From positions 152,908-191,768 of the forward strand of contig NZ_CACSIK010000003.1 of the NCBI RefSeq assembly GCF_902705875.1: a stretch of 38,861 nt of DNA. The letters are read 5' to 3'. Positions 1 to 38,861 of this stretch are shown here, in pieces. This DNA comes from Zhongshania aliphaticivorans (GTDB lineage: Bacteria; Pseudomonadota; Gammaproteobacteria; Pseudomonadales; Spongiibacteraceae). The translations under genes and the position numbers were made by a program. The notes under the pieces are model-generated. The model did no database searches. It was not told the DNA's origin and saw only the letters and a list, made by a program, of their open reading frames with translations. Position 1 is the first letter of the stretch. Each line of letters begins with the position of its first letter.

Positions 1-420
1 GTGTCGTCGCCCAAATAAATATGACCAAAATATAGGTCAACCGTACAAGCATAATAATTTACCTAATTGCCTGCCGAGACATTTACCTGAAGCCACAAAT
101 GAAAAAGGCCGCAGGGTGTGGTCTGCGGCCTTTGAGAAATATTGATTTTTTAAATTAATGCATCAATTTTCAGCCACAAAACGCCCCACCCAGCGCAATG
201 CAATATTGCGTTTGGCTGCGGAGAATATGACAGAACAAGTGAAGCACTTCATTTTGAATTTTCAATTTAATGTAAAGATCGTCAACTATAGGAGAAGAGC
301 AGTAGCGAGCGCAAGAAATAATTCACCCTCTGTCAAAATACCTTCATCGACTAGTCACATTGTTTACTTACATTAGCACCCTCTTATCTTTTCCAAAATA
401 AAGTAGGACACTCTTTTTAA
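1..420. other. Left-edge non-coding region
   Basis: No convincing gene lies here. A 72-codon open frame at 158-376 on the plus strand has no ribosome binding site, no recognisable domain and ordinary non-coding composition, so I do not call it. The region holds a strong hairpin (104-133) and the leader of the gene at 421. That leader has an AGGA at about 405-408, 12 bases before the ATG, which is rather far. Confidence 0.6.
104..133. terminator. Perfect 11-bp hairpin, probable intrinsic terminator
   Basis: AAAGGCCGCAG at 104-114 pairs perfectly with CTGCGGCCTTT at 123-133 around an 8-base loop. Read on the minus strand the stem is followed by TTTTT, a better U-tract than on the plus strand, where only TTT follows directly. 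It could act in both directions. It probably ends a gene beyond the left edge, or blocks read-through from it. Confidence 0.65.
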
Positions 421-1284
421 ATGAAAAAATTATTCATGCTCAGCGTATTGACAGCAGCCACTACGGTATCAGCGAATCCAGATGTAACCTCTAGAGAATA
501 TAAGCTGATGCTTCAGCCATCACTTTTTGCCTACAACACCGAAAGTACTGACGTTGATGATTTCATCGATGATGCCGAGACAGCCATTGAAGCGGCAATA
601 AGTCGCAATGTGAGCGGCTCTGCAACACTCAGCAAAGTGCGTGATGTTAAATTTTTTGATACCGATGGTAGTTGCATACTTCGCGATATCGGCTACTCAT
701 TTCGAGAGCGCATTGAAAGCGGCGACTCAGAGGTCACGCTGAAGTTTCGTAGTGAAGATCGCTACATATCTGACTTTGAAGATCTATCTGCCAGCAGTGG
801 ATCGGCAGAAACAAAATTAGAGTCAGACATTGGCATTGCTAGCAGCGCTAATTTTGTTATTCAGTATAGCCATTCAACTACCGCACCCAACACCCGCACC
901 ATTAACGAAATGGAAGATATCAATGATCAGTTCCCAGGTTTTGATAGCGATTATGGTTACGCAAATAGCATTGACCTAGATCTAGTTGGAAACCTGACTA
1001 TTCGCGAGCATGTCTACAAAAATGTCGACATAGACCTAGGCTCCATAGACGCTGAGATTTCCGTAACATTGTGGTACAACGGTGCGCCAACAGGTTCTGC
1101 CACGCCTGTCGTGGTAGAAGTGTCCTTCAAATATCAAGACAACAGTGCTGACTATACCCAGAAAGTGGTTAACCGAGCCAAACAAGCATTTCTGGCATTA
1201 CAAGATTTAACCGCATGGACGGACCCTGCGTCCAAAACAAAAACACGTTTTGCATACGAGTATGACGCCAGCTTTTGTATTTAA
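421..1284 (+). CDS. Secreted hypothetical protein, possibly CYTH-like
   Basis: The 287-aa product starts with a signal peptide: Lys2-Lys3, a hydrophobic stretch, and a likely Ala-X-Ala-type cut near residue 19 (VSAN). I do not recognise the family with certainty. Residues about 75-112 read FFDTDG, then ILRDIGYSFRER, then EVTLKFRSEDR. This resembles the beta-strand pattern of CYTH/triphosphate-tunnel proteins (a YFDT strand, a Leu-Arg-x-Arg strand, a Thr-Leu-Lys strand). A later stretch, VVVEVSFKY, would fit another tunnel strand. Two cysteines, one in DGSCIL and one at the second-last residue, could form a disulfide in the periplasm. The gene stands alone and converges with the DTW gene. The secreted location is well supported; the fold is an inference and the function is unknown. 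Confidence 0.85.
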   Translation: MKKLFMLSVLTAATTVSANPDVTSREYKLMLQPSLFAYNTESTDVDDFIDDAETAIEAAISRNVSGSATLSKVRDVKFFDTDGSCILRDIGYSFRERIESGDSEVTLKFRSEDRYISDFEDLSASSGSAETKLESDIGIASSANFVIQYSHSTTAPNTRTINEMEDINDQFPGFDSDYGYANSIDLDLVGNLTIREHVYKNVDIDLGSIDAEISVTLWYNGAPTGSATPVVVEVSFKYQDNSADYTQKVVNRAKQAFLALQDLTAWTDPASKTKTRFAYEYDASFCI

Positions 1285-1301
1285 ATGCTACCCAGCGCCA
1301 A

Positions 1302-1336
1302 CTAGGCCAACGCGCCTAGCTGACGTTCCCTTTTTA
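1302..1336 (+). terminator. Weak candidate terminator after the 421 gene
   Basis: CTAGGC (1302-1307) pairs with GCCTAG (1314-1319), and a TTTTT run follows about 12 bases later in the space between two convergent genes. The stem is short and the U-run is not adjacent, so support is modest. Confidence 0.35.
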
Positions 1337-1344
1337 TAATGTAC

Positions 1345-1941
1345 TCACCGCGAATAATTTTTTTGGTAGGTAAGCTCACCCATCGCCTGAATTTGAAAAT
1401 CTATCATTTTATAAAAAGCCGGTAAAATCACACTGTAATCCTGCCCGGGTAGCAAGCCATTGAGCGCGGTAACCGCCGCTTCAATTGTCGAAAGACCATC
1501 CGCTCGCGGTGATTTTCTTATTTTATATTGAGATATTTCCTCAATATCTAGCGCCATATGAGGTAGCGTTTTCAACCAAGGGTTTAAGTGCATTAAGCGA
1601 GCGACTTTCCGCCACGTACCATCTAAGAGAATAATATTTTTAAACTTCGCACTACTGATTTCATTCGCTGCAAGCGCATTCTCTGAAGGAAAAACAAGCA
1701 AGGTATTTTCTTGCCAAGCGCGGTCAAACAAACTATCGGGATCAAAGGTTTCACCGACGACTCGCCGCGCCCCAACAAGAGATTTTTCCAATAAAGGAGC
1801 AGAGGAAAGCGCATGCTTTGCTTCCTTCACATCCTGTAAAATAAATACCTTATAGGGCTCGCAGCTCATGGTTACCAAAACATCACACAAGCAGGTTTTA
1901 AGCGGTCGCTCACAGCGGGGACATATCACTCGCTTCCCCAT
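1345..1941 (-). CDS. DTW domain protein, tRNA-uridine aminocarboxypropyltransferase-like
   Basis: The 198-aa protein has the full DTW signature. An N-terminal zinc-type cluster (CPRCERPLKTCLC, residues about 8-20) comes first, then FPSENA, then the family-defining Asp-x-Thr-Trp within LLDGTWRK, then a late STIEA motif. Bacterial members such as E. coli TapT (YfiP) transfer the 3-amino-3-carboxypropyl group of S-adenosylmethionine to a uridine in tRNA (acp3U). Length is typical for the short bacterial form. The gene is transcribed alone, in the same direction as the motor operon but separated from it by about 118 bases. Family membership is firm; the exact tRNA position modified is inferred from the family. 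Confidence 0.9.
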   Translation of the reverse strand: MGKRVICPRCERPLKTCLCDVLVTMSCEPYKVFILQDVKEAKHALSSAPLLEKSLVGARRVVGETFDPDSLFDRAWQENTLLVFPSENALAANEISSAKFKNIILLDGTWRKVARLMHLNPWLKTLPHMALDIEEISQYKIRKSPRADGLSTIEAAVTALNGLLPGQDYSVILPAFYKMIDFQIQAMGELTYQKNYSR

Positions 1942-2059
1942 TATCGCTCCTTCATATTATCGGCTGAGACTCACCACAGTGATGACCATCCAAGCGTAAA
2001 AAATAGAGATACGCTAATAGTAATGGAAACCAGAATGTAGCACAGGGTTAATCGCCACC

Positions 2060-2854
2060 TTATTTTTTCTTACTCGATTTTCGCGGTTTTTTTGCAGGCT
2101 TTGCCGGTGCCGGCCGCGCTACGGCTTGCTCAAGCCAAAATAACGCATCCAAGTAATTAACGTATCGGCTAAGGTACTGTGGAGAAATGTCACGCATTGC
2201 GGTTAAGGCTTTAATGGCTAGCATTTGAGGGTTCAGCGGCCCGGGGCTGTCTGGCCCCTCTTGAATCGCTAATTCTACTCGTCGCTGTAATTCTCGCCGC
2301 TGCTGAGAAACTTGCATAGTCTGTATAGACTGCAAAGATCGGCGTCCAGTGGCCGCATCGTCTCCGTCCTCATCTTGGGCAAGACTTTGAGAATATAGGC
2401 CATCCGTCAAACTCTGCGCTTCCTGCACGCGCAACTGCCGCTCCAAGGTTGACGACGCCGGCGAATCGAGCTCAGCTTGTTTATTATTAAGTATTGCCTG
2501 CAGCTCGCGCAGTGCCGTTACAGTCTGAGTACGCTCTGGAGTAAGTCGCACACCCTGCCCCGATAACAGCATCGAAACCTCGTGATAATGCCCCGCGTGG
2601 AAAAGTGCCTCACCTTGCGCTAATTTACTCTCAGACAAACACCCTAGTGCTTTTTTAGCTTCAGCCTCATAATCAGTACGATAACGCTGTAATGCATCTA
2701 GAGCTTTTTGCTCTAAAAACACCTGCACCGGTTTCCGCGCCCGTTCTGCACGACCCAACATCGACTCAAGATAACGAAAACGAGCTGGGCTAAAACAATG
2801 TGCATTCGCCTCCCGCATGTTCATTAACTCTTGCCTGAGCTCAACCAACATCAC
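2060..2854 (-). CDS. DUF2894-type protein of the motor operon
   Basis: This is a 264-aa soluble, helix-rich protein with many Gln, Arg, Glu and Ala residues. It ends in a strongly basic Lys/Pro/Ser tail (last ~20 residues). No signal peptide or membrane segment is visible. From its place after an OmpA gene in a DUF3348-DUF802-OmpA cassette I assign it to the DUF2894 family; function unknown. The first codon is GTG at 2854, directly after the TAG stop of the OmpA gene, with AAGG eight bases upstream. An ATG follows at 2851, so either may be used. It is the last gene of the four-gene operon. A cytoplasmic partner or regulator of the channel pair is an inference only. Confidence 0.8.
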   Translation of the reverse strand: MMLVELRQELMNMREANAHCFSPARFRYLESMLGRAERARKPVQVFLEQKALDALQRYRTDYEAEAKKALGCLSESKLAQGEALFHAGHYHEVSMLLSGQGVRLTPERTQTVTALRELQAILNNKQAELDSPASSTLERQLRVQEAQSLTDGLYSQSLAQDEDGDDAATGRRSLQSIQTMQVSQQRRELQRRVELAIQEGPDSPGPLNPQMLAIKALTAMRDISPQYLSRYVNYLDALFWLEQAVARPAPAKPAKKPRKSSKKK

Positions 2855-3502
2855 CTACGGAGCCTTCTGATTCGCATTTTGTGCCCGTGGCACAGGCGCC
2901 ATTTCTACACGCCGATTTTGCGAGCGGCTGTCACTATCACGATTATCCACCACGGGTTGCTGGGCACCAAAGGCTGCGGCAAACACCATATTTGCCGGCA
3001 TTCCTTCGTCAATCAAAGCACGTGTTACTGTTAGCGCACGCTGTGCCGATAACTCCCAATTATCACGAAACTGCAAATTCCCCTTTTGAATAGGTAAGTC
3101 ATCGGTAAAACCACTCACCATTAGTAGCTGCTCGTTCTCGCCTAAATACACCTGAAGTGGCGCACGCAAAGTATGCAAAAGAGCCCGCCCTTCCTCCTGC
3201 AGCTCTGCCGAATTCAGTGAAAACAAAACACTGCCACTAATGCCTATTTTGCCATCGCGCAAGGTCACTCGCCCCGCCGCCAAAGGGTCGGCCAAGGCTT
3301 CCTCTAAGGCCTGACGACGCTGCTCAGCCACCTCACGCTTTTGTATTTCTGATTCTAAAGATTGCGATAGCTCAAGTTGAAACCCTAGCGCCCACACCAA
3401 TAACAATACAAACACACCGACTAAGCCGGTCATTAAATCGCCAAAGATAGCCCAAATTGGCGGCTCTTGATCTATCCCATTATCGAGCTCAGATGCACTC
3501 AC
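2855..3502 (-). CDS. OmpA/MotB-like protein, stator B subunit
   Basis: The 215-aa protein has one N-terminal membrane helix (about residues 16-40) preceded by PPIWAIFGD. The acidic Asp22 at the membrane entry corresponds in position to the proton-carrying Asp of MotB and ZorB. A short coiled region follows, then an OmpA-type peptidoglycan-binding domain with the MotB-like GFTDDLPI, NWELSAQRA and SRSQNRRVEM motifs. In known relatives such proteins anchor a proton-driven inner-membrane channel to the cell wall. It starts two bases after the MotA-like gene and abuts the DUF2894 gene. I am confident of the stator-like architecture; the process it powers is unknown. Confidence 0.9.
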   Translation of the reverse strand: MSASELDNGIDQEPPIWAIFGDLMTGLVGVFVLLLVWALGFQLELSQSLESEIQKREVAEQRRQALEEALADPLAAGRVTLRDGKIGISGSVLFSLNSAELQEEGRALLHTLRAPLQVYLGENEQLLMVSGFTDDLPIQKGNLQFRDNWELSAQRALTVTRALIDEGMPANMVFAAAFGAQQPVVDNRDSDSRSQNRRVEMAPVPRAQNANQKAP

Positions 3503-3504
3503 CG

Positions 3505-5601
3505 CTACTCGCCCTCTTCTGCAACCGCATGACTGGTTATGGCCTGCAACTGACGAATAATATCTTGGTGAGATAACATATTGTGATCAATAATTTCACG
3601 CGCCTGTGCAACGTAATACGCCATTTGCTCATCACTTCGCTCACCGCTACCCTGCAAACCCGACTCGACTTTTAACAATGTCTCGATAAGGCCGCTATTG
3701 GACTGGCTAAACTCATTTACTGCTGTGGCAAATGTATCACCCAGGCTGGCCAACTCCGCACTACTACCCTCAAAGTGCGCAACAACATCTGACAGTTTGC
3801 TGGATTCTTTTTCTACATTGTCACCAAAACGCTGACCAATATCCGCAAGCAAGTTAGATGAATTTGCCAAGATATTTTCCACCGCTTCTCGCTGGCCTGC
3901 TGCCGACATCTGCAGGGACTCTGACAAGCTGTTTAACTGAACCATTAACTCGCGGCGCTCATCTAGCAAGCTATTGTCGCGCTCGATATTGCCGTTCATC
4001 TCCTCGCGTAATTTCGCCATGATCTCTGCAGCGACACGTGGTGTTTCAGAAGCTGAATCAATTAGTCGCGCCATTGGCTCTTCTAGTGCTTTGGCAAGAC
4101 TCGCCAAATGTTCTTTCACCGCTGTTTGCAATTCAGCCAAACGCGCCACTGCGGCTTGGCTACGCTGCTCTTCTTGCGCTGTTAAACTGTGCAGCTCACC
4201 GCTTATTGCTGCGGTCATATCCGTCATTCGCTGCTGATATGCCTCAAACCAGCGACTTTCACTCTGTTGCCGCTCAGCGACGAGTGCTTCGGACGTAGAC
4301 ACCAGCTTGCTAAATTCCGCTATCAGCTCCTGAGATCCAGCACGGGCGTTAACACTTAATGCCTCGGCATTGCTGCGTAGCAAGTCGGCACTCTGATCAA
4401 ACACCGCCGACCAATTAGCAAGACGCTCTTGCTCAGCGGTCTGCTGCCGTGCGACCCAATCCTCACTCACCGTATTAAAGCTGGCGACTAAGGACTGAGA
4501 GCTAGAGGCAAACTGCTCGGCAAGCTGGGTAAAGCGATGATCGATGGTACTTAATAATGTCTCATTGCCCGTTTGCTGGCTTGAAATGGCCCGCTGCCAT
4601 GCCTCACTAAACGCATCAGTTGAAGCCACATGACGCTCATCTACATGCTGCAAATGCGCTTCGGTTGCTACAGTAAGGTGTTGTTGATTTGCTTGCATAT
4701 CAGCCCGTAAATCACGAACAAGGGTAGCTATGACTGGTGCAATATGCTCCCCGGCAATACGCCCGCTGTCTGCCAAACTTTGCTTTAAACTTGCATCAAC
4801 AGAGTTCGCCAGCTCTTTATACTGTGCTTGAGTGGCGCCATGAAACTGCTCTTGATTCTTTGTTAGCGTTGCCGCCAACTCGCCGCCCATACGTCCCAGC
4901 GTGTCAACTAACACGGTCAATTGCTGCGCAACCTCCGGTAATACCTCTGCCTGAGATTGCATGGCCTGATAACTTTGGCGACGCTGCTGATTTAATGAGA
5001 AAGATTTAAATACCGTATTCAAGGAGGCGTCTAATTCACGAGAGATCTGCAAGCGCTCTCGCCGGCTTAATGTAGAAATCAGCCCCAACATTGCCGATGC
5101 ACAAACCCCTGCAACTGACGTTGCAAAGGCCATACTTAAACCTTTAATGGGCGCCGCCAAACCAGCGCGCACCGCCTCCAGCTCATTACTTCCTTCTAGT
5201 GCGACCACGGCACCCTTTAAGGTGGCCACCATGCCAATAAAGGTTCCTAGCAAGCCCAGCATCACCAATAAACCGATAATATATGGACTCAATACCGGAG
5301 CCGGTAATCTAATATACTCTCCCTGTATTCGCTGACGCACGGCATTGCGAAGAACGCTGGGAACCGTCGACAACCAGGTTTCAATATCTTGTAGCGTGTC
5401 ATCGACACTTGCGATAGCCACTCCCAATGCGGTGCTAGCTTGTTGGTAGCGCAACAACTCCGCAAACCCCATTGCATATGCCGCGGCAATAAGCACAGTG
5501 ACACCTAAGGCCAGAACATTGCTACCGACAAACGCCGAAGCCATCCACACCACCACCAATGCACCCAATATAAACGCCGCCACCGAAATTATTCTTGTCA
5601 T
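3505..5601 (-). CDS. MotA/TolQ/ExbB-like channel with long coiled tail (DUF802 type)
   Basis: The 698-aa inner-membrane protein has two N-terminal helices (residues about 5-47), then two more at about 108-130 and 155-178 that carry the MotA/TolQ/ExbB features LLGTFIGMVATL and AFATSVAGVCASAMLG. The remaining ~500 residues are predicted helical coiled coil, rich in Gln, Ala, Ser and Glu, with recurring Trp at intervals (NWSAVF, WFEAYQ). I assign it to DUF802-type proteins by context and composition. A channel with a long cytoplasmic tail recalls ZorA of Zorya defence systems. It overlaps the DUF3348 stop by one base (TAATG) and lies two bases before the OmpA gene, so the three are probably translationally coupled. 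Confidence 0.88.
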   Translation of the reverse strand: MTRIISVAAFILGALVVVWMASAFVGSNVLALGVTVLIAAAYAMGFAELLRYQQASTALGVAIASVDDTLQDIETWLSTVPSVLRNAVRQRIQGEYIRLPAPVLSPYIIGLLVMLGLLGTFIGMVATLKGAVVALEGSNELEAVRAGLAAPIKGLSMAFATSVAGVCASAMLGLISTLSRRERLQISRELDASLNTVFKSFSLNQQRRQSYQAMQSQAEVLPEVAQQLTVLVDTLGRMGGELAATLTKNQEQFHGATQAQYKELANSVDASLKQSLADSGRIAGEHIAPVIATLVRDLRADMQANQQHLTVATEAHLQHVDERHVASTDAFSEAWQRAISSQQTGNETLLSTIDHRFTQLAEQFASSSQSLVASFNTVSEDWVARQQTAEQERLANWSAVFDQSADLLRSNAEALSVNARAGSQELIAEFSKLVSTSEALVAERQQSESRWFEAYQQRMTDMTAAISGELHSLTAQEEQRSQAAVARLAELQTAVKEHLASLAKALEEPMARLIDSASETPRVAAEIMAKLREEMNGNIERDNSLLDERRELMVQLNSLSESLQMSAAGQREAVENILANSSNLLADIGQRFGDNVEKESSKLSDVVAHFEGSSAELASLGDTFATAVNEFSQSNSGLIETLLKVESGLQGSGERSDEQMAYYVAQAREIIDHNMLSHQDIIRQLQAITSHAVAEEGE

Positions 5602-6386
5602 TAAACTTTCTCTACTTCCATTTCTAAGGCTTCTACCAAACCGATTATTGGCATCAGTCGCAATTCTAGTTCAGCTAACAGCAAGGCCTGCATCTCTCTA
5701 ATAAAACGGTCTAGCCATGCGCCTTTTTGCAGCCAACGGTCAATATCGTCTTGCCCTGAAACAGCGGCAGTTTCTATTTCAGAGGGATTTTCATGATCCT
5801 GACGATATGCCAAGTTCAAGCCATAAAACCGCTTAGCAAGTAAATGAGGGATGCCGGCGAACACGCGTCGGCTAAACTCTGCCATCGTCTCCGCCATAGT
5901 GCCATCCAATGTTGCTAGCTGAGCCAAGTTTGGCGAGCAGCCCGTCATAATGAGTTGTAACTGCCGCCGCAAAATCACTATTTTATGGTCCATCTCACTT
6001 TGATGCAGTGAGTAAAATCGTTGATAAGCAACAAAACCCGCTTCTGGGTCCGCCAAGGTATCTCGGTTGGGGCGCGGCAAAATCAAAGACGATGTACTTT
6101 GGCTCGCTCCCTCTTGCCCCTCCATCACAAAGCTATCAACAATAAACCTTAGCATTGTCCCGCGAGCTTGCATAAACACGTCATGTGGTTCTTCTGTGCT
6201 CTCTAGTCGCGTGAACGGCTTTTTCTTCAAACCCCGCAGTGATTCAGCCAAGACAATCGCATCTGACAAGCTAATCAACTCACCCAGCTTGTCAGCAAAC
6301 TGGCAGTGGCTTAAGCCTCCGTCCACCACCGCCATCTCAAGCAAAACGCGTTGCAGTCTAGAGCTTGTTATCGAAATTGGATTCAT
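5601..6386 (-). CDS. DUF3348-type protein, first gene of the motor operon
   Basis: This 261-aa soluble protein has no signal peptide or membrane helix. The N-terminal part (residues about 10-50) with LGELISLSDAIVLAESL matches my recollection of DUF3348 proteins, in which a leucine-rich segment ends in a conserved Asp-Ala-Ile. The C-terminus is leucine- and glutamate-rich and helical. The ATG at 6386 has AAGGA at a good distance. It opens the operon, and its stop overlaps the start of the channel gene by one base. Function is unknown; the consistent association with a proton-channel pair suggests a cytoplasmic component of the same machine. Family naming is from memory, not from a search. Confidence 0.82.
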   Translation of the reverse strand: MNPISITSSRLQRVLLEMAVVDGGLSHCQFADKLGELISLSDAIVLAESLRGLKKKPFTRLESTEEPHDVFMQARGTMLRFIVDSFVMEGQEGASQSTSSLILPRPNRDTLADPEAGFVAYQRFYSLHQSEMDHKIVILRRQLQLIMTGCSPNLAQLATLDGTMAETMAEFSRRVFAGIPHLLAKRFYGLNLAYRQDHENPSEIETAAVSGQDDIDRWLQKGAWLDRFIREMQALLLAELELRLMPIIGLVEALEMEVEKV

Positions 6387-6596
6387 AACATCCTTATCAG
6401 AGACGGAATCACACCGCTAATGACGACATAAATGCCGCTTTAAGATACCTACTTACACTGCCAGATAGGAAAATCTGATTTACAGAAATGACAGGGAGCT
6501 AGCCGTTTTTGGCGACCAATTATCGCTATTTTGCTGCTAACTTCAAGGATTAGCGATCAAATAGCCAGCCCCCTCATTACCGCCAAGGAGAGATTA

Positions 6597-7373
6597 TCAC
6601 TCCCCCCCGTAACTATTCCGCAAGTAAGTCATGATCTCTGCGGATTCAAACATAGCCACATCGGTATTAGGATCAATCAAGTATGGGACTTGTGACCGCC
6701 CCGTTAACTCTCGCAAACGCAGCCGATTCGGGCTGGTAATTGGCGCATCGGAAAACCAGCGCGAGCGCACCTGCGGTGGTCCCATTTCTTGCCAGCGCGA
6801 CTTTGCAAAATTACGCAGACGATAAGGCAGCTCAAGCTCGGTCAAAAGCTCACGAACCGGTCTTGAGTAAGGACTAGATTCAAAGCTGTACAATTCTAAT
6901 GGCTTCTCAGGCGCGATTGACGGCGCGGCATTCATACCACGAATACGACCAACTGATCGCGCTGCGGTTGCCGCCATCGACCCTGCGAGTGCAATTTTTG
7001 CCCGTAAACCTCTAGCAGAATGACCATTAGCACTGCGGTAATGCTTGTATAAATAATCAATGATATCTGCAGACTCTAATACGTGCTCTCCAGTATTGGG
7101 GTCAAATAACAGAGGAAATTGGCTAACACCGCTGATATCTAGAGCATCGGGCCTAAAACGCATTCCACCCACAGGGCATGGGTATATCAGCACATCAATA
7201 TCTAACTCACACAGCACTTCTCTAACCAGACGGCAATATGGGCAGGCCTCGATATCATACAAAATCAACATTTGCTCAGGCTGCCGAGTCTTATGGCCCG
7301 TAAATGCCGCTGTACCTCGCCACCCTCGCGCCGAACTTGCCATTACTGAGCTCAATAATTCAAACATCGCCAT
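6597..7373 (-). CDS. Tandem thioredoxin-fold (GST_N/glutaredoxin-like) protein
   Basis: The 258-aa protein carries two consecutive GST_N domains. The first (residues about 35-112) has a redox-type CPYC at 44-47, the cis-Pro region QFPLLFDPNTG and the ESADIIDYL segment. The second (about 158-255) has SPYS at 167-170 in place of CPYC, then QVPYLIDPNTD and ESAEIMTYL. No C-terminal helical GST domain follows, so this is not a normal transferase. The first domain could act in glutathione-dependent disulfide chemistry; the second may only bind glutathione. A hydrophobic small-residue linker (about 125-142) joins them. It is a single gene divergent from the Old Yellow Enzyme at 7564. Substrate unknown. 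Confidence 0.85.
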   Translation of the reverse strand: MAMFELLSSVMASSARGWRGTAAFTGHKTRQPEQMLILYDIEACPYCRLVREVLCELDIDVLIYPCPVGGMRFRPDALDISGVSQFPLLFDPNTGEHVLESADIIDYLYKHYRSANGHSARGLRAKIALAGSMAATAARSVGRIRGMNAAPSIAPEKPLELYSFESSPYSRPVRELLTELELPYRLRNFAKSRWQEMGPPQVRSRWFSDAPITSPNRLRLRELTGRSQVPYLIDPNTDVAMFESAEIMTYLRNSYGGE

Positions 7374-7563
7374 TAGGTCTCCTAGATAAAATCATTTATG
7401 GCGGCAGCATACGCAAATTATGTCGTATTAGGGCAATATTAATATTTACGACCAAGATAGTGTGTATTAATAACAATGATGTATAAAATCACACCGCTAA
7501 GAAAACGTTAGAACCTACGATTGCATACAGCTCACCCTTAAACTCGCAAGGATCCACCCAAAT

Positions 7564-8838
7564 ATGCCTTTATTAACAGACCCACTGGAACTCCCTTGCG
7601 GTGTAATACTACCTAACCGATTGTTAAAATCCGCCATGACGGAAGGCCTTGCCAATATCAACGATCAAGCTACCCCCCGCTTGTCTGCACTATACAAACG
7701 CTGGGCCGAAGGTGGCACCGGCACCTTACTAACAGGCAATGTCATGGTCGATCGCCGTTTTCTTGAACGGCCGGGCAATGTGGTTATTGATGGTAATGGC
7801 GGTGAAGCGGCGCTACGCGACTGGGCAACAGCCGGCACCTCAGCAAACAACCAATTATGGATGCAGCTAAACCATCCCGGCCGCCAGTGCCAGCGCCAAG
7901 TGGCCGCTCAGCCGCTAGCACCGTCCGACGTAGGCATTGACCTTATTGGCATGTTTGGCCGCCCCAAAGCGATGACTGAAATTGATATTCGCCAGACAAT
8001 AACCCGCTACGCCAAAGTAGCCGCTACCGCCAAGGCTGCAGGATTTACCGGGGTGCAAATACACGCAGCACATGGCTACCTCATCAGCCAGTTTTTATCG
8101 CCTTTGGCAAACACCCGCAGCGATCAATGGGGAGGTTCTCTTGAAAATCGCGCGCGATTCTTACTCAGCACCGTTGCCGAAGTGCGAGCAGCAGTTGGGC
8201 CCAGCTTTGCCATTTCAGTTAAATTAAATTCCGCCGACTTCTCTAAAGGCGGCTTTAGCCACGAAGACAGCCTACAGGTTGCTCAATGGCTATCCGAAGC
8301 GGGCATTGATTTACTCGAGGTATCTGGTGGCACCTACGAAAAACTGGCACTCATGGGTGACGAAAACGACAAGGACGCTGCAGAATCCAGCCAACATCGC
8401 GAAGCTTACTTCCTTAAATACGCCGAAGGTATTCGCAAAGTCACCCAGATTCCCCTCGCCATCACTGGCGGCTTTCGCAGCCACGCGGCGATGCAACAAG
8501 CACTAGATAGCGGAGCCTTAGATGTTATTGGTTTAGGCCGTCCACTTTGCTCACAAGCCAATGTGCGGCCATTATTGGCAGGCCAACAAGCGAGCCTACC
8601 GAACTGGGAATGTAAGCTGCAACTTGGGTCTGGCTGGCTAGGGCCAAAAAGTAGCAATCAAAAAATACGCACACTTAATTTCGGCGCCGCCACCCAGTGG
8701 TACTATCGCCAAATCATCGACTTAGCTGAAGGGCGAGAGCCCAATACTCACACAGGGCTCATTCGCGTCATGCTTAAACATATGGTGGCAGAACGAAAAT
8801 CGGCAATAAAACGGGCAAGACACCAAACCCAGAGATGA
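7564..8838 (+). CDS. NADH:flavin oxidoreductase (Old Yellow Enzyme family)
   Basis: The 424-aa FMN-dependent TIM barrel has the family signatures: N-terminal LPNRLLKSAM, the phosphate/flavin segments around WMQLNHPGRQ, the substrate-binding His167-Ala-Ala-His170 pair, QFLSPLANTRSDQWGGSLENR, and the C-terminal GLGRPL. It lacks the iron-sulfur and second flavin domains of 2,4-dienoyl-CoA reductase. Such enzymes use NAD(P)H to reduce activated C=C bonds of enones or other electrophiles. The ATG at 7564 agrees with family N-termini. It precedes the small rhodanese gene by 29 bases, so the two may be cotranscribed. Substrate not predictable from sequence. Confidence 0.92.
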   Translation: MPLLTDPLELPCGVILPNRLLKSAMTEGLANINDQATPRLSALYKRWAEGGTGTLLTGNVMVDRRFLERPGNVVIDGNGGEAALRDWATAGTSANNQLWMQLNHPGRQCQRQVAAQPLAPSDVGIDLIGMFGRPKAMTEIDIRQTITRYAKVAATAKAAGFTGVQIHAAHGYLISQFLSPLANTRSDQWGGSLENRARFLLSTVAEVRAAVGPSFAISVKLNSADFSKGGFSHEDSLQVAQWLSEAGIDLLEVSGGTYEKLALMGDENDKDAAESSQHREAYFLKYAEGIRKVTQIPLAITGGFRSHAAMQQALDSGALDVIGLGRPLCSQANVRPLLAGQQASLPNWECKLQLGSGWLGPKSSNQKIRTLNFGAATQWYYRQIIDLAEGREPNTHTGLIRVMLKHMVAERKSAIKRARHQTQR

Positions 8839-8867
8839 TTTTCTGTATATAAAGGGAGAACCTAGCC

Positions 8868-9200
8868 ATGCGCTTGATCAATATTAAATCGATTTTTTTA
8901 TATTTATTCATCGCGAGCTTCTGCGCATCGTCAAACGCAGACCCAGTTTGGATTGATGTGCGCAGCGCTGCGGAACATATGATCGATAGCATCGAAGGTG
9001 ATACCCGTATATCACATGATCAAATTGTTGATGTCACCAAAAAATTGCACCCTGATCTAGACACCGAAATCAATCTGTATTGCCGCAGCGGAGGTCGAGC
9101 CAGCAAAGCTAAAACCGCACTGCTGGCCGCAGGCTATACCAATATTAATAATACCGGCAGCATCAATGATGCTCGTCAAATAAGAGGCATAACGGAATAA
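8868..9200 (+). CDS. Small exported rhodanese-domain protein
   Basis: The 110-aa product has a signal peptide (residues 1-24, ending SSNA before DPVWIDVR) and a single rhodanese domain. The active-site loop is intact: Cys72 in YCRSGGRAS, followed by the conserved AKTALLAAGY helix. It resembles periplasmic PspE-type thiosulfate:cyanide sulfurtransferases in size and layout. GGGAG about 12-16 bases upstream supports the ATG at 8868. It lies 29 bases after the Old Yellow Enzyme and is followed by a 10-bp inverted repeat. Sulfur transfer in the periplasm is inferred from the family; the physiological acceptor is unknown. Confidence 0.9.
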   Translation: MRLINIKSIFLYLFIASFCASSNADPVWIDVRSAAEHMIDSIEGDTRISHDQIVDVTKKLHPDLDTEINLYCRSGGRASKAKTALLAAGYTNINNTGSINDARQIRGITE

Positions 9201-9260
9201 TACGATCATAACTAATTTTATTGGCTACACCGCGGGTAATAAATCAGACTTACTTTAACA

Positions 9261-9291
9261 ATGGCAGTATCTTCACAATTAATACTGCCAT
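9261..9291. repeat. Perfect 10-bp inverted repeat downstream of the rhodanese gene
   Basis: ATGGCAGTAT (9261-9270) and ATACTGCCAT (9282-9291) form a perfect stem with an 11-base loop. There is no U-tract on either side, so it is not a typical intrinsic terminator. It may be a 3'-end stabilising structure or a protein binding site upstream of the hydrolase gene. The rest of the 287-base gap shows nothing else. Confidence 0.6.
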
Positions 9292-9487
9292 GACTGGGAT
9301 AAATACATTTAATCTCTAGGGCTGCTAAGCTATCAGTCTCGTTCGCATTTGCTTGCCAAAAGAATACAAGCCCATGGCAATATGAAAAGTAAGAGTGCAG
9401 GAATCTACAGGCAATGCGCCTCTTTTATAAAAGCTAGGCAAATTACTTTAATACAAAAAAAATAATGATTAAAAATGGAGAATCCAC

Positions 9488-10420
9488 ATGACTACGAACA
9501 ACCAGGCCGTTCGGCTTGATGTAGATTTTGACAGCAACGGTACACGCTGCAGTGCCTGGCATTACCTTAGTCAGTCGCCCGAGAAATCAGCCCCCTGTAT
9601 TGTCATGGCTCATGGCTTAGGAGGCACCCGTGAATGCGGTCTAGCGCCCTACGCTGAGCGGTTTTCTGCCGAGGGCTATCATGTGTTTGTTTTTGATTAT
9701 CGTCATTTCGGTGACAGCGATGGACAACCCCGCCAACTGCTAAAAGTGGATTACCAACTCGCCGACTGGCGTGCAGCCATCGCCTATGCCCGTCAACTTG
9801 ATGGGGTGAATCCCGAGCAAATTATACTCTGGGGAACCTCTTTTTCTGGCGGACATGTACTCAGTATTGCCGCAGAAGATCACCGGCTGGCTGCCGTTTC
9901 GGCGCAAGGCCCCATGGTGGACGGGCGCGCTGCAAGCTTAGAAATATTAAAGTACGCCGGCCCGCTACATCTTGGCAAACTCAGTAGTTTTGGCATTATC
10001 GATCAGTTACGCGGCACATTAGGCTTAACACCAAGCTACATCCCGCTTATAGCCAAACCAGGCAAGCTTGCTGCAATGAGCAGCCATGATGCCCTAGACG
10101 GTTATCATGCCATCACCAACCCTGGCTGGCGAAATGAAATGAGCGCACGGACGGTACTCGTACTGTCTTTATATAGACCTATTAGCAATGCGAAAAAAAT
10201 TCGCTGTCCCAGCCTAATTCAAGTCTGCACAAATGATACTGTCGCACCAGCTAAATCTGCCATTAAAATGGCCAAACGCATGCCGACCACCGCCACACTA
10301 AAATGCTACGACATTGGCCATTTCGATATCTACACCGGTGAAAATTTCGACACGGGGATAACAGACCAATTGACGTTTTACCAAACTGCTTTACAAAACG
10401 CTCGTGGACTCAAACTATGA
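9488..10420 (+). CDS. Alpha/beta hydrolase
   Basis: The 310-aa cytoplasmic hydrolase has the oxyanion-side HGLGGTRE (residues 42-49), the nucleophile elbow GTSFSGG with Ser118, an acid in CTNDTVAP (Asp250) and a catalytic His in IGHFDIY (His278). The order and spacing fit a Ser-Asp-His triad. A cap insertion lies between strands 6 and 7 (about 145-225). GGAG at 9477-9480 precedes the ATG. The stop overlaps the start of the next gene by four bases (ATGA), so hydrolase and SDR are probably coupled and act on the same compound, for example ester cleavage then alcohol oxidation; that pairing is an inference. Substrate unknown. Confidence 0.9.
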   Translation: MTTNNQAVRLDVDFDSNGTRCSAWHYLSQSPEKSAPCIVMAHGLGGTRECGLAPYAERFSAEGYHVFVFDYRHFGDSDGQPRQLLKVDYQLADWRAAIAYARQLDGVNPEQIILWGTSFSGGHVLSIAAEDHRLAAVSAQGPMVDGRAASLEILKYAGPLHLGKLSSFGIIDQLRGTLGLTPSYIPLIAKPGKLAAMSSHDALDGYHAITNPGWRNEMSARTVLVLSLYRPISNAKKIRCPSLIQVCTNDTVAPAKSAIKMAKRMPTTATLKCYDIGHFDIYTGENFDTGITDQLTFYQTALQNARGLKL

Positions 10421-11268
10421 CAAGCCAGCCATTGCAAAACAAAGTTATTGTTATTACCGGCGCAAGCGGCGGCTTTGGTGCGGCATTATGCTCTGCCCTA
10501 TACCAGCGCGGAGCAAAGCTGGCTTTATTGGATATTGATGACACGGCATTGGCTCTACAACTAAAAAACTTTCCAGACCCAACGCGAGCTAAAACATGGC
10601 ACGCTAATGTGTGTGATGTGAATAGTTTACGACTCGCAATGGACGCCGCCGCAGATTACTTTGGGGCTATAGACATTGTTATTGCCAATGCAGGTATAGA
10701 CTTAATTGAACCACTCACCGCCACCGGTGAGGATAGCTTTGAACAAGTCATAGATATTAATTTGAACGGTGTGTGGCGTACTTTTCGTGCAGCCTTACCT
10801 CATGTAAAAGCCAGCAGCGGTTACTTACTGGCCATTTCATCCATGGCTGCATTTGTACACTCCCCTTTGCAAGCATCTTACACAGCAAGCAAAGCCGGTG
10901 TATGGGCACTATGTAACAGCATTCGTGTGGAGCTGCGGCAGTACGGCGTGGATGTTGGCACCCTACACCCCACCTTTTTCAAAACACCGTTACTAGACAA
11001 TATTTCAAATAATGCCGCCGGCACGTCACTGTGGGGAGCACATAAAAAATTCCCATTTACAGCGGTAAGCATAGAAGACGTTGTCAATGCGGCAATTAAT
11101 GCGATTGAAAACCGCAAAGAGATCGTCACCGTTCCCCGCGTGAACAAAATGATTGCTTACGCGCCCGGTTTGTTTCGCAAGTTTGTTGAGCGCATTGGTT
11201 TTAAAGAAAACAATGTTCGCCAAGCAGTTGCTTTTGCAGAGCAAGCCCGCCGTCATAAAGACGACTGA
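10417..11268 (+). CDS. Short-chain dehydrogenase/reductase (SDR)
   Basis: The 283-aa classical SDR has the nucleotide-binding TGASGGFG (residues 14-21), an Asp39 after the second strand that favours NAD(H), the structural NAG (91-93) and the catalytic Ser141/142, Tyr155 and Lys159 (YTASK). The C-terminal ~60 residues are longer and basic, like the SDRs found with acyl and sterol catabolic genes. It begins inside the stop of the hydrolase gene (ATGA), which indicates translational coupling. It converges with the sorbosone-dehydrogenase-like gene, with only 12 bases between the stops. Oxidation or reduction of a secondary alcohol/ketone is the likely chemistry. Confidence 0.92.
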   Translation: MTSQPLQNKVIVITGASGGFGAALCSALYQRGAKLALLDIDDTALALQLKNFPDPTRAKTWHANVCDVNSLRLAMDAAADYFGAIDIVIANAGIDLIEPLTATGEDSFEQVIDINLNGVWRTFRAALPHVKASSGYLLAISSMAAFVHSPLQASYTASKAGVWALCNSIRVELRQYGVDVGTLHPTFFKTPLLDNISNNAAGTSLWGAHKKFPFTAVSIEDVVNAAINAIENRKEIVTVPRVNKMIAYAPGLFRKFVERIGFKENNVRQAVAFAEQARRHKDD

Positions 11269-11280
11269 GCCTGCTGTGTA

Positions 11281-12783
11281 CTATTTCATTTCACGTAATT
11301 CTTGATTAAACAAATAAACAGACAAGGCTTCTCGCTGCTCAGCGTTTAAGGGGAACGCAGGCATTGGTGGCGTAGGCGCGCTAAAGAAGTTCATCAAACT
11401 GTCTACACTGTAACGCTCGGTCAAGGCCACAAGTTCCAAGCTCCCTTGGTGGCAGCCCGTGCAATTAAATTGTTGATAGAGCTGAGCACCCTGCTTGACC
11501 AAGCTTTCTCGCTGCTCGTCATCGTAGCCCACCAAGACATCCTCATTATTGGCAAGGGTTTGCTTATCAGCATTGGCTAAGGTCAGCGATGAAGAGCCGC
11601 CCTCTGCAGACGTAACTCGGTATATTGACCCAGAATAATCATCCGATATATAAATGCTGCCGTCTTGCGCTTCTACCACATCAACAGGGCGGCCCAGCAA
11701 ATTTTCATTTTGTAAAAACCCAGTGACAAAATCACGTTCAATAATAGTACCGTCTGGCTGCCAATGCAGCGCAACCACTTTATAACCATCAGGTACACTT
11801 CGATTCCACGAGCCATGCAATGCTACTAGCGCAGTCCGCTTATAAGCCGCCTGTTGATTATATTTTAAAAACCGGATACCCAAAGGCGCATTATGCGCAT
11901 TAAATTCATGCGCTGGCACTTTATTCGCTGGTAAATCATCGGGCAACTTATCGCCATAATCTGGATCGGGTGTTCCGGCATTCAAATACGGCCAACCGTA
12001 AAACCCACCCTCAACAATATGATTCAATTCACAGGGCGGAAAATCATCTCCCAGCAAATCACGGCCGTTGTCTGTGGCAAATAATTCATTGCTCCAAGGC
12101 GCCCAATCCATCCCGACACTATTGCGTAAACCACTCGCATAAACGCTCAATTGAGAACCGTCAGGTTTAAAGCGCATAATGGTCGCGCGCTGAGTATCCT
12201 TCTCTTCACACACATTGCAGGTCGATCCCGAACTCAAATACAGCCAACCGTCACTCCCTGCTCGCAAGGTCTTGGTCCAGTGATTGCCTTTATCCCCAAG
12301 CCCTGTCACAAGCCGCTCATAATCTCCGCTCACCTCACCGCTTGCCACATCAAACGCCACGCGACCAACGGCATTTGATTCGGCAATATATAGCCAGCCA
12401 TCAACATAATCTAAGCCATGGGGCCGAGTTAATTCATTTAACAGAACCTTAACTGCTTTTGGTGATGCACCATCACCTGCTTTAATTATTAGCACTTCTC
12501 CACTACGTGGCCGGCTCACCAAAACATCCCCAGCTTCGGTCACATGCATAAAGCGGATTTTACCAAGCCCAGTCACATATAAATTCAACTGAAACCCTTC
12601 TGCAACCGTCAATTGCTGACGAATTTTATTTTCAGAAGGCTCTTCACCGCCATAACCAACCAAGGCATGTAATACTACCTTGGAGGTTGTTGCTACACCT
12701 GACGGCCCGAAATGCATCAGTAAAAATGGCACGGCCATTAAGATAACCAAAACAAAAAAAATGGATCGCAAAACCTTCATCAT
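11281..12783 (-). CDS. Exported PQQ-type sugar (sorbosone/glucose) dehydrogenase-like protein with haem c domain
   Basis: An N-terminal membrane anchor or signal (first ~25 residues) is followed by a six-bladed beta-propeller of the GSDH family. Blade motifs seen include RPHGLDYVDGWLYIAES, YASGLRNSVGMDW, ELFATDNGRDLLGDD and GSWNRSVPDGYKV. A C-terminal cytochrome c segment carries CTGCH (about residues 441-445) and a possible axial Met in PPMPAFP. Electrons from a sugar or aldose would pass to the haem. I place the start at the ATG at 12783, which has GAGG six bases upstream, rather than at 12795. The SDR gene converges on it. PQQ use is inferred from the family; some members are inactive propellers. 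Confidence 0.88.
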   Translation of the reverse strand: MMKVLRSIFFVLVILMAVPFLLMHFGPSGVATTSKVVLHALVGYGGEEPSENKIRQQLTVAEGFQLNLYVTGLGKIRFMHVTEAGDVLVSRPRSGEVLIIKAGDGASPKAVKVLLNELTRPHGLDYVDGWLYIAESNAVGRVAFDVASGEVSGDYERLVTGLGDKGNHWTKTLRAGSDGWLYLSSGSTCNVCEEKDTQRATIMRFKPDGSQLSVYASGLRNSVGMDWAPWSNELFATDNGRDLLGDDFPPCELNHIVEGGFYGWPYLNAGTPDPDYGDKLPDDLPANKVPAHEFNAHNAPLGIRFLKYNQQAAYKRTALVALHGSWNRSVPDGYKVVALHWQPDGTIIERDFVTGFLQNENLLGRPVDVVEAQDGSIYISDDYSGSIYRVTSAEGGSSSLTLANADKQTLANNEDVLVGYDDEQRESLVKQGAQLYQQFNCTGCHQGSLELVALTERYSVDSLMNFFSAPTPPMPAFPLNAEQREALSVYLFNQELREMK

Positions 12784-12940
12784 TGTGCGCCTCATATTCC
12801 TAGAAATACTATGTAAACTAGTCCGTTACGCTGTACACATACAGCACCCTAATCCAGCAAACAACGCTGGAGGCGAAAATAAAAACTGATATACTTGATG
12901 TTAACGCTGTTCTTTTACACAACAATAAAGGTAGAACGCT

Positions 12941-13204
12941 ATGATGAACATGGGCAATGAAAGCGGCGACAAATGCCCTTTCGATCTCAACTTTGACCCC
13001 AGCACCTTTAAAGTCGGTGACGTAGTGAGTTACCGCGTTGAAGGCAGCATGATGGATATGCCGTTTGTTGGCGTATTAGTCGACGTTCACGATGATTATG
13101 TCTTACTGACCCACTATGGCGAAACACCCACCACTGAGTCTAATGTAATGCGCGGCACACGAACAGACCGCCCCATCGTTAGCGAAGCTGATGCGCTGAA
13201 ATAA
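12941..13204 (+). CDS. Small conserved-looking protein of unknown function
   Basis: The 87-aa protein has no signal peptide or membrane segment. Residues about 20-65 look like a small all-beta fold: FKVGDVVSYRVEG, then FVGVLVDVHDDYVLLTHY, with alternating hydrophobic residues. There is one cysteine (CPF near residue 12). An AGGT lies about 8 bases before the ATG, and the gene sits divergent from the dehydrogenase with a 157-base spacer and converges with the amine oxidase. I do not recognise the family. Confidence 0.7.
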   Translation: MMNMGNESGDKCPFDLNFDPSTFKVGDVVSYRVEGSMMDMPFVGVLVDVHDDYVLLTHYGETPTTESNVMRGTRTDRPIVSEADALK

Positions 13205-13229
13205 CACTTACTGAATAGAGCAATAGCGC

Positions 13230-14630
13230 TTATGGTGTGGCGGAGAGCACCTCATTTGCCGCACGTTTCCCAGCGCGAACTGCACCTTCAAAGTAACCAG
13301 CCCAGCGTGTGCTCGTTTCAGTGCCCGCCCAATGAATCCGAACATGAGGCTCACGAAGCTGGTAACCCACCGTGGTCCAGTGTCCGACCGGAGCAACACC
13401 AGCATAACAACCTCGCGCCCACTCATCATCGCGCCAAGTATGATCGTAATAAGCTATCGGCTTGCTCGCTTCCGAACCAAAAAATGATACTAGCGCATCA
13501 ATAAACTGGTTGCGACGCTGCTCAGGGCTGTAATCACTTGCCCGCACGCCATCGCGCCCTTCAATAAAGCCCATCAAAATACCCCGCTGCTCATTTGGCG
13601 GAGTAACATCAAAGCAAGTGTGAAAGGGCGCAACATCACTGATCACTGAACCCGACCAACCCTGTGATCGCCAAAACGGTCTTTCGTAAATCGCAAAGCA
13701 TTTGATAGCACAACCTGGCTGCAGGTTTTGCAAGCAAGTTAATTTATCATCTGGCAGCGGCGGTACATAACTGATCTCTGCAGCCAACGCTGGAGGCGCT
13801 GCACATATCACTCGGTTTGCCGTAAATTGTTCAGTTTCTGAATAGACTGCCACCTCTTCACCCTGTTGCTCAATACGCTGAACCGCTTGCTTGAGATGAC
13901 ACTCAACCCCACGCTTTTCTAACACCGCCAAATACGATTCCGCAAGCGGTTGTGCGCCACGCTGTAAACGATCCTGCTGAGCCCCACCCGCAGATTCTGT
14001 CAGCGACAAAAAGCCACCTCCACTGCGACTATAAAAGAGCGCATGCAATAAACTAATATCATCAGGGTGTGCCGCGAACACACTTTCAATCGCAATTTGG
14101 AAAGTGCTTCTAGCATCTTTATGAGGCAAGTATTTACGCATCCAATCGCCAACCGTCATTGCATCTAGCTCTGCTGCGCCAGAAGCCTTCCACGGTGAAC
14201 TGGTCGGAACACGCCAAGATTGCCAATACCAACGAGCAACTGCAGTGAGCAAGCTCCACTGACCCGCAAGCGGCAAATTGTAAGGAATAGATCCACGATA
14301 TTTACCAATGCGACCAGAAAATATCGTGCGCACATAGCCTTTAACAAACATCGGCCAAGTAGTATGACCAAGGCGCTCTGCCAGTTCATACATCTCCGTT
14401 TGCCCCGGCCCCAACCATTGCCCCCCGTAATCCAGCCAAATATCATCGGCCAATTGCTCGGTGCGCGCACGCCCCCCTACCCTGTCGCGCGCCTCCAGAA
14501 TCACTACTTGCTTACCAGCGGCACTAAGAACATCTGCCGCCGCCAGACCGGAAAAACCAGCACCGATTACAATAATATTTTCCAAACGTGACTGCCCCAC
14601 AATTTTTATATTGGTTATCATAACGCCCAA
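13230..14630 (-). CDS. FAD-dependent amine oxidase (MAO-like)
   Basis: The 466-aa flavoprotein has the Rossmann motif VIGAGFSGLAAADVL (residues about 21-35), the Glu-Ala-Arg and GGR turn (LEARDRVGGRART) and the C-terminal flavin segment AGTETSTRWAGYFEGAVRAGKR typical of monoamine/polyamine oxidases. No Cys for covalent 8-alpha flavin attachment is visible near that segment. There is no Tat signal, so it is probably cytoplasmic. ATG codons at 14630 and 14621 are both possible. An 8-bp palindromic site lies about 55 bases upstream (14685-14706). Oxidative deamination of an amine is inferred; some relatives are desaturases. Confidence 0.9.
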   Translation of the reverse strand: MGVMITNIKIVGQSRLENIIVIGAGFSGLAAADVLSAAGKQVVILEARDRVGGRARTEQLADDIWLDYGGQWLGPGQTEMYELAERLGHTTWPMFVKGYVRTIFSGRIGKYRGSIPYNLPLAGQWSLLTAVARWYWQSWRVPTSSPWKASGAAELDAMTVGDWMRKYLPHKDARSTFQIAIESVFAAHPDDISLLHALFYSRSGGGFLSLTESAGGAQQDRLQRGAQPLAESYLAVLEKRGVECHLKQAVQRIEQQGEEVAVYSETEQFTANRVICAAPPALAAEISYVPPLPDDKLTCLQNLQPGCAIKCFAIYERPFWRSQGWSGSVISDVAPFHTCFDVTPPNEQRGILMGFIEGRDGVRASDYSPEQRRNQFIDALVSFFGSEASKPIAYYDHTWRDDEWARGCYAGVAPVGHWTTVGYQLREPHVRIHWAGTETSTRWAGYFEGAVRAGKRAANEVLSATP

Positions 14631-14684
14631 TAAGCGCCAAACATCAACGCGATTATGCCTTAAAGGTTATTTTTTCCATTCATT

Positions 14685-14706
14685 TGTTAATACACCTCTA
14701 TTAACA
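14685..14706. promoter_or_regulatory. Palindrome upstream of the amine oxidase gene, candidate operator
   Basis: TGTTAATA (14685-14692) and TATTAACA (14699-14706) form a perfect 8-bp inverted repeat with a 6-base spacer, the geometry of a dimeric repressor site. It lies 55 bases before the amine oxidase start. No regulator gene is adjacent, so the binding protein is unknown. Confidence 0.45.
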
Positions 14707-15331
14707 GGGCGTTGACGTAGGGTTAGACCTTCTATTGATGGGCTAGATTTGGTTTTCACGTGGATAACCCTGTCGCAACATTTATGAATTGTTATATAAC
14801 GCCTGTTTAGCAAAACAGTTAATTGAATAGCGTCTTAGTAAATTAACATGTCTCACATGACTATATAAGTAAGTGTATTGTCCTTCGAAACCAGCAGGTA
14901 AATAGATTGAGCGATACAGCGTATTTCTCGATCAGTAAGCTCTTTGGTTTCTATAACATTCTGACGGGCTTGAAGCACTAAGTTCCAAGCAGTCGCGATA
15001 TCGGCGCCTGCTTCATTCAGGAATTTATCCCGGATTGCTGCGGTTTAGCCCACAACGTTTTAGACATTCCCAGAACGAAATAGGAGGGACGCATCACGGT
15101 CAAGGACTGGATGGCATGTTAATTATCCGATTAGCGGCCTGCCACAAGTACGGCAATCAATGAAGTAATCGTACAAAACCTCATCAATATAACCAATGAG
15201 AAATTCGCTGCTTCACCTATAGAATTAACTTACACCGTCTAACAATACCGTCAAAAGTGATCTTCCCTTCTCACTCAAAATTCAATTAATTACTTGTCGC
15301 AACGGCCATTCCTGTTCAAAATGCACCAACA
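14707..15331. other. Gene-poor region with a possible gene remnant
   Basis: About 625 bases lie between the amine oxidase operator and the FkbM gene. Apart from the possible remnant at 14853-15044, frames on both strands are broken by stops and no repeat, RNA gene or insertion-sequence end is recognisable. Confidence 0.5.
14853..15044 (-). pseudogene. Possible 3' remnant of an unidentified gene
   Basis: The minus strand is open for 63 codons and ends in TGA at 14853-14855. The translation has protein-like composition (DKFLNEAGADIATAWNLV, then ETKELTDREIRCIAQS, then IYLLVSK), helical in character. It has no ATG near its beginning, and a TAA lies immediately upstream in frame. That is what a truncated C-terminal end would look like. 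I cannot name the parent family. It could also be chance. Confidence 0.3.
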
Positions 15332-16234
15332 ATGAGATCCGTCAGAAGTATTCATAACGCTATTGCTTGCGTCATGGATGCCTCTGCTACGGTTGTCTCT
15401 ACAATAACTTCGACCAACAGTGATATGAAATACGCTCTTAAACTGCCGACCTCATTAAGCCAAGCTCAGCCGCTATTTATGCGCGTACACCCCGATGGCG
15501 ATCAGCACGTATCGGCCCAGATTCGTGAGCAAGGCACGTGGGAGGCCTACGAATCTGAGTTAATGTGCAGAATTCTGTCGCCCGGCGATTGTGTTGTCGA
15601 TGTTGGCGCTAATATTGGCTACTACAGCGTTCTCGCCGCTGCGGCCATTGGCCATGAAGGCCATGTATTTGCCTTCGAACCAGAACCCGCCAATTTCGCC
15701 TTACTCGAAAACAATATCGCCCTGAACGGCATTGAAACCGCTACCGCAATCAATGCCGGTCTTGCGGCCGAAAATTCAGCAAGCACCCTCTTTTTGAGCG
15801 AAACCAATTGGGGCGACCACCAAATTTATTCTCGCGGTGAGTGTCGTAAAAGCATTCCCATCGAACTCCTCAAGGGTGATGACTTTTTCAAAGACAAAAT
15901 ATCGCGTTTCGACCTGATCAAAATCGATACCCAAGGCGCAGAGTTTCAAGTGCTCTCTGGGCTTGAAGCAACCTTGCGTGCCAGCCTACCAAACGTCCAT
16001 ATCATGATAGAGTTTTGGCCCTTTGGCCTTAAAAAGGCGGGGGATCATGGCCACCAGCTGCTGGATTTACTGGCCTCATTGAATTTGCCGTTTTGGACGA
16101 TTGACCATATCGGGCGCACCCTGCACCCCTGCCAGGAATCCGAATTACGCGACTGGGTAGACGCTTTGGACGCAAACCCTTCCGACGAAGGTTTTTTCAA
16201 CTTACTTCTTAGCACACAGGAATTCGAACTCTGA
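15332..16234 (+). CDS. FkbM-family methyltransferase
   Basis: The 300-aa protein has the FkbM layout. SAM motif I is VDVGANIGYYS (residues about 90-100), followed by FAFEPEPANF, then the conserved RFDLIKIDTQGAEFQVLSGL and IMIEFWPFGL near the C-terminus. The family methylates hydroxyl groups on sugars, polyketides or other small molecules. The first ~30 residues are not typical and no clear ribosome binding site precedes the ATG at 15332; ATGs at 15374 and 15425 are alternatives. It is followed without a gap by the dioxygenase gene. The pair stands isolated between gene-poor stretches, which suggests acquisition as a unit. Substrate unknown. Confidence 0.88.
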   Translation: MRSVRSIHNAIACVMDASATVVSTITSTNSDMKYALKLPTSLSQAQPLFMRVHPDGDQHVSAQIREQGTWEAYESELMCRILSPGDCVVDVGANIGYYSVLAAAAIGHEGHVFAFEPEPANFALLENNIALNGIETATAINAGLAAENSASTLFLSETNWGDHQIYSRGECRKSIPIELLKGDDFFKDKISRFDLIKIDTQGAEFQVLSGLEATLRASLPNVHIMIEFWPFGLKKAGDHGHQLLDLLASLNLPFWTIDHIGRTLHPCQESELRDWVDALDANPSDEGFFNLLLSTQEFEL

Positions 16235-16287
16235 ACACCAACAACAAACCTCTGGTTGTATCATCACAAACAGAGTCTGCCTCCGTA

Positions 16288-17124
16288 TTGCAGCAACGCT
16301 TTCAGCAATGGGGTTACCTGTATTTCAAGCAGGTTGTGCCAAGCGATACTTGCGATGCCATAAAAGACGGCTTTCTGGATGCGTTATCTCCGCATATTGC
16401 GGCAAACGAGGCCGGCCTACCTGAGCTATACGGCGAGCCATTTTTTGAGACCGACCCAATCTGGGATGCGGTTTATCCAAACATGCAATCGCTTGAATCC
16501 TTTCAGCGCTTATTCCATAAACCCGAGCTTCAAACGCTAATGACAAAGGTCAGCGGAACCGAAGTATTTGTCTACCCCATGAAAATGGCCCGCATTGCGA
16601 CTCCCAGAAAGCTAGGCTATGAAACACCGCCCCATCAGGATGCCTACTCTCACCATGCCGGCCCGACCATGGCCGGGCTTTGGGTCGCCTTGCACGATGT
16701 AGACGAAACAATGGGCCGCCTTAAACTCCTGCCGAAATCACACAAGCTCGGAGTGCGTAAGGTATTAGAAGCTCAGGGAGTGGGTGGCGTGCAGTGCGAA
16801 ATATTTCCAGAAGAAACCTGCTGGCACGTATCGAACGTGCAACAAGGCGACGTCATCATTTTCCATTCCTGCACGGTTCACAAAGCCGAAGCGAACACCG
16901 CAGACAAAGCTGTACGCCTCAGCGTTGATACCCGGTTTTGTAACTATGGCGCGCCGGTATTCATCAGCAATATCGAACCGCATCATGGCTGGCGTATAGA
17001 GAGCCTATCCTGGGAATCCATCTACGCCAAATGGCAGGACGCAAACCAGCAATATTACTGGCGCGAATACCCCGCACTTTTTGACGAAATGCGAGATCAA
17101 AATGAATGGCATAAGAACGTCTGA
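16288..17124 (+). CDS. Phytanoyl-CoA dioxygenase (PhyH) family protein
   Basis: This non-haem iron, 2-oxoglutarate-dependent oxygenase has its iron ligands visible: His116-x-Asp118 in PPHQDAYSHH, distal His198 in CTVHKAEAN, and Arg210 for 2-oxoglutarate (numbered from the TTG at 16288). Length (278 aa) is typical. The start is unusual: no ATG or GTG is available near the beginning, so TTG at 16288 is the standard-code choice. The frame stays open upstream, and a CTG at 16231 overlaps the FkbM stop (CTGA) with AGGAA nine bases before it, giving 297 aa. Hydroxylation paired with O-methylation of one small molecule is a reasonable inference from the tight coupling. Confidence 0.88.
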   Translation: MQQRFQQWGYLYFKQVVPSDTCDAIKDGFLDALSPHIAANEAGLPELYGEPFFETDPIWDAVYPNMQSLESFQRLFHKPELQTLMTKVSGTEVFVYPMKMARIATPRKLGYETPPHQDAYSHHAGPTMAGLWVALHDVDETMGRLKLLPKSHKLGVRKVLEAQGVGGVQCEIFPEETCWHVSNVQQGDVIIFHSCTVHKAEANTADKAVRLSVDTRFCNYGAPVFISNIEPHHGWRIESLSWESIYAKWQDANQQYYWREYPALFDEMRDQNEWHKNV

Positions 17125-17412
17125 GATACGTCCCAATAAAAGTGTCTCAAAAGGGTAATTACTACTATCGTTAAATTACTCTAAGGGTATAATCTATAAT
17201 GAGTTAAGCCTCCACCATTGATGGCAGCATAACCTCTACTTGGAGCACCAGTTAGGATTACCTCTTAAATAATACGGCAGTCCCGTTCAAGACAATAATA
17301 TTAGAACATCAGTACGCAATCTAACTCTGTAAGATAGACTAATCTGACTATGACGATCATGTCTTTTTTCACTCAGGGTTCTTCTACAAAGACGTAATGT
17401 ACGAGCCCCATC

Positions 17413-19716
17413 ATGTTGCTGATAAAAATTATTGCACAATTGCTTTTCCTTTACGCAATTCTATTGCAGTCCTCATTAAGTCTAGAGAACGCCAATTACA
17501 TAGGAAGCAATCAATGCAAACAATGTCATATCCAAGAATTTTCTGATTGGCAGGGGTCTCATCACGACTGGGCTATGAAGCCCGCTACTCCCGAGTTTGT
17601 TTTAGGTGATTTCTCAGGGCTTTAGTTTGAGCATTACGGCGAGGTCACTCAATTCTCTATACAAGATGGCAAATATTTCATTAACACCCTAAATTCAGAG
17701 GGTATAAAAGAAACTTTTCAAGTCTCTTACACATTTGGCTACTACCCCCTTCAACAATATTTACTTCAAACCAACGATGGTAGATATCAAGCATTTACTG
17801 TTGCTTGGGATAGCAGATCAAAAATCGACGGCGGTCAACGCTGGTTCCACCTGTATCCAGACGAAGCAACACCGCCCGGTGATGTACTGCACTGGAGTGG
17901 CACTTATTTTAATTGGAATAGTCGTTGCGCCGACTGCCACTCAACCAACTTAAACAAAAATTATAATATCGCCTCAAACACTTACCAAACGGAGTGGTCC
18001 GAAATCAATGTGGCTTGCGAGGCGTGTCATGGACCGGGTAAAGATCACATAGCATGGACCAAAGAAATAGCTAAGTCGGGAAAAGCCAGCACAACCCCGC
18101 CCTTGAACATGGGCTTTGCCGAACAACTTACCCCAACAACGACATGGCGACTCAACAATAACAAGCCAACAATGACGAGTGATAGCGATGAGCCCAATAA
18201 GTTAAGCGGCCAACTCGGCGTGTGTGCACGCTGCCACTCACGTCGCGCAGCAATGTCAGATTCACAACCGGGCAGCGCTTTTGATGATGTTTATGATTTG
18301 CAAGCAATACAGTTACCTTTATACCATGCCGACGGCCAAATTCATGACGAGGTTTATGTCACGGGCTCATTTATGCAGAGCAAAATGTTCCAGAGTGGCG
18401 TTGTTTGTAGCAACTGCCACAACCCACATAGCCTAGAATTAAAACTACCGGGTAATCAAGTGTGTAGCCAATGCCACCAATCAACTGTTTTTGACACACC
18501 GGCTCACCACCATCATATAAACGGTTCTACCGGCGCAGAGTGTGTTAACTGCCATATGCCAGCAACAACCTATATGCAAATCGATCCGCGGCGTGATCAT
18601 AGCCTTAGGGTTCCCAGACCAGATTTATCAATTGCCAACGACACACCAAATGCCTGCAACCAATGCCATCTGGATAAAACACCAACGTGGGCCAATGAAG
18701 CAATCATTAATTGGCGTGGCAATAATGATCAACCTTCACATTTCAGTGATTTACTTGCACCAGCGCTAAATGGTGCAAATGGAATGAATGAGATGATGAA
18801 GATTGTAGATTTAGTGACGGATGATTCCGTCCCCGGCATTATTCAAGCCTCAAGCTTGGCCGAACTAGCTAAATACCCAAATCAACAAACGATAGCGATT
18901 GCCCAGAATAAGTTACACAGTAAAAATCCTATGGAGCGAGCATCAGCAGTGAGGGTCTTTTCTTTACTACCACCAGAAGATCGTAAATCCATACTACTCC
19001 CCCTGACCAAAGATAAGAGCCGATCCGTTAGACATGCTGTTGTACAGCAACTTGCTGGCATGAACGAAGCATCACTTACTCCAGACGAATTGAACGCTTG
19101 GCGAAACGCGAAGAGTGAATACGAATCAGCCTTAGACTATCAGGCAGACTTCCCTGAAGGTCAGCTTAATATTGGTATGTACCACTTAGCGCAAAAAAAT
19201 CCAGCTGCCGCTGAGAAAGCATATCAACAAGCACTAAAACAGGACCCCTATCAATTAAGTGCATATATCAATCTCGCAGACCTGTATCGTGGATCTAGCA
19301 ATGATGAGGCTGGCTGGGAAATACTAAATACCGGGATACAAAAAATGCCGCAAGCCGCTCCGCTATTTTATAGCGGTGGAATGCTTAAGGTTCGCCAAAA
19401 AAACTATTCCCAAGCCAAGTCTTTCTTACACAAAGCGACACTAATAGCACCTACTAATGCTCAATATAGCTACACCTACGGATTAATTTTGCAATATCTT
19501 AATAACAAGCAAGACGCAATAACCGAATGGGAACGCGGTTTAAAGATCTCACCAGAACACCAACAAATTTTAATGGCGCTGCTCAATAGCTATCAAGACC
19601 TTAATAATTGGAAACAGGCATTAAGAATTGCAAACAAATTAAAAGTAGTAATACCCGATAATAAACAATTAGATACGTTAATTATTAATTTAAAGGCTCA
19701 CGTAAAGGATAAATAA
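17413..19716 (+). pseudogene. Eight-haem cytochrome c with TPR repeats, interrupted by TAG
   Basis: One reading frame of 768 codons is broken by a single in-frame TAG at 17623-17625. Both sides keep the same frame and read like one protein (GDFSGL, stop, FEHYGEVTQF). The N-terminus has a signal peptide (residues 1-24). Eight CxxCH haem sites follow: CKQCH (35-39) before the stop, then CADCH, CEACH, CARCH, CSNCH, CSQCH, CVNCH and CNQCH. After these come a HEAT-like stretch and about five TPRs to the C-terminus. A CAG to TAG change (Gln) would explain it. The downstream part could restart at the ATG at 18010 but would lack a signal peptide and two haem sites. Role: periplasmic electron transfer, partner unknown. 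Confidence 0.85.
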
Positions 19717-19734
19717 GCCCAAATAGCTTTATGC

Positions 19735-20652
19735 TTAAAGTGATTTCAAAAACCAGAACTCTCGCGACTTATACGCTTTGTCAATAAACGCGATTAATGT
19801 GCGTACGGGTAGTGATTGCACTCGATTATAGGGAGAAACTGCATAAACACCCTGTCTTTTAGCACTAAGTTCATGCCACAAACTGACCAATGAGCCAGCC
19901 TTTATTTCGCTATGAACCAAACATTTTGGGACATAAGTAATTCCGTAACCTGCCATACATGCTCTCTTTAACACTACAGCATTATTACTTGCAAGCGTGC
20001 CAGACACAGTAACAATTGTGCTAGCCCCCTCAGCATTCCGAAATGACCAATTATTACCACCACCTTGCTGAAGGCTGTAAATCAAACAATTATGTTCACT
20101 TAAATCTAATGGCGATTCAATATTATTGTGCTTATCTAAATAAGCAGGAGAAGCACACACAACCCAATCTGAATAGACCAATAATTTCGCTTTAAGATTT
20201 GAATCTTTTAGCTCGCCAGTACGGACAGCAATATCAACACCTTCAGCGATCAAATCCACAAACCGATTTTCAAGCCGCAGATCTACTTGAATACCTGGAT
20301 ATAATTGACAAAATTCTGAAATAACATCAGCCAATAAAATATCACCAGATATTGTTGGAACACTGACACGCACCAAACCCTTGGGCTCAGAATTGTACTC
20401 CGAGACTTCGGCAAGTGCGTCATCTAGCTGCTGATTTATCCTCTGGGCGTGAATCCATAATCTTTGACCAGCATCAGTAAGAGATAGACGCCGCGTACTG
20501 CGATATACCAATTGCGCGTTAATGTCCTCTTCGAGCTTAGCAATACGCTTACTGAGGCCGGGCGGTGACATTTGCGCCATTTCGGCGGCTTTAGTGAAAG
20601 AACCCGCCTCCACTAGCAGACCGAACAAAGCAATATCATTAGCGCTGGTCAT
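19735..20652 (-). CDS. LysR-family transcriptional regulator
   Basis: The 305-aa regulator has an N-terminal winged helix-turn-helix (residues about 5-62, with AGSFTKAAEMAQMSPPGLSKRIAKLE) and a C-terminal periplasmic-binding-like effector domain (about 90-295). The NDIALFGLLVEAGSF start is typical of the CrgA/DmlR-like branch. It is divergent from the alpha-hydroxy-acid dehydrogenase at 20843 with a 190-base shared region, the classic arrangement in which a LysR protein controls its neighbour. A possible sigma-70 promoter for the dehydrogenase lies in that region (TTGCGA at 20691-20696, 17 bases, TATTAG at 20714-20719). The effector is probably a hydroxy or keto acid, by inference. Confidence 0.92.
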   Translation of the reverse strand: MTSANDIALFGLLVEAGSFTKAAEMAQMSPPGLSKRIAKLEEDINAQLVYRSTRRLSLTDAGQRLWIHAQRINQQLDDALAEVSEYNSEPKGLVRVSVPTISGDILLADVISEFCQLYPGIQVDLRLENRFVDLIAEGVDIAVRTGELKDSNLKAKLLVYSDWVVCASPAYLDKHNNIESPLDLSEHNCLIYSLQQGGGNNWSFRNAEGASTIVTVSGTLASNNAVVLKRACMAGYGITYVPKCLVHSEIKAGSLVSLWHELSAKRQGVYAVSPYNRVQSLPVRTLIAFIDKAYKSREFWFLKSL

Positions 20653-20842
20653 AATTATTACACCTATTCAAGAGCACTAAAAAACACCCATTGCGAAACT
20701 CTAGGAAACAGTATATTAGCAAATTAACCATACCCTACCAATCCCGGGGAACTTACAATAACTCCACTAGCCATATCGCGCTCAATTTTTCTTCTACACG
20801 CTTGTGTAACGACAAACAATTATAGAAAGAGGGAATAATTAA

Positions 20843-21985
20843 ATGGACTCACGCTACCCTTCTGTTGAAGCACTTACTGAAAAAGCCCGTCAACGTATGC
20901 CAGGCTTTGCCTTCGACTACCTTTCCGGCGGTTGTTTTTCTGACGTCAACCTTGCACGTAATACCCAAGAAATCAGAGAAATCCAGCTCCAACCTCATTA
21001 CCTTCGTGATTTTAAAGAGGCATCTCAAAAAACAACACTATTTGGTAAAACCTATGATGCCCCTTTCGGCATCGCACCAGTTGGACTTCAAGGATTGATG
21101 TGGCCGAATTCTTGCGAAATTCTTGCTAAGGCAGCAAAGCATCATAATATTCCTTTTTGTCTTAGTACGGTTGGCACAGCCAGCATCGAAACAATTGCTG
21201 ACATCACTAAAGGTGATTTCTGGTTTCAGCTCTATCATCCAGCAGACAATGATTTACGTGACAAACTTATAGAGCGCGCATATCAAGCTGGCTGCAAGAC
21301 ACTGGTTCTATTGGCCGATACCCCTACATTTGCTTATCGTCCTAAAGAAATTCGTAACGGCTTATCCATCCCACCTCAAATGACTCTACGTAATATACTT
21401 CAAATAATCACCCACCCACGATGGGCGATAGAACAACTAATAACTGGTTCGCCCGAATTCAAAACAATGAAACCATATATTCCTAAGGGGCTTAATATGA
21501 AGCACCTTGGATTGTTTATGAACAAAACATTCTCCGGGCGGTTAACAGAAGATAAAATTAAAGCTATTCGTGATAAATGGTCAGGAAATCTTGTCATCAA
21601 AGGTATCGTTAACCCCGCCGATGCTGAGCGAGCAATCAAATTGGGTGTAGACGGGCTTATCGTTTCGAATCATGGCGGCCGCCAACTAGATTCAGGGGAA
21701 TCTACAATTAACGCACTTGGCGATCTAGTGAAAAAATATGGTAGTGAAACAACGTTAATGATGGACGGCGGCATGCGCTCAGGCGTTGATATTGCCTCAT
21801 CTCTCGCCTCTGGCGCTAAGTTTACTTTCCTAGGGCGCGCCCCTATGTATGGAGCTTGCGCGATGGGCAAGCAAGGTGGTGACCAGGTGCTAAGTATACT
21901 AAAGCGTCAGCTTCAACAGGTCATGGAGCAAGTTGGATGCGAAAAAACTGATGATCTACCCTTACATTTGTTAAATCGAAAATAG
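20843..21985 (+). CDS. FMN-dependent alpha-hydroxy-acid dehydrogenase (lactate dehydrogenase-like)
   Basis: The 380-aa TIM-barrel flavoprotein has the family active site SNHGGRQLD with catalytic His277 and substrate Arg280. It also has the N-terminal FDYLSGG, FGIAPVGLQGLMWP, LSTVGTASIE and the C-terminal phosphate loop (MDGGMRSGVDI). Members such as LldD, mandelate dehydrogenase and glycolate oxidase oxidise a 2-hydroxy acid to the 2-keto acid and pass electrons to quinone or oxygen. The segment around residues 180-215 carries the variable loop and no obvious membrane anchor. It is transcribed alone, with a divergent LysR gene upstream and a hairpin downstream. Which hydroxy acid it uses cannot be read from the sequence. 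Confidence 0.92.
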   Translation: MDSRYPSVEALTEKARQRMPGFAFDYLSGGCFSDVNLARNTQEIREIQLQPHYLRDFKEASQKTTLFGKTYDAPFGIAPVGLQGLMWPNSCEILAKAAKHHNIPFCLSTVGTASIETIADITKGDFWFQLYHPADNDLRDKLIERAYQAGCKTLVLLADTPTFAYRPKEIRNGLSIPPQMTLRNILQIITHPRWAIEQLITGSPEFKTMKPYIPKGLNMKHLGLFMNKTFSGRLTEDKIKAIRDKWSGNLVIKGIVNPADAERAIKLGVDGLIVSNHGGRQLDSGESTINALGDLVKKYGSETTLMMDGGMRSGVDIASSLASGAKFTFLGRAPMYGACAMGKQGGDQVLSILKRQLQQVMEQVGCEKTDDLPLHLLNRK

Positions 21986-22003
21986 ATATACACCAAACCC
22001 AAT

Positions 22004-22037
22004 GATACGCCACTCTCATAGAGGCGGCGTATTGTTT
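22004..22037 (+). terminator. Probable intrinsic terminator after the hydroxy-acid dehydrogenase
   Basis: ATACGCC (22005-22011) pairs with GGCGTAT (22026-22032), and inside it CTCT pairs with AGAG around a CAT loop. A T-rich stretch (TGTTTCTGT) follows. It lies 19 bases after the stop codon at 21985. Confidence 0.6.
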
Positions 22038-22062
22038 CTGTATCAGGAGAGCGGGCATACCA

Positions 22063-22143
22063 TCAGAGTACTGCGCGTATTACATAAGGTGCTGGCCCAA
22101 AGCCTTCAATTTCAATAACGCGCAAACCAGCTAATGGGCCCAT
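22063..22143 (-). pseudogene. 5'-end remnant of a CoA-transferase family III / acyl-CoA racemase gene
   Basis: An ATG at 22143 preceded by AGGAG opens a 26-codon frame reading MGPLAGLRVIEIEGFGPAPY and ending in TGA at 22063-22065. MGPLAGLRVIE plus GPAP is the conserved N-terminus of alpha-methylacyl-CoA racemase and other CaiB/BaiF-type proteins, which are normally 350-400 aa. Everything after about residue 20 is missing. It lies downstream of, and in the same direction as, the catabolic operon, so it was probably its next gene. Racemisation of 2-methyl-branched acyl-CoA would fit the operon. The identity rests on about 18 residues. Confidence 0.55.
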
Positions 22144-22312
22144 ATCGTGCTCCTAATAACCTTAGAATAAACCAACTATGTGTTGGTGCATTTAGAAGTG
22201 CAAACGAAGCATCTTTAATGTTTTGTTATTCGTTAAAATAATCTGTTCTTAATACATTTTTCCACGACTACACTTATTTTAAATTATCAGTTAGGAAATT
22301 CTACCGCACCAA

Positions 22313-22714
22313 TTAAAATCCAAGTTCTATTAATGGAGCAGATATCAGCGGAATCTCAGGAAGCAGACTAAGCGTCGGGGATAAAAGACTCCCACCATCC
22401 AATATATAAAAAGGCAAGGAGATAGGATCATCGACGAGAACGGCAAGAACTGGAACAAAACCAGGCAATATGGGTATACCTTCACTAGATAAAAACCCAG
22501 TCACCACTGCTGGGTCAAGTACGCCTCCTAGCAATGCCGGCACTGCCGATACGGTTGCTAATGGATCGCCAGGAAGCGCACTTGCCAAACCACCACCAAG
22601 TACACCTCCAGAACTCAACAAACCGCTTAATATCGGGAGTTCCAATGCTGAGGCTCGCACTGGTAAAAAGGCCACTAAAGTTACAAAAAAAGCTACATTT
22701 ATTATTTTATTCAT
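22313..22714 (-). CDS. Secreted Gly/Leu/Pro-rich hydrophobic protein
   Basis: The 133-aa product has a signal peptide (residues 1-23, ending ASA before LELP). The mature part is almost entirely Leu, Gly, Pro, Ala, Val, Ser and Ile, with hardly any charge. Short repeating phrases such as LLSSGGVLGGGL, ALLGGVLDP and SLLSPTLSLLP appear. An AGGAG lies seven bases before the ATG. It is the last intact gene of the catabolic series, 51 bases after the acyl-CoA dehydrogenase. I do not recognise a family. The composition resembles an insertion in the TonB receptor of the same operon (see findings). Envelope location is likely; function unknown. Confidence 0.72.
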   Translation of the reverse strand: MNKIINVAFFVTLVAFLPVRASALELPILSGLLSSGGVLGGGLASALPGDPLATVSAVPALLGGVLDPAVVTGFLSSEGIPILPGFVPVLAVLVDDPISLPFYILDGGSLLSPTLSLLPEIPLISAPLIELGF

Positions 22715-22765
22715 ATTGATCTCCTAAGTTTTCCGTCTTATAAAATTATTGAAATATTAGAACCA

Positions 22766-23998
22766 CTATCCCGCAATATCCCGACCAAATATTTCCCGCG
22801 CTATCGCCCAGCGCTGTACTTCATTTGCTCCTTCGTAGATTTCACCAATTTTGGCATCACGGTAAATTGATTCTAATGGCCATTCGATACCATCTGCGAC
22901 CATCTCTCGGGCAAAACCATATCCGCCACAGGCTTGAATAGCATCTCGGGAAACGTTAACCGCTAGCTCGCTTCCAGTCACTTTTGCCATAGGCATCATC
23001 GCCGACGGCTTGCCGGTTTTATCGAAGGCATATGCCGCTTTTTGGTAGAGATTGCGTGCGTTCTCGATAGCGGTTGCATGATCCGCAAAGCGGAACTGCC
23101 AATATTGAAACTCGGCAATACGTTTGCCAAAAGCTTTTCGTTCACTGATATAGCTACAGGAGTAGTCAAAAGCTCTTTGCGCCATGCCAACACCCAGCGC
23201 GGCTATTCCAGCACGACCTAGAGTTAGAGCCGCAAGCGCCGCATTCAAGCCCTTCCCAAAACTTCCAATAATATTCTCCTCAGGAACGAAAACATCCTCA
23301 AAAAACACATCTGCCGTTAACTGAGCGTGATTACCCATTTTCAAGTCGGGATCTGAAACACGAATTCCCTTGTCGTGCATATCAACCAACAGCATCACAT
23401 GCTGACCGCCGCTATTGCACAATAGGCAAATTACATCGCCAGCAACAGAATTCGTTATCCATCGCTTTCTGCCATTCACGAGAAATCCACCATCAACCGG
23501 TGCCGCTATGGTGCTCATTGTTTTCACTGAAAGATCGGTGCTGGCCTCCGGCTCACTAGTTGCAAAGCAACAAACAATTTCGCCTTTAATTAATTTGGGG
23601 AGATATCTTTCTCTCAAATGTGGCGCGGCACCGTTCAAGGTTTGACCGCAGAGAATGGCCTGCCCGTCAAACAATGCCGATGCAGCGCCAGGTGTGTAAT
23701 AGCCGAGTTCCTCCATAACAACTAAGGTGGCCAGAGTGGGGAATTGAAGATCACGACCTCCTACATCGGCGGCAAAGGGAACCGCGTACAAGCCAGCGGC
23801 AGCCATTTTCTCTACTAGGTCATGACGAAATGCGCCTCGGCTCTCCGGTGTGGTGTTCACCTCATGGGCGATAGGCCGAAGAACGGTTTCTGCAAATTCA
23901 CGGGCCTCTCGCTTAATTAAGAGAGTTTCATCAGGTAGGAATACATCGCTAAACATTTTGTCCGCATAGCGTGTCGGATTTTCAATTTGATAAGCCAT
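22766..23998 (-). CDS. Acyl-CoA dehydrogenase
   Basis: The 410-aa FAD enzyme has the complete family pattern. It shows an N-terminal helical domain, the CFATSEPEASTD and GRKRWITNS flavin/substrate segments, and the C-terminal helical domain with ISERKAFGKRIAEFQ and QACGGYGFAREM. The catalytic base region IYEGANEVQ carries Glu389 in the usual position. It introduces the alpha-beta double bond into an acyl-CoA. GAGGA before the ATG at 23998 supports the start. In the operon it follows the crotonase gene by 60 bases, so the two give consecutive beta-oxidation steps. Chain length or branching preference is not predictable; the neighbours suggest a terpenoid- or branched-type substrate. Confidence 0.93.
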   Translation of the reverse strand: MAYQIENPTRYADKMFSDVFLPDETLLIKREAREFAETVLRPIAHEVNTTPESRGAFRHDLVEKMAAAGLYAVPFAADVGGRDLQFPTLATLVVMEELGYYTPGAASALFDGQAILCGQTLNGAAPHLRERYLPKLIKGEIVCCFATSEPEASTDLSVKTMSTIAAPVDGGFLVNGRKRWITNSVAGDVICLLCNSGGQHVMLLVDMHDKGIRVSDPDLKMGNHAQLTADVFFEDVFVPEENIIGSFGKGLNAALAALTLGRAGIAALGVGMAQRAFDYSCSYISERKAFGKRIAEFQYWQFRFADHATAIENARNLYQKAAYAFDKTGKPSAMMPMAKVTGSELAVNVSRDAIQACGGYGFAREMVADGIEWPLESIYRDAKIGEIYEGANEVQRWAIAREIFGRDIAG

Positions 23999-24058
23999 TT
24001 CTATTTGTCCTCAGTAAACAAGTTGAGCGATACAATGCAAAATATCGTTAAAAAAAAG

Positions 24059-24859
24059 CTATCGCCCGATAAATTTAGCTGGTCTACGCTCACTAAATGC
24101 GGCAGTTCCCTCACGGAAATCAGCACTCAGACTGCACACCTTAAAGGCTTTACGCTCAATCTCTAAATGAGTTTCCAAGGAATGGTCATATCGTGAATTG
24201 CGTAAATTTTTATATGCGGCATAGGCTTTGGTGGGCCCCGCAGCCAATTGCTCCACCCACTCTTCCGTGCATGCAAGTATTTCTTCACTATTTACAATCC
24301 GGCTTACTAAGCCATTTTGTTTCGCCTCCGCCGCCGTCCACACTGCGCCGGTAAACATCAACTCATTGACCAATCGCTCTCCCAATAACTGAGAAAGAAG
24401 ATAACTACCGCCGCAATCCGGCGGCCCGCCAATTTTGTCATAGGCCATCATAAAGCGACTGCTATCAGCAGCAATGACCAGATCGCAAGCGGCGAGTAGA
24501 CTTAAGCCTGCGCCCGCTACTGCGCCTTGACATACCGCCAGCACAGGACAGGGCATTGCTCGCAATTTAAGAATTGTGGGGTTGAGAGCATCCAAAAGCT
24601 TGTCGACAACGGCAGGAGTTGACTCTCCGGCCGCAACAAATTCAGCGACATCACCACCTGCCATAAATGCGCGGCCCGCACCCCGAATCACCAAACACCT
24701 AACATCGCTGCGGTTATACAGCTCATCAACAACAGCAGCGAACTCCGACGCCAACTGAACATTAATCGCATTCAAAACAGATTCACGGTGAAAAACTATC
24801 TCAGCAACGCGGGTCAATGAGTCGTAATGGGTTTTCACCAGTAAGGTGTCGGTCATCAT
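24059..24859 (-). CDS. Enoyl-CoA hydratase/isomerase family protein (PaaG-like)
   Basis: The 266-aa crotonase-fold protein has the oxyanion-hole segments AFMAGGDVAEF (residues about 64-74) and GAVAGAGLSLL (about 112-122). The two catalytic glutamates of classical enoyl-CoA hydratase are absent: a Leu/Ser stands in the GAGLS position, and the later motif reads KIGGPPDCGGSYLL. The Asp148 in PPDCGG matches the IGxxPDxG motif of PaaG-type isomerases, whose Asp is catalytic. It may therefore shift a double bond or act on a ring rather than hydrate a linear enoyl-CoA. The start ATGATG overlaps the stop of a 31-codon remnant upstream. It sits between alcohol and acyl-CoA dehydrogenase genes. Confidence 0.9.
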   Translation of the reverse strand: MMTDTLLVKTHYDSLTRVAEIVFHRESVLNAINVQLASEFAAVVDELYNRSDVRCLVIRGAGRAFMAGGDVAEFVAAGESTPAVVDKLLDALNPTILKLRAMPCPVLAVCQGAVAGAGLSLLAACDLVIAADSSRFMMAYDKIGGPPDCGGSYLLSQLLGERLVNELMFTGAVWTAAEAKQNGLVSRIVNSEEILACTEEWVEQLAAGPTKAYAAYKNLRNSRYDHSLETHLEIERKAFKVCSLSADFREGTAAFSERRPAKFIGR

Positions 24860-24951
24860 CTTATATCCAGAGGGGCTATGGTCGTGTGCGAATCTAACAG
24901 GTAGGCAGCACGCTGCGCGTCGAGAATGTCTTGCATATGAGTGAATGCCAT
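24856..24951 (-). pseudogene. 31-codon stub, probable 5' end of an aldehyde dehydrogenase gene
   Basis: An ATG at 24949-24951 lies one base after the alcohol dehydrogenase stop and opens a frame of 31 codons that ends in TGA overlapping the crotonase ATG. The peptide contains MQDILDAQRAAYLLDS followed by a PLDIR end. The pattern of a short helix with QRAAY and then an Arg-containing segment is like the extreme N-terminus of coniferyl-aldehyde-type aldehyde dehydrogenases (about 450-480 aa). The remaining enzyme is gone. Alternatively this is a short real peptide that only keeps translation coupled between the two genes. The identity is based on few residues. Confidence 0.45.
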
Positions 24952-24952
24952 T

Positions 24953-26065
24953 TTACTCCGCCTCAATGGTCGTTGCCTTCATCATCAATACCGGCTTAAC
25001 TACCTTTCCACCCAGTGTGTCATCTATGGCTTGATTGATGTCGTTAAAATCGTAGCAACTCACTAGCTTGTCTAGAGGTAGTAAGCCTTGCTGATAATAC
25101 GCAATCAATTTTGGAATAAAATCTGCGGGTACAGCATCACCTTCGATAACTCCGCGAACCTGACGGCCGGTTGCCATCAGCATATTCATATCAATTTTCA
25201 AATGTGACTCTGGCTTAGCTACGCCAACGCATACCAGCATACCGCGGGCTTTTAATGCGCTGAAGGCTGCAGAAGCCAAAGCGGGAATACCGGTGGTGTC
25301 AAAGACGTAATCCACACCGCCCAACGTTAGTAATTGTTCAGCTATGGATTCGCTGTTCTGAATAATGTGATGAGCACCCAACTCTTGCGCCAATTCCAAC
25401 CGGGACGCCAAAATATCAACGGCAATAATGGTGGAGCAACCAGCAATCTTCGCTGCCATAATGGCAGAGAGACCAACCGTACCGCAGCCTAATATAACAA
25501 TAGCCTTACCCGGTTTTGGTTTCATCACCAGTAACACGCTGCCAGCACCGGTTTGTACACCGCAGGCTAACGGCGCAGCAATATGAGCCGGAAAGTCCTC
25601 GTCAAGTTTCACTATATTTTGACAAGAAACCACTGCATGACTTGCCATAGTGGATTGGGCGAAAAAATGACCACTTATCGGCTTGCCATTTTGGCTAATT
25701 GGAGAACTACCGTCCGCACGGGAGGCGTTAATCATATACACGGCGCCATGATCGCAATAGCTCGGTGCATCGTCATGGCAATTAGCGCAATGGCCGCAGG
25801 ATCCAAAGCTAACAACTACTCGATCACCAACCGCCACCTTATCAACACCAGCACCTAGCTTAAGAATGCGGCCTACACCTTCGTGTCCTAAAACGGCGGG
25901 GAGCGGGACCGGCAGATACTGGTCGCGAGCAGCGACATCGGTATGACAAACTCCACAGGCTTCAACTTCTATCAATGCCTCGCCAGCGTTAGGTTCGGCT
26001 ATTTCACACTTTTCTATGCTGAGCGGGGCACCCGCCTCCCTCACTATCGCTGCCAACATTTTCAT
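24953..26065 (-). CDS. Zinc-dependent alcohol dehydrogenase (aryl/allyl-alcohol type)
   Basis: The 370-aa medium-chain dehydrogenase has the catalytic zinc ligand Cys40 (CGVCHTD), GHE with His61, and the structural zinc set Cys90, Cys93, Cys96 and Cys104. The coenzyme motif GCGTVGLSAIMAA is followed by an Asp after the next strand, which favours NAD+. The layout is that of benzyl-alcohol and geraniol dehydrogenases. It oxidises a primary alcohol to the aldehyde. In the operon it follows the acyl-CoA ligase by 52 bases and is followed after one base by the stub of an aldehyde dehydrogenase. The alcohol is presumably the product of the upstream oxygenase; this is inferred from gene order. Confidence 0.93.
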   Translation of the reverse strand: MKMLAAIVREAGAPLSIEKCEIAEPNAGEALIEVEACGVCHTDVAARDQYLPVPLPAVLGHEGVGRILKLGAGVDKVAVGDRVVVSFGSCGHCANCHDDAPSYCDHGAVYMINASRADGSSPISQNGKPISGHFFAQSTMASHAVVSCQNIVKLDEDFPAHIAAPLACGVQTGAGSVLLVMKPKPGKAIVILGCGTVGLSAIMAAKIAGCSTIIAVDILASRLELAQELGAHHIIQNSESIAEQLLTLGGVDYVFDTTGIPALASAAFSALKARGMLVCVGVAKPESHLKIDMNMLMATGRQVRGVIEGDAVPADFIPKLIAYYQQGLLPLDKLVSCYDFNDINQAIDDTLGGKVVKPVLMMKATTIEAE

Positions 26066-26117
26066 TATTTTATACCCTTAAACTTTATGTCGATTGATTG
26101 CCACACAAACCGGCTAA

Positions 26118-27656
26118 TCAACTATTCTCGCCATGGAGCGTTAATCGCAATTCACGCTTTAGTATTTTCCCTGAGGGGTTGCGCGGCAGTTGCGAAACAA
26201 AACGATATTTTTTAGGAACTTTATATCCTGCTAATTTCTCACGAACGTACTCATTAATTTTTAGCTCATTTAGACCTGGCTTTGTCACGACAAACGCCAC
26301 CGGAACCTCTCCCCACTTTTTATCCTCAACACCAACAACCGCGCAGTCAAAAATATCAGTGTGTGCCAGCAATACCGATTCAACTTCTGCTGGGTAAATA
26401 TTTTCTCCTCCGGATATAATCATGTCTTTTAAGCGATCCTTAATATAAAGATAACCATGTTCATCAAGTTCGCCGATGTCGCCCGTTCTCAGCCAGCCAT
26501 CAACAATTGTTTCCTTCGTTGCATCTTCGCGCTGCCAATAGCCCTTCATGATCTGCGGCCCTTTAGCGACGACCTCTCCAGCTTTACCAATCGGGCAGTC
26601 ATTTCCATAACTATCAATAATTTTCAATGCTGTCGAGATAACGGCCTTGCCTCCAGAGCGAAGTAATTTCGACTGTCCTGCAGCAGCTAATTCATGTGCT
26701 TCTGGCGAGAGGATGGTTAAGGCCGTGGTAGCTTCGGTTTGGCCATAGCCCTGCGCAAATTTGCAATTAAATACAGCCATGCTTTTTTGTAGCAGTGATG
26801 CCGCCATCGGCGAGCCACCATATAGAATAAGTGCAAGACTAGAAAAATCGGTTTCTTCTATATTCGGTAGCGAGAGAATCAACTGCAACATCACCGGCAC
26901 AACTGCTAGGCTGTTCACCTTGTCTACAGCGATGGAATGAGCGACGACTTTAGGGTCAAAATCTTTATGGATAATTAGACCCGCACCAAACATAAGCGCC
27001 CATAATGCGCCAGATAAACCTACGGCATGAAAATTGGGTGCAACCATTAATAGACGACTATTTGCTTGCGTTGTCACACCATGAGCTAGGTTTGTTTGCA
27101 AACAGTTGGCAATAAATCCGCCATGAGTCAGCAGAACGCCCTTGGGTTTTCCGGTAGTGCCACTGGTATACAGCTGAATAAAAACGTCGTTTTCTAGATT
27201 AAGTATCGGAAGAGATCTGGACTCTGATGCATATATCCAATCAGTAAAACCTACATTAGCTATTGAATTATTGTCTAAACAGACATTTGCAAATTGTGTG
27301 CTTTCAAAAGCGTTGAGCAAACATTCAAATTCAGCATCAAAAAATATGGCCTTACATCCAGCATCGTCAATAATATAGGTTAACTCTGATTCTGTTAGTC
27401 TATAATTCATTGGCACACTTACAATACCCAAACTCGAAGCAGCTAAAATTAGAAGTAATAATTCGTTACCATTTTTTCCCAGTATGCCAATGCGATCACC
27501 TTTGACATACCCATTTCTAACGAAGGTTGCCGCTATTTGGTTTATTTTAACAATGGCTTCACTGAAACTGATTACTACGTCATTGTCTTTCGCAAACAGG
27601 GCATCTGGCCGATGCTGAGCTTGAAATAGAATATAGCTGGTAATATTTTCAAACAT
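26118..27656 (-). CDS. Acyl-CoA synthetase (AMP-binding ligase)
   Basis: The adenylate-forming enzyme (512 aa from the ATG at 27656) has all core motifs: YTSGTTGKPKGVLLTH (phosphate loop), GYGQTEATT, WLRTGDIGELDEHGYLY, DRLKDMIISGGENIYPAEVE and the C-terminal PSGKILKREL with the catalytic Lys. It activates a carboxylic acid to its CoA thioester using ATP. An upstream TTG at 27686 has GGAG four bases before it and would add ten residues, but the ATG matches family N-termini better. It lies 120 bases after the interrupted TonB receptor and 52 bases before the alcohol dehydrogenase. The acid specificity cannot be read from the sequence. Confidence 0.93.
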   Translation of the reverse strand: MFENITSYILFQAQHRPDALFAKDNDVVISFSEAIVKINQIAATFVRNGYVKGDRIGILGKNGNELLLLILAASSLGIVSVPMNYRLTESELTYIIDDAGCKAIFFDAEFECLLNAFESTQFANVCLDNNSIANVGFTDWIYASESRSLPILNLENDVFIQLYTSGTTGKPKGVLLTHGGFIANCLQTNLAHGVTTQANSRLLMVAPNFHAVGLSGALWALMFGAGLIIHKDFDPKVVAHSIAVDKVNSLAVVPVMLQLILSLPNIEETDFSSLALILYGGSPMAASLLQKSMAVFNCKFAQGYGQTEATTALTILSPEAHELAAAGQSKLLRSGGKAVISTALKIIDSYGNDCPIGKAGEVVAKGPQIMKGYWQREDATKETIVDGWLRTGDIGELDEHGYLYIKDRLKDMIISGGENIYPAEVESVLLAHTDIFDCAVVGVEDKKWGEVPVAFVVTKPGLNELKINEYVREKLAGYKVPKKYRFVSQLPRNPSGKILKRELRLTLHGENS

Positions 27657-27806
27657 AACAAAATCACACTCAAAAAAGGGTATCAACCGACTCCGTACTA
27701 AAAGTTCTCGGTGTCCACCAAGAACTGGTTTGGAGTTTGCCGCCTACCAAATGAAAAATGAAATCAAAGTGAGATAAAGAATCCGTAGACCCTTTATCTC
27801 TGATAC

Positions 27807-30158
27807 TTACTCAAATATCCATTTCGCGCGAACGCCGTAGTGACTAGGTGAGGATAGTGACAAACCGGGCCCAAAATCTAAATGAACCGCGCTTGCAAAA
27901 TAACGTTCATCAGTAATGTTTTCGCCATAAGCTGTAATCTGCAAACCCCAAGGATTATAAAAATAACTAATCCGTGCAGCATAAGTTTGGTATGACTCTT
28001 GTTCCATTAATGATGTGTTTTGAGGTGTAAAGAAGTACCCAGAGTTGTAATAGGAGTCGATAGCAAATTCAATATCGCTATCAGCGCTCAAGTAAAAACT
28101 CTGCAATATTGTTGCTGAAGCTGTAAATTCAGGAGATTGAACTATGCTATTGCCTGTAAAGTTTCGAGGAGGTAAACCAAATGTACTTCCCGGACCAAAA
28201 GCAAGTCCCGTGTCTTCATCAAAACCTCTCCCATCTTCAAAAGATGTATAAATCGCATCAAGATACGATCCTGAGAAAATTACAGCTAACCCAGGATTTA
28301 AGTCTGGCATTGGTTGAAGCTGCATACTAAGTTCTGCGCCTTTCACCTCACCATCCCCAGCGTTAAAAAAGTTAACCGCGCCACCAGAAGTTAGAGCTGT
28401 GTAGGCAGTAATGATATTTTAACGCTCGATATAGAAAACTGCCCCCTCCAATTGTAACTGCCCATCCAGCCACTCTCCCTTGAACCCTATCTCAAAGGCA
28501 TGATCTTCTTCTTGCTCAACAAAATCTGGAGCTTCAAAAAAGTTGACCGTGTTGTAGGTTGGACTCAGATAACCGATTGAATAAGACGTGTATATTTGCC
28601 AAGTATCAAAACTCCATTTAGCAGACACTCTCGGGCTTAATCTCTCAGTCGTTGCGTCTTCTACTTCAAAGGAGGAGAACGGCAATGTAATCGTATTTGC
28701 GACGGAAATGTCCACCCGAGATCCATTTACACCCCGTGTCTCTTCGTCGTACCGCAACCCCAATGACAAGTCCAGTCGATCGAAGAGTGTATATGTCCCT
28801 TCAGCAAACGCTGACGCTGACTCAGTTTCTAACAGACCATACGATGCGAGTGTTACCCCTGCCCCATTTAATAAATCTCCCACTCCAGGCAGTAACGAAT
28901 CCAAAAGACCACCCAAGCCACTTAACGATGGCAATGCAAGTGCATTATCCGCTATATTCAAATACAACGGATCGTAACCACCCAATGATTCCAAATAATA
29001 TGCACCTACAACCCAGGTAAAGGTGTCACTCCAAGGTGTTTCTTCATTCGACTCAAAACGCACCTCAGCGGTTTTTTGCTCTGCAAATTGCTTTCCAACC
29101 TCTCCTTCGAGCATCGGTGCGCTTGTATAATCAAGGTCTCCAAAGCCATAAGGTACGGTTAGCGTTTGATCTGAAACAATTGCTTTTGCTGAAAAATAAG
29201 GCAAGTCCCAGTTCATATAACCGGCAATGACATGCCTACGCGTTCTCAATTCTGCAGGGACATTATTTTCGACTTGATAATCATAAGCCGGATCTTCATC
29301 ACAGATAGCGCATAAGATCGGAGCGGGGTTTGTGCCTTCAGAGGCCAGGCCTCCCGACGTTGAGCTTTCCTCATAAGAACCACTTAACGTAAAATCTAAA
29401 CGGTCTGTTGCATACCATTTTATTTTTACACGACCACCACTTAAGGTGTCATCTGCCACCGTTTTTCCAAGTGTGTTTTTGTATAAAGCTTCTTGATCTC
29501 GGTAGATCCCAGATACAGTAGCAGCTAATGAATCCGTTATAGGTAAATTAAGAAAAAAGGATCCGCTATAGTTATCCGACCCCATTTCGCCGTAACGGCC
29601 GCCTTCTAATTTAAGTTGAGCGCCAAATGCATCCGTCCTCGGTTCCGGTGTTACAATTCTAATCGCACCACCTAAAGCGTTACGACCAAACAGCGTACCC
29701 TGTGGACCTTTGAGCACCTCTACACGCTCTACATTTACCAAGGCATCCACTGAGCCTTGCGAGGGTAGCGAACTTATATCATCAACATATATAGGTACAC
29801 TGGGGTCAGCTGAAGGTAGGTAAGCATCTGAGCCAACACCACGAAGAAATACAGTATTGAAGCCAATAACGCTACCGAAAACTAAACCAGGCGTAATTTT
29901 AGCTAAACCCGTCGCACTCTCCACGCCAAAAGCATCTAGCTTCTCACCAGAGAATGCCGCAATGGCTATAGGCACATCTTGTGAGTCTTCCTCACGTTTA
30001 CGTGCCGTAACCACTACCTCTTCGAGCAGTCTATTTTGCTTTTTTACAACTGGTCTTGCCGTGGAAATATCACTATTACTTTGTGCATTTGATTGGGTGG
30101 AAATGCAAGCCACAACAAAACCAAGGAAAATCATTTTTCCGTTTATTTTTATACTCAT
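27807..30158 (-). pseudogene. TonB-dependent outer-membrane receptor, interrupted by TAA
   Basis: A full-length receptor frame (784 codons) has one in-frame TAA at 28419-28421 (codon 580). Translation on both sides stays in the same frame (FYIER, stop, NIITAYTALTSGG). The N-terminus has a signal peptide, a TonB-box-like EEVVVTARKR, then the plug domain (VPIAIAAFSG, LRGVG, VLKGPQGTLFGRNALGG). The barrel ends in a proper terminal strand with final aromatic (RAKWIFE). AAA to TAA would explain the stop. The truncated form would lack about ten barrel strands and could not work. The ATG at 30158 has AAGGTGG eight bases upstream. Its place in the operon suggests uptake of the hydrophobic substrate. 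Confidence 0.88.
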
Positions 30159-30221
30159 TACCAGTACCACCTTTGCAGAGGTATATAAAAAATTACAATC
30201 TCATAATTAAAATGTAATATC

Positions 30222-30386
30222 TCAATCTTCGATCAAGTCATAGTCAGATTTTTCAGCGCCACACTCTGGACACATCCAGCCATCGGGTATGTCATCCCAC
30301 CTAGTGCCTGGGGCTATTCCACTATCAGGATCACCCAAATTTTCATCGTATACATGTGAACAAAACCGACATTGATACCTTCGCAT
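30222..30386 (-). CDS. Rubredoxin
   Basis: This 54-aa protein has two iron-binding knuckles: Cys6-x2-Cys9 (CRFC) and Cys39-x2-Cys42 (CPEC). It also has the rubredoxin core [16 protein letters not shown] and [14 protein letters not shown]. It is a one-electron carrier with a single Fe(Cys)4 centre. It begins 21 bases after the desaturase/hydroxylase stop, the same relation as rubredoxins have to alkane hydroxylases. It most likely feeds electrons to that membrane oxygenase. The partner rubredoxin reductase is not in the window. The gene is short and easily missed by length cut-offs. Confidence 0.93.
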
Positions 30387-30407
30387 TATTATTTCCTCAA
30401 ATTTTAT

Positions 30408-31316
30408 TTATTTTATATTTGTGGCCACAAGGCCAGGCTTAATTACCGGCTTAATAGACAAACCATGCTGAACAGCCAGTTCATATTTCTCTAGCTCAGT
30501 TTCGATCAAGTCGTAAACTTTTTTGTTGTTATAAAAAGGGGTCATTGGAAACAAGTGATGTATCAAATGATAATTTTGATACTGCATCAAAGGGCTAAGT
30601 ACTGTTTCATAGCCCCTTCTGATGGTTGTCGCCTTTGTGTAATGTTCAGCTTGAGTTACATCATGAGGAACATGTGGAAGCCAAAAGAAAGTGAATCCCA
30701 GCATCAACTGTTGGAGTCTTGTCGGTATAAACCACAACATCAACACTTCGTAGCCATAACCGGCGTAGATCAATATCCCAAGGAAAGTAAAAAATACCGC
30801 TGCACGTCTCAGGCTTGAGCTTAAGGCGGGTGCAGATATTTTATCGCCGTGTTTAATTGCATAGCGCATGTACGCAAACTCAATCAACATCCACCGGAAT
30901 GGCAATGTCCACCACGCCCCATTAAAAAATAGATCAGGGTCTCTTTCGCCATTGGCGAAGCGGTGATGAAGAATGTGAGCCCAACGAAAGAGTTTTAAAT
31001 TGACATAGGGTAGAACAATAGCCACACCTAATTGGCCGATTCGGTCATTTAAAATTGAATCTGAAGATATCGACCTATGTATGGAATCGTGAGCTACGCT
31101 AAATGCCAAATAACCAACAACCGCGTTAATCAGCATGCCTAACCATAAGGGCAAGATTCCGGCAAACCCCGTAACGTAGACGGTTAGGTAAACCGAAACC
31201 AAAACCACACACATGATGGCAGTTGGTTTGGACAATGCTGGTGGACTGGTAAGCACTTTTAAACGCGCTTTGTTCTCATCGTTTAGAGTGTCAATATTTA
31301 TAATATTGCGCGACAT
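30408..31316 (-). CDS. Membrane di-iron fatty acid desaturase/hydroxylase family protein
   Basis: The 302-aa protein has several membrane helices (about residues 33-75, 95-108, 172-212) and the three histidine boxes of the desaturase superfamily: HDSIH (76-80), HILHH (114-118) and HLIHH (250-254). Additional histidines in PHVPHD (215, 218) may be ligands. The box pattern is of the fatty-acid-desaturase/carotenoid-hydroxylase type, not AlkB. AAAGG precedes the ATG. It is the first gene of the operon, is followed by rubredoxin, and is divergent from an AraC-type regulator. Together with the alcohol dehydrogenase and ligase downstream, hydroxylation of a methyl or methylene group is a better guess than lipid desaturation; this is inferred. 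Confidence 0.9.
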   Translation of the reverse strand: MSRNIINIDTLNDENKARLKVLTSPPALSKPTAIMCVVLVSVYLTVYVTGFAGILPLWLGMLINAVVGYLAFSVAHDSIHRSISSDSILNDRIGQLGVAIVLPYVNLKLFRWAHILHHRFANGERDPDLFFNGAWWTLPFRWMLIEFAYMRYAIKHGDKISAPALSSSLRRAAVFFTFLGILIYAGYGYEVLMLWFIPTRLQQLMLGFTFFWLPHVPHDVTQAEHYTKATTIRRGYETVLSPLMQYQNYHLIHHLFPMTPFYNNKKVYDLIETELEKYELAVQHGLSIKPVIKPGLVATNIK

Positions 31317-31450
31317 GGACGGCCTTTATAATGTTGTAATTAGTATTAATTATGCGGTCATCGTTATCGGACTTAATCGAAAACGTATTCATCACCGAGC
31401 TAATCTGTCACAACAATTTAAACCGCCGCACTGGCACCATCAATCTTAAG

Positions 31451-31487
31451 CTATCATTTTTGACAATTATGATCTATCATTTTTGAC
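31451..31487. promoter_or_regulatory. Pair of 14-bp direct repeats, candidate AraC-family operator
   Basis: CTATCATTTTTGAC occurs at 31451-31464 and again, identically, at 31474-31487. The start-to-start distance is 23 bases, about two helical turns. This is the usual layout of AraC-type half-sites. The pair lies in the 189-base divergent region, ending 18 bases before the regulator's ATG. Confidence 0.65.
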
Positions 31488-31505
31488 GAGAAAATGAGGT
31501 ACATT

Positions 31506-32528
31506 ATGGAACTACTGCTAGATAATCACGTAGGTGAAAAAATGCTTACGCATTTGCACCAAACGTTAATTAATGAATACCCAAAGATCGTTCCGGGCGA
31601 ATTAGCCTTGGCATGCAATCTGCCGCGCGTGTCTTGGTGGACAGGCGGATCGCCGCACCCCCTGCAGGATTTCATCGATTTATTCCGCTATTTAACCGAG
31701 GATAAAGCCCCTGAAATTGGCTACTTCCTTACCAGACAGGCCCAGCTCACTGATTTAGGTATGATGGGTTATGCGATGATGACCGCAGCAACCGTTAGAG
31801 ATTTTGTTCTAGTCGCAGGCTATTCGTTAGATCAGTTTGGCTTTCCAGTGGAAGTGACAGTTCAAACCGTGGGAGAGGGCTTAGTCGCGCTAGTATTCTC
31901 GGAGCACCTTTACGATAAAAATTATTTCGACAGCTTCTTAGAATTCAGTATGGCACTATCATGGCATTATATTGAAGTTATATTACCGCCAGACAAAAAA
32001 TTTTCACCGACCAAGGTATGCTTTTCATTTTCAAAAAACATAAAACAAAAAAGCAAAGCGAGTGTCTTTTATAGATCTGACATAGAGTACCAATCTGAGC
32101 TAAACGCAATAATCTTGCCGGCGGAGGCTTTTAACGCACAACTTGCTGTCGGTACGTTGTCGGAGATTGTTTCCTGTTCCTTGCAGTGCAACCAAATTCT
32201 AAACAACACCAGAAGTCGGGGAAGATTTCATAAAATGGTTGAGCGCGCATTGATTGAGGCCCCGCATATTTGTAAATTTTCATTTATTGAAACGGCTAAA
32301 TATCTAGAGATAAACGGTAGAAGCTTGCGCAGCCACCTCGAATCCGAGCGAGCAAATTTCAGGGAAATTTCATTGAATGTAAGAATGCAATTAGCTCAAG
32401 AATACTTAAAATCCACCAGTTTTCCGATTAAACATATTGCCTATATTCTGTCATACACTGAACCAAATAATTTTATTAGAGCATTTACAAAATTTACGGG
32501 GGTTTCACCAAGTAAATATCGCTTATAG
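31506..32528 (+). CDS. AraC-family transcriptional regulator (OruR/arabinose-bd type)
   Basis: The 340-aa regulator has an N-terminal ligand-sensing domain of the PF12625 type (about residues 15-190, with GYFLTRQAQLTDLGMMGYAMMTAATV). A C-terminal pair of helix-turn-helix motifs ends in IAYILSYTEPNNFIRAFTKFTGVSPSKYR. I prefer the ATG at 31506 because GAGG (31496-31499) lies six bases before it; the ATG at 31494 overlaps that site. The gene is divergent from the desaturase-led operon, and two identical repeats sit just upstream. It probably activates the operon in response to the substrate or an intermediate. Relatives control arginine, ornithine, alkane and sterol catabolism. Confidence 0.92.
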   Translation: MELLLDNHVGEKMLTHLHQTLINEYPKIVPGELALACNLPRVSWWTGGSPHPLQDFIDLFRYLTEDKAPEIGYFLTRQAQLTDLGMMGYAMMTAATVRDFVLVAGYSLDQFGFPVEVTVQTVGEGLVALVFSEHLYDKNYFDSFLEFSMALSWHYIEVILPPDKKFSPTKVCFSFSKNIKQKSKASVFYRSDIEYQSELNAIILPAEAFNAQLAVGTLSEIVSCSLQCNQILNNTRSRGRFHKMVERALIEAPHICKFSFIETAKYLEINGRSLRSHLESERANFREISLNVRMQLAQEYLKSTSFPIKHIAYILSYTEPNNFIRAFTKFTGVSPSKYRL

Positions 32529-32993
32529 TACGTCAGCTTCGTGCTCATCCAAGCCCACTAATCATTAAAACTTTATTTGTTCTAATTGACATATCCAAAT
32601 CGAATGGCTGCTTGCTGATTAGCTTAAATAACTAACCAGAAATGCTAGAAGTTTGCTTTTGGCACCATGCAGATATCAGCCGGTCGAATACTGCTCCCAA
32701 AGTCAATTATCACCCTAAAGCGGGCATTCGACTAAGCAAGAGCATCGGTCACTAGAAATGAGAGCGGACGTTCAATTACAAGTATTTCTATAGCCTCAAG
32801 GCATCAACAAACTCGTCACTGATTAAACCCTAACGGCCATAACAGGCTGATGATAACCAAATAGACGGATGCAGTCTCCTTGATATTCACTCTAAACAGA
32901 TCCAATTCGTGCCACGCTCGAGGTGAAAATCTCCACGCAGACAACGTTCTATTTCTTTAGTGTATGAAAGACTGTGAGCTTACAATGGCTTCC
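32529..32993. other. Gene-free stretch after the AraC regulator
   Basis: No frame of useful length exists on either strand. A short degenerate repeat is visible: AAAGCGGGCATTCG (32717-32730) and AGAGCGGACGTTCA (32761-32774). Similar GCGG-C-TTC strings turn up in gammaproteobacterial intergenic DNA as I recall, but I cannot assign a function. No terminator hairpin is obvious. Confidence 0.45.
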
Positions 32994-33829
32994 TTAGCTT
33001 TCTAAGTGTGTGCTATTTTTTCGAAGATGAGAAAAACTACGTGCTAGTAATCTTCCTGCAAGCTTAGGAAATATCCTGCTAATAAATTTAAGCGCTTTAG
33101 CGTCCAAGCCTATCGTTACACTGGGTGTGTTACTTTGAATTGCGCGGATAATCCGCTTGGCGACAACCTCTGCTGAGATGCCAAAGCGTTGTTGCAGAGC
33201 CATGTTTTTTGCGCTTGTTTAAGATCATCAGATTCGTTCAATGTAGCCATCATCATATCGGTTTTAATGGCGCCGGGGTGTATGCAACTTATAACAATGC
33301 CGTCTCTGTTGAGCTCGGCAGCTAATGACTCGCTATAGGCTTGGAGTGCGGCTTTGCTGCTACTATAAGAAGATTGGCTCGGAAGCCCGTAAAAAGCGGC
33401 CATGCTTGAAAGGTTTACGATATGTGCACTGCGTTGCTGACGCAACAATGGCAGCAAGGTTTTACACAAAGAAACCGGAGCCCAGAAGTTAAGGTTAAAA
33501 ACCCGTTGCCAGTCATCAATACTGTGATTCTCTACACTTTTTTGGATAGTCATTCCTGCATTGTTGATCAGTATATCGATTGAATTATGAACACTAGCTA
33601 TCGCTGCAGGTAGTGAATCAATATCAGTTTGCTCACATAAATTTATAATGTGAGAGCTAATACGTAAATGTGGATATTCCAGTCTTTTGATCAGCTCACT
33701 TAAAGCAGCTTGATTGCTATCTATTAAAGCAAGATGACATCCTTTATCTGCCATGCTGCTCGCTAGGGCGCTACCCAAACCGCCTGCTGCGCCAGTAATA
33801 ACTGCCGTTTTTCCTTGTAAATTTTTCAT
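32994..33829 (-). pseudogene. Short-chain dehydrogenase with a frameshift near its C-terminus
   Basis: The N-terminal ~205 residues are a normal SDR: ITGAAGGLG, INNAGM, and SSMAAFYGLPSQSSYSSSK with catalytic Ser, Tyr and Lys. After KQAQK the frame runs into non-homologous sequence ending at 33116. A different frame from 33203 to 32994 gives a typical SDR C-terminus (MALQQRFGISAEVVAKRI onward to a basic end). Restoring one base in the run of six T at 33205-33210 joins both into 278 aa. This may be a real frameshift or a homopolymer sequencing error. It is the last gene of the right-hand operon. The core catalytic part would still be made even when shifted. Confidence 0.8.
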
Positions 33830-33902
33830 CGGAATGTCCGTCTAAGATAAAGCAGCCGCCTGTACAGGGCGAGACAAGCGGTTTAAGGTTTGCGCTTACG
33901 TT

Positions 33903-36503
33903 TTAAATAGTTTTGCGAAGCTCCAAGCCATAGGTTCGTGGATCGCCAAGTACGCTGGTGAAAGTACCGATACTATCACCAGCAGAAACTGCACCTATAT
34001 CGTAACGTTCATCAGTAAGGTTTTTAACATAGGCCGAGATAGTGAGATCCTCATCATCGCCAGTCCAGCTCACTCGTGCATCATATAAGAAATAAGCATC
34101 TGCATACGCTAGGGATTTGTCCTGTTTAGATGCCGCCCATGCGCCGCGATCAAGGCCAAGATAAATATCGCTTTTATAGCTGGCGTCTAAACGGGGCACA
34201 AATCTCCCAATATCAGTTTCTATGGTGTATTGAATTCCTAAGGCAGCTGTTTCTTCCGGTGAAACAGCAAACTCTTCATCTGAACGGTCAATAGGCACGA
34301 ATTCTCCGCGTAGCGCTAATGACTTCAGGTCGTTGTCCATAAACTCTTCGTAGCGATAGTTATTGTTACTGTAGGTTAGGTTTATCATGGCATTCATTGA
34401 TGGGAACCACATTACCTCAAGCTCTATGCCGTCGATTGTAGAGGCGCCCGCGTTTTGTGAACCCACGACCAATGCATTATTTGAATCGACGTTTACGGTG
34501 ATTAAATGCATATTCTTAAATACCATCGAATAGGCGGCAATGTTTACCCGTAGTGAGCGCTCCAGCGCGTCAATTTTTATTCCGATTTCTCGGTTTTCTA
34601 GCTCTTCGGGTTCTACAACGGTAAGACCATCTAGTCCAAAGGGTTCCTGGAACCCTGATTTGAAGCCATTGCTCCACGTTGCGTAAACCATAGCAGATGA
34701 AATGATGCCGCCATCCAGCAGAGATTCAGGAAAAATATATGCGGCAGAAGCCATTGGTGTGAACTGTCGGAAGGTATCGCTTCGGCTGTCAATTTTTGCA
34801 TCAAGAAGTGGCGCGCGAATATCACCAGGGAACCGTTCTCTCAAAATGTTATTAGCAATCGTTAGAGGGTCTTGTGACCATGTACCTAGAAAGGCCATAG
34901 CCGCCATATCAGGTAATATTGGCACAAAGCGTGGGTCAGCACTGCTAATGATTGAGGTAACCTCCGCTAGATCAGCTCCGCGTGTTTCTAGATAAGATTC
35001 GCGGGTCTCCTCGGTATAACGCCCCCCCAATGTTAATTCAAAATGATCAGTGAGATGCCAAGTAGCTTGTGCGAATGCGGCAAATGTTTGGCCATCAATG
35101 TCAAAATCTTGAACAGTGGCTAGTGGTGCAGCACCTGCCACCAGCGGTACGGTTCCTCCGGGTATCAGGCTAGTAATACTGCCAAGCAAATCCGTAAGAC
35201 CTTCTAGATCAACGCCTTCTTGGCCCGCAGCCAAACCTAAGAATGCAATCGGCTCGGCACCTACTAGCGGGTTACTGGTATTAAATCGTTCAGACTTATA
35301 TTCGTCTTGCCAAAAGATTCCGGTGGCATAATCAATATCGTCGAAAAATACCCCATTAAATTGAAGCTCAAACGTGAGTGATTCTTGTATGCTGTCGCCA
35401 AGAAGATCTGCGCGCAAAAACTCTGCTGGGCCACCATCGTCTGCCGTTGTTTGAGGATTAAATTTTGTTGCGTCTCGATAACCGATGATCGACTTCATGC
35501 TGTGGTTTTCGTTAAATTGATAATCGAAGGTTAGACCAAACATTAGCTCATCTTGATCTTTTTGCTGACGTTGGCTGTCGCCTTGATTGGTATGCAGGTC
35601 GCTTTGTGATTCCCGCGAGTTAGCTTCGCAATTGTCACGGTAAGCTCTTGGATTACTTGGGTCGGTGTCACCTGGCCAAAGAATCCCTAAGCCGTTCACA
35701 AACAAGGCATCGTTGCTAACCATACGACAGTGAAAAGATGGGAAGTTTTCACGGGTTCGGCCAAGAAATGCAAAGCCGTCGACGGTTAGGTCGTCGCTGG
35801 CCAACCAGCGACTTTGGAAAATAGCCGACAGTCGGTCGATGGATTGATTTTCTCGGCCAGTGACGTCTTTCAAAAATCCATCGCGACGGCGAGTATTTAC
35901 AGAAATTCGAGTAAGCAATTCGTCGCTTACAGGCAAGTCAACGGCAGCTTGAACGCGCTGCTCATTGTAATTGCCAACGTTACCTTCCAGATAACCACCA
36001 AACTCTTCACCCGGTTTCGTTAACGTAAATACCAATGCACCACCGGTATTATTTTTACCAAATAATGTTCCTTGAGGTCCACGTAAAACTTGTACGCTGT
36101 CTACGTCAATAGTATCTAGTAACTGCCCATCAGGTCGCGGAATGAATATGCCGTCTAGATATACACTTACCGACGGATCAAAGCGTGCAAAGGGAGCGCG
36201 CTGACCGATTCCACGAATAAAAATTTGTGGTGATGTACTGTTATTAATTTGTAAGCTGGGCACTGATTTACTTAATTCCTGTGCGCTTAGAATACCTTGA
36301 TCCCGAAGTGAATCACCACTAATAACGGTAACCGCAACCGGAGTTTCTTGGATGCTTTCGGCTCGTTTACGCGCAGTAACTATCACCTCTTCTAACATAC
36401 TTTTTGAGGTTTCTTTTTTTGCTGCACTATCTTCTTGCGCAAAGCAAAGAATAGTATTTGCAAAAAGTGATATTGCCAGTAACAGCTTTTTATAATTGTT
36501 CAT
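33903..36503 (-). CDS. TonB-dependent outer-membrane receptor
   Basis: The intact receptor (866 aa from the ATG at 36503) has a signal peptide (MNNYKKLLLAISLF onward, ending FAQ). It has a TonB-box-like EEVIVTARKR, the plug domain (TPVAVTVISG, IFIRGIGQRAPFARFDPSVS, VLRGPQGTLFGKNNTGG) and a 22-strand-type barrel ending RTYGLELRKTI. The longer frame to 36608 would overlap the preceding gene, so I reject that start. Such receptors, of the syringolide/sterol/terpenoid-uptake-like branch common in marine gammaproteobacteria, import substrates with energy from TonB-ExbBD. A Gly/Leu/Pro-rich insertion sits in a predicted outer loop. Neighbours are an epimerase-like SDR upstream and an SDR downstream; the ligand is unknown. 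Confidence 0.92.
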   Translation of the reverse strand: MNNYKKLLLAISLFANTILCFAQEDSAAKKETSKSMLEEVIVTARKRAESIQETPVAVTVISGDSLRDQGILSAQELSKSVPSLQINNSTSPQIFIRGIGQRAPFARFDPSVSVYLDGIFIPRPDGQLLDTIDVDSVQVLRGPQGTLFGKNNTGGALVFTLTKPGEEFGGYLEGNVGNYNEQRVQAAVDLPVSDELLTRISVNTRRRDGFLKDVTGRENQSIDRLSAIFQSRWLASDDLTVDGFAFLGRTRENFPSFHCRMVSNDALFVNGLGILWPGDTDPSNPRAYRDNCEANSRESQSDLHTNQGDSQRQQKDQDELMFGLTFDYQFNENHSMKSIIGYRDATKFNPQTTADDGGPAEFLRADLLGDSIQESLTFELQFNGVFFDDIDYATGIFWQDEYKSERFNTSNPLVGAEPIAFLGLAAGQEGVDLEGLTDLLGSITSLIPGGTVPLVAGAAPLATVQDFDIDGQTFAAFAQATWHLTDHFELTLGGRYTEETRESYLETRGADLAEVTSIISSADPRFVPILPDMAAMAFLGTWSQDPLTIANNILRERFPGDIRAPLLDAKIDSRSDTFRQFTPMASAAYIFPESLLDGGIISSAMVYATWSNGFKSGFQEPFGLDGLTVVEPEELENREIGIKIDALERSLRVNIAAYSMVFKNMHLITVNVDSNNALVVGSQNAGASTIDGIELEVMWFPSMNAMINLTYSNNNYRYEEFMDNDLKSLALRGEFVPIDRSDEEFAVSPEETAALGIQYTIETDIGRFVPRLDASYKSDIYLGLDRGAWAASKQDKSLAYADAYFLYDARVSWTGDDEDLTISAYVKNLTDERYDIGAVSAGDSIGTFTSVLGDPRTYGLELRKTI

Positions 36504-36529
36504 TTTTAGCATCCAGATTTTACAATTTA

Positions 36530-37477
36530 TTATATTTTTGATAATGCGTACGGCAGAATTCGATTTAAAAGTGGTCGTAATGGCCAAGTTCCCATTCGAA
36601 CTAGACACATTTTATTTTTCATTTCCCGTTCGTAGTCCTCAAAAGAATGATGCTGAAAGGTAAGCAGCTTTTGCGCTTCGCTTGAGTCCATCCAGTGGGT
36701 GTAGTAGCTGCCACTGATTTCTGAGTTATAAGGGAGTGTTAATCCAAGCGCGGCGAATGCCGTTTTAATAAAACGATAATGGCTAATTTGACAGTATTGT
36801 CCTCCGCCAATGAGCAAGGTCTTATGAATTGCTTCGTCAGATTTAGCGGCATTACACATTGCTAAGGCAACGTCTTTGGGGTGAACAAATTCTAACGGTG
36901 ACTCTGGGTGCACACTGAGAAGCTGGCGTAGAGTGTTGCGATCGGCCTTTAAGGTACGAGCGTCCACCGAAACTCCTACCCGCAGAATGACCCAAGGCAA
37001 GGTTGATTTTTTTAGTGTTTCTTCAATTTTTATTTTGTGGCGTGTGTAGTTATCGCTAGAAGACACCTTATCAGATGATGTTTTAACGGCCTCGCCTGGT
37101 AAGGATTTTCCGAATACCGTTACAGATGATGGAAATATTAATCTTGGCGATGGTGTGCATGCCGTCATACTTTGTATCAGTGCTTGGGTCGCATCGACGT
37201 TAATAGCCTTTGCCAATTCGGCTTGGTTTTCAGAGAGCGGCGGCAATAGCGACGCGTTATGGATGACAGCATCGACACCCGTTAACAGTTTGCGATGGTG
37301 TTCTGTGTCGCGAATATCCCCCAGTATCACCTCGCAGCGATTCTGATAGCGACGCTTTAGTTTTTGGTTTTGAGTACCATCCAAGTCAAAGCAGCGCAGC
37401 TGATACCCTTGCTTCAGCGCTTCTTCTATACACATTTGGCCAAGATTGCCAAACGCCCCAGTGATAAGGATTTTCAT
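36530..37477 (-). CDS. NAD-dependent epimerase/dehydratase family protein (extended SDR)
   Basis: The 315-aa protein has the extended-SDR nucleotide motif TGAFGNLG (residues 7-14), an Asp after the second strand (FDLDG) that favours NAD, IHNASLLPP, a Ser in IFPSSVTVFG and the catalytic Tyr and Lys in YTRHK. The C-terminal part contains the substrate domain. It could be an epimerase, reductase or 3-beta-hydroxysteroid-dehydrogenase-like enzyme; sequence alone does not decide. Its start overlaps the stop of the Old Yellow Enzyme gene by four bases, so they are translationally coupled. It ends 26 bases before the TonB receptor start. Confidence 0.9.
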   Translation of the reverse strand: MKILITGAFGNLGQMCIEEALKQGYQLRCFDLDGTQNQKLKRRYQNRCEVILGDIRDTEHHRKLLTGVDAVIHNASLLPPLSENQAELAKAINVDATQALIQSMTACTPSPRLIFPSSVTVFGKSLPGEAVKTSSDKVSSSDNYTRHKIKIEETLKKSTLPWVILRVGVSVDARTLKADRNTLRQLLSVHPESPLEFVHPKDVALAMCNAAKSDEAIHKTLLIGGGQYCQISHYRFIKTAFAALGLTLPYNSEISGSYYTHWMDSSEAQKLLTFQHHSFEDYEREMKNKMCLVRMGTWPLRPLLNRILPYALSKI

Positions 37478-38679
37478 GTCCTTGAACCATCAAAAAATGG
37501 CGGGCAGTGAATACCTTGTGGGCTTTCTATGGTGCCAACGCATTGATTACAGTGAGTGCAGCGGCTCTTATAATGTGGCTTGGCCGCCAGCTTTTGTGGC
37601 AAGTCGGGGTCAGCTAAAAGCGTGCGACCTAATTGAATAAAGTCAAAACCTGAATCTAATATTTGCGTAAAGTTGTCGCCATTGCTGGCGCCGCCAATGT
37701 AGACCATTTTGCACTTTACGACTTCACGAATACGTTTCGCTTGCTCAAGAAGGTACATTTCGTAGAAAGGCAGGGATGGGAACATTTTTTTGCCCATCAG
37801 TCGTAATATGAATCGCATAAGGCGATTTTTTTCGTATTTAAGTAAGGACGGTAGAATGCTGTCGCCGCGAAACATCAGCATTGGATTCATTGTGCTGGTG
37901 CCGTTGCTGGCGATAATGGCGTCTATACCTGCCTCATCCAGCGCTTTACATATGGAGATCGAATCCTCATATGAAATACCGGTACGAGGCCCTTCTGACA
38001 TACTAATTTTCCCCAAAATAGGGAAGTCATTGCCGACAGCTGCTCTAACTGCTGCCAGCACGCGAAGTGGGAGTCGTAGGCGATTTTCTAGACTGCCGCC
38101 GTAGATATCTTTGCGCTTATTGGTAAGGGGACTCAAAAACTGGCAAAGCCCGTAACCATGGCCAAAATGGATTTCGAGAGCATCGAATCCCACTGACTTC
38201 ATAAATATTGCAGCATTTCTATACGCATCTACTAAGTGGTCGATATCACTTAGTGTCATCGCGTCGCAAAACCACATTCCCTCTGCAATGCCGAGAATAT
38301 TCAAGCCGCCACTAGGGCCCTTCGGGCGAGTTTTCAAAGTATGGTTTTTTGAGAAGGCGCCGCAATGGCCCATTTGCCCCGACACCTTACACCCTTGACT
38401 TTGAATCCCTTTCACCAGTTGACTTATTTCCTTGCGGAAATCCTCATGCATAGTGAGCATGTTGGCGTTTAATCGCCCTGCATTCTCTACCGCGCAGTAT
38501 CCGATGGTGGTCATAGCTACGCCGCCAACGGCAAATTGCTTATGAAAATCAAGCAGGCCTTGGCTTGGAGTGCCATTGGGACTTAGATTCTCAAACGTCC
38601 CTGCCTTTATGAGCCTATTCTTTAGCGTAAGGCCATTTAAGTTGGCGCTAGTAAGCGCGAGGTTGCTGGTAACTAACAT
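37474..38679 (-). CDS. NADH:flavin oxidoreductase (Old Yellow Enzyme family) with C-terminal Cys cluster
   Basis: The 401-aa TIM-barrel protein has LKNRLIKAG, GQMGHCG, the substrate pair His171/His174 (IHFGHGYG), QFLSPLTNKRKDIYGGSLENR and GRTLLADPDLP. Near the end Cys374, Cys377, Cys380 and Cys392 (CTHCNQC ... GIHC) match the iron-sulfur type cluster of 2,4-dienoyl-CoA reductase relatives, but the second FAD/NAD domain is absent. I choose the ATG at 38679 because GAGG lies four bases before it; the longer frame to 38754 has no family support. It is the first gene of the right-hand operon. A partner reductase may be encoded elsewhere. Confidence 0.92.
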   Translation of the reverse strand: MLVTSNLALTSANLNGLTLKNRLIKAGTFENLSPNGTPSQGLLDFHKQFAVGGVAMTTIGYCAVENAGRLNANMLTMHEDFRKEISQLVKGIQSQGCKVSGQMGHCGAFSKNHTLKTRPKGPSGGLNILGIAEGMWFCDAMTLSDIDHLVDAYRNAAIFMKSVGFDALEIHFGHGYGLCQFLSPLTNKRKDIYGGSLENRLRLPLRVLAAVRAAVGNDFPILGKISMSEGPRTGISYEDSISICKALDEAGIDAIIASNGTSTMNPMLMFRGDSILPSLLKYEKNRLMRFILRLMGKKMFPSLPFYEMYLLEQAKRIREVVKCKMVYIGGASNGDNFTQILDSGFDFIQLGRTLLADPDLPQKLAAKPHYKSRCTHCNQCVGTIESPQGIHCPPFFDGSRT

Positions 38680-38808
38680 ACGGCCTCTATAATTATTTTT
38701 ATTAAGATCTGCTGGTATTAAGTAAGGCAGTGCAAGCTGGGCCGACAGATACATTTAAACTAATGTTATATATCATAGTTATATAAGTCAATTATATGGA
38801 GCAATTGA

Positions 38809-38861
38809 ATGTCTGACTGTATACTTTGCTTTCGTCACTTAAAGAGAAAAATATTTTGGCT
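38809..38861 (+). CDS. Start of a gene cut by the right edge
   Basis: An ATG at 38809 has GGAG (38798-38801) seven bases upstream and opens a frame to the edge: MSDCILCFRHLKRKIFW, 17 codons. It would be divergent from the Old Yellow Enzyme gene. The AT-rich spacer between them (about 38760-38797) holds GTTATATA-type repeats that may belong to a promoter. Too short to identify. Confidence 0.4.
   Translation, partial: MSDCILCFRHLKRKIFW

Follow-up and report, generated by a model that had tools for sequence, protein, structure and literature searches.

A complete Zorya type III operon in a Zhongshania-like marine gammaproteobacterium and the ion-driven motor it may encode

The window considered here is a stretch of 38,861 nucleotides from contig NZ_CACSIK010000003.1 of Zhongshania aliphaticivorans, whose genome comprises 3,979,381 bases in 7 contigs. 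On the minus strand, positions 2060-6386 hold four genes, which the ORF listing gives in transcription order as DUF3348, MotA-like, MotB-like and DUF2894 (Table 1). The genes are closely packed: DUF3348 and the MotA-like gene overlap by 1 base, 2 bases lie between the MotA-like and MotB-like genes, and 0 bases separate the latter from DUF2894. The tightly packed four-gene cassette described in the original prediction is confirmed by these ORF coordinates and spacings, and by Pfam matches to DUF3348, OmpA and DUF2894. Each of the four proteins is matched by a PADLOC model of Zorya type III, and the models of types I and II match far more weakly (ZorA1 4.9e-14, ZorA2 6.9e-9, ZorB1 2.3e-20, ZorB2 3.9e-6). 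A ZorAB pair set between two DUF genes, the arrangement of type III, is what the window contains. The cluster is almost certainly a complete Zorya type III anti-phage operon of a Zhongshania-like marine gammaproteobacterium.

Table 1. Features of the four-gene cluster, in window coordinates
Feature	Position	Strand	Details
DUF3348 protein, first gene	5601-6386	-	261 aa, ATG; Pfam 1.4e-47; PADLOC PDLC00657 1.8e-53
ZorA3, MotA-like channel subunit with long cytoplasmic tail	3505-5601	-	698 aa, ATG; PDLC00648 9.5e-222, residues 1-695
ZorA residues 120-162 with T120, T161 and S162; candidate Ser/Thr ring	5116-5244	-	invariant in 102/102 sequences
ZorA residues 301-500, variable tail middle	4102-4701	-	mean majority-residue frequency 0.33, low in part owing to gaps and insertions
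ZorA residues 501-675, conserved tail end, proposed docking part	3577-4101	-	bin 651-675 at 0.80
ZorB3, MotB-like, one membrane helix and OmpA-like domain	2855-3502	-	215 aa, GTG; PDLC00651 5.4e-106, residues 4-213
ZorB Asp22 codon, expected ion-carrying residue	3437-3439	-	invariant in 103/103 sequences; aligned with D24 and D26
DUF2894 protein, last gene	2060-2854	-	264 aa, GTG; Pfam 2.9e-28; PADLOC PDLC00652 1.5e-39

Payne et al. named Zorya III in 2021 from 6,401 gene pairs (printed as zorBC) lying between DUF3348 and DUF2894 genes (PMC8565338), and the type is defined by these two families together (PMC8565338, PMC11890865). When the type III system of Stenotrophomonas nitritireducens was placed in E. 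coli, plaquing was lowered for at least one tested phage (PMC8565338), and a core Zorya III has been reported in Ralstonia solanacearum (PMC13064858). A literature search, with most subscription papers outside its scope, found no study of the structure or mechanism of type III. The cluster in the window joins the four families of the type side by side in a single operon, as in the published description (PMC8565338); anti-phage activity is known from the Stenotrophomonas system. Zorya III is a known system, and the cluster is an ordinary member of it in which nothing was found that sets it apart. The label of unknown function attached to the cassette is not borne out by the PADLOC matches and can be removed; among the functions offered in its place (defence, motility or stress), defence was rightly included. 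The original prediction was also wrong in holding that the Zorya partners were missing and that the soluble partners were unassigned, since type III has the DUF3348 and DUF2894 proteins as its partners (PMC8565338, PMC11890865). Only ZorC, ZorD and ZorE of types I and II had been considered. The names of the two proteins vary with the source: PADLOC-DB 2.0.0 calls the DUF2894 protein ZorF ('ZorF3', PDLC00652) and the DUF3348 protein ZorG ('ZorG3', PDLC00657), the reverse of the naming in PMC8565338 and PMC11890865.

Residue conservation in the four proteins was counted over the ORFs of 120 loci plus the window, giving 102 or 103 sequences per protein; ORFs cut by a locus end or shorter than 0.6 of their length in the window were excluded, and identical C-terminal 150 residues were taken once. 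ZorA gives profile matches to the PDB chains 8vvn_C (4.7e-9) and 8qyd_A (3.2e-4), and remains under the cut-off of the NCBIfam ZorA models. Its description as a MotA/ExbB-like DUF802 protein held in part: DUF802 is found, barely over its Pfam cut-off (22.8 against 22.6 bits) and at residues 325-372, in the tail and not in the channel, and MotA_ExbB stays below its own cut-off (13.6 against 22.9 bits). As for the four membrane helices claimed for this subunit, the hydropathy scan lists three hydrophobic regions (from residue 7, 97-126 and 157-178) with the second helix not listed separately, and four helices are plausible. In types I and II, a ring of Ser/Thr residues of ZorA surrounds the ZorB Asp (PMC11890865); by analogy, the invariant T120, T161 and S162 may form such a ring here. 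Beyond the channel part, the start of the tail (about residues 203-300) is moderately conserved, the middle is variable, and the far end is conserved again, with residues 509-560 plus 641-675 at 0.70 and the stretch 576-600 in between at 0.49. This pattern suggests a tail built as motor, spacer and docking end. The conserved end is a possible docking site, and it is where contact with the two partners should be looked for.

In ZorB, the OmpA domain lies over its Pfam cut-off (4.8e-17), and the NCBIfam equivalog PRK09040, titled 'hypothetical protein', is likewise matched over its cut-off (1.2e-102); MotB_plug falls under the Pfam cut-off (11.9 against 24 bits). The hydropathy scan shows one hydrophobic region, at residues 23-41, and the claimed position of Asp22 at the start of the B-subunit helix is confirmed. 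Asp22 aligns with D24 of 8vvn_B and D26 of 8qyd_F. In types I and II, defence depends critically on D24 (PMC11890865). Compared with the PDB, the first 60 residues of ZorB give 7 matches at E up to 10, and just two of these, 8vvn_B (2.9e-4) and 8qyd_F (0.18, a weak match), belong to channel proteins; the remaining matches are helices of integrin and the EGF receptor. Entry 8qyd also contains a chain named ZorA, and 8vvn is probably the Shewanella type I pair of PMC11890865, because the Asp stands at position 24 in both. A stator-like channel pair with two soluble partners was a correct reading of the cassette.

The strongest PDB matches to ZorB are MotB-type OmpA domains. Among the residues compared for peptidoglycan binding, T133, D134, L151, R155, R193, R197 and R198 are invariant. 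At residue 132 (3107-3109, minus strand), Phe stands in place of His in 103 of 103 sequences, and MotB 6ysl has His there. A His in this motif is important to wall binding by ZorB I (PMC11890865), and Phe132 would occupy the same position, as read from the motif and not from a direct alignment. Because Phe replaces a residue that matters in ZorB I, wall binding in type III may be different.

The DUF3348 and DUF2894 proteins are predicted to be all-helical, and the hydropathy scan reveals no membrane segments in either. Pfam and NCBIfam place neither partner in an enzyme family, no PDB sequence match to either is better than E 0.086, and the fold search returned no convincing match; this lack of a family or fold proves nothing about enzyme activity. 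The few polar residues kept in at least 95% of sequences are Gln129, Asp161, Glu239 and Arg243 in the DUF3348 protein and Asn208 and Tyr227 in the DUF2894 protein. While ZorE of type II is a nickase (PMC11890865), these residues do not look like a nuclease site. Homologue searches from the two accessory proteins gave 48 and 38 proteins, respectively, and both proteins are divergent. The question posed by type III is narrowed, as these two proteins would have to supply its antiviral step, and the effector of this type is the one part worth following.

A condition that would have refuted the original prediction, genes that do not travel together, was checked and does not hold. The four genes occur in the same order and on the same strand in 40 of 40 loci from 40 genomes, 20 from the window's family and 20 from the order's other positive genomes, and the linkage is more than chance because order and strand are kept in all of them. 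When 80 loci found through ZorB are added, 115 of 120 show this arrangement of all four genes, and in the other 5 the missing gene falls at a contig end; at least 12 of the 80 repeat contigs of the 40, and the count without repeats is 103 of 108. Across 293 genomes of the order, DUF3348 is present in 58 (57 over the cut-off) and DUF2894 in 57. Both accessory families occur in 56 genomes and only one of them in 3, namely DUF3348 in G122 (below cut-off) and G246 (83% complete) and DUF2894 in G179 (730 contigs). Short gene overlaps are frequent in the clusters of relatives. The rows of A1 and A2 are the window and 33 of the 40 loci; A3 takes in 39 of 48 homologues besides the window, and A4 33 of 38 besides the window; the rows dropped from A1-A4 were mostly near-duplicates or short. 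In one genome (G047, contig 1, 3429087-3429542), the DUF2894 match contains one in-frame TAG, and its Zorya III may be decaying for this reason.

A defence island around the cluster is rejected on the ten neighbours within the window that were scanned with PADLOC, 2 of them on the DUF2894 side; 8 of the ten gave no match. Those that matched encode an amine oxidase (13230-14630; C3a186, 3.3e-21) and an FkbM methyltransferase (15332-16234; mad2, 1.2e-5), and given their Pfam results both are taken as hits to broad enzyme families. No convincing defence gene and no PADLOC match to ZorC, ZorD or ZorE was found among these ten, and Pfam shows no flagellar or Tol/Ton partner among 13 neighbours examined. 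The upstream neighbour (6597-7373, minus strand) carries two glutathione-transferase N-terminal domains in tandem (Pfam). Of 20 family loci, 10 have the same glutathione-transferase-like gene immediately upstream of the cluster, and in 3 more it lies elsewhere in the locus. A fifth operon gene was sought among the flanking ORFs of the 120 loci, and none of the 25 largest groups keeps a constant position next to the cluster from family to family. These groups come mostly from the window's own family; the wider groups are spread over both sides and strands and look like shadow frames or common enzymes.

All 18 sampled genomes of the genus carry DUF3348; the genus in this sense is broader than the name Zhongshania and takes in records bearing the names Spongiibacter marinus and Neomelitea salexigens. 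DUF3348 is found in 20 of 21 family genomes (in all 18 of those of good quality) and, on larger scales, in 58 of 293 for the order, 8 of 369 for the class and 20 of 398 for the phylum. Together with the variable middle and conserved end of the ZorA tail, this presence throughout the genus is what the present analysis adds. The same genus genomes contain Cas1 in 6 of 18. The restriction family HSDR_N matches 17 of 18 at E 0.001, with 11 of 18 matching better than 1e-10, one of these with stops inside; because so many genomes match, HsdR is a weak control for patchy defence and sets Zorya III apart only in part. A tblastn search with ZorB was negative for 50,697 phage records (limit 1e-10); for 72,556 plasmid records (limit 1e-30) it gave 27 matches, each in a record of 366 kb or longer.

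Strict vertical inheritance is rejected, as the Zor trees conflict with rpoB at strongly supported splits. In the comparison of 35 genomes, from which 5 of the 40 were dropped for want of an rpoB match (G013, G019, G158, G028 and G226), single-gene Zor trees have 12-16 of 32 splits in common with rpoB, against a mean of about 0.2 and at most 3 with shuffled labels. The strongly supported conflicts amount to 2-4 splits per Zor gene and 6 when the genes are joined. In the ZorA, ZorB, ZorF and joined trees the window's family holds together as one group; in the ZorG tree it does not. Three other sampled families (f43, f28 and f47), each one group by rpoB, are grouped in no Zor tree. The picture is of a cluster kept within genus and family and exchanged or replaced over longer times, and its occurrence in every sampled genus genome suggests that the defence has been retained for a long time and is not transient.

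The best explanation overall, and a probable one, is a Zorya type III operon whose ion-driven motor would signal to the two partners. The 5:2 ZorA:ZorB assembly has been solved for types I and II, in which ion flow, wall binding and the ZorA tail are all needed (PMC11890865). The window's pair resembles those systems in having ZorA, ZorB with an aligned ion-site Asp, an OmpA-like wall anchor and a long ZorA tail, and differs from them in standing beside DUF3348 and DUF2894 rather than ZorC/ZorD or ZorE. Carried over from types I and II and combined with the sequence, the detailed mechanism is slightly favoured. ZorA and ZorB would assemble 5:2 into an ion-driven motor of the inner membrane; an infecting phage would disturb the cell wall, upon which the OmpA-like domains of ZorB would grip peptidoglycan. 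Ions passing by Asp22 would then turn or shift ZorA, the long tail would convey the signal to the cytoplasm, and its conserved end would engage the two soluble helical partners, which in turn may trigger or regulate the antiviral step. The parts, their order, the invariant channel residues, the tail layout and the joint presence of the genes, all seen in the sequences, support this explanation, as do the PADLOC matches and the anti-phage activity of a relative (PMC8565338). Against it stand the lack of an enzyme family or fold for the partners, which leaves the antiviral step unexplained, and the presence in all sampled genus genomes, which is unusual for a defence system. The invariant Phe132 of ZorB, the ten scanned neighbours without a convincing defence gene and the contribution of gaps to the low values of the tail middle also count against it.

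The partners might instead act as a plug or sensor that opens ZorAB on infection, so that depolarisation stops the phage or kills the cell and the ion leak is itself the effector. Such a leak has no need of a further enzyme, in keeping with two partners that have neither an enzyme family nor a convincing fold match. Payne et al. put the two proteins forward as regulators of ZorAB that replace ZorC/D/E, and they recall a proposal that ZorAB acts as a proton channel in abortive infection (PMC8565338). That the far end of the ZorA tail is conserved, however, points to work away from the membrane, and the effector of Zorya II is the nickase ZorE (PMC11890865); an effector leak is possible but rather unlikely. 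It is more doubtful that the cluster is primarily a machine for envelope maintenance or stress, with phage protection as a by-product or an effect of laboratory overexpression. Its presence in the whole genus when Cas1 is found in only 6 of 18, the same gene directly upstream in half of the family loci, the lack of matches in phage records and the core status in Ralstonia solanacearum (PMC13064858) would all suit such a machine. Yet a relative has anti-phage activity (PMC8565338), the distribution is patchy on the scale of order, class and phylum, and the gene trees conflict with rpoB in places, so that the genes have been exchanged or replaced; since HSDR_N is nearly as widespread in the genus, wide presence is compatible with defence.

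A motor without any enzyme can also be imagined, in which a rod-like tail with a docking end works on two purely helical partners. It would be a core chromosomal machine of whole genera, its first job guarding the envelope and phage defence following from this; the idea is speculative and regarded as improbable. The pair does have the MotA/MotB-like layout in common with stators of flagella, Tol/Ton or other transport, namely a stator-type membrane helix with an Asp and an OmpA-like wall-binding domain, and MotB-type OmpA domains top the PDB matches of ZorB. A transport stator in an unusual setting is nonetheless scarcely credible. ZorA, unlike MotA, has a long cytoplasmic tail, ZorB lies far under the cut-offs of NCBIfam MotB and MotD (the best flagellar model, MotD PRK09038, gives 89.2 bits against 283), and Pfam MotA_ExbB and MotB_plug are below theirs. 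The ZorB membrane segment moreover matches ZorB chains and no MotB chain. A flagellar, Tol/Ton or secretion motor was rejected on these family cut-offs and on the 13 neighbours examined, which include no flagellar or Tol/Ton partner.

Elsewhere in the window, a gene at 421-1284 (plus strand) encodes a protein of 287 residues with a secreted-like start, for which Pfam returned nothing over cut-off and NCBIfam nothing at all. On the minus strand, the ORFs at 27807-28346 and 28419-30170 appear by eye to be the two ends of one broken TonB-dependent receptor.
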